Shown piece by piece: positions 1-64,000 of a DNA stretch of 64,000 nucleotides (position 1 is its first letter; the number at the start of each line of letters is the position of its first letter). Below the pieces are notes generated by a model. That model had not been told where the DNA came from. It searched no databases and saw only the letters and a list, made by a program, of their open reading frames with translations. The DNA is from Tabrizicola aquatica (lineage in GTDB: Bacteria > Pseudomonadota > Alphaproteobacteria > Rhodobacterales > Rhodobacteraceae), in contig NZ_PJON01000005.1 in assembly GCF_002900975.1 (NCBI RefSeq), positions 1 to 64,000 of the forward strand. The letters run 5' to 3'. A program made the translations under genes and the position numbers.

Positions 1-176
1 GCGCCGACGACACCGCCGAAACGGTGCGCGAAAGGCTGACCGCCTATCACGCCCAGACGGCACCGCTGATCGCGTATTACGACGAAAAGGCCGTGCTCCA
101 ACGGATCAACGCGATGGGACACATCGCCGACATCCGAAAAGCACTCGCAAATATCGTCGAAAACGTGGCGCCCTGA
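1..176 (+). CDS. adk: Adenylate kinase, C-terminal end (partial)
   Basis: The window opens inside this gene. The readable frame begins at position 3 and stops at the TGA at 174-176, giving 57 residues that start ADDTAETVRERL and contain TAPLIAYYDEKAVLQRINAMG. This is the conserved C-terminal helix and hairpin of adenylate kinase, which interconverts ATP plus AMP and 2 ADP in the cytoplasm. The P-loop and lid lie upstream of the window and cannot be checked. The name rests on family recognition of this tail. Confidence 0.85.
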   Translation, partial: ADDTAETVRERLTAYHAQTAPLIAYYDEKAVLQRINAMGHIADIRKALANIVENVAP

Positions 177-358
177 ATCCCTCCCGGCGCGTGCCAGCGC
201 GCTGGGGGCTGGAAAAGCAGGCTGGCGGGCCCTAGGGTCCAGCCTGCGAGGGAACCTGTGCCGAAACGGCCAGGGGAAAGGTCCGCCCATCGCCACGCAA
301 GTGCAAGAGACCATCACGGGACCGGCCCCCGCGCCAGAGGGGCCTCACGGAGGTAACC

Positions 359-2239
359 ATGACTGCAACGGCAACGGATGTTGGTGCTCGTTCGCGTCCC
401 ATGACCCCGGAGGAGAAGAAAGTCATTCTCGCCTCCTCGGCCGGGACGATCTTTGAGTGGTATGACTTCTACCTGTACGGCTCGCTGGCCGCGGTAATCG
501 GTGCGCAGTTCTTTACACCCTTCCCGGAAGCGACCCGGAACGTCTTTGCGCTTCTGGCTTTCGCCGCGGGCTTCATCGTGCGCCCGTTCGGCGCGCTGGT
601 CTTCGGTTCGCTTGGGGATATCATCGGGCGGAAATACACCTTCCTGATCACGATCCTGATCATGGGTCTGTCGACCTTCCTGGTCGGTCTTTTGCCCAAC
701 TACTATGCCTGGGGCGTCGCCGCGCCGGTGATCCTGATCGCGCTGCGCATGTTGCAGGGCCTGGCACTTGGCGGCGAATACGGCGGCGCGGCGGTCTATG
801 TGGCCGAACACGCCCCGGCCGACCGAAGGGGCTATTTCACCGCCTTCATCCAGACGACGGCAACGCTGGGCCTGCTTTTGTCGCTGATCGTGATCCTGTC
901 GGTCCAGGGCTATGTGAACGGCAATTTCCCCGACCAGCCGGTGCTGGACGTGGCCGGAGCGGCGGTGCTGAACCCCGACGGCACGCCGCAGATGATGAAG
1001 GCCTTCAACGCCTGGGGCTGGCGGATTCCCTTCCTGGGCTCGATCTTCCTGCTGCTCATCTCGCTGTATATCCGGCTGCAGATGAACGAATCCCCGGCCT
1101 TCAAGCGGATGAAGGAAGAGGGCATGGCCTCGAAAGCCCCGCTGCGCGAGGCGTTCGGGACCTGGAAGAACGGCAAGATCGCCCTGATCGCGCTGTTCGG
1201 CCTGGTCGCTGGTCAGGCGGTGGTCTGGTACTCGGGCCAGTTCTATGCGCTGTTCTTCATGCAGAACGTGATCAAGGTGGATGCCTTCTCGGCCAACGTC
1301 TTTGTGGCCTGGTCGCTGATCCTGGGCACGGCGGGCTTTCTGTTCTTCGGGGCGTTGTCGGACCGGATCGGCCGCAAGCCGATCATCCTGGCCGGCTGCC
1401 TTCTGGCGGCGGTGAGTTATCCTTACGTGTTCCCGCTGCTGACGCAGACCGCGAACCCGATGCTGCACGCGGCACACCAGACCCCGGTCGTGGTGACCGC
1501 CGACCCGGATGACTGCTCGTTCCAGTTCAACCCGGTCGGGACGGCGAAGTTCACCAACTCTTGCGACATCGCCAAGGCGCTTCTGTCACGCTCCTCGGTG
1601 AACTACGAGACGGTGGAGGCACCGGCCGGCACGGTCGCCAGCGTGCGGATAGGCCAGACCGAGATCCCGGCCTATGTCGGCGCGGCCCAGGCTGCGGCGG
1701 TGGCCGAACTGACCCTGGCGCTGGAGACGGCGAAAGCCGGGGCCGACCCGGCGGCGATCGACGCGGCCCAGGCGGCGCTGGATGCCGAAAGGGCCAGGCC
1801 GGCCGCCTTTACCAAGGCGGTGAACGACGCGATTGCGGCGGCGGGCTATCCCTTGATGGCCCAGGACAACATGACCGTGGCGGTGGCGCAGAACTTCTTC
1901 GACATCTTCAGCGGCCAGAAACTGCTGATCGTCCTGATCCTGACCTATCTGATCCTGCTGGTGACGATGGTCTATGGCCCGATCGCGGCGATGCTGGTCG
2001 AGTTGTTCCCGACCCGCATCCGCTATTCCGGCCTGTCGCTGCCCTATCACATCGGCAACGGCTGGTTCGGGGGGTTGATGCCTGCGACCGCCTTCGCGAT
2101 CTCGGCGCAGACCGGCTCGGTCTATGGCGGGCTTTGGTACCCGATCGTCATCGCGCTGATGACGGTGGTGATCGGTGTCCTGTTCGTGCCGGGCGGCACG
2201 CACAGGAAGGACATCTTCGCCGAGGATGTGGCGCGCTGA
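359..2239 (+). CDS. MHS-family major facilitator transporter with a large cytoplasmic insert
   Basis: A 626-residue membrane protein of the metabolite:H+ symporter (MHS) branch of the major facilitator superfamily. The N-terminus has the MHS signature FEWYDFYLYGSLA, then RPFGALVFGSLGDIIGRKYTF (loop 2-3 motif) and LGGEYGGAAVYVAEHAP. The second half repeats the loop motif as GALSDRIGRKPI. About 140 mostly hydrophilic residues (roughly 368-512, two cysteines, Ala-rich helical stretch) separate the predicted eighth and ninth membrane segments, making the protein longer than the usual 430-560. The start is fixed by GGAGGTAACC directly before the ATG. Substrate unknown; organic acids or osmolytes are typical of the family. 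Confidence 0.88.
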   Translation: MTATATDVGARSRPMTPEEKKVILASSAGTIFEWYDFYLYGSLAAVIGAQFFTPFPEATRNVFALLAFAAGFIVRPFGALVFGSLGDIIGRKYTFLITILIMGLSTFLVGLLPNYYAWGVAAPVILIALRMLQGLALGGEYGGAAVYVAEHAPADRRGYFTAFIQTTATLGLLLSLIVILSVQGYVNGNFPDQPVLDVAGAAVLNPDGTPQMMKAFNAWGWRIPFLGSIFLLLISLYIRLQMNESPAFKRMKEEGMASKAPLREAFGTWKNGKIALIALFGLVAGQAVVWYSGQFYALFFMQNVIKVDAFSANVFVAWSLILGTAGFLFFGALSDRIGRKPIILAGCLLAAVSYPYVFPLLTQTANPMLHAAHQTPVVVTADPDDCSFQFNPVGTAKFTNSCDIAKALLSRSSVNYETVEAPAGTVASVRIGQTEIPAYVGAAQAAAVAELTLALETAKAGADPAAIDAAQAALDAERARPAAFTKAVNDAIAAAGYPLMAQDNMTVAVAQNFFDIFSGQKLLIVLILTYLILLVTMVYGPIAAMLVELFPTRIRYSGLSLPYHIGNGWFGGLMPATAFAISAQTGSVYGGLWYPIVIALMTVVIGVLFVPGGTHRKDIFAEDVAR

Positions 2240-2245
2240 TCCCCT

Positions 2246-2279
2246 GATCCGGGCCGGGGCTTTGGCCTTGGCCCGGGTC
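2246..2279 (+). terminator. Hairpin after the MHS transporter
   Basis: GATCCGGGCC at 2246-2255 pairs with GGCCCGGGTC at 2270-2279 (10 bp, one G-T wobble), seven bases after the stop codon. No T-run follows, so termination strength is uncertain. Confidence 0.5.
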
Positions 2280-2323
2280 GTATCGACTGTGGGGCCGATT
2301 GCGCGGCGCCGGGTTTCGCGACC

Positions 2324-2596
2324 CTAGCCGCGCAGCCGGCGCAGCAGAACCGCACCGGCCAGGACGATGGCCAGGATGACCAGGTTCGACAGGACGCCCG
2401 CCAGTACCGCCTGCAGCAGGCCGCCCGTCGCCGGCGGGTTGGTCGAGGGCAGCAGCACCGCGACGAAGACCACGCCTGCCGCCAGCGGAAGGAGAGTACC
2501 CGTGGCGGCCCGGGTGCGGAACATGGTCAGGACCAGGGCCACGATCAGGCCGATGCGGAACGGGTCGGCAAGCTGGGTCTGGATAAGCTCGATCAT
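2324..2596 (-). CDS. Small two-helix membrane protein, unknown function
   Basis: A 90-residue hydrophobic protein that I do not recognise by name. It starts MIELIQTQLADPF, has two or three predicted membrane segments (LIVALVLTMF, LPLAAGVVFVAVLLP, LSNLVILAIVLAGAVLL) and ends in the basic tail RRLRG. An upstream in-frame ATG at 2665 would add 23 residues, but the ATG at 2596 has a good ribosome site (GGAGGA, about 5 bases upstream), so it is preferred. The gene lies downstream of truA on the same strand, separated by about 155 bases that contain a dispersed repeat. Confidence 0.6.
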   Translation of the reverse strand: MIELIQTQLADPFRIGLIVALVLTMFRTRAATGTLLPLAAGVVFVAVLLPSTNPPATGGLLQAVLAGVLSNLVILAIVLAGAVLLRRLRG

Positions 2597-2665
2597 CGGG
2601 TCCTCCGGCTGGCATCCTGTCCCGATCCCGCCGGGTCGCACAAGCCCCCGGGGAGCGACCGGCAA

Positions 2666-2747
2666 CCCTCCTCGTGCGACTTCGTCTTCTCGTCGGCGGC
2701 GTCGGGGCGGACCGCAGCGAGGGGTGACGCAGTCATCGACGAGCGGC
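2666..2747. repeat. Dispersed intergenic repeat A, copy 1
   Basis: One end reads CTCCTCGTGCGACTTCGTCT and the other CATCGACGAGC. The same two ends occur in copies at 9293-9366 and, inverted, at 43838-43985. On the minus strand this copy would encode DEKTKSHEE. It sits just downstream of the truA stop codon. Confidence 0.7.
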
Positions 2748-2752
2748 CCGGT

Positions 2753-3523
2753 TCAACTGAACGGGTCAACGGGATAGCTAACGCCGACCAGATACAACCC
2801 CTGCGGCGGGCTGACCGGCCCGCAGGCGGCGCGGTTCCGCGCCTCCAGCGCCGCGCGCACATCCTGTGGCGTCCAGGCGCCGGCGCCGACCCGTTCCAGC
2901 GTGCCGACAATGGATCGCACCTGGTTGTGCAGAAAGCTGCGCGCGGCCAGGTCGAAACGGTACTCGACACCGCCGGGGTAGGGGTGTTCGCCGATCTCGA
3001 TCCGGTCCAGCGTCTTGACCGGGCTTTTCGCCTGGCAAAGTGTGGAGCGGAAGGTGGTGAAGTCGTGGTTGCCGATCAGTTCCGCCGCGCCGGCCCGCAT
3101 CGCGTCCAGGTCCAGCCGGTTCAGCACCTGCCAGACCAGGCCCTTGTCATGCGTGACCGGCGCGCGGCGGGCGACAAGGCGGAAGGTATAGCGCCGCCCG
3201 GTGGCCGAAAACCGGGCGTGAAGGTCGTCGGGCACCCGCGCGCAGGCCAGGATCGCCACCGGGTCGGGGCGAAGGTGGGCATTCAGCGCCGAAGCCAGGC
3301 GGAACGGATCCCAATCCCTGGTCAGGTCGGCATGGGCCACTTGCGCCGTGGCATGGACCCCGGCATCGGTGCGCCCTGCGGCGGCGATGGTATGGGGGCC
3401 GGGTTCCAGCCTGGCCAGGGCCGCTTCGATGGCGCCCTGCACGGACGGCTGGCCCTGCGCCTGCCGCTGCCAGCCCGCGAAGGGGCCGCCGTCGTATTCG
3501 ATCTGCAGGGCATAGCGGGGCAT
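2753..3523 (-). CDS. truA: tRNA pseudouridine(38-40) synthase TruA
   Basis: A 256-residue cytoplasmic enzyme converting uridines 38-40 of the tRNA anticodon arm to pseudouridine. It begins [21 protein letters not shown], has the catalytic-aspartate motif [10 protein letters not shown] around residue 50, and the later family motifs RYTFRL, DFTTFR and [16 protein letters not shown]. Length is normal for the family. It is the first gene of a minus-strand pair with the small membrane protein downstream; coupling between them is not evident. Confidence 0.95.
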
Positions 3524-3641
3524 GAGGTTTTCCCTACCCCGGAAGCGGGGGCGCGCGCAATCCTTGCCACTGTCCCGACCCCTGCGCCCAAGTCTTTGAC
3601 CCCATTCGGCAATCGCCCTGCATCTACCCTGGACAGGCCGG

Positions 3642-3672
3642 CGTAAGGTGGGCGATATCGCCCACCCTACGC
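3642..3672. repeat. Palindromic repeat B, copy 1
   Basis: A near-perfect palindrome with arms GTAAGGTGGGCGAT and ATCGCCCACCCTAC. Related copies are at 20987, 23613, 41399, 41717 and 45669. It lies inside the spurious 5' extension of the ycjX frame, which argues for the later GTG start of that gene. Confidence 0.85.
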
Positions 3673-3734
3673 CCGCGCTTCCATTCCCGCGCGCCCGCCC
3701 TTATCTTCAGCCCCACGCAGGAAAGGGACGGACC

Positions 3735-5150
3735 GTGGCATTTTCCGGACTGACGGACGGGATCACCCGCGGGATCGAAGGCGCCGGGGCCAGCCTGTCC
3801 GAGACGCTGTTCGACACCACCCTTCGCCTGGGCGTGACCGGGCTGTCCCGCGCGGGCAAGACGGTGTTCATCACCGCCCTGGTTGCCAACCTCCTTAACC
3901 GGGGGCGGATGCCGCAGTTGAAGGCGCAGGCCGAGGGGCGCATCCAGGCGGTCTACCTGCAGCCGCAGCCCGACGTCACGTTGCCCCGCTTCGATTATGA
4001 GGCGCACCTGGCCGCGCTGACCGGCGACAGCCCGCGCTGGCCCGCCTCGACCCGCGCGATCAGCGAGCTTCGCCTGTCCTTCCGCGTCCAGCCGGCCGGG
4101 TTCCTGTCGTCCTGGCGCGGTCCCCGGACGCTGCACCTCGACATCGTCGATTACCCTGGCGAGTGGCTGCTGGACCTTTCCCTGCTTGACCAAAGCTATG
4201 AGGCCTGGTCCGAGGCCACCCTTGCCCGGCTGGAAAAGCGCCCCGAGGCCGCCGCCTATCTGGCGTTCGCGAGGGCCGAGGACGGCGCGCTGCGGCTGGA
4301 CGAGGGCAAGGCCCGCGAGCTGGCCGAAAGCTTCACCGCCTATCTGACGGCCGCCCGCGACCTGGGCCGGGTCGACGTGACCCCCGGCCGGTTCCTGTTG
4401 CCCGGCGACCTTGCCGGCTCTCCGGTCCTGACCTTTGCCCCCTTGCCAAAGCCCGCCAGCACCGGCCGCAGCAGCCTGTGGCGCGAGATGGAACGGCGGT
4501 ACGAGGCCTACAAGTCGCGCGTTGTCCGGCCGTTCTTTCGCGACCATTTCGCCAGGATCGACCGGCAGGTGGTGCTGGCTGATGTGCTGGGCGCGATCCA
4601 CCAGGGGCCGCGCGCGGTCGAGGATCTGCGGCGGGTGATGGCCGAGGTCCTGTCCAGCTTCCGGCCGGGGCGGAACTCGTGGCTGGCGTCGATCTTTGGC
4701 GCGCACCGGGTGGAGCGGATCCTGTTCGCCGCCACCAAGGCGGACCATCTGCACCATGAACAGCACCCGGCTTTGACGGCGATCACCACGTCGCTGCTGG
4801 CCGAGGCGAAGCAGCGGGCGGATTTCTCGGGCGCGCGGACCGAGGCGATGTCGCTGGCCAGCTTGCGCGCGACGGTGGAAGAGGTGGTTACGCGGGATGG
4901 GGTGGAGGTTCCGGCGGTGCGGGGGGTGCTGCAGTCCACCGGCAAGCCCGCGCTGATGTATCCCGGCGCGCTGCCGTCGGACCCGTCCCGGCTGTTGTCG
5001 CCGGCGCGGGAGGGGGCGGAGGCCTGGCTGGACGCGGACTACAGTCTGATGACCTTTGCCCCGGCGCGGCTGACCCTGAAACCGGGGGAAGGCCCGCCGC
5101 ATATCCGGCTGGACCGGGCGGTCGAGTTCCTGATCGGAGACCAGTTGTGA
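3735..5150 (+). CDS. ycjX: YcjX-family P-loop GTPase-like protein
   Basis: A 471-residue protein of the YcjX (DUF463) family of predicted nucleotide-binding, stress-associated proteins. The Walker A-like motif GLSRAGKTVFI is near residue 35, followed by IVDYPGEWLLDL (switch/Walker B region). The C-terminal half carries ILFAATKADHLHHEQH. The open frame extends upstream to 3648 through repeat B, but the GTG at 3735 after AGGAAAGGGACGG gives the family start MAFSGLTDG. The stop overlaps the next start by four bases, so the pair is translationally coupled. Molecular role is not established. Confidence 0.9.
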   Translation: MAFSGLTDGITRGIEGAGASLSETLFDTTLRLGVTGLSRAGKTVFITALVANLLNRGRMPQLKAQAEGRIQAVYLQPQPDVTLPRFDYEAHLAALTGDSPRWPASTRAISELRLSFRVQPAGFLSSWRGPRTLHLDIVDYPGEWLLDLSLLDQSYEAWSEATLARLEKRPEAAAYLAFARAEDGALRLDEGKARELAESFTAYLTAARDLGRVDVTPGRFLLPGDLAGSPVLTFAPLPKPASTGRSSLWREMERRYEAYKSRVVRPFFRDHFARIDRQVVLADVLGAIHQGPRAVEDLRRVMAEVLSSFRPGRNSWLASIFGAHRVERILFAATKADHLHHEQHPALTAITTSLLAEAKQRADFSGARTEAMSLASLRATVEEVVTRDGVEVPAVRGVLQSTGKPALMYPGALPSDPSRLLSPAREGAEAWLDADYSLMTFAPARLTLKPGEGPPHIRLDRAVEFLIGDQL

Positions 5151-6130
5151 GCCGCCCGCCAAAGCCCTTCCTGGAGGAGATGGCCGAAGCCGTCGATCCC
5201 TCGCTGGCCCCGCCGGTGCCGGATGCGCTGCCCGAGGGGCAGGCGATGCAGGCCGTGGTGGCCCTGTCTCAGAAGCGTGGGTCGGCCCTGACGCGGTTCG
5301 CGGTCTGGGCCTTTGGCGCGCTGTTCACCTTTGCGCTGTCGGTCGCGGCCTATGATTTCGTCGTGGGCCTTCTGGCGCGGAACGTGGTGCTGGGCTGGGC
5401 GGCCTTTGCGCTGGTGGTGGTGGCCGTCACGGCAGGCGTGATCCTGGCCTTGCGCGAATGGGCGGCCTTCCTGCGGCTGGGCCGGCTGGACGGCCTGCGC
5501 TCGCGGGCGGTGGACGCGAGAGCGGCGGCGGACCTGAAATCCGCCCGGCGCGTGGTTGCGGGGCTGGTGGGTCTGTATGGCGCGCGGGCGGATACCGCCT
5601 GGGGCCGGGCACGGCTGGCCGAGCGGGAGGGCGAGGTGATGGACGCCGATGCCCTGCTGGCGCTGGCCGAGAGGGAGTTGCTGGCGACCCTGGACGCCGA
5701 GGCGCGGCTGGTGATCGAGGGCGCGGCGCGGCAGGTGGCGACCGTGACGGCGCTGGTGCCGCTGGCCTTGGCCGATGTGGCGACGGCGGCCGTGGCGAAC
5801 CTGCGGATGATCCGGCGGATCGCCGAGATCTATGGCGGGCGGTCGGGCAGTTTCGGCAGCCTGAAGCTGTTGCGGCGGGTGTTTGGCTCGCTGCTTGCGG
5901 CGGGGGCGCTGGCGCTGACGGATGACATGATCGGCTCGGTCGCGGGGGGCGGGGTGCTGTCGAAGCTGTCACGCCGGTTCGGCGAGGGGGTGGTCAATGG
6001 GGCGCTGACCGCGAGGGTGGGGGTGGCGGCGATGGAGTTGTGCCGGCCGATGCCCTTTGTCGCGCTGGAGCGGCCGGCGGTGTCCTCGCTGGTGTCGCGC
6101 GCCCTGGCCGGGCTGGTGCCGCGCGGGTAG
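5147..6130 (+). CDS. TIGR01620 / YcjF-like inner-membrane protein (DUF697)
   Basis: A 327-residue protein beginning at a GTG inside the end of ycjX (GTGA overlap). A soluble N-terminal segment is followed by two membrane helices (FAVWAFGALFTFALSVAAYDF and VVLGWAAFALVVVAVTAGVIL, about residues 50-105). The C-terminal DUF697-like domain contains ALVPLALADVATAAVANLRMI and EIYGGRSGSFGSLKLLRRVF. YcjX and YcjF homologues are paired across proteobacteria, so the two probably act together at the membrane. Confidence 0.87.
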   Translation: MSRPPKPFLEEMAEAVDPSLAPPVPDALPEGQAMQAVVALSQKRGSALTRFAVWAFGALFTFALSVAAYDFVVGLLARNVVLGWAAFALVVVAVTAGVILALREWAAFLRLGRLDGLRSRAVDARAAADLKSARRVVAGLVGLYGARADTAWGRARLAEREGEVMDADALLALAERELLATLDAEARLVIEGAARQVATVTALVPLALADVATAAVANLRMIRRIAEIYGGRSGSFGSLKLLRRVFGSLLAAGALALTDDMIGSVAGGGVLSKLSRRFGEGVVNGALTARVGVAAMELCRPMPFVALERPAVSSLVSRALAGLVPRG

Positions 6131-6213
6131 CGGCGGTTTTCAGATTGAGCGCCTTGCGGCGCAAGCCTTTTGTCTCGCCTTGTGCGCGCGAAGGGCGCGC
6201 AACGGCTCGGTCG

Positions 6214-6267
6214 CTGGGGGTTTTCCACCCCCAGACCCCCGGAGGATATTTGGGCAAATGTGAAAGG
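6214..6267. repeat. Repeat C, copy 1 (GGATATTTGGGCAAA type)
   Basis: A small hairpin (CTGGGGGT/CCACCCCCAG) followed by ACCCCCGGAGGATATTTGGG and CAAATGTGAAAGG. The same hairpin-plus-GGATATTTG arrangement recurs near 39122, 49786 and 53140. It is an intergenic element abundant in Rhodobacteraceae as I recall. Confidence 0.65.
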
Positions 6268-6268
6268 G

Positions 6269-7285
6269 TCAGGGGGGTGGCGCTTGCCAGTCGACCCAGC
6301 GGCCATGGAAATCGGCGCGGCCGAGGCGGATGGTTTCGCCCTTTGGCCAGAGCGTGAGGGTGAGGGCTGCGCCGGGGGAATGGTCGTCGGCCTCCATCGC
6401 CAGGCGGGCGACGGGGTTTTGGCGGCTGGCCGTTTCCATCGCGGCCAGGGCGCGGGCTTGGGTGGCGGGCGGGAAGTATTGCCAGGCGACGGTGTGGAAG
6501 ACCAGGTGCAAGGCGCTGGGTGTCGGTGTGGCAAGGCGGGTCGCCAGCCAGTCGCCAGCGTCCGCCCGGTCGATCTGGGGACGTATCCTGGCGGCGAGGT
6601 CGAGTGCGGCGCGGGTGCGGGCAAGGCGGTCGGGCTGGTCGGCCCAGATATAGGCCAAGAGGCGCAGCCGGTCGGTGACGGGGTCGAGGGGGTTCAGGTC
6701 CACGCCCCTGCGGTCAAGGACAATGGGCGCGGCGCGGGGCGGCAGGGGGCCGGTCCAATCGGGGCGAAGCGTCAAGGCTGGGTCCGGCGGGCCGAAGGAT
6801 TGGCCCTGGACCGTCAGCGCATACTGGTCCCAGAGGAGGTTCAGACCGGCACTCGCGCCAAGCTCGCTAAGGTCAAGGGGCAGGCCGAAGCGCGCGGTCA
6901 GCCAGTGCGCGGCGGCGATCAGCGGGGCCGAGCGGCGCACCTCGTTCGTCTGGGGCGGGGAGGCGAGCCAGTCGAGCAGCAAGCGCGGGTGCTGGCGGAT
7001 TGTAGCGAGGGCGATGCCGGTGGGATCGGCGTCGGTCTGGTAGGCGGCGGCCAGATCGGGCGCCTGGCCGGTCAGGACCAGCGCATGCAGCCCGCTGGCC
7101 AGACGCAGCGGGACCGAGTCGGCGCGGGAGGACGGGTCGCCGGGCCAGGACAGGATGCGGTCGCTGACCGGGTCGCCGGGTAGAAGGTGCTGCGCCAGGC
7201 CGGTCAGCAGGCGCTGCATCAGCGGCGAGCCAAGGGCGGCGCAGGCATCGGCCTGGTCGCGAAAGGCCTGCCGGATCGGCGTCAC
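6269..7285 (-). CDS. DUF2332 family protein
   Basis: A 338-residue soluble protein of the DUF2332 family, function unknown. Recognisable stretches are [38 protein letters not shown] (about residues 117-155), a glycine-containing segment reminiscent of nucleotide- or SAM-binding folds, and the C-terminal [14 protein letters not shown]. The GTG start at 7285 overlaps the pth stop (GTGA), so it is translated as the second gene of a pth operon. A link to peptidyl-tRNA turnover would be inference only. Confidence 0.78.
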
Positions 7286-7956
7286 CGGAACTTGTCCAGA
7301 AGCCTTTGCATCGGGCTGCGGCTGTCATCCTGCGGCGGTTGTGGCGCGGGGGCGGCCTGGGGCTTTTCCCTGGTCGTCGAGGAGCGGGGCGGGGCCGTGC
7401 GCAACGCGACCGCGTTCATGAACTTTTGCCCATCGCCCGCCGCCAGCGCCTCGGCCCCGTCCGAGATGCCGCGGAGAAGGTCCTCCAGCCACTCACCATC
7501 CGCCTTGGCGAAGTCGTGCAGCACATAGGCCGCGACGGCATCCTTGTGGCCGGGATGGCCGATCCCCAGCCGGACGCGGGCATAATCGTCGCCAAGATGC
7601 GCATGGATCGAGCGCAACCCGTTGTGGCCGGCATGGCCGCCGCCCTGTTTCAGGCGCAGTTTGCCGGGGGCAAGGTCAAGCTCGTCGTGAAAGACGGTCA
7701 GGTCGGCCAGCGGCAGTTTCCAGAAGGCGACGGCCGCCTGCACCGACTGGCCGGAAAGGTTCATGAAGGTCTCGGGCTTCAGGAGCGCGACCTTTTCCGC
7801 GCCAAGGCGGCCCTCGCTGACCAGGCCCTGGAAGGCCTTGCGCCAGGGGGAAAAGCCGTGGTCGGCGGCGATGCGGTCCAGGGCCATGAAGCCGATGTTG
7901 TGCCGGTTGCCGGCATATTTCGCGCCGGGATTGCCGAGACCCACGAAGAGTTTCAC
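7282..7956 (-). CDS. pth: Peptidyl-tRNA hydrolase
   Basis: A 224-residue enzyme that cleaves the ester between peptide and tRNA on drop-off products. Family motifs in order: [22 protein letters not shown] with the catalytic His, [23 protein letters not shown] with the catalytic Asp, and [17 protein letters not shown] at 7956 gives the conserved start; the longer frame upstream overlaps the neighbouring oxidoreductase and is a shadow. The C-terminus carries about 35 extra Pro/Ser-rich residues ending MQRLLDKFR compared with E. coli Pth. Confidence 0.95.
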
Positions 7957-8015
7957 CTGTCCGCCCCCGTTCTGTGCCGGTGCCGGTATAGACCGGGGGG
8001 CGGGCGGGCTCAACC

Positions 8016-8603
8016 TTACGCGGCCTTGGTGCCCAGGGCTTCGGTCCGGGCCAGCCAGCGGGCGCGGATGTCGGGGGTGGAATGCTCGACCGGCGAAAAA
8101 TGGGTGAAGCCGGTGGGTTTGATCCCGACATAGGACAGGATCTGGCGCTGGACCTGGTGGCGCAGCGCGCTGCGGTACATCAGGGAAAAGGCCCAGCCGG
8201 GGGTGTCGGAGGTCAGGATGAAGCGGCCGGAGCGGCCCGATAGCAGGGTTTTCGGCAGGCCCATCCGGCGTTGGCGCGGGTCGAAGGCATAGCCGGGCAG
8301 AAGGGTGCGGTCGAACAGGCCCTTGGTCTTGGCCGGCAGCCCGCCCCACCACATCGGGCAGATCAGGACGATATGCTCGGCCCAGGTCAGGTCGTCGCGG
8401 AAGGCTTGCAGGTCCGGCTCCAGCGGCGGGGCGTTGCGAAAGCTGGACTGGCCGAAGTCGGGGTCGAAGGCCATGTCGGACAGGGTGGAGACGCGGGTCT
8501 GGTGGCCCACCGCCTGGGCACCGTCGCGATAGGCTTGCGCAAGCGCGGCGCTGAGTGATTGTCTGCCGGGGTGCAGATCGGCAATCAGGATGCGGCGGGA
8601 CAT
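8016..8603 (-). CDS. Flavodoxin-fold NAD(P)H-dependent oxidoreductase
   Basis: A 195-residue protein of the NQO/MdaB/KefF-like Flavodoxin_2 family, which uses FMN or FAD to reduce quinones or related electrophiles. It shows the Rossmann-like start [16 protein letters not shown] and the family motif [26 protein letters not shown] near residue 85-110. The ribosome site GGAG precedes the ATG. It diverges from a TetR gene, and its predicted promoter is buried in three TetR-type palindromes, so it is probably induced by a ligand of that regulator. Confidence 0.85.
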
Positions 8604-8618
8604 GGGGGCTCCAAAATT

Positions 8619-8683
8619 TGACTGTGGTCAATAATGGCGATAAACTGACCGTGGTCAATAATAAAATGACTGTGGTCAATATT
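8619..8683. promoter_or_regulatory. Triple palindromic operator between oxidoreductase and tetR
   Basis: Three copies of TGACYGTGGTCAATAWT at 8619-8635, 8646-8662 and 8667-8683 on the plus strand. Each core is the palindrome TGAC-N4-GTCA. Start-to-start spacings are 27 and 21 bases. They are the likely binding sites of the adjacent TetR protein. Confidence 0.75.
8630..8658 (-). promoter_or_regulatory. Predicted sigma70 promoter of the oxidoreductase gene
   Basis: On the minus strand, TTGACC (8653-8658) and ATTATT (8630-8635) are separated by 17 bases. The -35 box lies in the second operator copy and the -10 box at the edge of the first, so repressor binding would block polymerase. Confidence 0.6.
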
Positions 8684-8700
8684 TTTGCCGGGAGGGCGGC

Positions 8701-9285
8701 GTGACGCGGAAGGTGCAGGCGCGGACGCTGGCGACGCGCGACCGGCTTTTGGCGGCAGGGCGGGAGCTTTGGGCCGAGGGCGGGGCTTCAGGGCTGCGCA
8801 CCGACGAGGTGGTGCTACGGGCGGGGACGGCCAAGGGCACGTTCTTTGCCCATTTTCCCGACCGGGATCATTTTCTGGCAACGCTGCTGGCTGAACAGCT
8901 GACGGCACGGGTCGCGGCGCTGCCGGTGCCGGCGGACCGCGCGGACCTTCAGGCGGTGCTGGCGGCGATCTTCACCGCCTTTGCCGAGGAGGCCGACACG
9001 GTTGCCCTGCTTGCGCGGTTCAGCGGTCCGGCCGGCGCGGGGCTGGGGTTGGACCTGATGATCTGCGCTGCCATCGAGCGGCTGGCCCAGGGGCTGGCGG
9101 CGATGCAGCCGCGCGGGCTGGTGGCGAACCGGGCCGAGCCGGCCGTGCTGGCCGAGGCGCTGATGGCGCTGGTGTTCCATGCCGCAGCCTCGGCTCAGTG
9201 TCCGCTGCATGGGGACCGGGCGGCGGTGCGGGCGCGGGCCGAGGCGCTGCTGCAGGCGATGACGGCGGCGCTGCTGGGGGGCTGA
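8701..9285 (+). CDS. TetR-family transcriptional regulator
   Basis: A 194-residue repressor-type protein starting at GTG after GGGAGGGCGGC. The N-terminal helix-turn-helix is [53 protein letters not shown] (about residues 11-63), with the typical TetR spacing. The C-terminal ligand domain is Ala/Leu-rich and not assignable to a ligand. Divergent position and the triple palindrome in the shared promoter region imply control of the oxidoreductase gene and probably of itself. Confidence 0.88.
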
Positions 9286-9292
9286 GTGGCGG

Positions 9293-9366
9293 CTCCTCGT
9301 GCGACTTCGTCTGCTCGTCGCGGAGGGCGCACCCTTGCGCGGTGTGCAGGCACTGCATCGACGAGC
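9293..9366. repeat. Dispersed intergenic repeat A, copy 2
   Basis: Same ends as the copy at 2666 (CTCCTCGTGCGACTTCGTCT ... CATCGACGAGC). On the minus strand it would encode DEQTKSHEE. It lies between the tetR stop and the rplY terminator. Confidence 0.7.
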
Positions 9367-9383
9367 CGACCCGAAATGCAAAC

Positions 9384-9403
9384 GGGGGACCCGAAGGCCC
9401 CCC
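9384..9403 (-). terminator. Rho-independent terminator of rplY
   Basis: On the minus strand GGGGGGCC, a TTCG tetraloop and GGTCCCCC form an 8-bp stem with one wobble, followed by GTTTGCATTT. It begins 23 bases past the rplY stop. Confidence 0.75.
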
Positions 9404-9426
9404 GCGCGATTGGTCTATGACCGAGA

Positions 9427-10032
9427 TCAGGCCGAGGCTTCGGCGTTCTCTTCCGACACCAGGCCCGAGGGCGCAGCGATGTTGGCGATCACGAAGTTCC
9501 GGTTGATCGTCGGCTTGGCACCTTCCGGCAGGACCACGTCGTTGATGTGGATGACGTCGCCGATCAGCTTGCCGGTCAGGTCGACCGTGATGTGGTCCGG
9601 GATGTCGCCGGCGGTGACTTCCAGTTCCACTTCCGGGCGCACCACGGTCAGCGTGCCGCCACGCTTCAGGCCGGGCGAGGCTTCGTGGTTGATGAAGGTC
9701 ACGTGGATGAACAGCTCGATCCGGCTGTCATCGTGGATGCGCATGAAGTCGACATGCGTCGGCAGGTCCTTGACCACGTCGCGCTGGACGCCCCGGCACA
9801 CGACATGAACGTCGGGCTGGCCTTCAACCTTGAGGTTGAACAGCGTCTGCAGGAACCGGCCCTGCCGCAGCTTGGTCAGAAGGTAGTTGTATTTCACCTT
9901 GATCGGCGTGGGTTCAGCCCCGTCGCCGTAGATGATGCCAGGTACGTAGCCGTCACGACGGGCTTGACGGGCGGCCCCCTTGCCTGTCCCCGTCCGTACC
10001 TCGGCGTTCAGATCGATGATCTCGCGTGCCAT
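9427..10032 (-). CDS. rplY: 50S ribosomal protein L25/Ctc (TL5 type)
   Basis: A 201-residue ribosomal protein binding 5S rRNA. The N-terminal L25 domain starts [36 protein letters not shown] and the C-terminal TL5/CTC beta domain (from about residue 100) contains [31 protein letters not shown]. The longer frame adds 11 unlikely residues; the ATG at 10032 has GGAGAGAACCT upstream. The long form, about twice E. coli L25, is normal in alphaproteobacteria. pth, its common neighbour, lies about 2 kb away on the same strand. Confidence 0.95.
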
Positions 10033-10254
10033 AGGTTCTCTCCATATAAGTCCGCCGTCCTCCAAGGGTGCACGGCGCGACCGGGGGCCTATAGCGGGGA
10101 ATCGGCGGGAAGGAAAGCGCGAAGTGCCGGGTCGCCCGGGTGCCCCTTTGGCGCCAGTTTCGGTGTCGCTTTCGGGGGCGCAGGTGGTCGCGCGGGGGGT
10201 GGCAGGCGCATGGGTGGCGGGCTACCACTCGCCTTCGCGCAGATGGAGCCGCCG

Positions 10255-11400
10255 ATGTCCCCCCTTGCCACCCTGACCCATGCCCGGCCCGCCCTGGCGG
10301 CCTTTGGGGCGATGGGGGTGCTGTGGGGCACTTTCGCGGCGGCGCTGCCGGACCTGAAGGCAATGCTGGGCGTGGACGAGGCGCAACTGGGCCTGCTGAT
10401 CTTCTTTACCCCCATCGCCGCGATCAGCGCCATGCTGGTGGCCCCGGCTTTCGGCGCGGCGTTGGGCCGGGCGGCACTGCCCTTGGCCACGGCGCTGATG
10501 GCGGTGGGTTTTGCCCTGCCCGGCCATGCCCCGGTTCTGTGGCTGTTCCCCCTGGCCATGGCTTGCGCCGGGGCTGCCACGGGGCTGACCGACGTGCTGA
10601 TGAACGCCCGCGTCGCCGCGATGGAGAACGACCGCGGCCTGCATCTGATGAACCTTGCCCATGCGGTCTATTCCTTCGGCTATGCCGGGGGAGCGATCCT
10701 GACCGGCCTGATGCGCGGGGCGGGCTGGGGGCCGGGTTGGGTGATGGGCACGATGGGCCTTCTTGGCTTGGCCTTTGCGCTCCTGACGGTGGAGCGCGAC
10801 GGCCGGATCGAGGGGCTGCGCAAGCCCAAGGACGGCAGCGCGCTGCCCCTTGGCCTGGTTCCCGTGCTGGGCGGGGGCATCGTGCTGATCGCCTTCATGA
10901 CCGAGAACGCGGCCGAGAACTGGTCGGCCCTGCATATCGAAAAGACCCTGGGCGGCAGCCCCGAGGAAGGCGCGCTGGGTCCGGCGATGCTGGCCCTGAC
11001 CATGGGTTTTGCCCGGCTGGGTGGCCAGTGGCTGGCGGGGCGGGTCAACCCCTACACCCTGTTGCGGCTGGGCGCGGTGGTGGCGGCGATCGGGGCGGCC
11101 ATCGCCAGCCAGGCGGGCAGCCCGCTTGGGGCCTATCTGGGGTTCTTCGTCATGGGGATCGGCGCCTCGGTCCTGGCACCGACGGCATTTTCGCTGGTGG
11201 GCCAGCTTAGCCGGCCCGAGGCCCGCGCCCGCGCCGTGGTCCGTGCGACCCAGCTGGGATACATGGGCTATTTCTTCGGCCCGCCGCTCTTGGGCCTGAT
11301 CGCCGGCAGCTTCGGGTTGCGGGCGGCCTTCCTGTGGGCCGCCTGTCTGGTGGGAGTGATCTTCCTGCTGGCGCCCTTGCTGGCGCGTCAGCGCACCTGA
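10255..11400 (+). CDS. MFS transporter (YbjJ-like)
   Basis: A 381-residue twelve-helix major facilitator protein. Helices are evident throughout, for example AFGAMGVLWGTFAAALPDLK, ATALMAVGFALPGHAPVLWLF, LVPVLGGGIVLIAFMTENAAENWSALH and LGAYLGFFVMGIGASVLAPTAFSLVG. The sequence ENAAENWSALHI resembles the YbjJ group of inner-membrane MFS proteins of unknown substrate. The start chosen is the ATG with GGAGCCGCCG before it; an ATG four codons upstream has no ribosome site. Its end overlaps the convergent aruI by 13 bases. Confidence 0.83.
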   Translation: MSPLATLTHARPALAAFGAMGVLWGTFAAALPDLKAMLGVDEAQLGLLIFFTPIAAISAMLVAPAFGAALGRAALPLATALMAVGFALPGHAPVLWLFPLAMACAGAATGLTDVLMNARVAAMENDRGLHLMNLAHAVYSFGYAGGAILTGLMRGAGWGPGWVMGTMGLLGLAFALLTVERDGRIEGLRKPKDGSALPLGLVPVLGGGIVLIAFMTENAAENWSALHIEKTLGGSPEEGALGPAMLALTMGFARLGGQWLAGRVNPYTLLRLGAVVAAIGAAIASQAGSPLGAYLGFFVMGIGASVLAPTAFSLVGQLSRPEARARAVVRATQLGYMGYFFGPPLLGLIAGSFGLRAAFLWAACLVGVIFLLAPLLARQRT

Positions 11401-12968
11401 ATCTCAAGGAAACGCGGGCCGTCATGCGGGGTGGCCAGCATGTCGGCCAGAACCTCGGGGTCGGGGGGCACGGCGGCGAACAGCATGTCGCAGGCCATCG
11501 CGAAATGCTCCATGTCCAGGGGCGAGGGGTCGCAGCCAAGGACCGGCACCTTGTACTGGCGCATGGTGTCGGCGATCTCGCGGAAGCCGGCGTTGTTCCA
11601 GACGATATAGGTGATCGGCAGCTTTTCATCGACGGCTGTCCGCAACTCTCCGGGGCTGAACTGCAGCCCGCCATCGCCAATCAGGCAGACGACCGGGGTG
11701 CCCGGGGCCGCCAGCGCCGCCCCCACCGCCGCGCCGGGGGCAAAGCCCAGCGCGCCATAGCCGGTGGCGGCGTTGAACCAGCCGCGTGGGCGGTCGTGGT
11801 CGTAGTACAGGTTCGCGGCATAGACCGGCTGGGTGCTGTCGCCGACGATGATCGCGCCCGGCATCGCGTCGCGGATCGCCTCGATCATGTCCAGCTGAGC
11901 GGGCAACTGCTCGCCCAAAGTCGCCAACTCCGCGCGCGCCGCCTCACGCGCGGTGGCGGCGCGGCGCAGACCCTCGCGGTTCGCGGGCAGGACCATCCCC
12001 AGTAGAGAGGCCAGCATCGGCCCGGCATCGGCCTTGATCGGCATCTTGGCCGGGTGGCGACCCAACTGGTCGGCGCAGATGTCGATGCGGACCATCCCCG
12101 ACAGGTCTGGCACGCCGCCCTTGGCATAGACGTCATAGTCGGTGGGCCCGATCTCGGTCCCCACGGCCAGGACCTGGTCGGCCTCGGTGATCAGCTTGCG
12201 CACGGCGGCCAGGCTGGGCGAGGCCGGCACGCACAGCCGGTGGCCGTGCATCGCGCCGCGCGCGTTCGCGGTCAGGACCACGGGGGCGTCCAGCATCTCG
12301 GCCAGCTTGCGCAACTCGTCATGCGCGCCGCGCGTGCCGCCTCCTGCAAGGATGACGATGCGGTCGGCATTGTTCAGCGTGTTCGCGATGGTGCGCATCC
12401 GGCCCAGCGGCAGGGGCACGGCCGCCCCCGAGACCACGGGCGGCGGCAAGGCCGGGCAGGGCTGGCCCATCATGTTGGTGGAAATCTGGATATGCGCCGG
12501 CCCCGGCCGCCCCGCCGTCATCGCGGCAAAGGCGCGGTCCAGAACCTCGCCCAGCTTTTTCGGGTCGGTCACGGTTTCGCTGTGGCAGAGCGTCGCGATC
12601 ATCGCGCCCTGGTCGGGCAGTTCGTGCAAACGGCCCAGCCCCTTGCCCAGCGTATCGCTGCGCCCCAGGCCCGAGACGACAAGCATCGGCACCGAATCCG
12701 CCTTGGCCTGCGCCATGGCGGTGATCGTGTTCGTGAGCCCCGGCCCGGTGATGACGAAAGCGGCAGCCGGTCGACCTGCCACCCGGGCAAAGCCGTCGGC
12801 CATGAAGCCCGCGCCCTGTTCGTGCCGGGCGGTGACGTGGCGGATCTTGTCCTCGGCGGCGGCGAGACCTCGGTACAGCTCGATCGTGTGAACGCCGGGG
12901 ATGCCGAAAACGGTGTCGATCCCGCGGGCGATCAACCCCTCGACGAGACGGATGCCGACGGTGGTCAT
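11388..12968 (-). CDS. aruI: ThDP-dependent 2-oxo acid decarboxylase, probable 5-guanidino-2-oxopentanoate decarboxylase
   Basis: A 526-residue enzyme of the acetolactate-synthase-like thiamine diphosphate family. The cofactor-activating Glu is in RHEQGAGFMADGFA (about residue 50), the middle domain has ILAGGGTRGAHDELRKLAEM, and the ThDP/Mg site is GDGGLQFSPGELRTAVDEKLPITYIVWNN near residue 437. The N-terminus VFGIPGVHTIELYRGL closely resembles Pseudomonas AruI as I remember it. The start overlaps the aminotransferase stop (ATGA), fitting the AruH-AruI route: arginine transaminated to 2-ketoarginine, then decarboxylated to 4-guanidinobutanal. Other 2-oxo acids cannot be excluded. Confidence 0.75.
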   Translation of the reverse strand: MTTVGIRLVEGLIARGIDTVFGIPGVHTIELYRGLAAAEDKIRHVTARHEQGAGFMADGFARVAGRPAAAFVITGPGLTNTITAMAQAKADSVPMLVVSGLGRSDTLGKGLGRLHELPDQGAMIATLCHSETVTDPKKLGEVLDRAFAAMTAGRPGPAHIQISTNMMGQPCPALPPPVVSGAAVPLPLGRMRTIANTLNNADRIVILAGGGTRGAHDELRKLAEMLDAPVVLTANARGAMHGHRLCVPASPSLAAVRKLITEADQVLAVGTEIGPTDYDVYAKGGVPDLSGMVRIDICADQLGRHPAKMPIKADAGPMLASLLGMVLPANREGLRRAATAREAARAELATLGEQLPAQLDMIEAIRDAMPGAIIVGDSTQPVYAANLYYDHDRPRGWFNAATGYGALGFAPGAAVGAALAAPGTPVVCLIGDGGLQFSPGELRTAVDEKLPITYIVWNNAGFREIADTMRQYKVPVLGCDPSPLDMEHFAMACDMLFAAVPPDPEVLADMLATPHDGPRFLEIQVR

Positions 12969-14152
12969 GCTGCGTTCCCCAGAAGGCCGGCCGCATGGGC
13001 GGCGATGCGGTTGGTGGCTTCGATCACCAGCTCATCGGGCTGGGTCAGGCTAAGGCGCAGCCAGCCCGACAGGCCCGCGCCAAAGCTTTCGCCCGGCATG
13101 ACCGCGACCTGCTGCCGGTCCAGCAGGCCAAGCGCGAACGCCTCGCCCGAAAGACCCGTCGCGCGGACATCGACCAGGGCGAACATCCCGGCTTCGGGCC
13201 GGTGGACGTAAAGGCCGTTCACCCCCGACAACTGCTGCGCGATCAGCGCTGCGCGGCGTGCGAACCGCTCGGCCATCCCGGCCGCAACGGGCGAAGGTTC
13301 GGAAACTGCAAGCGCAGTCATGTCGGCGATGAAGGGTTGGCTGCCAAAAAGCATGGTTTCTGAAAGCGGCAGCAGCCGCGCGCAGAACTCGGCCGGGCCG
13401 ACGCACCAGCCGGACCGGAACCCCGGCGCGGCGTGCGACTTCGAGATCGACGAGGCGACGACCACCCGGTCGGCCAATTCGGCGAAATCCAGGGGCGAGG
13501 TGAAGGGCACGCCCGGGAACACCAGATCCTCATAGACCTCGTCCGACAGGATCCACAGGTCATGGGCGCGGGCCAAGTCGCCCAGCGCGCGGATATCCTC
13601 GGCCCGCAGGACGGCGCCAGTGGGGTTGTGCGGCGTGTTCAGGAACAGGACGCGCGTGCGCGGGGTGATCCGGGCGGCCACGTCGGCGACTTGCATGCGA
13701 AACCCGTGTTCCGGGCGCAGGGGCACCGGGACCATCGTCGCGCCGGTCTGGGAAATCAGCCCCTCGTAGGTGGCATACATCGGGTCGCCCAGCAGCACCT
13801 CGTCCCCGGCTTCGACCAGCGTGCGCAGGATGGCGTACAGCGTGGTCTGTGTGCCCGGCAGGCACATGATCTGATCCCGCCCGATCTCGCGCCCCCGGCG
13901 CGCGCTGTAGCGGGCAGCAAGTGCCGCGACCAGCGCCGGCTCGCCCCGGCCGTTGGAATAGCCGGTGCGCCCCGCCCGCATCGACTGTGCCGCGGCCTCG
14001 AGCATCGGCTCGGGTGTGGCGACGTCCGGCTCGCCGATCGTCAGTTCGATGATCGGCTCTCCCGCCGCCTTCAGGGCGCGGGCGCGGGCGTGGACGGCCC
14101 ATTTCGCGCCGCCAAGGTCGGCAAGTCGGTCGGTGACGGAAGCATAGCGCAT
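12965..14152 (-). CDS. aruH: Class I/II PLP aminotransferase, probable arginine:pyruvate transaminase
   Basis: A 395-residue fold-type I aminotransferase. Visible elements are IIELTIGEPDVATPEPM near the N-terminus, LFLNTPHNPTGAVL (substrate/PLP Asn region), SDEVYEDLVFPG (PLP-binding Asp and Tyr), SSISKSHAAPGFRSGW (Schiff-base Lys) and the C-terminal Arg region GWLRLSL. The stretch MFALVDVRATGLSGEAFALGLLD closely parallels Pseudomonas AruH from memory. It is coupled on both sides: its ATG overlaps the TetR stop by one base and its TGA overlaps the aruI start. Confidence 0.75.
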   Translation of the reverse strand: MRYASVTDRLADLGGAKWAVHARARALKAAGEPIIELTIGEPDVATPEPMLEAAAQSMRAGRTGYSNGRGEPALVAALAARYSARRGREIGRDQIMCLPGTQTTLYAILRTLVEAGDEVLLGDPMYATYEGLISQTGATMVPVPLRPEHGFRMQVADVAARITPRTRVLFLNTPHNPTGAVLRAEDIRALGDLARAHDLWILSDEVYEDLVFPGVPFTSPLDFAELADRVVVASSISKSHAAPGFRSGWCVGPAEFCARLLPLSETMLFGSQPFIADMTALAVSEPSPVAAGMAERFARRAALIAQQLSGVNGLYVHRPEAGMFALVDVRATGLSGEAFALGLLDRQQVAVMPGESFGAGLSGWLRLSLTQPDELVIEATNRIAAHAAGLLGNAA

Positions 14153-14808
14153 CAGAGTGTCTTTCCGGGGTCTGGCAGCGGGACGGGAGGGGCGGTTAAT
14201 TCGACGCCCAGGATGGCAGCGACGGAGCGGAGGCCGATGGCGACGACCTCGTCCGGCTGGAAGGTGGTGCGCAGCAGCGACCCCTCGATCCAGAGACCAT
14301 CGATCAGCGCGTTGCAGGCGATGGCCTCGGACCGGGTCTGGCCGGGCTTGGCCTTGCGCGGAAGGGCCTCGATCAGGCCTTGCAGCGTGTCGCGATAGGC
14401 AAGATAGCCCGCCTCATGGACCGCCAGAAGCTCGGGGTCGCTGCGCACCTTGTGCATGTAGCCGGCCCAAAGGACCACCGCCCCCGCATCCAGCACCGGC
14501 GGCCGCAGCGAGGCGGCGACGAAGGCTGCCAGCCGTTCCTCGGGCAGGGCGCCGACGCCGTCCAGCGCGTCCGCGCCCTTGGCCGTCATCCCGTCCATCA
14601 GCGCGCGATAGGCGGCGCGGGTCAATTCGTCCTTGGTCTGGAAATAGTGCCGGATCAGCCCCGGCGTCACCCCGGCCCGCGCGGCGATGGCGCGCACGGT
14701 CGCGGCCTCGGGCCCGCCTTCGGCCACCAGCTCTTGCGTGGCCGAGATCAGGGCCGAACGGCGATTTTCCTCGCTTTCGCGGCGATAGAGGCGACGGGCG
14801 GGTTGCAT
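14152..14808 (-). CDS. TetR-family regulator (BetI-like) of the aruHI operon
   Basis: A 218-residue regulator with an N-terminal helix-turn-helix (RRSALISATQELVAEGGPEAATVRAIAARAGVTPGLIRHYFQTKDEL) and a BetI-type C-terminal domain (AFVAASLRPPVLDAGAVVLWAGYMHKVRSDPELL). Being first in the coupled tetR-aruH-aruI operon suggests autoregulation in response to arginine or a derived 2-oxo acid. Start choice is uncertain: ATGs at 14862, 14817 and 14808 are in frame and none has a ribosome site. The 14808 start would leave a very short 5' leader after the TATAAC box at 14821-14826. Confidence 0.8.
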   Translation of the reverse strand: MQPARRLYRRESEENRRSALISATQELVAEGGPEAATVRAIAARAGVTPGLIRHYFQTKDELTRAAYRALMDGMTAKGADALDGVGALPEERLAAFVAASLRPPVLDAGAVVLWAGYMHKVRSDPELLAVHEAGYLAYRDTLQGLIEALPRKAKPGQTRSEAIACNALIDGLWIEGSLLRTTFQPDEVVAIGLRSVAAILGVELTAPPVPLPDPGKTL

Positions 14809-14821
14809 GGGGGCCATTTTG

Positions 14822-14837
14822 TTATACGCGCGGATAA
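14822..14837. promoter_or_regulatory. Candidate operator of the tetR-aruHI operon
   Basis: A 16-base imperfect palindrome, TTATACGCGCGGATAA on the plus strand (14 of 16 positions symmetric), overlaps a possible -10 box (TATAAC on the minus strand) immediately before the regulator gene. The position suits TetR autorepression. Confidence 0.5.
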
Positions 14838-14874
14838 TCGACGCGCGGGGCGGCGAAGTCAAGTCCGCAACAAT

Positions 14875-15783
14875 TCAGGTTTTTCGGGTGGGATCGTAGA
14901 CATCCTTGTGGATGATCACATCCGCCTGCGGATAGACCGTCAGGATCGCCCGCCGCAGACTGGCGCCGATGGCATGCGCCTCGCGCAGGGACTGGTCGCC
15001 GTCCAGCTCGATATGCAGGTTCACGAAGATCCGGCTGCCCGCCATCCGCGTCTTGAGGTCGTGGAACCCCCGCACCCCGGGCCAGTCGCGGGCAATATTG
15101 GCGATGCCGATCAGGATCTCGGGGTCGGCCGCCCGGTCCATCAGCGCGTCCCAGGCCGCTTTCCCGATGCGGATTGCGCCAAAGGCCAGCACCCCCGCTG
15201 CGCCCAGGGCCACGACCGAATCGACCGACCCGATCCCCCAGCGCGAGGAAACCCACAGCGCCGCAATGGCCCCCAGACTGGGCAGCAGGTCGCCCAGATA
15301 ATGCAGCCGGTCCGCCGCGACGACCTTGCTGCCCGTGGCCCGCGCCACCCGGCCCTGCCACCAGACCAGCGCCAGCGTGAGGACGACCGAGATACCCATC
15401 ACCAGGATCCCGCGGCCCTGCGCCGTCAACTCTTGCGGGGCAGGTGAGGCAAGACGCGTCGCCGCCGCCCAGCCGATCACCCCGGCCGAGATCAGGATGA
15501 ACAGCGCCTGCGCCAGCGCGGTCAGGTCCTCGGCGCTGGAATGGCCGAAGGCGTGATCCTCGTCGGCCGGGCGCGCGGCATAGACGATGGCTGCCGCCGC
15601 CCCCAGGGACATCATCAGGTCCAGGGCCGAATCGGCCAGCGACGCGGCGATGGACAGCGCGCCGGTCTCGGCCATGGCCCACAGCTTCAGCGCGACCAAG
15701 AGCCCCGCCACCAGGACCGAGGCAAGCCCGGCCGACATCGCCAGCTTCAACCCCTGCGGGCGGGGGTCATTCGACGATCTCAT
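14875..15783 (-). CDS. Cation diffusion facilitator family metal exporter
   Basis: A 302-residue inner-membrane divalent-metal/H+ antiporter of the CDF family, close in layout to FieF/YiiP. The transport-site residues are visible: D51 and D55 in SLADSALD (helix 2) and H161 and D165 in HYLGD (helix 5). The cytoplasmic C-terminal domain (about 215-302) contains the metal-sensing stretch GVRGFHDLKTRMAGSRIFVNLHIELDG. The DxxxD/HxxxD set suits Zn, Fe or Cd. The start overlaps the upstream SH3 gene by 17 bases, so the two are co-transcribed. Confidence 0.9.
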   Translation of the reverse strand: MRSSNDPRPQGLKLAMSAGLASVLVAGLLVALKLWAMAETGALSIAASLADSALDLMMSLGAAAAIVYAARPADEDHAFGHSSAEDLTALAQALFILISAGVIGWAAATRLASPAPQELTAQGRGILVMGISVVLTLALVWWQGRVARATGSKVVAADRLHYLGDLLPSLGAIAALWVSSRWGIGSVDSVVALGAAGVLAFGAIRIGKAAWDALMDRAADPEILIGIANIARDWPGVRGFHDLKTRMAGSRIFVNLHIELDGDQSLREAHAIGASLRRAILTVYPQADVIIHKDVYDPTRKT

Positions 15784-16312
15784 CGGGCTTCACCCCCCAG
15801 AGGGCAGTCTTGCGCACCCAGCCCCGCGCGCCCTCCAGCCCGACGCGGCACCAGTCGGCCTGACATTCCTGCACCCGGCCGATCACGCCCATCTCGGCCT
15901 GCGCGACCACCGCCGCGGAATCGTCCGGGGCCGCGCGGATCTCGGCCATGTCCAGCGTGATCATCGCCGTGCGCACGCCGGACAGCAGCGAATAATGGAC
16001 CCAGCCGCCCGCGCCCTCATTATCCTCGACCCGGCGCCAGTTCTCGAACTCGGCGGTAATCTTCAGCGGCATGCCGGCGCGGGTGAACACCCAGTCGATC
16101 CGGTGCGTCAGCCCGGGGCCGCGGCGCGCGTTGCCTTCGGACCCTTTCAGCGAGACGTAACGGGGCAGCGGCAGGTTGGTCACGCAGCCCACATCGGGAA
16201 GGCACTGCTTTTCCGGCGGCTTTTCCGGCTGCGGGCTGTCCGTCTCTTGCGCCATCAGCGGCAAGGCCGCCAGCGCCAGCAGGATCGCAATGCCACCCAG
16301 GAACCGTTTCAT
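15767..16312 (-). CDS. Secreted SH3-domain protein
   Basis: A 181-residue periplasmic protein with a clear signal peptide (MKRFLGGIAILLALAALPLMAQ). It has two bacterial SH3-like modules, the first around YVSLKGSEGNARRGPGLTHRIDWVFTRAGMPLKI and the second around EIRAAPDDSAAVVAQAEMGVIGRVQECQADWCRV. CQADWCRVG-x-GW is typical of DUF1058/SH3_4 proteins, which usually contact cell-wall peptides. The long upstream frame is a shadow; the ATG at 16312 begins the signal peptide. It overlaps the CDF gene downstream. Confidence 0.85.
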   Translation of the reverse strand: MKRFLGGIAILLALAALPLMAQETDSPQPEKPPEKQCLPDVGCVTNLPLPRYVSLKGSEGNARRGPGLTHRIDWVFTRAGMPLKITAEFENWRRVEDNEGAGGWVHYSLLSGVRTAMITLDMAEIRAAPDDSAAVVAQAEMGVIGRVQECQADWCRVGLEGARGWVRKTALWGVKPDEIVE

Positions 16313-16432
16313 GCCCGTCCGCCTTGTCGCCCGCTGTCGGGCGCGTGCCCCTCTACTGGGGCTTGTGCATTCAGCCCCTTGGCTTAACCTTGCCTCAAGC
16401 ACGGTGGATTTGGAAGGGTCAGGGGAAAGTTC

Positions 16433-17419
16433 ATGCCAGCACAGCGTCTGTCGGTCGTGGTGACCCGCCGCCTGCCCGAGGTCGTCGAGACCCGGATGAA
16501 AGAGCTGTTTGATGTCACCCTGCGCGACCCCGACACCGCCATGACGCGGGAAGAGCTGGCGGCGGCGATGCGCCAGGCCGATGTCCTGGTGCCCACGATC
16601 ACCGACACGATCGACGCTGCCCTGCTGGCCCAGGCTGGCGAGAAGCTGAAGCTGATTGCCAATTACGGCGCGGGGGTGGACCATATCGACGTGGCCACCG
16701 CCCGGCAGCGCGGGATTCTGGTGTCGAACACCCCCGGTGTGATGACCGAGGATACGGCCGACATGGTGATGGCGCTGATTCTGGCCGTCACCCGTCGCAT
16801 CCCCGAGGCGCTGGCGATCATGCAGTCCGGTGCCTGGCCGGGCTGGTCGCCGATGGCCAACCTGGGCGGCCGGCTGGGCGGGCGGCGGCTGGGCATCCTG
16901 GGCATGGGCCGGATCGGTCAGGCCGTGGCGCGCCGGGCGCGGGCCTTCGGTCTTCAGGTCCACTATCACAACCGCAAGCGCGTCCGCCCCGAAGTCGAGG
17001 CCGAGTTGGAGGCGACCTATTGGGAAAGCCTGGACCAGATGCTGGCGCGGATGGACATCGTCAGCGTGAATTGCCCGCACACGCCCTCGACTTTCCACCT
17101 GCTGAATGCGCGGCGGCTGAAGCTGATGAAACCCTCGGCCGTGGTGGTGAACACCTCGCGCGGCGAGGTCATCGACCAGAACGCCCTGACCCGCGCCCTG
17201 CGGGCCGGAGAGTTGGCGGGGGCGGGCCTTGATGTCTATGAACACGGCAGCGAACTGAACCCCCGGCTACGCGAATTGCCCAATGTCGTCCTGCTGCCGC
17301 ATATGGGATCGGCCACGATCGAAGGGCGAATCGAGATGGGCGAGAAGGTGATCATCAACATAAAGACCTTCGCCGATGGCCACCGTCCACCCGACCAGGT
17401 TGTGCCGGGCATGTTCTAG
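16433..17419 (+). CDS. D-2-hydroxyacid dehydrogenase, probable D-glycerate/glyoxylate type
   Basis: A 328-residue NAD(P)-dependent dehydrogenase interconverting hydroxypyruvate or glyoxylate and D-glycerate or glycolate. The Rossmann motif is LGILGMGRIGQAVARRARAFG (about residue 153), the catalytic Arg lies in VVNTSRGEVIDQNAL, the Glu in LDVYEHGSELNPRL and the His in VVLLPHMGSAT. It is a monocistronic plus-strand gene. A second hydroxypyruvate reductase type (ghrA-like) is at 26227. Confidence 0.87.
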   Translation: MPAQRLSVVVTRRLPEVVETRMKELFDVTLRDPDTAMTREELAAAMRQADVLVPTITDTIDAALLAQAGEKLKLIANYGAGVDHIDVATARQRGILVSNTPGVMTEDTADMVMALILAVTRRIPEALAIMQSGAWPGWSPMANLGGRLGGRRLGILGMGRIGQAVARRARAFGLQVHYHNRKRVRPEVEAELEATYWESLDQMLARMDIVSVNCPHTPSTFHLLNARRLKLMKPSAVVVNTSRGEVIDQNALTRALRAGELAGAGLDVYEHGSELNPRLRELPNVVLLPHMGSATIEGRIEMGEKVIINIKTFADGHRPPDQVVPGMF

Positions 17420-17493
17420 CCGCCAGAACCGCCAATTCTTGTGCCAAAACCGCAACGATTGCAGGCCGAAATCGGCGGAATCATGGTTATTCA

Positions 17494-17522
17494 TTGATGC
17501 TGATAGCCAGCGCCGATAGCGT
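17494..17522 (+). promoter_or_regulatory. Predicted promoter of small-peptide gene 1
   Basis: TTGATG (17494-17499), 17-base spacer, TAGCGT (17517-17522). The ATG is 55 bases downstream. The same layout precedes genes 2-4 of the array. Confidence 0.5.
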
Positions 17523-17576
17523 CGATGGGCGCCCTGTCATTTTGACGGGATCGTCCAACATTCTTTGGAGTCCATC

Positions 17577-17780
17577 ATGAAGAAACTTGTCGCCTCGGTC
17601 ATGGCCCTGACCCTCGGCACCTCGGCCGCTATGGCCGGCGGCCCGGTTGTGGTTGAAGAAGAAGCTGAAGTCGTGGCGGAAAAGCCCGCTTCCTCGGCCG
17701 GCATCCTGCCGCTCCTGCTGATCCCGATCATCCTGTGCGTCGCTCTGTGCGGCGGCGATGACGACGAAGCTGCCGAGTAA
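17577..17780 (+). CDS. Small secreted hydrophobic peptide, array member 1 of 6
   Basis: A 67-residue protein of unknown function. A signal peptide (MKKLVASVMALTLGTSAAMA) is followed by GGPVVVEEEAEVVAEKPASS, then the hydrophobic core ILPLLLIPIILCVALCGG with two cysteines, and an acidic tail DDDEAAE. The ATG at 17577 has GGAG seven bases upstream, so the four extra N-terminal codons of the open frame are not used. The family is common in Rhodobacterales and sometimes misnamed in databases as I recall. It is the first of six head-to-tail paralogues and has its own promoter and terminator. Confidence 0.85.
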   Translation: MKKLVASVMALTLGTSAAMAGGPVVVEEEAEVVAEKPASSAGILPLLLIPIILCVALCGGDDDEAAE

Positions 17781-17825
17781 TCGGATCCGCGTCGCGGTCC
17801 TTTGGGCCGCCTCGCACCGGTTCAG

Positions 17826-17851
17826 GGCCAGTCCTTTGGACTGGCCTTTTT
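17826..17851 (+). terminator. Rho-independent terminator of small-peptide gene 1
   Basis: GGCCAGTCC, loop TTT, GGACTGGCC (perfect 9-bp stem) followed by TTTTT. Confidence 0.92.
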
Positions 17852-17911
17852 CGTTGCCGTTAACCCTTGGTGCGAAAATGCAACAGCTTTCGCCCAGCGC
17901 ATTTCCCCGGT

Positions 17912-17940
17912 TTGAGCATTTACTGCAAAGTAACTAGGGT
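17912..17940 (+). promoter_or_regulatory. Predicted promoter of small-peptide gene 2
   Basis: TTGAGC (17912-17917), 17-base spacer, TAGGGT (17935-17940), 57 bases before the ATG. Confidence 0.5.
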
Positions 17941-17996
17941 ACCCTTCAGTTGCGTAGGCGCTTGCCTGCACACGTCCCTGAAATGGAGTTTTTACC

Positions 17997-18224
17997 ATGA
18001 ACAAGATCCTTGCTGCCGCCCTGGCTTCGGCTATGGCCATCTCGGCCACCACCGCTTATGCCGGCGGCCCGATCGTCGTTGAAGAAGAAGCCGAAGTCGT
18101 GGCTGAAAAGCCCGCTTCGTCGGCCGGCATCCTGCCGCTTCTGCTGATCCCGATCATCCTGTGCGTCGCGCTGTGCGGCGGCGATGATGATGAAGCGAGC
18201 GAACTCCCGGACAACATGGGCTGA
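17997..18224 (+). CDS. Small secreted hydrophobic peptide, array member 2 of 6
   Basis: A 75-residue paralogue of member 1. Signal peptide MNKILAAALASAMAISATTAYA, mature start GGPIVVEEEAEVVAEKPASSAG, the identical hydrophobic core ILPLLLIPIILCVALCGG, and a longer tail DDDEASELPDNMG. A GGAG ribosome site precedes the ATG. The core is nearly identical at the DNA level to the neighbours, while the signal peptide and tail vary, indicating repeated duplication with selection on the core. Confidence 0.87.
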   Translation: MNKILAAALASAMAISATTAYAGGPIVVEEEAEVVAEKPASSAGILPLLLIPIILCVALCGGDDDEASELPDNMG

Positions 18225-18247
18225 TAGGCCCCATGCCGAAAAGTCAG

Positions 18248-18273
18248 GGGCGGTCCTTCGGGGCCGCCCTTTT
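18248..18273 (+). terminator. Rho-independent terminator of small-peptide gene 2
   Basis: GGGCGGTCC, loop TTCG, GGGCCGCCC (9-bp stem with a wobble), then TTTT. The stem is the same as that at 19012. Confidence 0.88.
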
Positions 18274-18323
18274 CATTACTGCCGCATCCGCGCCACAGAC
18301 CCCGAAAAAAGGGCCTCCGCAGA

Positions 18324-18352
18324 TTGAGCCTGCCGTATTCGCCGGTTAGCAT
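18324..18352 (+). promoter_or_regulatory. Predicted promoter of small-peptide gene 3
   Basis: TTGAGC (18324-18329), 17-base spacer, TAGCAT (18347-18352), 47 bases before the ATG. Confidence 0.5.
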
Positions 18353-18398
18353 ATGTCGGCGCTGTTGCAGCGCCTGTATTCTACCCAAGGAACAAGAC

Positions 18399-18617
18399 AT
18401 GAAGCACCTCATTGCATCCGCCCTGGCGACCTCGATGGCCCTGGCGGCCACCACGGCCTATGCCGGCGGCCCCGTCCTGATCGAGGAAGAAGCCGAAGTC
18501 GTGGCCGAAAAGCCCGCCTCCTCGGCCGGTATCCTGCCGCTGTTGCTGATTCCGATCATCCTGTGCGTCGCCCTGTGTGGCGGGGATGACGAAGAAGAAC
18601 GGTCGCAAACCGACTGA
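18399..18617 (+). CDS. Small secreted hydrophobic peptide, array member 3 of 6
   Basis: A 72-residue paralogue. Signal peptide MKHLIASALATSMALAATTAYA, then GGPVLIEEEAEVVAEKPASSAG, hydrophobic core ILPLLLIPIILCVALCGG, tail DDEEERSQTD. The open frame extends 25 codons upstream across the predicted promoter; the ATG at 18399 after AAGGAACAAGAC begins the signal peptide and is preferred. It has its own promoter and a downstream hairpin. Confidence 0.86.
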   Translation: MKHLIASALATSMALAATTAYAGGPVLIEEEAEVVAEKPASSAGILPLLLIPIILCVALCGGDDEEERSQTD

Positions 18618-18626
18618 TCGCCCCAA

Positions 18627-18650
18627 GGGGTAATCCGACCGGGTTACCCC
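18627..18650 (+). terminator. Hairpin after small-peptide gene 3
   Basis: GGGGTAATCC, loop GACC, GGGTTACCCC form a 10-bp stem with one wobble, ten bases after the stop. No T-run follows. Confidence 0.6.
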
Positions 18651-18700
18651 GCCCTGATGCCGCAGTTGCGCAACAGGTCCACAGTTATTTCCTGGACGAA

Positions 18701-18729
18701 TTGTGACCCGCCTGCGGGGCCTTTATGGT
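18701..18729 (+). promoter_or_regulatory. Predicted promoter of small-peptide gene 4
   Basis: TTGTGA (18701-18706), 17-base spacer, TATGGT (18724-18729), 46 bases before the ATG. Confidence 0.5.
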
Positions 18730-18774
18730 GACCGCACGCTGCCAAAAGCGTTACGAACCACCTGAGGGACAATC

Positions 18775-18987
18775 ATGAACAAACTGATCGCATCCGCCCT
18801 GGTCTCGACCTTGGCGCTGTCGGCCTCCACCGCCTATGCCGGCGGACCGGTCATCGTCGAAGAAGATGAAGTCGTCGCTGAAAAGCCCGCGTCGTCGATG
18901 GGCATCCTGCCGCTTCTGCTGATCCCGATCATCCTCTGCGTCGCGCTCTGCGGCGGCGATGATGAAGAGCCCGTGCGCCCGGCCTGA
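18775..18987 (+). CDS. Small secreted hydrophobic peptide, array member 4 of 6
   Basis: A 70-residue paralogue. Signal peptide MNKLIASALVSTLALSASTAYA, then GGPVIVEEDEVVAEKPASSMG (the acidic stretch is one residue shorter and Ala is replaced by Met before the core), hydrophobic core ILPLLLIPIILCVALCGG, tail DDEEPVRPA. The ribosome site GAGGGAC precedes the ATG. It has its own promoter and terminator. Confidence 0.87.
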   Translation: MNKLIASALVSTLALSASTAYAGGPVIVEEDEVVAEKPASSMGILPLLLIPIILCVALCGGDDEEPVRPA

Positions 18988-19011
18988 TCGCAGGGTTACA
19001 CAATGACTTGG

Positions 19012-19036
19012 GGGCGGTCCGATAGGGCCGCCCTTT
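19012..19036 (+). terminator. Rho-independent terminator of small-peptide gene 4
   Basis: GGGCGGTCC, loop GATA, GGGCCGCCC, then TTTGCTTT. The stem is identical to the terminator of gene 2, showing that the duplicated unit includes its terminator. Confidence 0.85.
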
Positions 19037-19125
19037 GCTTTAGATCATCGCATTTCGATGTGTCCTGTGGCAGGCTTTCCGTGTCCCGTCCCTGAAGCGG
19101 GATGATTCACGTCAGGATTGACCCC

Positions 19126-19359
19126 ATGAACAAACTGCTTGCCTCTACCCTGGCCTCGGCCCTTGTCCTGTCCGCTGCCACCGCCCATGCCGGCGGCCCG
19201 GTGGTGATCGAAGAGGAAGAGGAAGTCGTCGCCGAAAAGCCCGCCTCCTCGGCCGGCATCCTGCCGCTTCTGCTGATCCCCATCATCCTGTGCGTCGCAT
19301 TGTGCGGCGGGGATGACGATGAGCCGCAGCGCATGATCATTGACGAAGAAGACTTGTAA
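19126..19359 (+). CDS. Small secreted hydrophobic peptide, array member 5 of 6
   Basis: A 77-residue paralogue. Signal peptide MNKLLASTLASALVLSAATAHA, then GGPVVIEEEEEVVAEKPASSAG, hydrophobic core ILPLLLIPIILCVALCGG, and a long acidic tail DDDEPQRMIIDEEDL. The start at 19126 matches the other signal peptides; eight in-frame upstream codons are judged non-coding. No promoter of the TTGAGC-17-TAGNRT type is evident upstream, so it may depend on a different signal. Confidence 0.85.
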   Translation: MNKLLASTLASALVLSAATAHAGGPVVIEEEEEVVAEKPASSAGILPLLLIPIILCVALCGGDDDEPQRMIIDEEDL

Positions 19360-19373
19360 GGCAGTTTCTGCCT

Positions 19374-19418
19374 GGGGCACGGAACGCTTTCGCCGCTTTG
19401 GCGTTGGGTCCGTGCCCC
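19374..19418 (+). terminator. Long hairpin between small-peptide genes 5 and 6
   Basis: GGGGCACGGA (19374-19383) pairs perfectly with TCCGTGCCCC (19409-19418). The loop contains a further CGC/GCG stem. No T-run follows, so it could be an attenuator or an mRNA-stabilising structure rather than a full terminator. Confidence 0.55.
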
Positions 19419-19459
19419 CGATCCCGGGCGGCAAGGCAAATCTAACCTGGGGACGTGAG

Positions 19460-19696
19460 ATGAAAAGACTTCTGGCTTCCACGCTGGCCACCGGCCTGGT
19501 GTTTTCGGCTGCCACCGCCCATGCCGGCGGGCCCATCATCATTGAAGAAGAAGAGATTCCGGTGGTCGAGGAACGGCCGGCCTCCTCGGCCGGTATCCTG
19601 CCGCTTCTGCTGATCCCGATCATCCTTTGCGTCGCGCTGTGCGGCGGCGATGATGATGAAGAAGAAACCCCGCCCCCGGTTATTGTCGGGAACTAG
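19460..19696 (+). CDS. Small secreted hydrophobic peptide, array member 6 of 6
   Basis: A 78-residue paralogue and the most divergent of the array. Signal peptide MKRLLASTLATGLVFSAATAHA, then GGPIIIEEEEIPVVEERPASSAG (EERP replaces AEKP), hydrophobic core ILPLLLIPIILCVALCGG, tail DDDEEETPPPVIVGN. The open frame begins 40 codons upstream inside the hairpin region, but the ATG at 19460 after GGGGACGTGAG starts the signal peptide. It may be co-transcribed with member 5. Confidence 0.84.
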   Translation: MKRLLASTLATGLVFSAATAHAGGPIIIEEEEIPVVEERPASSAGILPLLLIPIILCVALCGGDDDEEETPPPVIVGN

Positions 19697-19716
19697 CCCT
19701 ACGCCGACCCGACCAG

Positions 19717-19740
19717 CCCGGGCGGTCAGAACCGCCCGGG
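19717..19740. terminator. Bidirectional hairpin between the peptide array and the FAD oxidoreductase
   Basis: CCCGGGCGGT, loop CAGA, ACCGCCCGGG is a perfect 10-bp stem. Its loop contains the stop codon of the convergent oxidoreductase gene (19726-19728). Confidence 0.7.
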
Positions 19741-20964
19741 TCTGTAGGGCGCAGTATCCAGTGGCGGCGGTTGCTCGTTCAGCAGCGCCGCCACGATCCG
19801 CGCGGTGACCGGGGCAAGCGTCACGCCCAGATGCCCGTGACCAAAGGCCAGCACCACCTCGGCCCCGCCGACCGACGGCCCGATCACCGGCAGACTGTCG
19901 GGAAGGCTGGGGCGAAACCCCATCCACTCGCGGTCCGGTGCGCCAAGATCGGGAAAGAAGGTCCGCGCCCCCTCGACCAGCCGCTCGATGCGGTGGGGTG
20001 AGGGCGGCAGGCGCAGCCCCCCCAACTCGACCGTTCCCGCCACCCGCAACCGGCCCGCCATCGGGCACAGGTAAAAGCCGCGCGCCGTGGGGCAAGTGGG
20101 GCGCGAGAGCAGGGGCTCGGCCATGTCCCACTCGACATGATAGCCGCGTTCGGTGTCCAGCGGCACCCGATCCCCCGCCTGCCGCGCCAGATCGCGGGAA
20201 TGCGCCCCGGCCGCGATGATCACGCGGCGCGCGTGCAGATGCAGACCCGGCCCCTCGATCACCACGCCGTCCGGCTTGCGCGTCAGACGCTCGGCCCGCA
20301 CCGGCAGATGCCGCGCTCGGGCCAGCACCGCCGCTGCCAGAAGCCCCATCATCCGGCCCGGATCATCCAGAAAGGTCGCGCCGGGAAAGAAGGCCGCCCC
20401 GGCCGCGGGGGGCAGGGCGGGCTCCATTTCGGCCAGTTCGTCGGGGCCGATCAGATCGACCTCGACCCCCAGGACGCGGCGGCGGGCCATCTCGGCCTCG
20501 GCCGCCTGCAGGGCCTCGGCGGTCTCATAAAGGTAAAGACAGCCGCGACGCTGCAGGATGCCGGCGCCCTGCACCCGCAGCGCCAGATCATCCCACCGCT
20601 CGCCCGCATCGGCCAGCAGCGCGGCGATGGCGCGGGCGTTCCGCTCGGTCGCGGCGGGCAGGGACTGGCGCAGAAAGCGCAGAAGCCAGGGCATCAGGCT
20701 GGGCAAGGCCCGGTGCCGGATCGCCAGCGGAGAGGTCCGGCTGAACATCAGCGACGGCAGCGACCGCAATACATCCGGCGTGCCGACCGGGCTGGTGGCA
20801 TAGCCGGCGATGGTGCCGGCGTTGCCATAGCTTGCGCCCATGCCGGGCGGGCCGGGATCGACCAGCACCACCTCGCGGCCCTGGTCCACCAGCTCCAGCG
20901 CGATGGTCAGGCCCACCACGCCAGCGCCGATTACGGCGATCTCGGTCCGTTCCCGGTTGAACAT
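19726..20964 (-). CDS. FAD-dependent D-amino-acid dehydrogenase-like oxidoreductase
   Basis: A 412-residue flavoenzyme of the DAO/DadA family, which oxidises amines or D-amino acids to imines. It shows the N-terminal FAD motif IAVIGAGVVGLTIALELVDQGREVVLVD, GMGASYGNAGTIAGY, the internal ARRVIIAAGAHSRDLAR and the C-terminal MGFRPSLPDSLPVIGPS...VVLAFGHGHLGVTLAPVTARIVA. It lies downstream of the alcohol dehydrogenase, separated by a palindromic repeat, and on the same strand as the amine-type catabolic genes, so a role in that pathway is likely but unproven. Confidence 0.83.
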   Translation of the reverse strand: MFNRERTEIAVIGAGVVGLTIALELVDQGREVVLVDPGPPGMGASYGNAGTIAGYATSPVGTPDVLRSLPSLMFSRTSPLAIRHRALPSLMPWLLRFLRQSLPAATERNARAIAALLADAGERWDDLALRVQGAGILQRRGCLYLYETAEALQAAEAEMARRRVLGVEVDLIGPDELAEMEPALPPAAGAAFFPGATFLDDPGRMMGLLAAAVLARARHLPVRAERLTRKPDGVVIEGPGLHLHARRVIIAAGAHSRDLARQAGDRVPLDTERGYHVEWDMAEPLLSRPTCPTARGFYLCPMAGRLRVAGTVELGGLRLPPSPHRIERLVEGARTFFPDLGAPDREWMGFRPSLPDSLPVIGPSVGGAEVVLAFGHGHLGVTLAPVTARIVAALLNEQPPPLDTAPYRPGRF

Positions 20965-20986
20965 CGGTCACTCACTACGCGCGGGC

Positions 20987-21014
20987 GTAGGGTGGGCAAT
21001 ATTGCCCACCCTAC
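20987..21014. repeat. Palindromic repeat B, copy 2 (perfect)
   Basis: A perfect 28-base palindrome with arm GTAGGGTGGGCAAT. The stop codon of the iron alcohol dehydrogenase (TAG, 21013-21011 on the minus strand) is formed by the palindrome itself. Confidence 0.9.
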
Positions 21015-22183
21015 ATGCAGGCATCATACAGCGCGCGGGTGTTCTCGCGCGTCATCACCACCGGGTTGCCGCCGCAGGACGGGTCCTCCAGCGCCATGTC
21101 GGTCAGCATGTCCAGGTCCGCCGGTTTCACGCCCATGGCGGTCAGGTTGGCCGGGATGCCCAGATGCGCGCGCAACTCCATCACCCTGGCGCGGAACCCG
21201 TCGAAGCCCCCGGCGATCCCCAGATAGGCCGCGGCCGCGGTGATCCGGTCCTCGATCGTCGCGCGGTTGAAGTCCAGCACCATGGGCATGACCACCGCAT
21301 TGGTGGTGCCGTGGTGCGTGCCATAGACCGCGCCAACCGGGTGCGACAGCGAATGGATCGCCCCCAGCCCCTTCTGGAACGCGACCGCCCCCATGGCCGC
21401 CGCGCTCATCATGTGGGCGCGGGCGTCCAGGTCCATCGGGTTGTCGTAGACCTTGGTCAGGTTCTCGAACACCAGCCGCATCCCTTCCAGCGCGATGCCC
21501 TGCGACATCGGGTGGTAGAACGGACTGCAATAGGCCTCCAGGCAGTGGGCCAAGGCATCCATCCCGGTGCCGGCGGTGATGAACTTCGGCATTCCCGTGG
21601 TCAGGGCAGGGTCGCAGATCGTGACCTTGGGCATCAGCGTCGGGTGGAAGATGATCTTCTTCTTGTGCGTCACGCTGTTGGTCAGCACGCCCGCCCGCCC
21701 GACCTCGGACCCGGTGCCGGCCGTGGTCGGCACCGCGATGATCGGCGCGACCTTGGAGCCGTCGGCCCGGGTGTACCAGTCGTCGATATCCTCCAGGTCC
21801 CAGACCGACAGGTCTTTCCGCTGATGCGCCATCAGGGCGATCATCTTGCCAAGGTCCAGGCCCGAGCCGCCGCCAAAGCAGATCACCCCGTCATGCCCGC
21901 CGGCCAGATAGACCGCGATGCCGTCGGCCATGTTCTTCTCGTTCGGGTTCGGATCGACCTCCGAGAACACCGCCCGGCCCAGGCCCCCGGCCTCCAGCAC
22001 ATCCAGCGCCGCCGCGGTGATCGGCAGGCTGGCCAGTGCCTTGTCGGTGACCAGAAGGGGCTTCTGGATGCCGGCCGATTTCACATGCTCGGCCAGTTCG
22101 GCGATGCGGCCGACGCCGAACTTGATCGCGGTGGGGTAGGACCAGTTCCGGTTGGGAACCGAGTGAGCGGCGGGGTGGGTCAT
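21011..22183 (-). CDS. Iron-containing alcohol dehydrogenase
   Basis: A 390-residue group III alcohol dehydrogenase. The NAD site is DGVICFGGGSGLDLGKMIAL, followed by PIIAVPTTAGTGSEVG. Metal ligands are in ICDPALTTGMP (Asp), GTGMDALAHCLEAY (His) and GAIHSLSHPVGAVYGTHHG (two His). It probably oxidises an alcohol to an aldehyde for the aldehyde dehydrogenase encoded 4 bases upstream in the same transcript. The C-terminal codons and stop overlap repeat B copy 2. Confidence 0.92.
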   Translation of the reverse strand: MTHPAAHSVPNRNWSYPTAIKFGVGRIAELAEHVKSAGIQKPLLVTDKALASLPITAAALDVLEAGGLGRAVFSEVDPNPNEKNMADGIAVYLAGGHDGVICFGGGSGLDLGKMIALMAHQRKDLSVWDLEDIDDWYTRADGSKVAPIIAVPTTAGTGSEVGRAGVLTNSVTHKKKIIFHPTLMPKVTICDPALTTGMPKFITAGTGMDALAHCLEAYCSPFYHPMSQGIALEGMRLVFENLTKVYDNPMDLDARAHMMSAAAMGAVAFQKGLGAIHSLSHPVGAVYGTHHGTTNAVVMPMVLDFNRATIEDRITAAAAYLGIAGGFDGFRARVMELRAHLGIPANLTAMGVKPADLDMLTDMALEDPSCGGNPVVMTRENTRALYDACM

Positions 22184-22187
22184 GGTG

Positions 22188-23564
22188 TCAGGCTTTCTTC
22201 AGGTGATAGGATTTCGGCCGGGTGACGGAATGGAACCCGAGATAGGAAAGCGAGGTGCCGCGCCCGGTGTCCTTGACGCCGGTCCAGGTCAGGGCGGGGT
22301 CCAGATAGTCGGCGCGGTTCATGAACACCGTCCCGGTTTCCACCTGCGCGCCCAGGGCGGCGGCGGTGTCATAGTCCTGGGTCCAGATGCTGGCCGTCAG
22401 GCCATAGGGCGAATCGTTCATCAGCGCGATGGCCTCGGCATCCGACTTGACCGGCATGATGCCGACGACGGGACCGAACGACTCTTCCCGCATCACCCGC
22501 ATCGAATGATCGACGCTCACCAGGATTTGTGGCGCAAGATAGGCGCCGCCGTCATCGGCGAACTTCTTCGGGTCCAGCAATGGCTTCGCGCCCTTGGCAA
22601 TCGCCTCGGCCGTCTGGTCGCGCACCACTTGCGCAAACCGCTTGTGCGCCATCGGCCCCAGGGTGGTAGAGGCGTCGAAGGGGTTGCCCAGTTTCAGCTG
22701 GCCGACCCAGGCCACCGATTTCTCGACAAAGCTGTCAAAGAGCGATTCGTGGACATAGATCCGCTCGATCCCGCAGCAGCACTGGCCAGCATTGTACATC
22801 GCCCCGTCCATCAGGACGTCCACGGCCAGGTCCAGGTTCGCATCCGCACGGACATAGCCCGGGTCCTTGCCGCCAAGTTCCAGCCCCAGGGGGGTGAAGG
22901 TGCCCGCGGCCGCACGCTCGATCGCCTGCCCCCCGCCGACCGAGCCGGTGAAGTTCACGAAACCAAAGCTGCGCGCGCCGATCAGGCGTTCGGTCGTGGC
23001 ATGGTCCAGGACGACGTTCTGGAACACATCCTCGGGCACGCCTGCAGCGTGGAACGCCTCGGCCAGACGCTCGCCGACGAGGAGGGTCTGGCTGGCGTGC
23101 TTCAGCACCACGGTATTCCCCGCGATCAGGGCGGGGACCAGGGTGTTGATCGTGGTCAGGTAGGGATAGTTCCACGGCGCGATGATGAAGACGACGCCCA
23201 CGGGTTCCCGGGCGAGGTAGCGCCGGAACTTGTCCGAATCTTCGATCATCTCGGGGGAAAGGGTCTTGGCCGCGATGCTGGCCATATAGTCGGTGCGGGC
23301 GTTCACCCCGCCAAACTCACCGCCATAGCGGGTGGGGCGGCCCATCTGCCAGGCAATCTCTTCCACCACGACATCGGTCATGGTGTTCAGCTTGGCGACC
23401 CCGGCCTTGACCAGCGCAATCCGCTCGTCCAGGGGCCGCGCGGCCCAGGATTTCTGCGCGGCCTTGGCACGGGCAACGACGGCCTCGGCAGCCTCGGGCG
23501 TGAGCGGCATCCGTTCGGCATAGACGCTGCCGTCAACGGGGGAAATCAGTTGGATTGGTTTCAT
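22188..23564 (-). CDS. Aldehyde dehydrogenase family protein
   Basis: A 458-residue NAD(P)-dependent aldehyde dehydrogenase. The cofactor region is FIIAPWNYPYLTTINTLVPALIAGNTVVLKHA, the general base Glu is in LGLELGGKDPGYV, and the nucleophilic Cys is in NAGQCCCGIERIYV (three consecutive cysteines). EESFGPVVGIMPV and the C-terminal YLGFHSVTRPKSYH are typical. It starts downstream of the glutamine-synthetase-like gene and ends 4 bases before the alcohol dehydrogenase, consistent with an alcohol-to-acid pathway. Confidence 0.92.
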   Translation of the reverse strand: MKPIQLISPVDGSVYAERMPLTPEAAEAVVARAKAAQKSWAARPLDERIALVKAGVAKLNTMTDVVVEEIAWQMGRPTRYGGEFGGVNARTDYMASIAAKTLSPEMIEDSDKFRRYLAREPVGVVFIIAPWNYPYLTTINTLVPALIAGNTVVLKHASQTLLVGERLAEAFHAAGVPEDVFQNVVLDHATTERLIGARSFGFVNFTGSVGGGQAIERAAAGTFTPLGLELGGKDPGYVRADANLDLAVDVLMDGAMYNAGQCCCGIERIYVHESLFDSFVEKSVAWVGQLKLGNPFDASTTLGPMAHKRFAQVVRDQTAEAIAKGAKPLLDPKKFADDGGAYLAPQILVSVDHSMRVMREESFGPVVGIMPVKSDAEAIALMNDSPYGLTASIWTQDYDTAAALGAQVETGTVFMNRADYLDPALTWTGVKDTGRGTSLSYLGFHSVTRPKSYHLKKA

Positions 23565-23612
23565 TTCGTCCTCGTTCGTCGGGAGCGCCCCGACACGGTG
23601 TTAAGCACGGGG

Positions 23613-23640
23613 GTAAGGTGGGCGATATCGCCCACCCTAC
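23613..23640. repeat. Palindromic repeat B, copy 3
   Basis: GTAAGGTGGGCGAT paired with ATCGCCCACCCTAC (one mismatch), located between the glutamine-synthetase-like gene and the aldehyde dehydrogenase gene. It may modulate read-through within that operon. Confidence 0.85.
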
Positions 23641-23643
23641 GCC

Positions 23644-25011
23644 CTAGGCCCGTTCCAGCAGCCGCTCGCGTTCGAAATCCGTGACGACGCGGTCGGTCTC
23701 GGCAATCTCCCACTGTGCGGCGTGGTGGTAATGGTCCACCACGTCATCCCCGAAGGCCTGCCGCAGCATGGCCGAGCCGTTCAGCAACTCGGCCGCCTCG
23801 CGCAGGGTGTGCGGGATCTCGCGGATGCCTTTGGCAGAATACATGTCGCCCTTCAACTCGGGCTCCAGCGCCATCTTCTTCTCGATCCCGTCCAGGCCCG
23901 CTGCCAGCAGCGCCGCGCAGGCGAGGTAGGGGTTCACGTCGCTGCCGGGGATACGGCATTCCACGCGTACCGCCTTGGTATGCACGCCGCAGACCCGGAA
24001 GCCCGCCGTGCGGTTGTCCGCACTCCACACCGCCTTGGTGGGCGCGAACATCCCCACGCAGAAGCGTTTGTAGCTGTTCACATACGGCGCCAGGCAGGCC
24101 GTGATGTCCCGCGCGTGGTGCAGCTGGCCGGCCAGAAAGTGCTTCATCACCTCGGACATGCCGTGCCCGTCCGCCTTGTCGGCAAAGCTTGGTTTGCCGT
24201 CCAGCGACCACAGGCTTTGGTGGATATGGCTGGAGGACCCCGCGCGGCGGTGGTCGTACTTGGCCATGAAGGTCACCGACTTGCCCTTGGCCCAGGCGAT
24301 TTCCTTGATCGCGTTCTTGATGATCACATGGTTGTCGGCCGTATCCAGCGCGTCAGAGTATTTGTAGTTGATCTCCTCCTGCCCCGCCTCGGCCTCACCC
24401 TTCGAATTCTCGACTGGGATGCCCGCGCCATACAGCCCGTTGCGGACGGCGCGCATCACGTCCTCTTCCTTCGTCGTCTGGAAGATGTGGTAATCCTCGT
24501 TGTAGCCGCCGACCGTGCGCAGGGCATTCAGGCCGCCATCGCGCAGGTTTTCATAGCTGTTCTCGAACAGGTAGAACTCCAGCTCCGTCGCCATCATCGG
24601 CTCGAACCCCATGGCGCGGGCGCGTTCGACCTGACGCTTCAGGATCGAGCGGGGGGCGTGGGGCACATCGGCGTGGGTGGCGTGGTCTTGCGTGTCGCCC
24701 AGCACCAGCGCGGTGCCCGGCAGCCAGGGGATGCGTCGCAGGGTGCGCAGGTCCGGCTTCAGCACATAGTCGCCATAGCCGGTTTCCCAGCTGGTGCTTT
24801 TGTAGCCCTGTACCGTGGTCATCTCCATGTCCACGGTCAGCAGGTAGTTGCAGCAATGGGTTTCCTCATAGCCGCCGTCGACGAAGAATTGCGCATGAAA
24901 GCGCTTGCCCATCAGGCGGCCTTGCATGTCGATGCCGGCGACGACCACCGTGTCGATCTCGCCGCGCGAGACGGCGGCCTTCAGTTCTTCAAGCGTCAGA
25001 TTTCCGGGCAT
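23644..25011 (-). CDS. Glutamine-synthetase-family gamma-glutamyl-amine ligase
   Basis: A 455-residue protein of the glutamine synthetase superfamily, in the group that ligates glutamate to amines (PuuA/IpuC-like) rather than to ammonia. Catalytic-fold motifs are TELEFYLFENSYENLRDGG, GEAEAGQEEINYKYSDAL, FMAKYDHRRAGSSSHIHQSLW and SADNRTAGFRVCG. The N-terminus IDTVVVAGIDMQGRLMGKR is typical. The gene leads a minus-strand cluster with aldehyde and alcohol dehydrogenases and an FAD amine-type oxidase, which supports amine or amino-alcohol catabolism over ammonia assimilation. The substrate is not determined. Confidence 0.85.
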   Translation of the reverse strand: MPGNLTLEELKAAVSRGEIDTVVVAGIDMQGRLMGKRFHAQFFVDGGYEETHCCNYLLTVDMEMTTVQGYKSTSWETGYGDYVLKPDLRTLRRIPWLPGTALVLGDTQDHATHADVPHAPRSILKRQVERARAMGFEPMMATELEFYLFENSYENLRDGGLNALRTVGGYNEDYHIFQTTKEEDVMRAVRNGLYGAGIPVENSKGEAEAGQEEINYKYSDALDTADNHVIIKNAIKEIAWAKGKSVTFMAKYDHRRAGSSSHIHQSLWSLDGKPSFADKADGHGMSEVMKHFLAGQLHHARDITACLAPYVNSYKRFCVGMFAPTKAVWSADNRTAGFRVCGVHTKAVRVECRIPGSDVNPYLACAALLAAGLDGIEKKMALEPELKGDMYSAKGIREIPHTLREAAELLNGSAMLRQAFGDDVVDHYHHAAQWEIAETDRVVTDFERERLLERA

Positions 25012-25196
25012 GGTGCCTCACTTCTTTTTCGGATGTCGGATCAGGGGCGCCAGGCGCCCGTTGGCAGGCAAACTGCCTGCAGCGCCCCGCCGAACTCGGG
25101 CTTGCGCGGCCAGCAGGGGCCGCTTTCCGTATCCTGCGGTTCTGGCCGCATCCGATGATCTCCCCGTCACGAAGGCAATCGGCCCCGTGAATTTGA

Positions 25197-26102
25197 TCAT
25201 TCATTCACAGGTCGGGGCGCTTTCGCAACCCCTGTCGCCAATTGCGCCCGCGTCCCCATCACGGCGTTCAGCGCGACCGCGACCAGCAGGACCCCGCCGC
25301 CGACGAAGGTGGCGGTGCTGGCCGTTTCGCCCAGGGCCAGGAAGACCCAGAGCGGGCCAAGCAGGACCTCGATCAGCGACAAGAGTGTCAGTTCGGCTGC
25401 CGGGATCACCTTGCTGCCCAGCGTGTACATGACCATGCCCAGGGCCAGGATCAGCGCGCCGATCGTCAGCGACACGCCCATGTCCCAGGCCGAGGCGACG
25501 ACCGGCTCGCCCCGCGCGGCCAGGACCGCACCCGCCACCAGGACGGAGAACACGCCCCCCAGCATCGAGACGGGTAGCATCTCGCCCACCTTGCCCCAGC
25601 GCAGGGCCACCGAAAAGGCGCCGAACCCCACCGCCGAGAGCAGCGCCGCGATGTTGCCGGCCAGCGCCCCCAGCGCCAGCCCTTCGCGCACCATCAGGTA
25701 CATGCCGAACACAGCCAGGGCGATGGCGGCCCAGGTCCAGGGGCGGACCTTCTCGCCCAGGATGATCCAGCCCAGGATCGCCGCGACGAAGGGCGAGGCG
25801 GTGAAGAGGAATACCGCATTGGCAATGGTCGTGGTCTGGATCGCATAGATCGCGCCGGCAAAGGCAAAGACCAGGCCGAAACCGCCGATGGCACCGGCCA
25901 GTCCGACTTGACGGATCTGCCGCAGCGGCTGGCCGCCCGAGGTCCACCAGACGAAGGCCAGCAGGACCGGCACCATCCCGACCGAGCGCCAGAACAGGAT
26001 CTGCCAGACCGATGCCGCCTCGATCTGGCGCAGGCCAAGTCCCATCAGCGACCACAGCGTCCCCGCCGCCAGGACCAGCGCCACCCCTTGTCCGTACCGC
26101 AT
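25197..26102 (-). CDS. DMT-superfamily transporter (EamA type)
   Basis: A 301-residue inner-membrane protein with ten predicted helices in two EamA repeats, for example GVALVLAAGTLWSLMGLGLRQ at the start and LTIGALILALGMVMYTLGSKVIPAAELTLLSLIEVLLGPLW in the second half. Such carriers usually export amino acids or metabolites. It ends 185 bases upstream of the glutamine-synthetase-like gene on the same strand and could supply or remove substrate, but a separate promoter for the latter is likely. Confidence 0.87.
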   Translation of the reverse strand: MRYGQGVALVLAAGTLWSLMGLGLRQIEAASVWQILFWRSVGMVPVLLAFVWWTSGGQPLRQIRQVGLAGAIGGFGLVFAFAGAIYAIQTTTIANAVFLFTASPFVAAILGWIILGEKVRPWTWAAIALAVFGMYLMVREGLALGALAGNIAALLSAVGFGAFSVALRWGKVGEMLPVSMLGGVFSVLVAGAVLAARGEPVVASAWDMGVSLTIGALILALGMVMYTLGSKVIPAAELTLLSLIEVLLGPLWVFLALGETASTATFVGGGVLLVAVALNAVMGTRAQLATGVAKAPRPVNE

Positions 26103-26226
26103 CGCCGCACCTCGCTTTGCGGTAGTGCTGGCATGGCGCGGCGGGGCTGGCTGTCTTGTTCGCGACAGGTTGGGGCGGGGGACGGCTCCTCCGGTCGGCT
26201 GCGCCTCGGTCCTCGCAGGCGGCGGG

Positions 26227-27141
26227 TCAATAGCCGCGCTGGCGGTCGACGAGGTGCAGGAACGGCTCGCCCGCCTCGCCCCGGCGGATGTTCTCGGCCA
26301 GCACGCGGGCGGCGGAACTGGCGCGGGTGTCGGCGGCGATGTGGGGGGTGACGGTCACCTGCGGGTGCGACCAGAACGGGTGGTCCGGGGGCAGGGGTTC
26401 GATGCGAAAGACGTCCAGTGTGGCGTGGCCGATGTGGCCCCGGTCCAGCGCGGCCAACAGCGCGGCATCGTCGATCAGCGCCCCACGGCCGGGGTTCAGG
26501 ATCACCGCCCCCCGGGGCAGCAGGGCCAGCCGGTCGGCGTTCAGAAGGTTCTCGGTCTCGGCCGTCCGGGGCAGGAGGGTGACCAGCACCTGCGCCGTCG
26601 CCAGCGCCTGCCGCAGCCCGTCCTCGCCATGCAGGCAGCCGGGCTTGGCGGTGCGGCTCCACCCTGTCACCGGAAAGTTCAGCCCCCGCAACGCCGCCGC
26701 GCAGGCGGTGCCGAGCGCCCCCATCCCAAGGAGCGTCACCGGCCGCTCCCGCGCCAGCGGCGGGCAGGTCGGGTCCCAGACATGGCCGGGGTTCACGATA
26801 TGGCGGTCCATCCCCAGGTGGTGGCGCAGGGTGTGGCCGACCACCCATTCCACCATCCCCTCGGTCAGGCCGGGGTCCACCATCCGGCACAGGGGCTGGA
26901 TCAGCGTGGGGTTGCCCACCACCCGCTCGACCCCCGCCCACAGGCTGAGGACCGCCTTCGTCCGGGTATAGGGGGTGAAATCCTGCAGGGGAGAGGAGGG
27001 GGCGTAGACGATGTAATCGACCTGATCGGGGGCGGCTTCGGTCACCACGTCCCCGGCCAGCCCGGCCTCGGCGAGGGCCTGGGGCAGGGCCTCGCGGTAT
27101 TCGGGCCAGAGCGAGGGGGCGGCGAAAAGGATGGTCGGCAT
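26227..27141 (-). CDS. ghrA: Glyoxylate/hydroxypyruvate reductase A
   Basis: A 304-residue NADPH-dependent 2-hydroxyacid dehydrogenase reducing glyoxylate and hydroxypyruvate. The Rossmann motif is VTLLGMGALGTACAAALRGLNFPVTGWSRT (about 134-163), the catalytic Arg is in VILNPGRGALIDD, the Glu in LDVFRIEPLPPDHPFW and the His in VTVTPHIAADT. The N-terminal SLWAGVERVVGNPTL matches the GhrA branch. An unusual pair of palindromes lies about 125-165 bases upstream. Confidence 0.88.
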   Translation of the reverse strand: MPTILFAAPSLWPEYREALPQALAEAGLAGDVVTEAAPDQVDYIVYAPSSPLQDFTPYTRTKAVLSLWAGVERVVGNPTLIQPLCRMVDPGLTEGMVEWVVGHTLRHHLGMDRHIVNPGHVWDPTCPPLARERPVTLLGMGALGTACAAALRGLNFPVTGWSRTAKPGCLHGEDGLRQALATAQVLVTLLPRTAETENLLNADRLALLPRGAVILNPGRGALIDDAALLAALDRGHIGHATLDVFRIEPLPPDHPFWSHPQVTVTPHIAADTRASSAARVLAENIRRGEAGEPFLHLVDRQRGY

Positions 27142-27264
27142 GGGGTGGGCCTTTATGTGTCCACGGTGGACAGGCTTCGGTTGGCAGGCGATTTCAACAG
27201 CTTGGCCGCGGGCGTTAACCGTTTGTCAAGGCTTTCCCCCGCGCGCCCCTCGGTCCACCGGGCG

Positions 27265-27305
27265 CGGAATTCGTACGAATTCCGGTCCCATTTCCGTTCG
27301 GAAAT
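27265..27305. promoter_or_regulatory. Two adjacent palindromes upstream of ghrA
   Basis: CGGAATTCGTACGAATTCCG (27265-27284) is a perfect 20-base palindrome. Six bases later ATTTCCG-TT-CGGAAAT (27290-27305) is a second perfect inverted repeat. They lie between the stop of the DUF1345 gene and the start of ghrA and look like binding sites or a Rhodobacteraceae intergenic motif. Confidence 0.55.
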
Positions 27306-27313
27306 CGCCGGCC

Positions 27314-27934
27314 CTAGAGGCCCACGGTCAGCACGGCATTCACCGCCAGCGCCAGGATGCAGGTGTTGTAGAAGAACGAGGCGACAGCATGGACCAGCAC
27401 CGCCTGCCGCATCGCCCGGGTCTGGACCTGCACATCCGAGACCTGGGCGGTCATGCCGATGGTGAAGCTGGCATAGAGGAAGTCCAGTGCCTCGGGCTCG
27501 CCCAGGCCGGGAAAGACCATGCCGGGCTGCGCACCGCGATAGTGCAGATGCGCATAGTGCAGCGCGGCCAGCACATGCAGCGCGGCCCAGCCCAGGGGCA
27601 GGCCGATCAGCGCGCCGATCTGGGCGCGGCCACCGGACCCGGCATTCAGGACCACGGCGATGGCCGTCAGGCTGGCCAGCACCGCCAGGGCTGTCAGGAA
27701 CAGGATCAGCGCCACGCCTTCGTCCGCCGCGGCGGCGTGGCGGCGCAATTCGGCCGCCGTCAGGCTGCGGATGCGCAGCGCCATCAGGCCAAGATACAAG
27801 ACGAAGAACGCGTTGACCCCGGACAACAGCGCAAAGGCCGGCGACAGGCCCTGCACCCAGGCGACAAAGGCGATCAGCGCCCCCAAGGCGAAGGCGGCCA
27901 GAAAGCGGCCGTGCCGGGGGTGAAAGCGGATCAT
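27314..27934 (-). CDS. DUF1345 membrane protein
   Basis: A 206-residue integral membrane protein with five or six predicted helices. It is recognised as DUF1345 by the C-terminal SDVQVQTRAMRQAVLVHAVASFFYNTCILALAVNAV and by LDFLYASFTIGMTAQVSDV. Function unknown. Its ATG is immediately adjacent to the rodA stop (no intervening base), so it is the last gene of the mre/mrd operon here. A frame reading through from 28316 is a shadow of rodA. Confidence 0.85.
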   Translation of the reverse strand: MIRFHPRHGRFLAAFALGALIAFVAWVQGLSPAFALLSGVNAFFVLYLGLMALRIRSLTAAELRRHAAAADEGVALILFLTALAVLASLTAIAVVLNAGSGGRAQIGALIGLPLGWAALHVLAALHYAHLHYRGAQPGMVFPGLGEPEALDFLYASFTIGMTAQVSDVQVQTRAMRQAVLVHAVASFFYNTCILALAVNAVLTVGL

Positions 27935-29074
27935 CTAGCGCGGCCGATGGACATGGGCGCTTTGCACCAGGCCAAAGCCGACCAGCAGCACCAGCATCGC
28001 CGACCCGCCATAGGACAGAAGCGGCAGCGGCACGCCGACCACGGGCGCCATGCCCATCACCATCGACAGGTTCACGGCGATGTAGAAGAAGAAGTTCGCC
28101 GCTACGCCAACGATCAGCAGCGCCGAGAACCGGTCGCGGTTGCGGAAGGCCGCCACCAGGCAAAAGCCGATGATCAGCGCATACAGCACCAGCAGCGAGA
28201 AGGCGCCGACAAAGCCGAACTCCTCGGCCAGGGTGGTGAAGATGAAGTCGGTGTGCTTTTCCGGCAGGAAGTTCAGCCGCGACTGCGTGCCCTGCATGTA
28301 GCCCTTGCCGCTCCACCCGCCCGAGCCAAGGGCGATCTGCGCCTGGATGATGTTGTAGCCCGCCCCCAGGGGATCGGCGCCGGGGTTCAGAAAGGTGTCG
28401 ATCCGGGTGTATTGATAGTCATGCAGGAACTGCCAGGGCGTTCCGCGCAGGGTAAAGACGCCGACGATGACCGCCACCACCAGCGCCAGGACCCCCCCGA
28501 AGTACCACAGCGAAACCCCGGCCGCGAACATCACCGCCGCCCCGGCCAGAAGCAGCATCAGCGAGGTGCCCAGGTTCGGCTGCATCAGGACCAGCACCGT
28601 GGGCGCAACGGTCAGCAGGACCGGGATCAGCACATACAGCGGCCGCGAGATGCGCTTTGGGTCCAGCCAGTCGTAATAGGCCGCCAGCATCATCACGAGG
28701 CTGAACTTCATCATCTCGGACGGCTGGAACTGCATGAACCCCAGGTTGATCCAGCGCTGGGCGCCCATGTTGGTCTCGCCCATGAACTCGACCAGGATCA
28801 GAAGCAGGAAGGCGACCAGATAGGCGATCCCGGCCATGTTGCGCCAGAACCAGATCGGGATCATGGCGATGATGAACATCAGCACCAGCCCCGCGCCAAA
28901 GACCTGGGCCTGGCGCTTGGCCCAGACGTCGAATTCGCCCCCGGCGATGGAGTGCAGCATCAGGATGCCGACCGAGGCAACTGCCGTCAGCAGCACCACC
29001 AGCGGCCAGTTGAGGTACAGCACCTTGCGCAACCCGACCGGGGCCTGCTTGACGCGATATTCCAGAAAGCTCAT
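27935..29074 (-). CDS. rodA: Peptidoglycan glycosyltransferase RodA (SEDS family)
   Basis: A 379-residue polytopic SEDS glycosyltransferase that polymerises lipid II during lateral wall growth together with PBP2. Family features include INLGFMQFQPSEMMKFSLVMMLA (with QPSE), LMQPNLGTSLMLLLAGAAVMFAAG, the catalytic-loop region RIDTFLNPGADPLGAGYNIIQAQIALGSGG and PLLSYGGSAMLVLLVGFGLVQS at the C-terminus. It follows mrdA by 13 bases. Confidence 0.95.
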   Translation of the reverse strand: MSFLEYRVKQAPVGLRKVLYLNWPLVVLLTAVASVGILMLHSIAGGEFDVWAKRQAQVFGAGLVLMFIIAMIPIWFWRNMAGIAYLVAFLLLILVEFMGETNMGAQRWINLGFMQFQPSEMMKFSLVMMLAAYYDWLDPKRISRPLYVLIPVLLTVAPTVLVLMQPNLGTSLMLLLAGAAVMFAAGVSLWYFGGVLALVVAVIVGVFTLRGTPWQFLHDYQYTRIDTFLNPGADPLGAGYNIIQAQIALGSGGWSGKGYMQGTQSRLNFLPEKHTDFIFTTLAEEFGFVGAFSLLVLYALIIGFCLVAAFRNRDRFSALLIVGVAANFFFYIAVNLSMVMGMAPVVGVPLPLLSYGGSAMLVLLVGFGLVQSAHVHRPR

Positions 29075-29087
29075 CGCCGCGCCCCCG

Positions 29088-31034
29088 TCAGGTCTGGGTC
29101 TTGACCGGGACCATGCCGGTCACCGGGTCGCGCAGGGGCAGTTCTTTCAACATGCTTTCGATCCGGCCGCGCTGGCTGGAAGGATAGGCCTCCAGCGACG
29201 GCAACCCGTCCGAGAGGGCGCGCAGGATCACGTCGCGGGCGATGGGCGCCGCGGCGGTCGAGCCGCCGCCGCCGTGTTCCACCACGACCGAGATCGCATA
29301 GCGCGGCGCGTCATAGGGGGCGTAGCCGACGAACAGCGCATGGTCGCGCCGGTTCCAGGGCAGCTGGTCGTTCGAGATCACCCCGGCCTCGCGTTCGGCC
29401 GCGGTGATGTTGCGCACCTGGCTGGTGCCGGTCTTGCCGGCCATGATCAGCGTCGGATCGACGATCCGGCTGGACTTGGCGGTGCCCTGTTCGCCGTTCA
29501 CCACCTCGTACATGCCAAGGTGGATGCCATCGAGAAACTCTTGCGTCAGGCCCAGCGGCGCGGCCTCGGGGGCTGGCAGTTCCTTCTCGTTCACCATGCG
29601 GATCAGCCGAGGCAGCACCGCCCGGCCCGAGGCCAGCCGCGCCGTCATCACCGCCAGTTGCAGGGGCGAGGACAGGACATAGCCCTGCCCGATCGAGGCG
29701 TTGATCGTGTCGCCGATCCGCCAGTCCTGCTTGTGGCGTTCCAGCTTCCACTGCTTGTTCGGCATGATGCCTTCGGTGATCGCCGACATCGGGATCTCGT
29801 AACGCTGGCCCAGGCCCAGGCGGCGGCCCATCTCGGCGATCTTGTCGATGCCGACCTTCTGCGCGATGTCGTAATAATAGACGTCGCAGCTTTCCGACAG
29901 CGACCGCACCAACCCGACCGAACCGTGCCCGCCCCGCTTCCAGCAATGGAACCGCCGGCCGCCGTATTCGATATAGCCCGGGCAGCGGACGCGGGTTTCC
30001 GGGGTGATCACCCCCGCCTCCAGCGCGGCCAGCGCGGTGACCATCTTGAAGGTGGACCCCGGCGGATAGGCGCCCGAGACGGTCTTGTTGGCCAGGGGGC
30101 GGTGGTCGTCCTCCATCAGGACGTTGTAATCGCTGTGGCTGATCCCGCGCACGAAAAGGTTCGGGTCAAAGGACGGGGCCGAGGCGCAGCAGATGATGTC
30201 GCCGTTCGTCACATCCATCACCACGACGGCGGCGCTTTCCTCGCCCAGGCGGGCCTGGGCAAAGTTCTGCACGTCGGCGTCGATCGTCAGGCGGATGTCG
30301 GCGCCGGCCTCGCCTTCCTGGCGCTCAAGCTCGCGCATGACGCGGCCGGCCGAGTTCACCTCGATCCGCTTGGTCCCGGCGGCACCGCGCAGGGTGTCCT
30401 CCATCCACTTTTCCACGCCGATCTTGCCGATCTGGAACTTGGGGATGCGTAGCAGAGGGTCGGGGGTGGCCAGCCCCTCCAGGTCCTTGTCGCTGACCGG
30501 GCCGACATAGCCGACGACATGGGCGAAATCGGTGTCCAGCGGGTATTGCCGCGACAGGCCCACCTCGGGTGTGACACCGGGCAGGGCGGGGGCGTTCAGC
30601 GCGACCTTGGAGAAATCCTGCCAGCTTAGCCGTTCGGCCACGGTGACGGGGACGAAGGCGGACAGGCTTTTCACCTCTTCGATGGCGCTGTCCAACTCCT
30701 CGGCGGTCATCGGGATCACGTTGGCCAGCCGGCGCAGGACCAGTTCGGCATCCCCCGCCGCCTCACGCGTGATGATCACGCGATAGTTCTGTTCGTTGTC
30801 GGCGATCAGCTTGCCGTTGCGGTCGCGGATCAGTCCGCGATCCGGCGGGATCAGGCGGATCGAGATCCGGTTCTCTTCGGCCAGGAGCTTGAACTCGTCG
30901 GCCTGTTCGACCTGCAGATAGCGCATCCGCGCGCCCAGGACGGCGACCATCGCGCCCATCGCCCCGCCCAGCAACAGCGTGCGCCGGTTCAGGGTGCGGT
31001 TCGATTCCTCGGTATCGCGGGGATTGCGTCTCAC
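29088..31034 (-). CDS. mrdA: Penicillin-binding protein 2 (elongation transpeptidase)
   Basis: A 648-residue class B PBP crosslinking peptidoglycan in the elongasome. One N-terminal membrane segment (TLLLGGAMGAMVAVLGARM), the pedestal domain with PPDRGLIRDRNGKLIADNEQNYRV, then the transpeptidase domain with the active-site serine S327 in YPPGSTFKM, SLSESCDVYYYD and KTGTSQV. The GTG at 31034 overlaps the mreD stop (GTGA) and has GGGAG six bases upstream; the longer frame is not used. An alternative gene name is pbpA. Confidence 0.95.
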   Translation of the reverse strand: MRRNPRDTEESNRTLNRRTLLLGGAMGAMVAVLGARMRYLQVEQADEFKLLAEENRISIRLIPPDRGLIRDRNGKLIADNEQNYRVIITREAAGDAELVLRRLANVIPMTAEELDSAIEEVKSLSAFVPVTVAERLSWQDFSKVALNAPALPGVTPEVGLSRQYPLDTDFAHVVGYVGPVSDKDLEGLATPDPLLRIPKFQIGKIGVEKWMEDTLRGAAGTKRIEVNSAGRVMRELERQEGEAGADIRLTIDADVQNFAQARLGEESAAVVVMDVTNGDIICCASAPSFDPNLFVRGISHSDYNVLMEDDHRPLANKTVSGAYPPGSTFKMVTALAALEAGVITPETRVRCPGYIEYGGRRFHCWKRGGHGSVGLVRSLSESCDVYYYDIAQKVGIDKIAEMGRRLGLGQRYEIPMSAITEGIMPNKQWKLERHKQDWRIGDTINASIGQGYVLSSPLQLAVMTARLASGRAVLPRLIRMVNEKELPAPEAAPLGLTQEFLDGIHLGMYEVVNGEQGTAKSSRIVDPTLIMAGKTGTSQVRNITAAEREAGVISNDQLPWNRRDHALFVGYAPYDAPRYAISVVVEHGGGGSTAAAPIARDVILRALSDGLPSLEAYPSSQRGRIESMLKELPLRDPVTGMVPVKTQT

Positions 31035-31570
31035 AGCCGTCTCCCGAAATCGTCGATTTCGCCCATGGCGGGCTTCTTCAGGTCGAAGACCAGCCGCGAC
31101 AGGCCCACGACCAGCGGATAAAGCCCAATGGACCACAAGACCTGCACGATGGCAAAGCCGAAGGGCGGTTGCGGCACGAAGGCCAGGCCCAGGGCCAGCC
31201 GATAGGTCAGCATCATCCCCAGCATCACGCCCGAGACCAGCATCCATTCGACGACGAAGTTCAACTCGCGCGTCAGGATGATACGGCCGCGCAGGAATTC
31301 CGTCGCAAGGACAACGATGGCGGTCCAAAGGCCGGGGGGGCGCAGCAGGATCAGGTCCTCGACCAGGATCACCCCGGCGATCAGCGGCATTGGCAGGAAG
31401 TCGGGCCGCCGCACGATCCAGGCCAGGATCAGGCAGATCAGCAGGTCCGGCCCCGGCAAGGCGCCGGTCGAATGCGAAAGCGGCAGAAGCCGCATGAACA
31501 GCAGGATCAGCGCCAGCCCCAGGAACAGCGCGCGAAAGATCCAGTGCGTCTGGCGCCAGAAGTCAGCCAT
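31031..31570 (-). CDS. mreD: Rod-shape protein MreD
   Basis: A 179-residue inner-membrane protein with about five helices (WIFRALFLGLALILLFMRLLP, LLICLILAWIVRR, LIAGVILVEDLILL, VSGVMLGMMLTYRLALGLAFV and IVQVLWSIGLYPLVVGLSRLVF). It is identified by size, topology and position between mreC and mrdA. The ATG at 31570 overlaps the mreC stop by 8 bases and the stop overlaps the mrdA start, so three genes are translationally coupled. A longer frame upstream lies within mreC and is not real. Confidence 0.92.
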   Translation of the reverse strand: MADFWRQTHWIFRALFLGLALILLFMRLLPLSHSTGALPGPDLLICLILAWIVRRPDFLPMPLIAGVILVEDLILLRPPGLWTAIVVLATEFLRGRIILTRELNFVVEWMLVSGVMLGMMLTYRLALGLAFVPQPPFGFAIVQVLWSIGLYPLVVGLSRLVFDLKKPAMGEIDDFGRRL

Positions 31571-32558
31571 CGCCGCCCTCTGCCCCTTCGGCCGCGCCGG
31601 ACCCGGCCGCCTCGACATTGCCGCCCTCGGTGTCGGTGGGCGGCGCGCCGGCCGCCGCCTCTGCCGTCGCGGCCGAGGCATCGGGCGAGGGCGGCAGGAC
31701 CGGCGGCGCGATCAGCCCACCGGGATCGGTGATCGGCTCCAACTCGTGGCTGCGCAGCACGCGCAGGAACTCAAGCCGCTGGTAATCGGCCGCCAGCACC
31801 ACGCGCAACCGCTTGTCGGTGCCAAGGGCGACCTGCCCGACCAGAAGGCCAGCCGGAAACACCCCGCCATCGCCCGAGGTGACGACCCGGTCGCCGGGGC
31901 GCACTTCGTCGGTATCCTCGATGAACTCCAGGGGCGGCAGGGGGCTGTTGTCGCCCGACAGGATCGCCTTTTGCCCCGAAGGCTGGACGGTGACGGGAAT
32001 CCGGCTGTTGGTGTCGGTGACCAGGATCACGCGGGCGGTGCGCTCGCCCACGCCGGAAATCCGGCCGACGACGCCGATCCCGTCCATCGTGGCCCAGCCG
32101 TCGCGGATGCCGTCACGCGCGCCCACGTTCAGCAGGACCGATTGCCGGAACGGGCTGCCGCTGTCGGCCATCACCACGCCGGTGACATGGGTGAACTTCG
32201 GGTCCAGCCGCACCTTGTTCAGGTCCAGAAGGCGGGCGTTCTTCTGTTCCAATTGCAGGGCGGCCTCTTTCCAGGCCTCCATCTTGCGCAATTCCTCGCG
32301 CAGCTCGCGGTTCTGCTCCAAGAGTTGCGCATAGGACTGGAAGTTGCCCAGCACATCCGTCGCCCAGGTCACCGGCGCCATGGCCCAGGTCATTGACGGC
32401 ACGACCGCATCGATCAGCGCGGCGCGAAACCGCTCGACCCGGGGCGAGTCGATGCGCCACAAAAGGAACAGGCCCAGCAGAAGCAGCACCGCGATGCCGA
32501 CCAACAGGCGGCGCAGCGGGCGCTGGAACTCTTCGGGTCCGATGCGGGTCTTGGCCAC
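31563..32558 (-). CDS. mreC: Rod-shape protein MreC
   Basis: A 331-residue bitopic periplasmic scaffold of the elongasome. A single N-terminal helix (LRRLLVGIAVLLLLGLFLLW) is followed by a coiled coil (FQSYAQLLEQNRELREELRKMEAWKEAALQLEQKNARLLDL) and the beta domain with VTGVVMADSGSPFRQSVLLNVGARDGIRDGW and VVTSGDGGVFPAGLLVGQV. The C-terminus is an Ala/Glu/Gly-rich tail of about 45 residues, probably disordered. It is 31 bases downstream of mreB. Confidence 0.95.
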   Translation of the reverse strand: MAKTRIGPEEFQRPLRRLLVGIAVLLLLGLFLLWRIDSPRVERFRAALIDAVVPSMTWAMAPVTWATDVLGNFQSYAQLLEQNRELREELRKMEAWKEAALQLEQKNARLLDLNKVRLDPKFTHVTGVVMADSGSPFRQSVLLNVGARDGIRDGWATMDGIGVVGRISGVGERTARVILVTDTNSRIPVTVQPSGQKAILSGDNSPLPPLEFIEDTDEVRPGDRVVTSGDGGVFPAGLLVGQVALGTDKRLRVVLAADYQRLEFLRVLRSHELEPITDPGGLIAPPVLPPSPDASAATAEAAAGAPPTDTEGGNVEAAGSGAAEGAEGGDG

Positions 32559-32589
32559 GGGATTCAGCCTTCCCTTCCGGGCAAGCGCC

Positions 32590-33771
<1,182 letters not shown>

Positions 33772-33794
33772 CTATCCACAGGCCCAGGTGGGGC

Positions 33795-33822
33795 ATGACA
33801 GCGGGTTTCTTGCACTTATACG
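33795..33822 (+). promoter_or_regulatory. Possible promoter of the 33863 SDR operon
   Basis: ATGACA (33795-33800), 16-base spacer, TATACG (33817-33822), about 40 bases before the SDR start. Predicted from pattern only. Confidence 0.35.
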
Positions 33823-33862
33823 ATGTGGCAGTCTGACAGCGCGAGATCAGGAAGGAACGGAC

Positions 33863-34618
33863 ATGGCGGGCGTGGCGGGCAGGGTGGCGCTGGTGACCGG
33901 CGCGGGCAGCGCGGGGGGAATCGGTTTCGCCATCGCGCAGGCTTTGGCGGCGGCGGGCGCAAGGGTCGCGGTGACGGCCACGACGGCCCGTATCCATGAC
34001 CGCGCGGCGGCGCTGGGCGGGGTCGGCCATGTCGCCGACCTGACCGATCCGGCCGAGGTCGCAGGCCTCTTCGCCGCGGTCGAGGCGGCGCTGGGGCCGG
34101 TCGAGATCCTGGTCAACAACGCCGGCATGGTGCAGTCCGGCCGCGACGTCGACCGCGCGCAGCTTGCGGGGTGGAGCGATCAGGCCTGGGCGCACCATAT
34201 GGCGCTGAACATCAACACCACCTTCCACTGCTGCCGCGCCGCCCTGCCGGGCATGGCCGCGCGGGGGCACGGCCGGATCGTCAACATCTCCAGCGTCACC
34301 GGCCCGGTCGTGACCATCGACGGCAGTTCCGCCTATGCCACGGCCAAGGCGGCGGTCACCGGCATGACCCGCTCCATCGCGCTGGAGTATGGGCGGCAGG
34401 GGATCACCTGCAACGCCATCCTGCCCGGGTGGATCGCCACCGAAAGCTCATCCCCCGACGAGATCGCCGCCGGCACCCGCACCCCCGCCGGCCGCCCCGG
34501 CACACCCCAGGAGGTGGCGGCTTGCGCGCGGTTCCTTGCGTCGGACGAGGCATCTTATGTCACGGGCGCAATGCTGGTTGTGGACGGCGGCAATACGCTG
34601 CAAGAGATGAAAGGATGA
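33863..34618 (+). CDS. Short-chain dehydrogenase/reductase
   Basis: A 251-residue classical SDR. The cofactor motif is VALVTGAGSAGGIGFAIAQALAAAGARVAV (about 8-37), then ILVNNAGMVQSG, the catalytic Ser in IVNISSVTGPV, Tyr/Lys in SSAYATAKAAV, and the C-terminal FLASDEASYVTGAMLVVDGG. It resembles FabG-type or sugar/alcohol dehydrogenases; the substrate is not evident. The start after AGGAAGGAAC is preferred over a longer frame. The stop overlaps the next gene (ATGA). Confidence 0.9.
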   Translation: MAGVAGRVALVTGAGSAGGIGFAIAQALAAAGARVAVTATTARIHDRAAALGGVGHVADLTDPAEVAGLFAAVEAALGPVEILVNNAGMVQSGRDVDRAQLAGWSDQAWAHHMALNINTTFHCCRAALPGMAARGHGRIVNISSVTGPVVTIDGSSAYATAKAAVTGMTRSIALEYGRQGITCNAILPGWIATESSSPDEIAAGTRTPAGRPGTPQEVAACARFLASDEASYVTGAMLVVDGGNTLQEMKG

Positions 34619-35349
34619 CCGATCCCTCCTTCCTTCCCGGCGTCCCGGCCGATGCCATCCAGGCCGCCCTTGGCCGCCTTCCCGGCAGCGACCTGGACAG
34701 CCCCGACTCCTCCGCCGCCCTGGTGGCGAATACCTTCGGCTGGTTCCTGACCCGGCCGCGCCTGCTGTTGCCCCTGCCCGGCGTGCCGATGGGCCTGCCC
34801 GAAACGGTCGAGCTTGGGGTCGAGATGCAACTGCCGATGCGCGGCACCCGGCATCCCCGGCTGGACGCCGTCGTGACCACGCCGACGACGCTGGTCGGGA
34901 TCGCGTCGAAACGCTATCAGCCCTTCCGCCCGGCCAAGACCGTGGCCTTTACCGAACCTTTCGATGCCCGCGACTGGGGCCCCGGCATGTCGCGGTTTGG
35001 CGCGTTGCGTAAGGCGCTGACGACGGGCACTCAGACCTATCGCCACCTTGACGCCGTGACCCTGGTGAAACAGGCCTACGCCCTGCGCACCCAAGGCCTC
35101 AAACGCGCGCGGGGGGCGGTGCTGGTCTACCTGCACGCCGAGCCGCAGACCTGGGCCAGCGGCAAGCCCGTCGACCCCAAGGCCATCATCCGCCACCGGA
35201 CCGAGGTTGCCAGTTTCGCCCGCGCGGTAAAGGGCGACGACGTGACCTTTGTGGCGCTAACCTGGGCCGAGCTTCTGGCGCAGTGGGCCAAGACCCCCGC
35301 GCTGGTCGCGCATACCGCAGCAGTGAAGGGCTGGTTCGGCGGGCTTTAG
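34615..35349 (+). CDS. PD-(D/E)XK nuclease-like protein (PGN_0703-like) with a substituted active site
   Basis: A 244-residue cytoplasmic protein coupled to the SDR by an ATGA overlap. The stretch E70...LDAVVTTPTTLVGIASKRYQPFR and the later YRHLDAVTLVKQAYALRTQG and GAVLVYLHAEPQTWASGKPVDPKAI resemble the PGN_0703 family of putative restriction-endonuclease-like proteins. From memory, members of that family usually read GIESKRY. Here the acidic residue of the (D/E)XK motif is Ala97 (GCG), one base from GAG, so cleavage activity is doubtful. The family assignment is from recognition only. Confidence 0.55.
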   Translation: MTDPSFLPGVPADAIQAALGRLPGSDLDSPDSSAALVANTFGWFLTRPRLLLPLPGVPMGLPETVELGVEMQLPMRGTRHPRLDAVVTTPTTLVGIASKRYQPFRPAKTVAFTEPFDARDWGPGMSRFGALRKALTTGTQTYRHLDAVTLVKQAYALRTQGLKRARGAVLVYLHAEPQTWASGKPVDPKAIIRHRTEVASFARAVKGDDVTFVALTWAELLAQWAKTPALVAHTAAVKGWFGGL

Positions 35350-35540
35350 GCCCGCACCTGGCAGCCCTCACACACCACCGCGCCGCGGGCGCCTGTGGCG
35401 CGGGCTTCGGCCTCACCCGTGACCCGCGCGCGAAGGGCCTCGCGCTCAAGGCCCATGTCGGCCAGAAGCCGATCATCCAGCCCAGATAGCTGGACCAACG
35501 CGCCTTCGGTCGCCCACCACTCTTTCAGTTTGCTCCACAT
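35346..35540 (-). CDS. DUF1127-like small protein with a C-terminal CxxC
   Basis: A 64-residue protein starting MWSKLKEWW after GGAGGCAATC. The central LSGLDDRLLADMGLEREAL matches the DUF1127/YjiS pattern of short regulatory or RNA-associated proteins. It differs by an extra C-terminal part ending VVCEGCQVRA, whose Cys57 and Cys60 could bind metal. The stop codon overlaps that of the convergent upstream gene by two bases. It diverges from a LysR gene 94 bases away and may be its target. Confidence 0.65.
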   Translation of the reverse strand: MWSKLKEWWATEGALVQLSGLDDRLLADMGLEREALRARVTGEAEARATGARGAVVCEGCQVRA

Positions 35541-35590
35541 GATTGCCTCCTTCTTTCGCTGTCCCCTTTTGCCACGCCAGGCTTTCTGCG

Positions 35591-35605
35591 ATAATCGGAC
35601 ATTAT
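35591..35605. promoter_or_regulatory. LysR-type binding motif between the DUF1127-like gene and lysR
   Basis: ATAATCGGACATTAT is a perfect ATAAT-N5-ATTAT inverted repeat containing T-N11-A, the usual LysR recognition pattern. It lies 30 bases before the lysR start and 51 bases before the divergent gene. Confidence 0.55.
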
Positions 35606-35634
35606 ATGCACGGGCCATGAAGCAGGGCTAAGGA

Positions 35635-36534
35635 ATGCGGGGCAGCGATTACAGCGAACTTCGTGCCTTTGCCGCCGTGGTGCGGCACGGCAGCTTTGCC
35701 CGTGCGGCGCAGCATCTTGGGGTTTCGCCCTCGGCCCTGTCGCAGACCATCCGCGCGTTGGAGGATCGGCTGGGCCAGCGCCTCTTGAACCGCACGACGC
35801 GCAGCGTGGCCGCGACTGTGGCAGGGCAGGCTCTGGCCGAACGGCTGTTGCCGGTGCTGGACGATCTTCAGGGCGTGGTCGATGCGGCCTTTGCGGCGGC
35901 GGGCCAGGTCTCGGGCCCGCTGCGCCTGAACGTGGTGCGGGTGGCTGTGCCGCTCTTGGCGCAGCTTTTGCCCGGCTTCCTGACCCGACACCCGCGCGTG
36001 ACCGTGCAGGTCGAGGCCAGCGATGCGCTGGTCGATATCGTGGCCCAGGGCTATGACGCCGGCATCCGTCTGGCCGAGCGGCTGGAGGGCGACATGATCG
36101 CCGTGCCCTTTGGCGGCCCCCTGCGGATGGCGGTCGTCGCCGCGCCCGCCTATCTGGCAAGCCGGGACGCCCCCCGGCACCCCCGCGATCTGGAGGGACA
36201 CGACTGTCTGGTCTCGCTCGCGCCGTCCACCGGCACGCCTTACCGCTGGGAGTTGGAAAAGGACGGGGTAGAGTTGCGCATCCCCGTCACCGGCCGCCTG
36301 ATCGGGTCTGACCTGCGGCTGCGGTTGGCCGCCTGTCTGGCGGGTCTGGGGATCGGCTATTTCTTTGAAACCGAGGTCGAAGAGCAGATCGCGGCCGGCC
36401 GTCTGGTCCGGCTTCTGGACGATTGGACCCCGCCGTTCCCCGGTTGCTACCTGTACTATCCCAGCCGCCGGAACCAGTCGCCGCCGCTGGCGGCCTTCAT
36501 CGCGTTCCTGCGCGGCGACCCGTCCGAAAGGTAG
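35635..36534 (+). CDS. LysR-family transcriptional regulator
   Basis: A 299-residue regulator. The N-terminal winged helix-turn-helix is YSELRAFAAVVRHGSFARAAQHLGVSPSALSQTIRALEDRLGQRLLNRTTRSV (about 4-56), and the C-terminal periplasmic-binding-like effector domain contains VDIVAQGYDAGIRLAERLEGDMIAV and GSDLRLRLAACLAGLGIGYFFETEV, typical of the CrgA/DmlR branch. It has its own ribosome site (AAGGA) and a LysR-type palindrome upstream. The regulated genes are unknown; the divergent DUF1127-like gene is the nearest candidate. Confidence 0.92.
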   Translation: MRGSDYSELRAFAAVVRHGSFARAAQHLGVSPSALSQTIRALEDRLGQRLLNRTTRSVAATVAGQALAERLLPVLDDLQGVVDAAFAAAGQVSGPLRLNVVRVAVPLLAQLLPGFLTRHPRVTVQVEASDALVDIVAQGYDAGIRLAERLEGDMIAVPFGGPLRMAVVAAPAYLASRDAPRHPRDLEGHDCLVSLAPSTGTPYRWELEKDGVELRIPVTGRLIGSDLRLRLAACLAGLGIGYFFETEVEEQIAAGRLVRLLDDWTPPFPGCYLYYPSRRNQSPPLAAFIAFLRGDPSER

Positions 36535-36542
36535 GGCGCCCC

Positions 36543-37094
36543 TTATTCCAAGACCTGCCGCGCCTCTTCGGCCATCTCGGGCGTCAGCTCGGCCGGACGT
36601 GGCGGAAGGTCCGCCGCGCCGCGCTTGCCGTTGGTGTCGATGTCGTTCAGCAGCAGTCGCATTTCCTCGATTTCGGTCACTTGCGACTCGATGATCTTGT
36701 CCGCCAGTTCGCGCACGCGCGGGTCGCTGATGCTGGCCTTGCGGGCGTTGTTGATGGCGATGGAATGGTGCGGGATCATCGACCGCATGAAGGACTGGTC
36801 GTCTATCAGCGCCTGGCTGCGGTTGACAGCCAGAAGGGCGATGGCCCCCAGGATGCCGGCCGCCAGGACGATGACCTTGGTGGCAGTGCCCTTGTACATC
36901 GGCCACATGAAGCCCAGCATGATGACGACCATCACGCAGCCCATGACCAGCGAGGCAACCAGCCGGTTCACGCTGAAGTACACGTGGTCCCATTCGTAGA
37001 CGAGTTGATACATCAGGACGACCATGACGGCGGTCGAGGTCAGGATCATCGCGGCAAAGCGCCCCCAACCCATGCCCTGGTTCTGGTGGTCCAT
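36543..37094 (-). CDS. DUF305 membrane-anchored protein
   Basis: A 183-residue protein with three N-terminal membrane helices (FAAMILTSTAVMVVLMYQLVY, LVASLVMGCVMVVIMLGFMW, VIVLAAGILGAIALLAV) followed by a soluble DUF305 domain: MIPHHSIAINNARKASISDPRVRELADKIIESQVTEIEEMRLLLND. DUF305 is a ferritin-like four-helix fold found near copper genes; the HH pair may bind metal. The ATG at 37094 has AGGAGGGATC upstream. It converges on the LysR gene with 8 bases between stops and stands alone. Confidence 0.88.
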   Translation of the reverse strand: MDHQNQGMGWGRFAAMILTSTAVMVVLMYQLVYEWDHVYFSVNRLVASLVMGCVMVVIMLGFMWPMYKGTATKVIVLAAGILGAIALLAVNRSQALIDDQSFMRSMIPHHSIAINNARKASISDPRVRELADKIIESQVTEIEEMRLLLNDIDTNGKRGAADLPPRPAELTPEMAEEARQVLE

Positions 37095-37222
37095 GGCAGA
37101 TCCCTCCTGTGTGCAGCAGGGGGGCAACCCGGCAAGGGGGCGTCAGGTTCCCGGTCTGGCGGCGCGGGTTGGTTAACGATCTCCGAACGCCCACAGGCAA
37201 GAGGTTGATTTCATTGCCAGCG

Positions 37223-37251
37223 CCCCGGCTGTCCGGTGTGGACAGCCGGGG
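37223..37251 (-). terminator. Strong hairpin after leuA
   Basis: CCCCGGCTGTCC and GGACAGCCGGGG form a perfect 12-bp stem with a five-base loop, nine bases past the leuA stop. No long T-run follows on either strand. Confidence 0.7.
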
Positions 37252-37259
37252 GCCTTTGC

Positions 37260-38825
37260 CTATTCGCCGTGATAGGAGACGGTCTTCACATCCTCGCCCG
37301 GCGCGGTTTTCTGCCGGCGGATGATGAGGCGGTTCAGGGCGTTGATATAGGCCCTGGTCGAGGCGACGATCGTGTCGGTATCGGCCGACGAGCCGGTGAC
37401 GATCCGCCCGTCCTCCTCCAGCCGGACGCTGACCGTGGCCTGGGCGTCGGTCCCCTCGGTCACCGCATGGACCTGATAGACCTGCAGGCGGGCCTTGTGG
37501 GGGAAGAGCATCTTCACGCAGTTGAAGGCCGCATCGACAGGGCCGTCGCCGGTCGCGTCGATGTGGTGATCCTTGCCGTCGATGGTCAGGATCATGTCGG
37601 CCTCTTGCGGGCCTTCGGTGCCGCAGACGACGCGCAGCTTCTTCAGCTGGAGGAATTCGTAGGCGTCGTTGGTCTGCTCGTCGCTGACGAGCGCGATCAG
37701 GTCGTCGTCGTAGACTTCTTTCTTGCGGTCGGCCAGCGCCTTGAAGCGGACGAAAACGTCGTTCAGCTGGTTGTCGGCAAGGTCGAAGCCCAGTTCGTTC
37801 AGCTTGGCCCGCAAGGCGGCGCGGCCGGAGTGCTTGCCCAAGGGCAGCGAGGTGCCCGAGAGGCCGACATCTTCGGGGCGCATCACCTCGAACGTCTCGC
37901 GGTTCTTCAGCATGCCGTCCTGATGGATGCCGCTTTCATGCGCGAAGGCGTTCTTGCCGACGATGGCCTTGTTGAACTGGACGGCAAAGCCCGAGACGGT
38001 GGCGACGCGACGGGACAGGCCCATGATCTTGGTGGTGTCGATGCCGGTGCGGAAGGGCAGGATGTCGTTGCGGACCTTCATCGCCATCACGACCTCTTCC
38101 AGGGCCGTGTTCCCGGCGCGTTCGCCAAGGCCGTTGATCGTGCATTCGATCTGCCGGGCCCCGGCTTCGACGGCGGCGAGGGAGTTCGCCGTCGCCATGC
38201 CAAGGTCGTTGTGGCAGTGGGTGGCGAAGATGACCTGGTCGGCACCGGGGACGCGTTCCAGGAGCATGCGGATGATCTGGGCCGACTCCATCGGGTAGGT
38301 GTAGCCGACGGTATCGGGGATGTTGATCGTCGTCGCCCCGGCCTTGATCGCGATTTCCACGACGCGGCAGAGGTAGTCGTGTTCGGTCCGGGTCGCGTCC
38401 ATCGGAGACCACTGCACGTTGTCGCAGAGGTTGCGGGCGTGGGTGACCGTCTCGTGGATCCGCTCGGCCATCTGGTCCATGTCCAGGTTCGGGATCGCGC
38501 GGTGCAGGGGCGAGGTGCCGATGAAGGTGTGGATGCGGGGGGATTTCGCGTGGCGAACGGCCTCCCAGCAGCGGTCGATGTCCTTGAAGTTCGCGCGGGC
38601 GAGGCCGCAGATCGTGCTGTTCTTCGCGCGCTTCGCGATTTCCGACACGGCGGCGAAGTCGCCTTCCGAGGCGATGGGGAACCCCGCCTCGATGATGTCG
38701 ACGCCCATCTCGTCAAGGAGGCCGGCGATCTCCAGCTTTTCCTCATGGGTCATGGTGGCGCCGGGCGATTGTTCGCCGTCGCGGAGTGTCGTGTCGAAGA
38801 TGACGACGCGGTCTTGTTGGGTCAT
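37260..38825 (-). CDS. leuA: 2-isopropylmalate synthase
   Basis: A 521-residue enzyme joining acetyl-CoA and 2-ketoisovalerate, the first committed step of leucine synthesis. The TIM-barrel signature VVIFDTTLRDGEQSPGATM is at the N-terminus, the metal-site motif ATHCHNDLGMATANSLAAVEAGA near residue 200, and GKNAFAHESGIHQDGML marks the linker. The C-terminal allosteric domain (from about 390) binds leucine and contains DGPVDAAFNCVKMLFP and SADTDTIVASTRAYINALNRL. Feedback inhibition plus the upstream leader point to double control by leucine. Confidence 0.97.
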   Translation of the reverse strand: MTQQDRVVIFDTTLRDGEQSPGATMTHEEKLEIAGLLDEMGVDIIEAGFPIASEGDFAAVSEIAKRAKNSTICGLARANFKDIDRCWEAVRHAKSPRIHTFIGTSPLHRAIPNLDMDQMAERIHETVTHARNLCDNVQWSPMDATRTEHDYLCRVVEIAIKAGATTINIPDTVGYTYPMESAQIIRMLLERVPGADQVIFATHCHNDLGMATANSLAAVEAGARQIECTINGLGERAGNTALEEVVMAMKVRNDILPFRTGIDTTKIMGLSRRVATVSGFAVQFNKAIVGKNAFAHESGIHQDGMLKNRETFEVMRPEDVGLSGTSLPLGKHSGRAALRAKLNELGFDLADNQLNDVFVRFKALADRKKEVYDDDLIALVSDEQTNDAYEFLQLKKLRVVCGTEGPQEADMILTIDGKDHHIDATGDGPVDAAFNCVKMLFPHKARLQVYQVHAVTEGTDAQATVSVRLEEDGRIVTGSSADTDTIVASTRAYINALNRLIIRRQKTAPGEDVKTVSYHGE

Positions 38826-38872
38826 GGGTCTGGTCCTTTGGTCTTAGCTGCGGTGCGTCTGGGCGCTGGTCA

Positions 38873-38908
38873 CCTCTGAGCGGTCGCGCCCGGGGGCACG
38901 CTCAGAGG
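38873..38908 (-). promoter_or_regulatory. Attenuator-type hairpin in the leuA leader
   Basis: In the minus-strand transcript CCTCTGAGCG (38908-38899) pairs perfectly with CGCTCAGAGG (38882-38873), with a 16-base loop. The 5' arm contains the stop codon of the Leu-rich leader, so a ribosome reaching the stop would open the stem. An outer CTTAGC/GCTAAG pairing could extend it. No U-run follows, so the exact mechanism is open. Confidence 0.65.
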
Positions 38909-38988
38909 CGGCTAAGAAGGAGAAGGCCAAGGGGCAGCGCGAGGCTGGCGGCCCCGGCGGTGGAGTGGATGTGGCGTCCCTTGGTCAT
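38902..38988 (-). CDS. leuL: Leucine-rich leader peptide of leuA
   Basis: A 28-codon frame, ATG at 38988 to TGA at 38902, starting MTKGRHIHSTAG and ending LALPLGLLLLSRL, with eight leucine codons among the last thirteen (CTC, CTG, CTT). It lies 76 bases upstream of leuA on the same strand, and its stop codon is inside a perfect 10-bp stem. A TATAGT box ends 7 bases before the ATG, which would make the transcript leaderless, as reported for alphaproteobacterial trpL. Stalling at Leu codons would report leucyl-tRNA supply. No ribosome site is visible. Confidence 0.72.
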   Translation of the reverse strand: MTKGRHIHSTAGAASLALPLGLLLLSRL

Positions 38989-38995
38989 GGGCCGG

Positions 38996-39001
38996 ACTAT
39001 A
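38996..39001 (-). promoter_or_regulatory. Predicted -10 box of the leuL-leuA transcript
   Basis: TATAGT on the minus strand, seven bases before the leader ATG. The expected -35 position (39019-39024) reads CTTCCC, a weak match. Confidence 0.45.
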
Positions 39002-39045
39002 CGGCGGAATCGCCGGAAGGGAAGGGGGATTTTCTTGAGCGGGGT

Positions 39046-39086
39046 GCCGTCCTTGGGGGCATCGAGCCCCCGCGGACGGCGCTGCC
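39046..39086. repeat. Palindromic repeat E, copy 1
   Basis: Nested inverted repeat: GCCGTCC...GGACGGC enclosing GGGGGC-ATCGA-GCCCCC. A near-identical copy is at 48330. Confidence 0.75.
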
Positions 39087-39121
39087 GGGGGATGATCCTG
39101 CGGCGGTTGCGCGGGTTTTCG

Positions 39122-39160
39122 GTGCGGAGCCTCCGGCGGGGATATTTGCAGAAGAGAAAG
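39122..39160. repeat. Repeat C, degenerate copy (GGATATTTG type)
   Basis: GCGGAGCCTCCGGC followed by GGGGATATTTGCAGAAGAGAAAG, related to the copies at 6214, 49786 and 53140. It lies about 55 bases upstream of the SDR start. Confidence 0.5.
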
Positions 39161-39214
39161 CATGGGCGCGGGTCGGGCGGGCGCTATCTGTCGGGAAAAG
39201 CGAAGGAGCTGGTC

Positions 39215-39874
39215 TTGCGGGCATTGGTTGTGGGGGCGTCGGGCGGGATCGGCGCGGCCTTGGGTGCAGCCTTGCGGAGGCGGGGCGAGGTGGTGGGGCT
39301 GTCGCGGTCGGGCGATGGGCTGGACGTGACGGATGAGGCCTCGGTCGCGCGGGTCTTTGGGGCGCTGGAGGGGCCCTTCGATCTGGTGCTGGTGGCGACC
39401 GGGGCACTGGCGCCGGAGGGGCGGGGGCCGGAGAAATCGCTGCGGGCCTTGGATGCGGGGCAGTTGGCGGCGCAGTTCGCGCTGAACGCCGCAGGGCCGG
39501 CGCTGGTCCTGAAGCATGCGCTGCGGCTGATGCCGCGCGAGGGGCGATCGGTTTTTGCGGCACTTTCGGCGCGGGTGGGGTCAATCGGGGACAATGCGCT
39601 GGGGGGCTGGTATTCCTATCGCGCCTCGAAGGCGGCGCTGAACCAGTTGGTCCACACGGCGGCGATCGAGGTGGCGCGCAGTCACCGCGAGGCGATCTGC
39701 GTGACGCTGCATCCGGGCACGGTGGACACCGGCTTTGGCGCGGAGTTCCACAAGGGGCGCGAGACGGTGACGCCCGAGGCGGCGGCGGGCAATCTTTTGC
39801 GGGTGCTGGACGGGCTGACGGTGGCCGACACGGGCGGGTTCTTCGACTGGTCTGGGGCGCGGGTGCCGTGGTGA
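39215..39874 (+). CDS. SDR-family oxidoreductase (CsgA-like), TTG start
   Basis: A 219-residue short-chain dehydrogenase. ALVVGASGGIGAALGAALRRRGEVVGLSR gives the cofactor motif at the very N-terminus, ALSARVGSIGDNALGGWYSYRASKAALNQLV contains the Ser and the YxxxK pair, and VTLHPGTVDTGF follows. No ATG or GTG fits; the TTG at 39215 has AAGGAG exactly six bases upstream. The longer frame from 38960 crosses intergenic repeats. The stop overlaps the cryB start, so the two are coupled. Confidence 0.87.
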   Translation: MRALVVGASGGIGAALGAALRRRGEVVGLSRSGDGLDVTDEASVARVFGALEGPFDLVLVATGALAPEGRGPEKSLRALDAGQLAAQFALNAAGPALVLKHALRLMPREGRSVFAALSARVGSIGDNALGGWYSYRASKAALNQLVHTAAIEVARSHREAICVTLHPGTVDTGFGAEFHKGRETVTPEAAAGNLLRVLDGLTVADTGGFFDWSGARVPW

Positions 39875-41391
39875 GGCTGGTTCTTGTCCTTGGCGACCAG
39901 CTGACCCCCGACATCGCGGCGCTGAAAGCGGCAGACAAGGCGCGCGACGTGGTGGTCATGGCCGAGGTGATGGGCGAGGGGGCCAGCGTTCCGCACCATC
40001 CCCAGAAGATCGCGTTGATCCTGGCGGCGATGCGGAAATTCGCGGCCGGGCTGGAGGCCGAGGGCTGGCGGGTCGCCTATTCGCGGCTGGACGACCCCGG
40101 GAACGCGCAGACGATCCCGGGCGAATTGTTGCGGCGGGCCGCTGAGTTCGGCGCGTCGGAGGTGCTGGCCACCAAGCCGGGCGAGTGGCGGCTCTTGCGC
40201 GACCTGGAGGCATTGCCGGTGCCGGTGCGGGTGCTGGAGGATGACCGGTTCCTGTGTTCCGAGGCCGAGTTCGCCGCCTGGGCCGAGGGGCGCAAGCAGT
40301 TGCGGATGGAGTGGTTCTATCGCGAGATGCGGCGAAAGACCGGTCTCTTGATGGAGGGGGGCCAGCCCGTCGGCGGGCAGTGGAACTTCGACCACGACAA
40401 CCGCAAGCCTGCCAAGTCCGATCTGCTGCGGCCTCGGCCCCGCGATTTCGCGCCGGATGCGGTGGTGGAGGAAGTTCTGGCCCTGGTGGCGGCGCGGTTT
40501 GCCCATTTCGGGCGGTTGCGGCCGTTTCGCTGGGCGACGGATCGGGCGGGGGCGTTGGCGGCGCTGCGCGAGTTTGTCGAGGAGCGGTTGCCCCGGTTCG
40601 GCGAAGAGCAGGATGCGATGCTGGAGGGGGAGGGGTTCCTTTCCCATGCGGTGATCTCTCCGTATCTGAACATCGGGCTTCTGGGGCCTATGGAGGTTTG
40701 CCTTGCCGTGGAGGCGGCTTGGAAGGCGGGGCGGGTGCCGATCCAGGCAGCAGAGGGGTTCATCCGGCAGGTGATCGGCTGGCGGGAATATGTGCGGGGG
40801 ATCTGGGCGCTGAAGGGGCCGGCCTATCTGGAGGGGAACGCGCTGGGGCATTCCCGGGCGTTGCCAGGGGTGTATTGGGGCGCGGAGACGGGGATGGCCT
40901 GCATGAGGGCCGCCGTGGGGCAGACCCGGGACCTGGCCTATGCGCACCACATTCAGCGGTTGATGGTGACAGGGAACTTTGCGCTGCTGGCGGGGGCGGA
41001 CCCGGGGCAGGTGCATGAGTGGTATCTGTCGGTCTATGTCGATGCCTTCGAATGGGTGGAGGCGCCGAATACGCTGGGGATGAGCCAGTTCGCGGATGGG
41101 GGGCTTCTGGGGTCGAAGCCCTATGTCTCGAGCGGGGCCTATATCGACCGGATGTCGGACCATTGCGGGGCGTGCCGGTACCGGGTGAAGGAAAAGGTCG
41201 GGGACAGGGCCTGTCCGTTCAACCTGCTGTACTGGCACTTCCTGGACCGCCACCGGGATAGGTTCCGGGCGAACCCACGGATGGCGCAGATGTACCGGGT
41301 TTGGGACGCGATGGCCGAGGGGCACCGGAACGCGGTGCTGGCCGGGGCTGAGGCGGTGCTGGCGCGGTTGGAGGCGGGCGAGGTGGTGTAA
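39871..41391 (+). CDS. cryB: Iron-sulfur cryptochrome/photolyase CryB (FeS-BCP)
   Basis: A 506-residue flavoprotein of the iron-sulfur bacterial cryptochrome/photolyase group, which includes Rhodobacter CryB and Agrobacterium PhrB (repair of (6-4) photoproducts or light signalling). The start RLVLVLGDQLTPDIAAL is diagnostic, GGQWNFDHDNRKP follows, and the 4Fe-4S cysteines are visible as C344 (GMACMRA), C432 and C435 (HCGACRY) and C448 (RACPFN). Their spacing of 88, 3 and 13 equals that of PhrB. GTG at 39868 or 39871 can start it; 39871 gives the usual GTGA coupling with the SDR. Confidence 0.93.
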   Translation: MRLVLVLGDQLTPDIAALKAADKARDVVVMAEVMGEGASVPHHPQKIALILAAMRKFAAGLEAEGWRVAYSRLDDPGNAQTIPGELLRRAAEFGASEVLATKPGEWRLLRDLEALPVPVRVLEDDRFLCSEAEFAAWAEGRKQLRMEWFYREMRRKTGLLMEGGQPVGGQWNFDHDNRKPAKSDLLRPRPRDFAPDAVVEEVLALVAARFAHFGRLRPFRWATDRAGALAALREFVEERLPRFGEEQDAMLEGEGFLSHAVISPYLNIGLLGPMEVCLAVEAAWKAGRVPIQAAEGFIRQVIGWREYVRGIWALKGPAYLEGNALGHSRALPGVYWGAETGMACMRAAVGQTRDLAYAHHIQRLMVTGNFALLAGADPGQVHEWYLSVYVDAFEWVEAPNTLGMSQFADGGLLGSKPYVSSGAYIDRMSDHCGACRYRVKEKVGDRACPFNLLYWHFLDRHRDRFRANPRMAQMYRVWDAMAEGHRNAVLAGAEAVLARLEAGEVV

Positions 41392-41739
41392 GCGGGAGAG
41401 GTGGGCGGATCGCCCACCCTACGCCCGGATTGCCCGGTACGTCGTGGTCTTGGCTGCAGTCTGGTGCCCGCGTCCGGTGGCGGCGTCCTTGCGTCCGAGG
41501 CATGGACACAGGGAAGATAGGCGCCACCCCGCGACAGGGAGGTGGCCCGGCTGCGGGGGCGGGGATGACTGTTGGTGCGGTCGATCCAAGCGCGGACGTT
41601 CGGCCGTCTGTTCGCAGCCAATCTGCACCCCAAACCGAGGCTGGTAGCGACGCTTGGGCGGACATTTCCGTTCAGGCCCTGGTAAAGTGCGGGCCAGCCT
41701 CTCCGCCCGCGCGGGCGTAAGGTGGGCGATACGCCCACC
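41392..41739. other. Gene-free stretch between cryB and the ABM-like gene
   Basis: About 350 bases with repeat B copies at both ends (41399-41423 and 41717-41743). The middle contains short GC-rich frames on both strands without ribosome sites or family resemblance. I see no RNA gene or mobile element in it. Confidence 0.6.
41399..41423. repeat. Palindromic repeat B, copy 4 (degenerate)
   Basis: AGGTGGGCGGATCGCCCACC plus a CTACG flank, directly after the cryB stop; a shortened variant of the family. Confidence 0.7.
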
Positions 41740-41743
41740 TTAC
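41717..41743. repeat. Palindromic repeat B, copy 5
   Basis: GTAAGGTGGGCG-ATA-CGCCCACCTTAC, near-perfect. It supplies the TAA stop codon of the minus-strand ABM-like gene (41742-41740). Confidence 0.85.
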
Positions 41744-42135
41744 CGTTGGAAGCCCGCGACCGGGTGGCCGAGGCTGCGCAGGCGGGGGCGCAGGGTCAGG
41801 CGGTCGATCCAGTCCTGCATCTCGGCGGTCGGTTCGCAGGCAAGCAGCACCTCGTCCAGATCGGCGGCGGCGCGGAGGGCGGCCATCTCGGGCCAGGCCA
41901 TGGCGAGGTCGTGGTGGCCGATCCAGGCCGCGGCATCGGCATAGCGGACGACGGCCCAGGCGGTCGTCTGGTCGGAACAGTGGAACCGGTAGCTTAGCAC
42001 CCCCGGGTCCCCCTGGTCGCGCACCCGCGCCGCAAGGGCCGTCGCCGCCGAAGCGAACGCCTGCGCATCGCGCAGGCTATAGCGGTTGACGACGACGATC
42101 TCGGCCGAAGCGTCAGCCGCCGAAGCCTCAGCCAT
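41740..42135 (-). CDS. Small ABM-like protein coupled to nadE
   Basis: A 131-residue protein, tentatively an antibiotic-biosynthesis-monooxygenase-like ferredoxin-fold protein: EIVVVNRYSLRDAQAFASAATALAARVRDQGDPGVLSYRFHCSDQTTAWAVVRYADAAAWIGHHDLA resembles the ABM/EthD layout. Function unknown. The ATG at 42135 overlaps the nadE stop by 8 bases; a longer start at 42174 would lie within nadE and is less likely. The stop codon is part of a repeat B palindrome. Confidence 0.6.
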   Translation of the reverse strand: MAEASAADASAEIVVVNRYSLRDAQAFASAATALAARVRDQGDPGVLSYRFHCSDQTTAWAVVRYADAAAWIGHHDLAMAWPEMAALRAAADLDEVLLACEPTAEMQDWIDRLTLRPRLRSLGHPVAGFQR

Positions 42136-43786
42136 TGTCGCGCCAGCGGTTCGCGATGGGGTAGCGGCGGTCAAGCCAGAACGACTTTTGCGTCAGCCGG
42201 ACCCCGGGGGCGGACTGGAAGCGCTTGTATTCGGCCAGGTAAAGCAGGTGTTCCACCTTCTTCACGGTCGCATGGTCGAAGCCCTGGGCCACGATCTCGG
42301 CCACGGACAGGTCCTTTTCCACCAGTCCTTCCAGGATCGCGTCCAGCACTTCGTAGGGCGGCAGGCTGTCCTGGTCGGTCTGGTTCGCGCGCAGCTCGGC
42401 CGAGGGGGGCTTGTCGATGATCCGCTGGGGGATCACCTCGCCGGCGGGGCCTTTCATCCAGGGGCGGTGGTGTTCGTTGCGCCAGCGGGCGGTCAGGAAC
42501 ATGCGGGTCTTGTACATGTCCTTGACCGGGTTGTAGCCGCCGTTCATGTCGCCGTAGATCGTGCAGTAGCCCACCGCCATCTCGGACTTGTTGCCGGTGG
42601 TCAGGAGCATCTCGCCGAACTTGTTCGAGAGCGCCATCAGAAGCAGGCCGCGCAGGCGGGACTGGATGTTCTCCTCGGTGATCCCGGGTTCGGTGCCGGC
42701 AAAGAGCGGGCCCAGCGCCGCCCCCACGGCGGCTTGCGCGCCGGTGATCGGGACCGTGTCCAGCCGGCAGCCAAGCGCACGGGCGGCGGCGGTGGCATCT
42801 TCCAGCGAATGGGCGCTGGTGAATTCGCTGGGCAGCATCACGCAGCGCACATTCTCGGGTCCCAGGGCATCCACGGCCATGGCGGCGACGATGGCGCTGT
42901 CGATCCCGCCGGAAAGGCCCAGCACCGCCTTGCGGAAGCCGGTCTTGCGCATGTAGTCGCCCAGGCCCAGGACGCAGGCGCGATAGTCCGCCTCGCCGAT
43001 CGGGGGGATTTCGTGGATCTCGCCCGGGTCGGCCTGCCAGCCATCGGCGGTGCGGCGGAAGGTGACCATCACCTCGGCCTCGTCGAATTGCGGCAGCTGC
43101 GCGGCCAGCCGTCCGCCGGGGTTCAGCACCATTGAGGAGCCGTCAAAGACCTGGTCATCCTGGCCGCCGACCATGTTCAGGTAGACCAGAGGCAGGCCGG
43201 TTTCGACCACGCGCGAGACCATGAGGTTCAGCCGCAGGTTCGGCTTGCCGCGATGATAAGGACTGCCGTTCGGGATCAGCAGGATCTCGGCCCCGGTCTC
43301 GGCCAGGGTTTCGGCCACGTCCGGGTGCCAGGCGTCCTCGCAGATCGGCGTGCCGATGCGGACGCCGTTGATGACATAGGGCCCATGCACATCGGCCGAG
43401 GCAAAGACGCGCTTTTCGTCAAAGACCGCGTCGTTCGGCAGGTGGTGCTTGAGGACCCGGGCATGGACCTTGCCGCCCTGCAAGACGTAGTAGCCGTTGT
43501 AAAGCCTGCCGCCCAGGCGCACTGGCCCGCCGATGCCAAGCGCCGGGCCATCGGCACAGTCGGCGGCCAGCGCCTCGACCGCGCGGATGGCGTCGGTGAC
43601 GAAGGCGGGTTTCAGGATCAGGTCCTGGGTCTGGTAGCCGGTGACGAACATCTCGGTCAGGGCGACCATGTCGGCCTTGGCGGCGCGACCGGCCTGCCAG
43701 GCGGCATGCGCGCGGGCGATATTCCCGGGGATGTCGCCCACCACCGGGTTCAACTGCGCCAGCATCATCTTGAACGTATCGGTCAT
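42128..43786 (-). CDS. nadE: Glutamine-dependent NAD+ synthase
   Basis: A 552-residue two-domain enzyme making NAD+ from deamido-NAD+, ATP and glutamine. The N-terminal nitrilase-type glutaminase domain has its Glu in LTEMFVTGYQTQDL, Lys in LKHHLPNDAVFDEKRVF and Cys in IGTPICEDAWHPD. The C-terminal synthetase domain has the ATP loop LGLSGGIDSAIVAAMAVDAL (about residue 290) and GNKSEMAVGYCTIYGDMNGGYNPVKDMYKT. The domain order and length are standard for the glutamine-using form. Confidence 0.96.
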   Translation of the reverse strand: MTDTFKMMLAQLNPVVGDIPGNIARAHAAWQAGRAAKADMVALTEMFVTGYQTQDLILKPAFVTDAIRAVEALAADCADGPALGIGGPVRLGGRLYNGYYVLQGGKVHARVLKHHLPNDAVFDEKRVFASADVHGPYVINGVRIGTPICEDAWHPDVAETLAETGAEILLIPNGSPYHRGKPNLRLNLMVSRVVETGLPLVYLNMVGGQDDQVFDGSSMVLNPGGRLAAQLPQFDEAEVMVTFRRTADGWQADPGEIHEIPPIGEADYRACVLGLGDYMRKTGFRKAVLGLSGGIDSAIVAAMAVDALGPENVRCVMLPSEFTSAHSLEDATAAARALGCRLDTVPITGAQAAVGAALGPLFAGTEPGITEENIQSRLRGLLLMALSNKFGEMLLTTGNKSEMAVGYCTIYGDMNGGYNPVKDMYKTRMFLTARWRNEHHRPWMKGPAGEVIPQRIIDKPPSAELRANQTDQDSLPPYEVLDAILEGLVEKDLSVAEIVAQGFDHATVKKVEHLLYLAEYKRFQSAPGVRLTQKSFWLDRRYPIANRWRDNG

Positions 43787-43837
43787 GCGAGAGCCTCCGT
43801 TCCTGTCCTTGTAGGACGGGATCGTCGGGGATGGAAC

Positions 43838-43985
43838 CGCTCGTCGATGACTTCGTCACTCCTCGCTGACGGCGACGGCGCACCATTTCAGCAAAAGGAG
43901 TCGGCGGGTATGGCACTGTGCGCAATGAGGTGGCCTTTGCGCGCGGGTGCGCCCCGACGAGGAGACGAAGTCGAACGAGGAGGTG
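43838..43985. repeat. Dispersed intergenic repeat A, copy 3 (inverted, longer)
   Basis: Begins CCGCTCGTCGATGACTTCGT and ends GACGAAGTCGAACGAGGAGG, i.e. inverted relative to the copies at 2666 and 9293, with about 60 additional internal bases. On the plus strand it encodes DEETKSNEE. It occupies most of the gap between nadE and the MORN gene. Confidence 0.7.
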
Positions 43986-44049
43986 CCCGCGCTTGTCACC
44001 CCAGTGCGGCCCCCTTACGCTGCCCGGCAAACTGTTCGGGGATTCGTCC

Positions 44050-45516
44050 ATGCGTCGCCTTGTCGTTCTCGTGTCCCTGCTTGCCCTGCCCGCCCTTGTC
44101 CTGCCCGCGCTTGCCCAGGACGGCGATATCGTCACCAAGCAGTATGACGACGGCTCGGTCTATGAAGGCACCTTCTTGAACGGCCGGCAGCACGGGATGG
44201 GGACGTACCGGCTGCCCTCGGGCTTTGAATACAGCGGCGAGTGGGTCGAGGGCGAGATTACCGGGGTCGGCACCGCCCGTTATCCGAACGGGTCGATCTA
44301 CGAGGGCGCCTTCGTGAAGGGCCAGCCCGAGGGCAAGGGCCGGATCACCGCGCCGGACGGGCGGACTTATGAGGGCGACTGGGTTCAGGGCCAGATGACC
44401 GGGCAGGGCGTGGCCCGCTATGCCAATGGGGCGGTCTATGAGGGCGGCTTCGTACGCGGTCAGCATGACGGGCAGGGCAAGCAGACCAACCCCTCGGGCT
44501 ATACCTATGAGGGCGGCTGGGTCCTGGGCGTCAAGGAAGGCACGGGCAAGATCACCTATCCAGATGGCGCGACCTATGAGGGCACGCTGGCGGCCGGCCA
44601 GCGGTCCGGCAAGGGCAAGCTGACAATGCCGGACGGTCTGGTCTATGAGGGGGATTGGGCCGAGGGTCAGATCAACGGCCAGGGCCGGTTGGTGCAGCCC
44701 AATGGCGATGTCTATGAGGGCGCCTTCGTCAACGGCCAGCGCGAGGGGCGCGGGGTGCTGACGCACAAGAGCGGCGATCTCTATGACGGCCAGTGGCAGA
44801 AGGACCGCCGCCACGGGCAGGGCACATTCACTGCCGCGGACGGGTTCAAATACGAGGGCACCTGGGTCGAGGGCCGGATGGAGGGCACCGGTTCGATCAC
44901 CTATCCCGACGGGTCGGTCTATATCGGGGCGATGCTGGCGGATCAGCCGCATGGGCAGGGGGCGATCACTTATCCCGATGGCACGACCTATCAGGGCAAC
45001 TGGGACAAGGGCCTGATCGCCGGGCAGGGCCGGGCCAGCTATGCCGGTGGCCGGGTTTATGAGGGCGCTTTCCGCAATGCCCGCCCGCAGGGCGTGGGGG
45101 TGATGACCTATCCCGACGGCTATCGCTATGAGGGCGACTGGCTGGACGGCCAGCGCGAGGGCCTGGGTGCCGCGGTCTATCCCGACGGCAGCCTGTACAA
45201 GGGCGGGTTCAAGGCCGGGCTGCGCCATGGCGAAGGCGAGTTCTCGACGACCGAAGGCTTCCGCTATGTCGGCCAGTGGGTGGCCGGGCAGATGGAGGGT
45301 CAGGGCACGGCAACCTATCCGGGTGGCGAGGTCTATGTGGGCCAGTTCAAGGCCGGCCGGCGCGAAGGGCAGGGCGAGATGACCTATCCGTCGGGCGAGG
45401 TGGCGGCGGGGATCTGGCAGAATGGGATTCTGACGGCACCACCGGAAGGGACGCCTGAAGCGCCCGCCGATGCGACGGCACCGGCGGAAGGGGCACCGGC
45501 CGAAGCCGCGCCCTGA
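44050..45516 (+). CDS. Secreted MORN-repeat protein
   Basis: A 488-residue protein with a signal peptide (MRRLVVLVSLLALPALVLPALAQ), then 18 complete consecutive 23-residue MORN repeats of the form DGxxYEGxWxxGxxxGxGxxxYP (about residues 34-447) and one partial repeat, ending in an Ala/Pro/Glu-rich tail. The repeats form an extended beta-hairpin ribbon; in other proteins MORN arrays bind lipids or partners, but the bacterial role is not established. No catalytic domain is attached. It stands alone after a repeat A element. The ATG at 44050 begins the signal peptide. Confidence 0.92.
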   Translation: MRRLVVLVSLLALPALVLPALAQDGDIVTKQYDDGSVYEGTFLNGRQHGMGTYRLPSGFEYSGEWVEGEITGVGTARYPNGSIYEGAFVKGQPEGKGRITAPDGRTYEGDWVQGQMTGQGVARYANGAVYEGGFVRGQHDGQGKQTNPSGYTYEGGWVLGVKEGTGKITYPDGATYEGTLAAGQRSGKGKLTMPDGLVYEGDWAEGQINGQGRLVQPNGDVYEGAFVNGQREGRGVLTHKSGDLYDGQWQKDRRHGQGTFTAADGFKYEGTWVEGRMEGTGSITYPDGSVYIGAMLADQPHGQGAITYPDGTTYQGNWDKGLIAGQGRASYAGGRVYEGAFRNARPQGVGVMTYPDGYRYEGDWLDGQREGLGAAVYPDGSLYKGGFKAGLRHGEGEFSTTEGFRYVGQWVAGQMEGQGTATYPGGEVYVGQFKAGRREGQGEMTYPSGEVAAGIWQNGILTAPPEGTPEAPADATAPAEGAPAEAAP

Positions 45517-45668
45517 TCGGCCAGTGCGGTGGGGTAACGGCCAACCTGGTGCTGGGTCTGGACGTGCTTGGTGTCTCCGCGATGTCTTTTCACGACCCGG
45601 TGCTGCATGAGAGCGGAGCGAGTCTGGACCTGCGCCTTTTGGGATGCGGTGGTGGGGCTGCGGCATTG

Positions 45669-45695
45669 GTAGGGTGGGGTTGAACCCCACCCTAC
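45669..45695. repeat. Palindromic repeat B, copy 6
   Basis: GTAGGGTGGGGTT-G-AACCCCACCCTAC, a perfect inverted repeat around one base, between the MORN gene and pfkB; a sequence variant of the family. Confidence 0.85.
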
Positions 45696-45708
45696 GCTGC
45701 CGATGCGT

Positions 45709-46656
45709 CTAGACGGACGTGACGGCGCATTCCGGCAGCAGGCGCATCACATCCTCGGGGCGGCACAGCTGGGTGGCATCGGTCGTGACGGCGGCGGAGG
45801 CGGCGGCAGAGCCGAGGGCCAGCGCCTCGGCATGGGATTGGCCGCGCGAGAGCGCCAGGACGAAGGCTGCGACGAAGCTGTCGCCGGCGCCGACGGTGGA
45901 TTTCACCCGCACCCTGGCCGCCTTGGAAAAGAGCCGCTGGTCGGCGTCAGCCAGCACGTTGCCTTCGGCGCCGCGGGCGATGATGACGATTTTCGCCACG
46001 CCCTTGTGAACCAGCGACTGCGCGAATTCGGCGGTGTCCGACAGCGTGGGGAGTGGCTTGCCGGCAAGCTCTTCGCCCTCGGGGCCGTCCATGCGCAGGA
46101 CTTCAAGGCCGGGGATCGGATGGCGCACTGCCTCGGTCAGGGTGGCGCCGGAGGTGTCGAGGACGACGCGGCTTTCGGGCATCGAGGCGGCTAGCTGGGC
46201 GGGGAAGTCGACGGGCACGCCGGGGGGCTGGCTGCCGGAGATCACCGAAAGGCCGCCGGGTCGGGCGGTGGCGCGCAGGAGGGTAAAGACGCGGGCGCGT
46301 TCCGCCTCGCCCCAGACCGGGCCGGGGAGCATGAAGCGGTACTGCTTGCCAGTCGTCGCCTCGTTCACGGTCAGCGATTGGCGCGTCTCGCCGGGGCCGA
46401 GGATGGAGAGGAACGTGACCCCTTCGCCCCGGATCAATCCGGCAAGGCGGTCGCCGGTCAGCCCGCCGATGGCAACGAGGGCGAGACTGTCGCCGCCCAG
46501 GGCCTTGATCGCGCGACTGACGTTCAGACCGCCGCCGCCGGGGTCCAGAAGCGGTTCGGCGCAGCGCAGCTTGTGGCCGGGGATCAGCTCGTGCACCTCG
46601 GTCGCCATGTCGAGCGCGGGGTTGAGCGTCAGGGTCAGGATCGGGGCTTGGGTCAT
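45709..46656 (-). CDS. pfkB: PfkB-family sugar-phosphate kinase, probable 6-phosphofructokinase II
   Basis: A 315-residue ribokinase-fold enzyme. LTLTLNPALDMATEVHELIPGHKLRC, LDPGGGGLNVSRAIKALGGDSLALVAIGG and GKQYRFMLPGP parallel E. coli PfkB (Pfk-2) more closely than FruK as I recall; the catalytic motif STVGAGDSFVAAFVLAL is near residue 260. It would phosphorylate fructose 6-phosphate (or fructose 1-phosphate/tagatose 6-phosphate). The ATG at 46656 gives the family start; a frame extending to 46737 is unlikely. No PTS genes flank it, which argues against FruK. Confidence 0.82.
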   Translation of the reverse strand: MTQAPILTLTLNPALDMATEVHELIPGHKLRCAEPLLDPGGGGLNVSRAIKALGGDSLALVAIGGLTGDRLAGLIRGEGVTFLSILGPGETRQSLTVNEATTGKQYRFMLPGPVWGEAERARVFTLLRATARPGGLSVISGSQPPGVPVDFPAQLAASMPESRVVLDTSGATLTEAVRHPIPGLEVLRMDGPEGEELAGKPLPTLSDTAEFAQSLVHKGVAKIVIIARGAEGNVLADADQRLFSKAARVRVKSTVGAGDSFVAAFVLALSRGQSHAEALALGSAAASAAVTTDATQLCRPEDVMRLLPECAVTSV

Positions 46657-46717
46657 GCGGCACCTGTTCGTGTTACCGCTATCATAAGCCCTTTGCGCCG
46701 GAATGGAACTGCCCCCG

Positions 46718-46790
46718 ACGCTGATGGCCGGGGGCAAAAATCTTGATCAAGATTCTAGACAAATTCCTAGCTTAAGGAATTTGGGTCCGG
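46718..46790. repeat. Repeat D, copy 1 (AT-rich double palindrome)
   Basis: A GCCCCCG/CGGGGGC hairpin, then AAAATCTTGATCAAGATT and a 9-bp stem CAAATTCCT/AGGAATTTG. The same order of AT-rich palindromes occurs at 56068. It separates the MBL-fold gene from pfkB, both on the minus strand. Confidence 0.7.
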
Positions 46791-46793
46791 GGA

Positions 46794-47726
46794 TCAGCCG
46801 TTCAGCAGAAGCTGGTAGCTGGCCGGGACGTAGCGGAAGCCGTCGCCCATCGCCTCGACATAGCCGACGCCCGGGAAGGGCATGTGGTAGCCGATGAAGG
46901 GGATGCGGTCGGCCGCGATCTGGCCGAATACGGCCTTGCGGGTCGCTGCGGCAGCGGCCTTGTCCCGGTCAAAGCGCACCTCCCAGTCCGGCCGTTGCAG
47001 CGACCAGACATAGTGGTTCGCGGTGTCAGCGGTGACCATCAGGCGCTGGCCGTTGGATTCGATCTGGTAGACCATGTGGCCGGGCGAGTGGCCAAATGCA
47101 GCCATTGCGGTGATCCCCGATACCGGGCTGCCGCCGTCGTCGAGGAAGGTGAAGCGGTCGTTCAGCGGGGCGACGTTCTTCAGGAAGCCTTCGTCGCCAG
47201 CTTCGGTGGCGGCGTTATGCTCGACCGAGCCGGTCACGTAACGCGCGTTGGCATAGGTCGGCGTGGTGCCATCCGCGCCCATCAAGCCGCCGATATGGTC
47301 GCCGTGCATGTGGGTGATGACCACGACATCCACCATGTCGGGCGTCATGCCGGCCGCAGTCAGGGCGGCCAGGGTGCCCTCGGCTGAAAGGCCGGTGTCG
47401 AACAGCACGAGCTCGGCCCCGGTATTGACTACGGTGGGGGTGAAGAAGTTCTGGGTCATGTCGGCGGGGATGAAGTTCGCGGCCGAGAGGGCGGCGAAAT
47501 CCTCGGGCGAGGCATTGGTGCCGAAGGTTTCCTGCGGCTTGTCGCCAGCGCGGGTGCCTGCGAGGAGGGTGGTCACCTCGAACCCGCCCAGCTTGAAGCG
47601 GTTCCAGGGCGCGAAGCCCGAACCTTGCATGGTTTCCTGCGCGCGAACGGCCTGGGGCAGGAAAGTTGCGGCAAGGGGAATGGTGGCACCGGCGATAAGC
47701 GCCTGACGGCGGGACAGGGTGGTCAT
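46794..47726 (-). CDS. Exported metallo-beta-lactamase-fold hydrolase
   Basis: A 310-residue protein with an N-terminal Tat-like signal (LSRRQALIAGATIPLAATFLPQAVRAQ) and an MBL-fold domain. Zinc ligands are visible in THMHGDHIGG (H139, H141, D143, H144), GHSPGHM and TADTANH. It belongs to the broad lactonase/hydrolase group related to AHL lactonases and parathion-hydrolase-like proteins; the substrate is unknown. RR after the initial residues and export of a metalloenzyme fit the Tat route. Confidence 0.87.
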   Translation of the reverse strand: MTTLSRRQALIAGATIPLAATFLPQAVRAQETMQGSGFAPWNRFKLGGFEVTTLLAGTRAGDKPQETFGTNASPEDFAALSAANFIPADMTQNFFTPTVVNTGAELVLFDTGLSAEGTLAALTAAGMTPDMVDVVVITHMHGDHIGGLMGADGTTPTYANARYVTGSVEHNAATEAGDEGFLKNVAPLNDRFTFLDDGGSPVSGITAMAAFGHSPGHMVYQIESNGQRLMVTADTANHYVWSLQRPDWEVRFDRDKAAAAATRKAVFGQIAADRIPFIGYHMPFPGVGYVEAMGDGFRYVPASYQLLLNG

Positions 47727-47836
47727 GTATCCTCCTGTGGGTTGTGGTGCAGGAAGGATAGGGCGAGGTGCCCCTGCGTCCGGTCACGGGTCCGTCAGTT
47801 GAGGTGCGGTGCTGCACAGGGGGTGTGCGGGACCGC

Positions 47837-48247
47837 TCACTCCCACCAGGGGTCGATGGTGGCGATGTCCTCGTCCGACCAGCCGAAATGGTGGGCGAGT
47901 TCGTGGACGACCACGTGGCTGACCAGTTCCTGCAACGAGACGTTGCCGCGTTCGGCCCATTCGTCAAGGATCGGGCGGCGGAAAAGCCAGACCACATCAG
48001 GGCGGGTCATCTGGTCGGACGTGGATTTTTCGGTCAGCGGGATGCCTTCATAAAGGCCCGTCAGTTCGAACGGATCGCTGAGTCCCAACTCCTCGACCAT
48101 GTCGTCGTCGGGGAAATCCTCGACCCGCAGGCGGACATGGGTCGCCGGATCGCGGAATTGCGCGGGCAGGGTCGAGATCGCCTCGTGCGCAAGCTGCTCG
48201 ATCAGGGCGAGGGAGGGGGCGATGCTGTCGGGGCTCGGGTTTGTCAT
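47837..48247 (-). CDS. Zincin-like metallopeptidase family protein
   Basis: A 136-residue protein of the short proteobacterial metallopeptidase (zincin-like, DUF1025) family. The zinc-binding HExxH motif is in HVVVHELAHHFGWSDEDI (residues 111-128), followed by an acidic C-terminus. RVEDFPDDDMVEELGLSDPFELTGLYEGIPL is the conserved N-terminal part. No signal peptide, so cytoplasmic. Only the ATG at 48247 fits; the longer frame from 48403 passes through repeat E. Substrate unknown. Confidence 0.87.
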   Translation of the reverse strand: MTNPSPDSIAPSLALIEQLAHEAISTLPAQFRDPATHVRLRVEDFPDDDMVEELGLSDPFELTGLYEGIPLTEKSTSDQMTRPDVVWLFRRPILDEWAERGNVSLQELVSHVVVHELAHHFGWSDEDIATIDPWWE

Positions 48248-48329
48248 GGGCGGAAGATAGGCGTGGTTCCGGGCGGGGGGAAGGGGGCGTGCGGGGGTGA
48301 CTTTCGGTGGCGTCGATCCCGCGCCGGCT

Positions 48330-48367
48330 GCCGTCCTTGGGGCATCGAGCCCCGCGGACGGCGTTGC
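48330..48367. repeat. Palindromic repeat E, copy 2
   Basis: GCCGTCC-TT-GGGGC-ATCGA-GCCCC-GC-GGACGGC, differing from the copy at 39046 by one base pair in the inner stem. It lies between the metallopeptidase and gltX, in their shared divergent upstream region. Confidence 0.75.
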
Positions 48368-48450
48368 CACGGAAGGGTGGCTTGCGCGCCGCAAACTGGA
48401 CAAAGCCGGGGGCTTGTGACAGGGAAGGGCGTTCGAAGGAGCCCAAGGCC

Positions 48451-49776
48451 ATGACCGTCACCACCCGCTTCGCCCCCTCGCCCACCGGCTGGATCCATGT
48501 GGGCAACCTGCGCACTGCGCTGATGAACTACCTGATCGCGCGTCAGAACGGCGGGACCTTCATCCTGCGGCTGGACGACACCGACCAGGAGCGGTCGAAG
48601 CAGGAATACATCGACGGGTTGAAGGCGGACCTCGACTGGCTTGGGATCCGCTACGACCGGATCGAGCAGCAGTCGAAGCGCATGGACCGCTATGCGCTGG
48701 CGGCCGAGCAGCTGAAGGCCGCAGGGCGGTTCTATGAGTGTTTCGAGACGCCGGTCGAACTGGACCTGAAGCGGAAGAAGCAGCTGAACATGGGCAAGCC
48801 CCCGGTCTATGACCGGGCGGCCCTGTCCCTGACCGAGGCGCAGAAGGACGTCTACCGCGCCGAGGGCCGGCAGGGCTATTGGCGCTTCAAGCTGGATCAG
48901 GAGCGGATCGAGTGGAAGGACGGGATCATCGGGGACATCTCGATTGATGCCGCATCTGTAAGCGACCCGGTGCTGATCAAGGCGGATGGCCAGGTGCTGT
49001 ATACCTTTGCCTCGTCGGTGGATGACGTGGAGATGGGGGTGACCCATATCGTCCGGGGCGCGGACCATGTGACGAATACCGCGACGCAGATCCAGATCAT
49101 GAAGGCCTTGGGCGGGGTGCCCCCCACCTTTGCGCACCACTCGCTGCTGACGGGGCCGCAGGGCGAGGAATTGTCCAAGCGTCTGGGCGTGTTGTCCCTG
49201 CGCGACCTGCGGACGAGGGGCGTGGAGCCGCTGGCCCTGCTGAGCCTGATGGCGCGGTTGGGGTCGTCGAAGCCGGTGGAACTGGCGGCCAGCATGGACG
49301 AGTTGGTGGCCGGGTTCGACGTGGGGTCCTTCGGGGCTGCGCCAACGAAGTTCGATGCCGAGGACCTGTTCCCGCTGACGCGCCACCATGTCCAGTCGCT
49401 GCCCTTTGAGGCGGTGAAGGCGCGGGTGCTGGACCTGGGCGTGCCGGAGGGCGAGGCCGAGGCGTTCTGGGCGGTGGCCAAGGGCAACATCACGGTGCTG
49501 GCGGACCTTGAGGACTGGTGGGCGCTGTTCCGCGACGGGGCCGAGCCGGTGATCGACGCGGGCGACCGCGATTTCGTGGCGCAGGCGCTGGCGCTGCTGC
49601 CGCCGAAGCCCTGGACCCCGGCGACCTGGGGCGAATGGACCGCAGCGGTGAAGGAAGCGACGGGGCGCAAGGGTAAGGACCTGTTCCGCCCGCTGCGCCG
49701 GGCGCTGACGGGCCGCGATGCGGGGCCGGAGATGGCGGACGTGATGCCGCTTTTGCGCAAGGTGCCGAACCTCTGA
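48451..49776 (+). CDS. gltX: Glutamyl-tRNA synthetase
   Basis: A 441-residue class Ic aminoacyl-tRNA synthetase charging tRNA-Glu (and tRNA-Gln where GatCAB is used). The HIGH-type motif is RFAPSPTGWIHVGNLRTALMNYL, the KMSKS-type loop is EELSKRLG (about residue 239), and HIVRGADHVTNTATQIQIMKALG is the active-site helix. The C-terminal anticodon-binding part includes ATGRKGKDLFRPLRRALTGRDAGPEM. Alphaproteobacteria often have two gltX copies; this is the shorter form. The ATG at 48451 follows GAAGGAGCCCAAGG. Confidence 0.95.
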   Translation: MTVTTRFAPSPTGWIHVGNLRTALMNYLIARQNGGTFILRLDDTDQERSKQEYIDGLKADLDWLGIRYDRIEQQSKRMDRYALAAEQLKAAGRFYECFETPVELDLKRKKQLNMGKPPVYDRAALSLTEAQKDVYRAEGRQGYWRFKLDQERIEWKDGIIGDISIDAASVSDPVLIKADGQVLYTFASSVDDVEMGVTHIVRGADHVTNTATQIQIMKALGGVPPTFAHHSLLTGPQGEELSKRLGVLSLRDLRTRGVEPLALLSLMARLGSSKPVELAASMDELVAGFDVGSFGAAPTKFDAEDLFPLTRHHVQSLPFEAVKARVLDLGVPEGEAEAFWAVAKGNITVLADLEDWWALFRDGAEPVIDAGDRDFVAQALALLPPKPWTPATWGEWTAAVKEATGRKGKDLFRPLRRALTGRDAGPEMADVMPLLRKVPNL

Positions 49777-49785
49777 TCCCTTGGC

Positions 49786-49850
49786 CGGCCCCGGGGGCGC
49801 TTCGCCCCCCGGACCCCCAGAGGATATTTGTGGACAGAAAATGGTCGGAG
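49786..49850. repeat. Repeat C, copy 2
   Basis: CCCCGGGGGCGCTTCGCCCCCCGG hairpin region, then ACCCCCAGAGGATATTTGTGG. It follows the gltX stop and may serve as its terminator. Confidence 0.65.
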
Positions 49851-49879
49851 CCTAGTTCGGCGCAAGGACCGAGGATACT

Positions 49880-51292
49880 ATGGCTGGACCGGGCGCGCAG
49901 GGGAAATTCGTCGAAGGGAACCTTTTCCGGCACGTGTCGGTGATGGCGCTGACCTCTTCGGTCGGGCTGATGGCGGTGTTCGTCGTCGACCTGATCAATA
50001 TGTTCTACATCGCACTTCTGGGCCGGGCCGAGCTGGCGGCGGCCATCGGCTATGCCGGGGCGATCCTGTTCTTCACCACCAGTTTCGGGATCGGCATGAC
50101 CATCGCCGTGGGGGCCCTGGTCGCGCGGGCGCTGGGGGCGCGGGACCCAGGCCTGGCGCGCGAGAAGGCGACCACCGGGCTGGTGCTGAGCTTTGCTGCA
50201 GGATCGTTCTTTGCGGCGGTGGTCTGGGCGTTCCTGTGGCCGCTGGTAAGCTTGCTGGGCGCGAGCGGAGAGACGGCGGCGCTGACGGTGCATTTCCTGC
50301 AGATCGTCATCCCGTCGCAGCCTTTGCTGATGGTTGGCATGGTCGGCGGCGCGATCCTGCGCAGCCATGGCGATGCGCGGGCGGCGATGATGGCGACGGT
50401 CTGGGGCGCGGTGGCGACGGCTGTGCTGGACCCGATCCTGATCTTCGGCCTGGGCTGGGAGTTGACCGGGGCGGCGATTGCCAGTGTCGCGGCGCGGGTG
50501 GTGATCGCCTGGATGGCGCTGCGGCCGATCACGGCGCAGTATGGCGGCTTTGACCGGCCGACCCCGGGGCAGGTGATGGCCGACATGGGGCCGATCTGGG
50601 CGATTGCGGTGCCGGCGATCCTGACTCAGGTCGCGACGCCGGTGGGCCAGGCCTTCGTCACGCGGGCGACCAGCGCCTATGGCGAGGCGGCGGTGGCTGG
50701 CATGGCGATTGCGGGGCGTCTGACCCCGGTCGCGTTCGGGGTGATCTTCGCGCTGTCCGGTGCGCTGGGGCCGATCATCGGGCAGAACTTCGGTGCCGGT
50801 CGGATGGACCGGGTGCGGCGCGCGTTTCTGGATGGGCTGATCTTTACGGGGCTGGTGATCCTGGTGGTCTCGGCGCTGCTGTTTGCGCTGCGGGGGCCGA
50901 TTGCGGATGCCTTTCAGGCCGAGGGGCTGACGCGGGATCTGGTCTATCTGTTCTGCGGGCCCTTGGCACTGTTGTGGTTCTTCAACGGCATGGTCTTTGT
51001 CGGCAACGCGGTCTGCAACAATCTGGGCCGGCCCTTCTGGTCGACGGTGGTGAACTGGGGGCGGCACACGGTGGGGACGATCCCGCTGGCGCTGTGGCTG
51101 GGCGGGCATTGGGGGGCCGAGGGCGTGCTGATCGGCCAGGCCCTGGGGGGCGTGGTTTTCGGACTGGCGGCGGCCTGGCTGGCGCTTCTGGCGATCCAGT
51201 CGCCCGCGGTCCACATGTCCCGCGGCCGACCTGCGCCGGACCCCGCGCCTGAGACTGAACCGGTCGCAAGTCCGGGCGAGCGGCGGGCCTGA
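49880..51292 (+). CDS. MATE-family efflux transporter
   Basis: A 470-residue twelve-helix Na+ or H+ coupled drug/metabolite exporter. The two MATE halves are visible: SSVGLMAVFVVDLINMFYIALLGRAELAAAIGYAGAI with TTSFGIGMTIAVGALVARALG, then ILTQVATPVGQAFVTRATSAYGEAAVAGMAIAGRLTPVAFG and LSGALGPIIGQNFGAGRMDRV. A short charged N-terminus precedes helix 1. It lies on the same strand as the glycine genes but is separated from them by the riboswitch, so it is not part of that operon. Confidence 0.9.
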   Translation: MAGPGAQGKFVEGNLFRHVSVMALTSSVGLMAVFVVDLINMFYIALLGRAELAAAIGYAGAILFFTTSFGIGMTIAVGALVARALGARDPGLAREKATTGLVLSFAAGSFFAAVVWAFLWPLVSLLGASGETAALTVHFLQIVIPSQPLLMVGMVGGAILRSHGDARAAMMATVWGAVATAVLDPILIFGLGWELTGAAIASVAARVVIAWMALRPITAQYGGFDRPTPGQVMADMGPIWAIAVPAILTQVATPVGQAFVTRATSAYGEAAVAGMAIAGRLTPVAFGVIFALSGALGPIIGQNFGAGRMDRVRRAFLDGLIFTGLVILVVSALLFALRGPIADAFQAEGLTRDLVYLFCGPLALLWFFNGMVFVGNAVCNNLGRPFWSTVVNWGRHTVGTIPLALWLGGHWGAEGVLIGQALGGVVFGLAAAWLALLAIQSPAVHMSRGRPAPDPAPETEPVASPGERRA

Positions 51293-51375
51293 GCCGTCGC
51301 TTCCGCGTCGCATACCGTCGTATTCCGATTCCCTCTTGCCCGGTCGGGGGGCTTTGCGCTACCCAAGGCGCGTCA

Positions 51376-51558
51376 GGTTCGGGAGAATCCGGAAGGTCGC
51401 AAGACCCGAAGGTGCCGAAGGAGCAACCGCCCCGGTAAACTCTCAGGCGCAAGGGACCGTAGCTGACGACAGACTCTGGAGAGTTCCCGGCACGGTCGGG
51501 ACGCCGAAGGGATAACGATCTCAGGCGCGCCAAATGGCGCAAGGACAGAGGGGGCATC
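51376..51558 (+). promoter_or_regulatory. Tandem glycine riboswitch upstream of gcvT
   Basis: Two glycine-aptamer cores in series. The first has GGTTCGGGAGAATCC, GTGCCGAAGGAGCAACC and AAACTCTCAGGC, closed by GACAGACTCTGGAGAG. The second has ACGCCGAAGGGATAACG, ATCTCAGGCGC and AAGGACAGAGGGGG. These are the conserved glycine-riboswitch blocks. Glycine binding is known to switch on glycine-cleavage genes in bacteria. The expression platform (about 51559-51627) contains a GCCGG/CCGGC hairpin 12 bases before the gcvT ribosome site. Confidence 0.93.
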
Positions 51559-51627
51559 GCAGGGTGGGGATTTGCCTGCCTGACGGTGCCGGTGCGTTTT
51601 CCGGCCAGAGATGACGGAGGGACAGCG

Positions 51628-52749
51628 ATGGCTGACCTGGATGGGGCGGAGCTTTTGCTGCTGGGGCTGGATGCGCTGCACGAAGGGCTTGGCGGCAAGA
51701 TGGTGCCCTTTGCGGGCTACCGGATGCCGGTGCAATACCCGGATGGCGTGATGAAGGAACACCTGCACACGCGGTCTGCGGCCGGGCTGTTCGACGTATC
51801 CCACATGGGGCAGGTGATCCTGCGGCCGACGGGGTCGATGGACGAGCTGAAGCTGGCGTTCGAGGCGTTGATGCCGGTGGACGTGCTGGGCCTGGCCGAG
51901 GGGCGGCAACGCTATGGGCTGTTCACCAACGATGCGGGCGGCATCCTGGATGACCTGATGTTCACCAACCGGGGCCACCATCTCTATGTGGTGGTGAATG
52001 CGGCCTGCAAGGCGGCGGATATCGCCCATATGATCGCCGGGATGCCCGGCGTTTCGGTAGAGCCGGTGACCGACCGTGCGCTGCTGGCCCTGCAGGGGCC
52101 GGGGGCCGAGGCGGCGCTTGCGGGCCTTTTGCCCGGCGTTGCGGCGATGCGGTTCATGGATCACCGGGTGTTCGGGGATATCTGGGTGTCGCGGTCGGGC
52201 TATACCGGCGAGGACGGGTTCGAGATCTCGATCCCCGAAGCCGGGGCAGAGGCATTCGCCCGCAAGCTGCTTGCCCAGCCGGGGGTTGCCCCCATCGGCC
52301 TTGGCGCGCGGGACAGCCTTCGGCTGGAAGCGGGGCTTTGCCTTTACGGCCATGATATCGACACGACGACCAGTCCGGTCGAAGCGAACCTGACCTGGGC
52401 GATCCAGAAGGCCCGCAAGGCCGGTGGCGCGCGCGAGGGTGGCTTCCCTGGTGCCGCGCGCATCCTGAAGGAACTGGCCGAGGGGCCGGAACGCCTGCGG
52501 GTGGGTCTGCGTCCCGAGGGTCGCGCCCCGATGCGCGAGGGGGTGGAGCTGTTCGCCGAGGACGGCACGCCGGTCGGCCGCGTGACCTCGGGCGGGTTCG
52601 GACCCAGCGTCAATGCCCCGATTGCGATGGGCTATGTGGCCCGCGCCCATGCTATGCTTGGTGCCACCTTGCTGGGCGAAGTGCGCGGCAAGCGCATGCC
52701 CGTGACTGTGACCGAGATGCCTTTCCAACCGACAACCTACAAGCGCTGA
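51628..52749 (+). CDS. gcvT: Glycine cleavage system T protein (aminomethyltransferase)
   Basis: A 373-residue folate-dependent aminomethyltransferase releasing ammonia and passing the methylene group to tetrahydrofolate. Motifs: HEGLGGKMVPFAGYRMPVQYPDGVMKEHLHTR, AGLFDVSHMGQV, GYTGEDGFEISIPE and LGARDSLRLEAGLCLYGHDID, then the C-terminal barrel with VGRVTSGGFGPS and IAMGYV. The ATG at 51628 follows GGAGGGACAGCG; the frame from 51586 includes riboswitch platform. First gene of gcvT-gcvH-gcvP. Confidence 0.96.
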   Translation: MADLDGAELLLLGLDALHEGLGGKMVPFAGYRMPVQYPDGVMKEHLHTRSAAGLFDVSHMGQVILRPTGSMDELKLAFEALMPVDVLGLAEGRQRYGLFTNDAGGILDDLMFTNRGHHLYVVVNAACKAADIAHMIAGMPGVSVEPVTDRALLALQGPGAEAALAGLLPGVAAMRFMDHRVFGDIWVSRSGYTGEDGFEISIPEAGAEAFARKLLAQPGVAPIGLGARDSLRLEAGLCLYGHDIDTTTSPVEANLTWAIQKARKAGGAREGGFPGAARILKELAEGPERLRVGLRPEGRAPMREGVELFAEDGTPVGRVTSGGFGPSVNAPIAMGYVARAHAMLGATLLGEVRGKRMPVTVTEMPFQPTTYKR

Positions 52750-52758
52750 GGACCGATT

Positions 52759-53118
52759 ATGAAGTATACCAAGGAACATGAATGGCTGCGCGTCGAGGGT
52801 GACCTCGTGGTCGTCGGCATCACCGAACACGCCGCGACCCAGCTGGGCGATGTGGTCTTTGTGGAACTGCCCGAGACCGACACGATGGTCGCCGAGGGCG
52901 ATGAGGTCTGCGTGATCGAAAGCGTCAAGGCGGCCTCGGACATCCTGGCCCCGGTCGATGGCGAGATCGTCGCGGTCAACCAGAAGCTGGCCGATGCGCC
53001 GGCCCTGGTGAACGAGGACCCGACGGGTGCCGGCTGGTTCTTCAAGATGAAGCTGGACGACCTGAGCGTGCTCGACCAGTTCATGGACGAGGACGAGTAT
53101 CAGGACCTGATCGGCTGA
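52759..53118 (+). CDS. gcvH: Glycine cleavage system H protein
   Basis: A 119-residue lipoyl carrier shuttling the aminomethyl group between the P, T and L proteins. MKYTKEHEWLRVEGD is the family start, GITEHAATQLGDVVFVELPE follows, and the lipoylated lysine is K57 in ESVKAASDILAPVDGEI. The C-terminal ENEDP-type region reads LVNEDPTGAGWFFKMK. It starts 9 bases after gcvT. Confidence 0.97.
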   Translation: MKYTKEHEWLRVEGDLVVVGITEHAATQLGDVVFVELPETDTMVAEGDEVCVIESVKAASDILAPVDGEIVAVNQKLADAPALVNEDPTGAGWFFKMKLDDLSVLDQFMDEDEYQDLIG

Positions 53119-53139
53119 TCGCGCGTCCGGTGGCAGGCG

Positions 53140-53193
53140 CCGGGGGGGTCAGCCCCCCGGACCCCCCGGGATATTTGGGCAAAGATGAAAGGG
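53140..53193. repeat. Repeat C, copy 3, within the gcv operon
   Basis: CCGGGGGGGTCAGCCCCCCGG hairpin, then ACCCCCCGGGATATTTGGGC and AAAGATGAAAGGG. It separates gcvH from gcvP, so the repeat is tolerated inside a transcribed operon. Confidence 0.7.
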
Positions 53194-53223
53194 AGCGGGT
53201 CCAGATGCGGCCCCGAGCAGGAC

Positions 53224-56061
53224 ATGAGTTTTACCCCGACCGACTATAACCCCTATGACTTTGCCAACCGCCGTCACATCGGCCCCTCTCCGGTGGAGAT
53301 GGAGGAGATGCTGGCCGCCGTTGGTATCCGCACGCTGGATGAGTTGATCGACCAGACGGTGCCGCCCTCGATCCGGCAGTCGCAGCCGTTGCCCTGGGCC
53401 CCCTTGGCCGAGCATGAGTTGCTGGCCCGCATGAAGGAAGTCGGGGCGAAGAACCGGGTGATGACCAGCCTGATCGGGCAGGGTTATTACGGCACGGTCA
53501 CGCCCCCGGCGATCCAGCGCAACATCCTGGAGAACCCGGCGTGGTACACCGCCTATACGCCCTATCAGCCCGAGATTGCGCAAGGCAGGCTTGAGGCGCT
53601 GCTGAACTTTCAGACCATGGTCTGCGACCTGACCGGGCTGGACGTGGCGAACGCCAGCCTGCTGGACGAGGCGACGGCGGCGGCCGAGGCGATGACCATG
53701 GCCGAGCGGGTGGCGAAGTCCAAGGCGAAGGCCTTCTTCGTGGACCGCTTCTGCCATCCGCAGACCATCGCCGTGATCCGCACCCGCGCCATGCCCTTGG
53801 GGATCGAGATCATCGAGGATGATGTCCGGGCGCTGGACCCCTCGAAAGTCTTTGGCGCGATCTTCCAGTATCCCTCCAGCTATGGCCATGTCATCGACTT
53901 CACCCAGCGCATCGCGTCCTTGCACGCGGCGGGGGCCATCGCGATCATGGCGACCGACCTTCTGGCGCTGTGCGTGCTGAAAGAGCCGGGCGCGATGGGG
54001 GCGGATATCGCCGTGGGTTCGGCGCAACGGTTTGGCGTGCCGATGGGCTATGGCGGGCCGCATGCGGCCTTCATGGCGGTGAAGGATGCGCACAAGCGGC
54101 AGATGCCGGGGCGGATCGTCGGCGTCTCGATCGACGCGCAGGGGGGGAAGGCGTATCGCCTTAGCCTTCAGACCCGCGAGCAGCATATCCGGCGCGAGAA
54201 GGCCACGTCGAACGTCTGCACGGCGCAGGCTTTGCTGGCGGTGATGGCGTCGATGTATGCGGTCTTCCACGGGCCGAAGGGCCTGCGCGCGATTGCGGAA
54301 CGGGTGCATTTCCTGACCCAGCGGCTGGCCCGCGCGTTGAAGGCGGCGGGGGCGAAGGTGGCGCCCAAGGCGTTCTTCGACACGATCACGGTCGAGGTTG
54401 GTGTCGGTCAGGCCGGTATCCTGGCGGCCGCCCGCAACGAGGGCCTGAACTTCCGCAAGATCGGCAATGACCGCATCGGGATCAGCCTGGACGAGACGAC
54501 GGACGAGCGCGTGCTGATCAAGGTCCTGCGCGCCTTTGGCATCGACGGGGTGCCGCCGCACCGCGCCACCCTGGGCTTCCCCGAGGAGATGCTGCGGACC
54601 TCGGACTATCTGACCCACCCGGTTTTCCACATGAACCGGGCCGAGTCGGAAATGATGCGCTACATGCGCCGCCTGTCGGACCGCGACCTGGCGCTGGACC
54701 GGGCGATGATCCCGCTGGGGTCCTGCACGATGAAGCTGAACGCTGCGGCCGAGATGATGCCGATCACCTGGCCGGAGTTCGGCAGCCTTCACCCCTTCGC
54801 GCCACGTGACCAGGCCCTTGGCTACCATGAGGCCATCAGCGACCTGTCGGCCAAGCTGTGCGAGATCACCGGCTATGACGCCATGTCGATGCAGCCGAAC
54901 TCGGGCGCGCAGGGGGAATATGCGGGGCTTCTGACCATCCTCGCCTATCACCACGCCCGCGGCGACACGCAGCGCACGATCTGCCTGATCCCGACCAGTG
55001 CCCACGGCACCAACCCGGCCTCGGCGCAAATGGCGGGGATGGAGGTCGTCGTCGTGAAGGCCTCGGCCAACGGCGACGTGGATGTCGAGGACTTTCGCGC
55101 CAAGGCCGAGGCGGCGGGCGACCGGCTGGCGGCCTGCATGATCACCTATCCGTCGACGCATGGCGTCTTTGAGGAGACCGTGCGGACCATCTGCCAGATC
55201 ACCCATGACCACGGCGGGCAGGTCTATATCGACGGGGCGAACATGAACGCGCTTGTCGGCTTGGTGAAGCCCGGTGAGATCGGCGGGGACGTCAGCCACC
55301 TGAACCTGCACAAGACCTTTGCCATCCCGCATGGCGGCGGCGGGCCGGGCATGGGGCCGATCGGCGTCAAAGCCCACCTTGCGCCACATCTGCCGGGTCA
55401 TCCCGAGACGGGGGGCGACGGTGCGGTTTCGGCGGCACCCTACGGGTCTGCGTCGATCCTGCTGATCTCCTGGGCCTACTGTCTGATGATGGGCGGGCCG
55501 GGGCTGACTCAAGCGACCCGCGTGGCGATCCTGAACGCGAACTACATCGCGGCCCGGTTGTCAGGCAGCTACCCGATCCTCTTCATGGGCAACAAGGGCC
55601 GCGTCGCGCATGAGTGCATCCTGGACACCCGTCCCTTTGCCGAGGCAGGCGTCACTGTGGACGACATCGCCAAGCGCCTGATCGACAACGGGTTCCACGC
55701 GCCGACCATGTCCTGGCCAGTGGCAGGGACGCTGATGGTGGAGCCGACGGAGAGCGAGACCAAGGCCGAGATCGACCGCTTCATCACCGCGCTGCTGTCG
55801 ATCCGCGAGGAGATCCGGGCGGTGGAACGCGGCGAGATTGCGGCCGAGGACTCTCCCCTCCGCCACGCACCGCACACGGTGGCGGCACTGGTGGGCGAGT
55901 GGGATCGGAAATACAGCCGCGAAACGGGCTGCTTCCCGCCGGGGTCGTTCCGGGTGGACAAGTACTGGCCGCCTGTTGGGCGGGTCGACAACGTCTATGG
56001 CGACCGCAACCTGATCTGCACCTGCCCGCCCGTCGAAAGCTATGCCGAGGCGGCGGAATAG
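53224..56061 (+). CDS. gcvP: Glycine dehydrogenase (decarboxylating), P protein
   Basis: A 945-residue PLP enzyme decarboxylating glycine and loading the aminomethyl group on GcvH. It is the single-chain form containing both halves. [24 protein letters not shown] is the usual N-terminus. The PLP lysine is K697 in [22 protein letters not shown], and the active-site region [21 protein letters not shown] is near residue 500. The ATG at 53224 follows GAGCAGGAC; the frame's earlier ATG lies in repeat C. The lpd (L protein) gene is not in the window. Confidence 0.97.
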
Positions 56062-56067
56062 GGAGCC

Positions 56068-56114
56068 AAAATCCTTGAGCAAGGGTTATTTCAAATTCCT
56101 TGCTTAAGAAATTT
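56068..56114. repeat. Repeat D, copy 2 (AT-rich double palindrome)
   Basis: AAAATCCTTGAGCAAGG followed by AAATTCCTTGCTTAAGAAATTT, the same two AT-rich inverted repeats as at 46740-46780. It lies between gcvP and its terminator in an otherwise very GC-rich region. Confidence 0.7.
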
Positions 56115-56145
56115 GGCCCCCGGTTGATGCCGGGGGCCGAATTTT
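56115..56145 (+). terminator. Rho-independent terminator of the gcv operon
   Basis: GGCCCCCGG, loop TTGATG, CCGGGGGCC (perfect 9-bp stem), then GAATTTT. It is 54 bases past the gcvP stop and next to the convergent gene's end, so it may act in both directions. Confidence 0.85.
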
Positions 56146-56852
56146 CAAGGTGCCGGCTTCGGGGCGGGCGTGCCCAGGGTGCCGCCCGGGCGCGTGCCAA
56201 GCCCGCCGCCGGTCTTGGGTTTGAGGTCTGGGACCTTGGGCATCGGCGGCGTGCCAAGCGCCGGAGCGGCGGTTTCCGCCGGAGGTTCGGGCTGAGACGC
56301 GGGCGGCTGAGGCGCATCGGCGGGCTGTCCGGCCGGGGGCTGGGTGCCGGTGGCAAAGGGATTGCTGCCTGAATATCTGGCGTTACAGGCCTGGGCCATG
56401 CCAAGTGCGGTGCCGATCCCGGTCACATCATAAGCCTCGTCGATGCCGATGCCCAGCATGCGCAGCCACTGGCCGCTGGCCAGGAATTCCGACGTGGGCA
56501 CGATCTCGCGGAAGGTGATCCCGGCGTAGGCTTCGTCCCAGGCCTCGCCCGTGCCGGTCCAGGGCAGGCCGGTCTCCAGCATTATCCAGACATCGAACTG
56601 CTGCCCGGGCTGGAACCGGACCTCGGGGTGCGACAACAGGATCGAGATCGTGTCATCGGGGTAAAGGCCAAGCCACAGCACCTCGCCGTTGGTGTAGGCG
56701 ACCGAGACGTCGCAATGGGAATAGGCCCCGTTGGAGGTATGCGCCGCCCCGGCCCAATAGCCGGTGGAGAAATCCGAGCCCTGAATCGGCTCGGCCAGGG
56801 CGGGCAGGACGGCCATGAAAGGCAGAGTGGCGGCGAGGGCAAGCTTGCGCAT
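56145..56852 (-). CDS. Secreted protein with a Pro-rich C-terminus, unknown function
   Basis: A 235-residue protein that I do not recognise by family. A signal peptide (MRKLALAATLPFMAVLPALA) is followed by a folded part of about 145 residues (DFSTGYWAGAAHTSNGAYSHCDVSVAYTNGEVLWLGLYPDD...FDVWIMLETGLPW), with Cys residues in SHCDV and AQACNARY, and then a 70-residue Pro/Ala/Gly-rich tail containing PPMPKVPDLKPKTGGG. The N-terminal part looks like a periplasmic domain of the invasion-associated or cell-wall type. It converges on gcvP and has no operon partner. Confidence 0.7.
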   Translation of the reverse strand: MRKLALAATLPFMAVLPALAEPIQGSDFSTGYWAGAAHTSNGAYSHCDVSVAYTNGEVLWLGLYPDDTISILLSHPEVRFQPGQQFDVWIMLETGLPWTGTGEAWDEAYAGITFREIVPTSEFLASGQWLRMLGIGIDEAYDVTGIGTALGMAQACNARYSGSNPFATGTQPPAGQPADAPQPPASQPEPPAETAAPALGTPPMPKVPDLKPKTGGGLGTRPGGTLGTPAPKPAP

Positions 56853-56979
56853 GGGTGGTCCAATGTTGCTGCGGTTTGCCGCGCAGCATGACAGGGCAGG
56901 GCGGGACCGCGCAAGTCAGGCTTTCCGCAAGGGGCGCGTGGCATTGACCGCCGCCCGGCCGCGCGCTAGCCGTGGCGCA

Positions 56980-57666
56980 ATGACCCGCACCCGCCCACCC
57001 TTGCTTGACGGCCTGATGGCCAGCCTGCCGATCGCCATGGGCTATTTCCCGATCGCCTTTTCCTTCGGAGTTGCGGCGACCCAGGCCGGGTTCACCGGGC
57101 TCGAGGCGTTCGCCCTGTCGCTGTTGATCTATGCCGGGGCCTCGCAGTTCCTTGCGGTGGCGCTGCTGTCGTCGGGCGCGCCGGTGCTGGTCTCGGCCTT
57201 CACGCTGATCGCGATGAATCTGCGCCATGTACTGTATGGGCCGGCCCTGATGCGCGCGGCTGGGACGGGTGCGGGCAAGCGGCATGCCTGGGCCTGGGCC
57301 TGGGGGCTGACGGACGAGGTTTTTGGCCAGGCGCTGGGCGCGCTGGCGCGGGGGCAGCGGTTCTCGGAAGGCTACATGTTCGGCCTGGGGATCGGCGCCT
57401 ATGCCAGCTGGCTGGCAGGGACGGCCGTGGGCGCGGTGGCCGGTGGCGGCGCGCTGGAGGGGTGGCCCGCCCTCAGCGCGGGGCTGGGCTTCATGTTGCC
57501 GGCCTTGTTCCTGGCGCTGCTCTTGTCGATCCTTAGCCGCCGCCAGGTGCCCGTGGTCGCCGTGGCCGGCCTGGTGACGGTGGCGGCAACGCTGGCAATC
57601 AGCGCGACAAGCGGCATCCTGTTGGGGATGCTGGCGGGCGCGCTGGCGGGGCTGGTGCGGCGATGA
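56980..57666 (+). CDS. azlC: AzlC-family branched-chain amino acid exporter, large subunit
   Basis: A 228-residue inner-membrane protein with about seven helices. The family motifs are GYFPIAFSFGVAATQAGFTGLEAFALSLLIYAGASQFLAVALL and IAMNLRHVLYGPALMRAAG, plus WGLTDEVFGQALG. With AzlD it exports branched-chain or other hydrophobic amino acids. The ATG at 56980 matches the family start; the frame from 56815 is longer without support. The stop overlaps the azlD start (ATGA). Confidence 0.92.
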   Translation: MTRTRPPLLDGLMASLPIAMGYFPIAFSFGVAATQAGFTGLEAFALSLLIYAGASQFLAVALLSSGAPVLVSAFTLIAMNLRHVLYGPALMRAAGTGAGKRHAWAWAWGLTDEVFGQALGALARGQRFSEGYMFGLGIGAYASWLAGTAVGAVAGGGALEGWPALSAGLGFMLPALFLALLLSILSRRQVPVVAVAGLVTVAATLAISATSGILLGMLAGALAGLVRR

Positions 57667-57986
57667 ACCTGGACCTGCTGACCGTGGCGCTGCTGGCCGG
57701 TGCGGCGACCTGGGCCTTTCGCGCCCTGCCGATTCTGGCGCGGACGGACCGGATGGCCGCGGGCGGGTGGCTGGAGCGGTTCCTGTCTGCGACAGGCCCC
57801 GCCGCTATCGCCACCTTGTTCGTCGCGGCGATCCTGCCCGCTCTGACCCCGGACCTGCTGCGCCTTCTGCCGGTGGTGACCGGCACCCTGGCGGTGCTGG
57901 CGCTGTGGGTTGCCCGACGCTCGGTCGTGCTGGCGACGCTGGGCGGGGCGGTCGCGCATGGCTGCACCGTCTGGCTGCTGGGCTGA
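57663..57986 (+). CDS. azlD: AzlD-family exporter, small subunit
   Basis: A 107-residue membrane protein with four short helices, coupled to azlC. TVALLAGAATWAFRALPILARTDRM at the N-terminus and the FLSATGPAAIATLFVAAILP stretch match AzlD proteins. It is required with AzlC for branched-chain amino acid export; no regulator gene (AzlB/Lrp) lies next to the pair. Confidence 0.92.
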   Translation: MNLDLLTVALLAGAATWAFRALPILARTDRMAAGGWLERFLSATGPAAIATLFVAAILPALTPDLLRLLPVVTGTLAVLALWVARRSVVLATLGGAVAHGCTVWLLG

Positions 57987-58047
57987 ACGCCGCTTGCGCC
58001 GGGCGCTGGCATCGGCGACCATGGGCACAGGAAGAAGGAGACGCGCC

Positions 58048-58365
58048 ATGTTTGAGATCAGCCCGCGGACGGTGGTGCAAGTGATCTTCCTTGCGCGTGA
58101 AGCAGGCGCCGGCGCGACCGAGTTGCACGCCTTCATCGATGGGCTGAACGACGATGAGAAGTCGCAGCTGACCGCCGTGGCCTGGGTCGGGCGCGGCGCC
58201 TTCGAGCCCGAGGATTTCGACGAAGCCGTCGCCACTGCCACGGCCGAGGCGACGACCCCCACCGCCGATTACCTGATGGGCATGCCGCATCTGGCCGAGA
58301 ACCTGGAAGCAGGGCTGGAGGCGCTGGGTGTCGACGTGTCGGGCGAGGAAGAGGATTTCCTCTGA
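58048..58365 (+). CDS. DUF3775 family protein
   Basis: A 105-residue acidic protein recognised as DUF3775: [20 protein letters not shown] at the N-terminus, [20 protein letters not shown] in the middle and [32 protein letters not shown] at the end. Small and soluble, function unknown. The ATG at 58048 has AGAAGGAGACGCGCC upstream; the frame from 57910 overlaps azlD and is a shadow. Confidence 0.87.
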
Positions 58366-58404
58366 CTGTAGCACGGGAGGGTCTTGCGCCCGTCGGCCGA
58401 GCTG

Positions 58405-58430
58405 CACATCTTCGAAGCTGACAAGATGTG
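58405..58430. promoter_or_regulatory. Perfect inverted repeat at the trxC ribosome site
   Basis: CACATCTT (58405-58412) and AAGATGTG (58423-58430) are perfect complements with a 10-base loop. The 3' arm runs into the GTGAGG used as the trxC ribosome site, so it is either an operator or an mRNA hairpin limiting translation. Confidence 0.5.
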
Positions 58431-58439
58431 AGGTGTGCC

Positions 58440-58883
58440 ATGGCGCTTGCCGATGCTGTGAGATTGACTTGCCCCGACTGCGGCCAAGGGAACCGGGTTC
58501 CGGTGGACCGGCTGGCCGAGGGGCCGAAATGCGCTGTCTGTGGCGCGGCCCTGGCGGATGGCCGCGTGGCCGAACTGGATGCGGCGACGCATGACAAGGC
58601 CACCCGCAACGACGGTCTGCCAGTGCTGGTCGATTACTGGGCGCCCTGGTGCGGCCCATGCCGGATGATGGCGCCGGAATTCGCCAAGGCGGCCAAGGCC
58701 TTGGCACCCGGGGTCCGGCTGATGAAGCTGAACACCGAGGACCATCCCCAGGTCTCGGCGCGGGCGGGAATCCGGGGCATCCCGGCGTTGATCCTGTACC
58801 GGAACGGGCGTGAGGTTGCACGGCTGGCCGGGGCCCGTCCGGCGGCCGATATCGTGGCCTTTGTCCGCCAGAACCTGGGCTGA
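58440..58883 (+). CDS. trxC: Thioredoxin TrxC (thioredoxin 2)
   Basis: A 147-residue thioredoxin with an N-terminal zinc ribbon, made in response to oxidative stress in other bacteria. Zinc ligands are C11/C14 (TCPDC) and C31/C34 (KCAVC). The redox site is WAPWCGPC (C71 and C74), and [17 protein letters not shown] contains the cis-proline. The ATG at 58440 is preferred over one four codons upstream because GAGG lies 7 bases before it. An inverted repeat overlaps the ribosome site. Confidence 0.95.
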
Positions 58884-58943
58884 TCGCCGCGCCGGCCGGC
58901 TTGACAACGCCCGCCCAATGCGCGAGACACCGGCGCAGGTCTT

Positions 58944-59019
<76 letters not shown>

Positions 59020-59112
59020 GGATCCTCCCTTCCAGAACATGACGCAGTTCGGGGTGACATCTGTCCCCGGCTCTGACAGGTTTGCCCCGCAACGAGCAGG
59101 GGACGTGGAGTC

Positions 59113-59808
59113 ATGCAGAAGGTTTGTCTGGTCACAGGCGGCGGGCGGGGGATCGGCGCTGCGGTCGCGCGCGAGATGGCGGCGCGGGGCTATGCGCTGG
59201 TGCTGATGTCGCCGTCTGAAAGCTGCGAAACCTTGGCGGCGGAACTGGGCGGCGTGGCCCGGCGCGGTGTCGCGCAGAGTGCCGAGGACCTGAAAGGCGT
59301 CGTGGACCTGGCCATGGCGACGCATGGCCGCATTGATGCGGTGCTGAACCACACCGGCCACCCGCCGAAGGGCGACCTTCTGGCCATCACCGACGAGAAC
59401 TGGGATCTGGCCAACGACATGATCGTGAAGTCGGTCGTGCGGATGGCGCGGCTGGTCACGCCGGTGATGGAGGCGCAGGGCGGGGGCGCGATCGTGAATG
59501 TCACCACCTATGCGGCGATGGAGCCGTCGCTGTGGTTCCCGGCCTCGTGCGTCTATCGGGCGGGGGTGCAGTCCTTCGCCAAGCTTTACGCGGACCGCTA
59601 TGGCCCGGTGGGCATCCGGATGAACTGCCTGGCGCCGGGCTTTACCGACAGCCTGGACGTGGCCAAGTACGGTGAGTTGGCGGCGCTGAAGCGCATCGCG
59701 CGGGTCGAGGAGCAGGCGAAGGCGGCAGCCTTCCTGCTGACCGACGAATCCAGCTATGTGACCGGTCAGACCCTGATCGTCGACGGCGGCACCACGCGCA
59801 GCATCTGA
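59113..59808 (+). CDS. SDR-family protein with an atypical active site
   Basis: A 231-residue short-chain dehydrogenase fold. The cofactor motif [28 protein letters not shown] is intact and the C-terminal [19 protein letters not shown] is typical. However, NNAG is replaced by NHTG, the Ser motif reads VNVTTYAA, and the YxxxK motif reads YRAGV (Y148, V152), so the catalytic lysine is absent. It may use a different mechanism, bind without reducing, or have repositioned residues. It lies just downstream of tRNA-Ala and ends at a strong hairpin. Confidence 0.85.
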
Positions 59809-59816
59809 AACGAGAA

Positions 59817-59849
59817 GGACCTGCAGGCCACGGGGAGGCCTACAGGTCC
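59817..59849 (+). terminator. Strong hairpin after the atypical SDR
   Basis: GGACCTG-CA-GGCC-ACGGGGA-GGCC-TA-CAGGTCC forms a long stem with one small internal loop, ten bases past the stop codon. No T-run. Confidence 0.65.
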
Positions 59850-59906
59850 GGGCCGGGGCGAGGGGGTCGACCTCCGGCCAGTCACCGCAACAGGGACATT
59901 GCGGGT

Positions 59907-60416
59907 TCAGGGGCGCGAGGGATAAATCCCTTCGGTGCAGATGATGTAGTTCACGCACAGGCTGGGCTGGATGTTGTCGTGCGGCTGGCCGCCCCCGGCC
60001 GGCGCGCAGGACAGCGCGTTCAGCGTCACGGTCGCATCGGTCTTGTCGGTGTATATCTGCGAGCGCGCCAGCATGTCACCCTGCGGCCGGTCATTGTCGC
60101 CAGCGACGTTGGCGACGAGCAGATCGTGGCTGTGCGGCGGCACCTGGGAGGCCTGAAGGGTGACGGTCTCGGTCCCGACCTTTTCGCCCAGCACGCGCGG
60201 CGTGAGGCCGCTGCCGTTGCCCGGATGCATCGGCACGCGACCCTGCAGGTCCGGCAGGCCGAAGGTGGTTATTCCGTCACCGCCATAAGCAACGCCAAGC
60301 AGCGAGAACAGCGCGGAGTTCTGCGAGATCGACATCAACTGGCCGTTGCAGAACGCCCAGCCCTTGGGCGCGAAATTACCGGCAAACATGATGATCGTAC
60401 CGAGTATCGGGTCCAT
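59907..60416 (-). CDS. Phage-tail-collar-like (microcystin-dependent protein) family protein
   Basis: A 169-residue protein of the tail-collar/MDP family: MDPILGTIIMFAGNFAPKGWAFCNGQLMSISQNSALFSLLGVAYGGDGITTFGLPDLQGRVPMHPGNGSG is diagnostic, with the later VPPHSHDLL and CVNYIICTEGIYPSR. It is related to receptor-binding tips of phage tails but is often found as stand-alone chromosomal genes. No phage genes are adjacent. The ATG at 60416 follows AGAGGACAGCC; 32 further upstream codons are unlikely. It diverges from a giant repeat protein over 175 bases. Confidence 0.88.
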   Translation of the reverse strand: MDPILGTIIMFAGNFAPKGWAFCNGQLMSISQNSALFSLLGVAYGGDGITTFGLPDLQGRVPMHPGNGSGLTPRVLGEKVGTETVTLQASQVPPHSHDLLVANVAGDNDRPQGDMLARSQIYTDKTDATVTLNALSCAPAGGGQPHDNIQPSLCVNYIICTEGIYPSRP

Positions 60417-60591
60417 GGCTGTCCTCTTGTCCTTTACCGGCGCAGGGTCTGCCCGGTCTCTTCTCCCTAGCCCTAGAACGGCGTTAACTGTGGCTTCTGT
60501 GGCAAAACGCACCGAGCGATAAGCCGCCGCCCTTTAGAACGGCTCAAAGTCCGCAGTCTGTGCTGCGGGCGGTCGTTCAGGGGGATGGGTC

Positions 60592-63500
60592 ATGGCGGGG
60601 CAGACAAGCAGGTTGGTGGCGGCGGCGCTTTTGTGTCTGGGAACGGCGCAGTCGGCGCAGGCGCTAGGGCCGGGGTTCATCGACGATGGCTATCTGCTGA
60701 CCGGACACGGCTGCAACTTCAACATCTACCACGACGGCGTGGGCCGTGAATCGCAGGTGCAGCTGTTCATCAGCGGCGGATCGGGGGCCAGCCCGACCTC
60801 GGGCGGAACCTATTGGCTGGGAGGAGCGATCACGTCCTTTGCGCCCGGCGCCATCACTGCCGCAATGGTTTCGACCGAATGCGGCATCTCGAACATCACC
60901 GGCTTCGTATCGGACGGGGCCAACGGCACCTATGAAAGCGACGACTTCATGGGGGTGCGGTTCCGGGGAACCTCGAACGCCGACGGAAAGATCTATGACT
61001 ATGTGATCGGCCTGACCGGCCCGACGACCACCACGGTGGTGAATACGCGGGTTGAGGTTCCGAACACGCCGCCGACGGTCAATGCCGGGTCGGACCAGAT
61101 CGCCAATTCGGGTGCTTCGGTCACGCTGAGCGGGTCTGGGACCGACCCGGATGTGGGTCAGACGCTGACCTATAGCTGGACGCAGATCTCTGGCACCTCG
61201 GTCACTTTGAGCGGAAGCACGAGCCCCACGCCAAGCTTCACCGCGCCCACGCTGGCGATCGGTGCCAGCACGGTCCTGGGGTTCCGCCTGGCGGTTTCGG
61301 ACGGGATCGTGGAACGCACGGATGATGTGCAGGTCACTGTGAACGGCCCACCGAACACGGTGCCGGTGGCCAATGCCGGGACGAACGCGACCATCGCATC
61401 GGGCGCAATCTATCAGCTGGACGGGACGGGTTCGCTTGATGACGATGGCCAGACGCTGACCTATGCCTGGACCCAGACCGCCGGAACCGGGGTCACCTTG
61501 TCCAGTGCGACGGTCGCGCGGCCATCCTTCACCGCTCCGACGCTGGTACTGGGCGACCCGGCGGAAGTCCTTACATTTTCGCTGATCGTGTCTGACGGCA
61601 TTGCGTCCTCGACCGCGGCCACTGTCGATATCACCGTCGAACCGCCGGCGAACCGTCCCCCCGTGGCGGATGCTGGCGATCAGCAGTCCGTTGACTCGCT
61701 GTCGGCGGTGACGCTGGATGGAACCGGCTCGACCGACCCGGATGCGGGCCAGCCCTTGACCTATACCTGGACGCAACTGTCCGGGCCGACGATGACGGTG
61801 ACAGGGGCCAATCAGGCGCAGGCCAGCTTTACCGCGCCCGAGGTGGCGTTCGGTGATGATCCGGTTGGGTTGCTGTTCAGCCTGCGCGTCTCGGACGGCG
61901 AGCTTGAGGACACTGACCTTGTGCTGGTTCAAGTCTCTGGCGTGAACCAGATCCCGGTCGCCGTGGCCGGAGACGACCAGACCGTTGCGGCAGGCGCACC
62001 GGTCCAGCTTGACGGGACAGGTTCATTCGACCCCGATCCGCTGACGCCACCGGTCGCGTTCATCTACGAATGGACTGCGCCCCTCGGCTCGGGGATCGTG
62101 CTGACCGGTGCGGATACGGCCACCCCCAGCTTTACCGCGCCGCAACTTGCGCCGGGCGTCACGCGTGAGGTGGTCCTGACGCTGGTGGTCCGTGATGGTT
62201 TCGCCGACTCGGTGCCGGATGAGGTGTCGATCTTTGTCGAGGGGCCGGCCAATATTGCGCCCACGGCCGACGCCGGAGAGGATCGCCGGGTGGTTTCCGG
62301 CACCGCGACCAGTCTGGACGGGTCCGGCTCGGACGCGAACAATGCGCTGCAGACCTTGACCTATGCCTGGACGCAGGTGTCCGGCCCTGCGGTGACGCTG
62401 GCCGGGGCGACGACGGTTTCGCCGACCTTCACGGCCCCGCCCCTGCCGCCCCTTTCGGCGCCAGTGGATCTGGAGTTCCAACTGGTGGTGAATGATGGAA
62501 TCGAGGAATCCGCCCCCGCGACGGTGCGGATCACGATCGACCCGCCCCTCAACACGCCGCCAATCGCCGATGCCGGGCCGTCGCAGACTGTGGCCAGCGG
62601 CGCGCTGGTCACCCTGGATGGCCGGGCGTCCAGCACCGAGGACGTCGGGCAGACCCTGACCTACAACTGGGTTCAGACCAGTGGCCCGGGCGTCGTGCTG
62701 GACGATCAGAACGCCGCGCAACCGACTTTCGTGGCGCCCGTGGTGCCTTACGGCCAACCGCCCGAGGTCCTGACCTTCGACCTTCTCGTAAACGATGGGC
62801 TGGAAGATTCTATCGCCGCTGGTGTGATGATCGAGGTCCAGCCCGAACCGAATACGCCGCCGGTGGCGGATGCCGGCAGCGACCAGCAGGTTCTGTCGGA
62901 AGAGCAGGTGTTCCTGGATGGAAGCAATTCGTCGGATCAGGACGTGAACCAACCCCTGTCCTACGCTTGGCAGCAGCTGTCCGGTCCGACCGTAACCTTG
63001 GACGACCAGGGGACCGCAACGCCCCAGTTCACGGCTCCGGCGCTGGACGTGGGCCAGCCCCCGGTGCAGCTGGTCTTTGAACTGGTGGTCGACGACGGCG
63101 AAGATTCCTCGGCCCCCGATACGGTTGTGGTCACCGTCCTGCCGCCTGACAACACCGCCCCGGTGGCGGTTGCTGGCGCTGACCGGACAGTGGACGGCGG
63201 GGTCGCGGTCAGCCTGGATGGCAGCGCCTCGTCCGACGCGGATGCGGCGTCGGTCCTGACCTACCAGTGGCTGCAGACTTCGGGCCTTGCAGTGCCACTG
63301 ACCAACGCGTCGAGTGCCATCGCCTCGTTCACCTCGCCGGTGCTGCCCGTTGGGTCGCCGGATGAAGTCCTGGTGTTCCAGCTGTCGGTTTCGGATGGGA
63401 TAGCCACTGTGACCGACAGCGTAAGCATCACGGTCGAACCGTCGCCGAACACGCCACCCATCGTTGATGCCGGTGCGGATGACAGTGTTCCGTCCACAGG

Positions 63501-64000
63501 TTCCTTTGTCGTTACTGCCACGGTCATTGATCCGGATGTCGGTCAGACGCAGACCTTCACCTGGGAAGAGCTGTCGGCTACGGGCGCGGTGCTGGTGAAC
63601 GACGGCGGCCCAAGCGTGACTGTCACGCCGCAACCGCTGCAATTCGGCGAGGCGCCATATGACATCATCCTAGGGGTCGTCGCGAACGACGGGACCGATA
63701 GCTCGCTCCAGGATACCGTGACGATAACGGTACTGCCCGCACCCAACACGCCCCCCACCGCCAATGCGGGTGCAGATCAGGTAGCCTTGGCCAGCACTGT
63801 GGTGACCTTGACCGGAAGTGGATCGGTCGCGGGCGAGCCCGGACAGACGCTTTCCTATGAATGGTCGCAAATATCAGGCCCGCAGGTCAACTTCGTGATC
63901 AATATCGCCAACACGGGGTTCGTGACGCCGCCAGTTCCGGCTGGTGCTCCGCCGGTGCCGATAGTGTTCTCGTTGCGGGTTTTCGACGGGTTCGACTTTT
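60592..64000 (+). CDS. Giant secreted protein with tandem K319/REJ-like (PKD-type) domains (partial)
   Basis: An open frame from ATG 60592 runs to the window end without a stop (over 1,130 residues). A signal peptide (ending GTAQSAQA) is followed by an N-terminal domain of about 125 residues (FIDDGYLLTGHGCNFNIYHDG). Then come at least ten tandem beta-sandwich repeats of about 90-100 residues, starting near 61051. Each opens with a variant of NTPPVADAGSDQ and continues with LDGTGSxDPD-x-GQxLTYxWTQxSGP, then SFTAP and SDGxxxSxxxxVxITV. These are K319/REJ-like PKD-type domains of surface adhesins. The C-terminal anchor or sorting signal lies beyond the window. Confidence 0.9.
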   Translation, partial: MAGQTSRLVAAALLCLGTAQSAQALGPGFIDDGYLLTGHGCNFNIYHDGVGRESQVQLFISGGSGASPTSGGTYWLGGAITSFAPGAITAAMVSTECGISNITGFVSDGANGTYESDDFMGVRFRGTSNADGKIYDYVIGLTGPTTTTVVNTRVEVPNTPPTVNAGSDQIANSGASVTLSGSGTDPDVGQTLTYSWTQISGTSVTLSGSTSPTPSFTAPTLAIGASTVLGFRLAVSDGIVERTDDVQVTVNGPPNTVPVANAGTNATIASGAIYQLDGTGSLDDDGQTLTYAWTQTAGTGVTLSSATVARPSFTAPTLVLGDPAEVLTFSLIVSDGIASSTAATVDITVEPPANRPPVADAGDQQSVDSLSAVTLDGTGSTDPDAGQPLTYTWTQLSGPTMTVTGANQAQASFTAPEVAFGDDPVGLLFSLRVSDGELEDTDLVLVQVSGVNQIPVAVAGDDQTVAAGAPVQLDGTGSFDPDPLTPPVAFIYEWTAPLGSGIVLTGADTATPSFTAPQLAPGVTREVVLTLVVRDGFADSVPDEVSIFVEGPANIAPTADAGEDRRVVSGTATSLDGSGSDANNALQTLTYAWTQVSGPAVTLAGATTVSPTFTAPPLPPLSAPVDLEFQLVVNDGIEESAPATVRITIDPPLNTPPIADAGPSQTVASGALVTLDGRASSTEDVGQTLTYNWVQTSGPGVVLDDQNAAQPTFVAPVVPYGQPPEVLTFDLLVNDGLEDSIAAGVMIEVQPEPNTPPVADAGSDQQVLSEEQVFLDGSNSSDQDVNQPLSYAWQQLSGPTVTLDDQGTATPQFTAPALDVGQPPVQLVFELVVDDGEDSSAPDTVVVTVLPPDNTAPVAVAGADRTVDGGVAVSLDGSASSDADAASVLTYQWLQTSGLAVPLTNASSAIASFTSPVLPVGSPDEVLVFQLSVSDGIATVTDSVSITVEPSPNTPPIVDAGADDSVPSTGSFVVTATVIDPDVGQTQTFTWEELSATGAVLVNDGGPSVTVTPQPLQFGEAPYDIILGVVANDGTDSSLQDTVTITVLPAPNTPPTANAGADQVALASTVVTLTGSGSVAGEPGQTLSYEWSQISGPQVNFVINIANTGFVTPPVPAGAPPVPIVFSLRVFDGFDF

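Follow-up and report, generated by a model that had tools for sequence, protein, structure and literature searches.

Six tandem genes for small, putatively exported peptides in Tabrizicola aquatica and their relatives across the Rhodobacteraceae

Why would a genome keep six copies of a tiny gene side by side, and why would one hydrophobic segment be the same in all of them? We address these questions for an array in Tabrizicola aquatica contig NZ_PJON01000005.1, of which positions 1 to 64,000 were analysed as a single window of 64,000 nucleotides.

The array and its transcription units

An initial annotation placed six tandem paralogues at 17577-19696, and all six ORFs are present there in the window sequence, head to tail on the + strand and 67 to 78 aa long. 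They are gene 1 (17577..17780, 67 aa), gene 2 (17997..18224, 75 aa), gene 3 (18399..18617, 72 aa), gene 4 (18775..18987, 70 aa), in which SMG replaces SAG ahead of the core, gene 5 (19126..19359, 77 aa) and gene 6 (19460..19696, 78 aa), whose linker reads VVEERPASS. In each peptide a signal peptide is followed by a GGP start, an acidic linker, PASS and a hydrophobic helix that all six have in identical form. The 18-residue core described as common to all six is indeed identical in every copy, and the invariant stretch is actually longer (GILPLLLIPIILCVALCGGDD). AlphaFold2 predicts two helices only, that of the signal peptide and one at residues 45-60 (mean pLDDT 69). The leader type of gene 1 (MKKLVASVMALTLGTSAAMA) is common to the first genes of 13 other genomes of the genus, and three further family copies are dispersed elsewhere in the T. 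aquatica genome, outside the array.

Arrays occupy one conserved genomic site within the genus. The conserved flanks, both named by sequence reading only, are a D-2-hydroxyacid dehydrogenase-like gene on the left (16433..17419, +) and a D-amino-acid dehydrogenase-like FAD oxidase on the right (19726..20964, -). Start-to-start distances shrink along the array exactly as the initial annotation gave them (420, 402, 376, 351 and 334), but the trend is not general and probably has no meaning: spacing is monotone in 14 of 24 array contigs with at least three copies, yet ten of these 14 offer just two intervals, and a jump of 52-56 kb occurs in two.

The sequence after each stop forms a stable hairpin (-27.5 to -41.3 kcal/mol; z -1.47 to -4.31, weakest at gene 5). 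By folding, a terminator-like hairpin lies at 17824..17848 (+) after gene 1, and hairpins are found 3' of genes 2 to 6 as well. Because each gene carries its own, the six genes are likely six separate transcription units. Each is also preceded by a Shine-Dalgarno-like stretch, identified by eye. A search for a sigma-70-type consensus promoter at the array found none, and an Rfam scan of 16000-21000 returned a single match, at chance level. Before gene 1 a 5' leader hairpin, CCTGTC-ATTTT-GACGGG (17533..17549, +, position read from the sequence), keeps its six pairs in most of 14 genomes; its covariation is weak, with two-sided changes at one pair, and so we make no regulatory claim for it.

A peptide family of the Rhodobacteraceae

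The initial annotation suggested searching for relatives. The family is present in 31 of the 32 genomes of the genus, the present one included, and a profile built here finds it in 128 of 150 Rhodobacteraceae genera, a distribution that excludes chance as the origin of the six-gene array. The class panel gave five matches among 289, every one in Rhodobacteraceae, and the phylum panel 25 among 299, namely 22 Rhodobacteraceae and three weak matches (E about 3e-5), of which two are partial. Judged by these profile matches, the family appears to occur in most Rhodobacteraceae and to be almost absent elsewhere in the two wider panels. It spans most sampled genera of this widespread bacterial family, and Pfam, NCBIfam and PHROGs contain nothing that matches it; searches of PADLOC and of PDB sequences likewise turned up no credible relative of the peptides in their plain form. 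The best PDB matches (E down to 9.5e-5) were designed propeller repeats aligning to the linker, with no stretch significant on its own, and we took them for low-complexity chance. The peptides had no match in plasmid, phage or viral collections, and so by these tests they are not mobile cargo. A literature search found no paper on the family.

Members share an AxA-ending signal peptide before GGP, an acidic linker and a hydrophobic segment of 16-18 residues. Close to the beginning of this segment stands an invariant proline, present in all 40 rows of our family alignment (A3); their short tail is almost never positive. All six window peptides have the defining elements (AxA then GG, acidic linker, proline-containing helix). 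Of 115 genus copies, 109 have a net negative tail and two a net positive one; among 68 members from other genera the numbers are 45 and none. A Ser/Thr pair precedes the helix in 77/115 genus copies and 52/68 other members; such a pair, wanted for a glycan-acceptor role, is thus missing in part of the copies. Exosortase and rhombosortase sorting signals (PEP-CTERM, GlyGly-CTERM) pair a short motif with a hydrophobic helix that follows it close to the C terminus. The peptides resemble them in this layout and differ in having no large passenger domain and an acidic instead of a basic tail.

Some family members are fused to a Peptidase_S74/ICA domain (PF13884), the domain type of phage endosialidases and MyRF; 7 of 150 genera gave full-length matches. 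Little sequence follows the short Pfam domain in these fusions. The domain is placed after the helix and would therefore be cytoplasmic if the helix stops transfer in the normal way. Ser-x4-Lys is kept in all six fusions read, out of seven, in line with the Ser-Lys dyad rule as stated for S74/ICA self-cleavage domains in PMC8326128. Elsewhere in the T. aquatica genome a fused paralogue matches S74 just under the Pfam cut-off (E 7.2e-4, 20.2 bits against 22), whereas a Pfam search finds no S74 domain in the six window peptides.

The YjbF-YjbH neighbourhood

At fetched loci of dispersed copies we identified YjbH (PF06082, E 6.2e-180), YjbF (PF11102, E 7.8e-15) and TamB. The gene order is YjbH-YjbF-peptide, with YjbH directly adjoining YjbF. 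A family member lies within 3 kb of YjbH in at least 19 of 94 YjbH genera, always 3' of it, against 0.21 expected under uniform placement; this count draws on most listed genus-panel rows (some array copies left out) and on 15 narrower-profile rows, some of them picked because they were apparently near YjbH, and related genera are not independent. Twelve cases come from genus-panel rows alone and seven from narrower-profile rows; one of these seven, G057, is a partial match. Thirteen of the 19 peptide genes are on the same strand as YjbH and six on the opposite one, and so not in one operon with it. One dispersed copy from the T. aquatica genome (C5:338672) is among the 19; the six-gene array, which sits between metabolic genes, is not beside YjbF-YjbH.

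YjbH is present in 87 of 128 peptide-bearing and 7 of 22 peptide-lacking genera (Fisher p 0.0018, with phylogeny ignored and on the assumption that both searches drew on one set of 150 genomes). Of the 22 peptide-lacking genera, two were not named in the peptide search, and G891 was taken as one. With G162, a narrower-profile match, moved to the bearers, the counts become 88/129 and 6/21 (p 0.0011). Conversely, 41 of the 128 peptide-bearing genera have no YjbH match, as judged by comparing the two panel searches by hand. Around the fetched short-form loci one most often finds a ferrochelatase with a YkuD protein, not YjbH, with loci counted rather than genomes, as some are the same place taken twice. 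No record confirmed that short Rhodobacteraceae proteins of similar kind carry the annotation 'ferrochelatase'; the adjoining true ferrochelatase gene may have given rise to that idea.

GfcA/YjbE (PF11106), whose gene opens the E. coli gfcABCD and yjbEFGH clusters, is also small, exported and encoded beside the genes for GfcB/YjbF and GfcD/YjbH. According to PMC8592465 and PMC11494523 it is 101 aa long and may be either secreted or located in the inner membrane. It is threonine-rich (30%), whereas the peptides are acidic with a long aliphatic helix, and its gene comes first in the operon, whereas the peptide gene lies 3' of yjbF. The PF11106 profile exceeded the Pfam cut-off in none of 61 family genomes and gave no match to the six peptides up to E 1, so that this profile does not support homology. 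The recurrent adjacency offers a practical way into polysaccharide export at its uncharacterised GfcA/YjbE step.

Core evolution and possible functions

The initial annotation proposed strong selection on the core or gene conversion, and named membrane insertion, self-assembly and envelope stress as speculative roles. Selection is supported: among the six window genes dN/dS is 0.044 in the core versus 0.446 in the signal peptides. We then compared copies across 14 arrays, using 115 of 118 genus copies (we set aside the three dispersed T. aquatica copies, which include the S74 fusion). Core amino acid identity is 93% to paralogues versus 76% to the nearest orthologue used, that is, nearest by dehydrogenase silent sites within the set of 14 genomes that have a first-type gene; second-contig paralogues of G026, G029 and G030 were counted too. 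The paralogue excess is seen in 10 of 14 arrays (p 0.013, phylogeny ignored here and in the variant with G011 below), with the opposite effect in three, and in the window genome the difference is slight (0.99 versus 0.96). One first gene, in G011, has a disrupted start and was skipped in the main tests. Its core matches the G023 core exactly, and restoring it raises mean orthologue identity from 0.76 to 0.80 and gives an excess in 9 of 14 arrays (p 0.039, from rounded values).

In G016, copy 5347 differs strongly from its four sister copies in the leader (pS 0.73-0.79) and little in the core (0.20-0.25), and its tail DNA is near-identical to theirs; judged by this mosaic it is a clear case of partial gene conversion. 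The window genes lean the same way, with pS lower in the core (0.30) than in leader (0.49) or linker (0.51). One could thus imagine concerted evolution, with conversion repeatedly copying the middle and 3' half among paralogues as the leaders escape. Silent sites argue against this as the general account: four-fold core identity over the 14 arrays is lower to paralogues (0.64) than to the nearest orthologue used (0.72; p 0.035, or 0.028 with G011 restored), and among the 14 first-gene arrays paralogues and orthologues both stand at 0.67, non-orthologous between-genome pairs at 0.61. Because silent sites are not homogenised, recent conversion alone does not appear to account for core homogeneity over the 14 tested arrays. 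Dehydrogenase silent differences of 0.56-0.69 between the nearest pairs used are near saturation between species, which leaves room for older conversion, and we regard the concerted account as rather unlikely overall. Selection apparently keeps the hydrophobic core matched among copies of one genome, and the arrays offer a natural test of how paralogues match one segment without obvious DNA homogenisation.

The reading we favour, tentatively and at somewhat less than even confidence, is that the peptides are exported, have a single helix, co-assemble in the envelope and play a GfcA-like role. The six genes would represent one amplified branch of a family of small peptides that Rhodobacteraceae export by Sec. 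Signal peptidase I would remove the leader, leaving a peptide of roughly 45-57 residues held in the envelope by one helix with negative charge on either side. Paralogue matching and the S74 fusions suggest that helices from different copies pack together or against a single shared partner, and such packing would require the same core in all copies of one genome. Leader, tail and regulatory region would be freer to vary, giving one effector with several separate switches. The neighbourhood suggests that the ancestral job was tied to YjbF-YjbH (GfcB-GfcD), an outer-membrane route for surface polysaccharide, in which the peptide may be an accessory or a hydrophobic passenger or anchor. The genera with a peptide and no YjbH, and the array's position away from YjbH, count against such a role. 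A more specific version, which we find doubtful, casts the peptides as protein membrane anchors or helix-bundle subunits for surface polysaccharide; YjbF would carry them and the YjbH lateral gate would put them in place, with all paralogues mixing in one complex and the S74 fusions as trimerising, self-cleaving versions giving the same mature peptide. One mixed complex would make the array helices change in step, so that core amino acids co-vary within a genome and silent sites do not.

A plainer account, in our estimate somewhat less likely than the favoured one, is that only dosage and regulation matter: the peptides would be abundant general structural components of the envelope, multiplied to raise output under different promoters, the YjbF-YjbH position would be inherited and functionally meaningless, and the cores would be under ordinary purifying selection. 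The separate leaders and 3' hairpins, the low core dN/dS, the near-universal presence in Rhodobacteraceae, the 41 genera without YjbH and the small paralogue effect in the window genome all suit it. Purifying selection alone, however, leaves unexplained why paralogues exceed nearest orthologues over the 14 arrays when cores differ between species, and YjbH adjacency recurs in two arrangements, same-strand and convergent. A tandem set of small, secreted, hydrophobic peptides whose tails vary also resembles a bacteriocin-like cluster of antimicrobial or signalling peptides, but this is very improbable given the family's near-universal presence, the array position kept in the genus, a core that is conserved rather than diversifying, and the lack of matches in PADLOC, phages, plasmids and viral contigs. 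Least credible of all are lipoproteins acylated on the second cysteine (ALC|GGDDD), an identity we rejected. An acidic CGGDDD start follows a hydrophobic stretch, and some relatives read LVAC or ALAC, but the lipobox motif fits only 8 of 109 Cys-bearing genus copies and none of the six window copies, all VAL-C, and the cysteines are missing from most short forms of other genera. The YjbF/YjbH neighbourhood, the family-wide spread and the S74 fusions go beyond what the initial annotation had observed.

The six-gene array and its peptides

Re-reading the sequence and its translations bore out the initial annotation's description of six tandem peptide genes (17577-19696), whose products share the invariant stretch GILPLLLIPIILCVALCGGDD. 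A ribosome-binding stretch, read from the sequence, precedes each gene, and folding of the post-stop DNA gives a stable hairpin 3' of each; with both elements repeated per gene, the six look like separate small transcription units. A search for a sigma-70-type promoter at the array found none. A 6-bp leader hairpin (17533-17549) lies before the first gene and is kept in most of 14 genomes, with weak covariation.

The mature portion of every genus copy used (n=115) includes a hydrophobic 16-mer whose hydropathy averages 2.97 and is never below 2.21; charge averages -3.6 in the linker and -3.3 in the tail, and the tail is net negative in 109 of the 115 and net positive in 2. A proline near the helix start is invariant (40/40 rows), and the AlphaFold2 model contains just two helices, at residues 3-16 and 45-60 (mean pLDDT 69.2, pTM 0.30).

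The array is flanked by genes that read as D-2-hydroxyacid dehydrogenase and D-amino-acid dehydrogenase. We compared this site using 118 peptide copies fetched from 30 genus genomes, and the first flank is present in the fetched stretch of 26 of 29 (the window's genome not counted). In G003:C15, G009:C2 and G028:C51, the members adjoining the two flanks are separated by ~52-56 kb of a single contig, which looks like later rearrangement of one array. Copies share a strand in all 24 contigs with at least three. In the draft genome G011 (locus L162, C29), one array copy has an apparent frameshift inside its core, and in a second copy the start is disrupted, reflecting either sequencing error or decay.

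Matched cores within genomes

Leaders and cores show opposite patterns across 14 arrays. The leader MKKLIASVMALTLGASAAMAGGP is common to the first genes across species, and leader identity is 0.88 among these orthologues versus 0.45 against other genes of the same array. Core identity is reversed, at 0.75 among orthologues, 0.94 within arrays and 0.77 for non-orthologous between-genome pairs, while core four-fold silent-site identity is 0.67, 0.67 and 0.61, respectively. When the orthologue was taken only from the nearest of the 14 genomes, core amino acid identity was 0.93 for paralogues versus 0.76 for the orthologue (Wilcoxon p 0.013; paralogues higher in 10 of 14 arrays, equal in 1, lower in 3), and silent-site identity was 0.64 versus 0.72 (p 0.035). 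These comparisons had left out a G011 orthologue (closest to G023); restoring it gave 0.93 versus 0.80 for amino acids (9/14 higher, p 0.039) and a silent-site p of 0.028. The effect comes mainly from G007, G020, G021, G029 and G030. The values for the window's genome are 0.99 and 0.96. Copies within a genome are thus matched in amino acids but not at silent sites, an unusual pattern.

The initial annotation had offered strong selection or gene conversion for the identical cores, and proposed computing dN/dS between copies. In the window dN/dS is 0.044 for the core, 0.181 for the linker and 0.446 for the leader, which supports selection. Other arrays, taken over 139 pairs of copies from the same genome, give a higher core value, 0.253, in our reading because some arrays mix core types. 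Recent conversion fares less well: G016 holds a true partial conversion, but silent sites are unmatched over the 14 arrays. Those sites are, however, near saturation between species (0.56-0.69 in the dehydrogenase gene of the pairs compared), which would also allow conversion long ago with strict selection afterwards. The copies are kept alike by selection, with or without such old conversion.

A family spread across Rhodobacteraceae

The window's genome (G000; 3.87 Mb, 12 contigs) has three further members outside the array: at C5:338672 (75% identical), at C1:904927 (L008:1495-1926; 52%, a fusion with an S74-like domain) and at C1:744999 (51%). A fourth match was set aside (E 0.08). The wider copy count that the initial annotation had suggested gave matches in 31 of 32 genus genomes, 0 to 11 per genome; the genus includes Tabrizicola soli, whose locus L040 encodes proteins identical to those of L011 in genome G006. 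With a profile built from 40 diverse members, 128 of the 150 Rhodobacteraceae genera scanned proved to carry the family, or 127 of 149 when good genomes alone are counted. The class panel matched in 5 of 289 genomes, all Rhodobacteraceae, and the phylum panel in 25 of 299: 22 Rhodobacteraceae and three weak matches outside (E about 3e-5; two partial, one full-length). Family-bearing genomes mostly have one to three copies, with tandem runs in other genera of six (G043), five (G152) and three (G081, G124 and G888). The common short form, MKKLALAAALxxAASTAFAGGMxEPVMEPEVV...SSSxGGIxVPLLLLLxxAAAxSN, is without cysteines or acidic tail. Plain peptides matched no family in Pfam, NCBIfam or PHROGs. 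This is a real, undescribed family spread across Rhodobacteraceae.

Neighbours, fusions and a proposed GfcA-like role

Clustering the flanking ORFs of fetched loci, followed by Pfam scans, placed dispersed copies in two conserved settings. One runs YkuD L,D-transpeptidase, peptide, ferrochelatase, plus a CAP-domain gene; short-form members occupy it in ~30 fetched loci, including L058, L060 and L076 (a few fetched twice), and its functional link is not obvious. The other runs YjbH, YjbF, peptide, with TamB further along in many loci. Peptide and YjbH tend to occur together: across the Rhodobacteraceae panel YjbH is present in 94 of 150 genera, 87 of 128 peptide-bearing versus 7 of 22 peptide-lacking, leaving 41 with peptide and without YjbH. 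The peptide lies 0.7-1.3 kb 3' of YjbH in at least 19 of the 94 (0.21 expected under uniform placement; 13 on the YjbH strand, 6 opposite), a count that, given kinship among genera and some rows chosen by eye, is evidence of association rather than a calibrated p-value; 12 of the 19 come solely from 40-member-profile matches.

PMC8592465 gives the homologous E. coli gfcABCD/yjbEFGH genes roles in capsule or exopolysaccharide production, describes GfcA as small, secreted or inner-membrane and uncharacterised, suggests that it is modified and then goes to GfcD for export, and likens GfcB to LolA; PMC11494523 models GfcD with a lateral gate for lipid-anchored polysaccharide. Beside YjbF-YjbH, where some dispersed copies lie, a peptide that is exported and carries a bare hydrophobic helix would fit such a GfcB-GfcD polysaccharide route, but a sequence test did not place the family in YjbE and the window array is not adjacent to YjbH. 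An envelope function is probable. That the peptides co-assemble as exported envelope components with a GfcA-like role is a tentative proposal, which we rate somewhat short of probable; the weaker paralogue effect with the G011 orthologue restored counts slightly against it. The proposed link to polysaccharide export is open to testing.

The S74-fused member has full-length matches in 7 of 150 genera, G000 among them, and the Ser-x4-Lys dyad is kept in six of these, the six that were read. At this kind of dyad the cut falls directly before the Ser, and a fused member cut there would yield a peptide resembling the array products. According to PMC8326128, the same dyad in MyRF cuts the chain only in trimers, and its endosialidase NF counterparts are S911 and K916. 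Together, trimer-dependent cleavage and an array-like product hint that array-type peptides may form oligomers.
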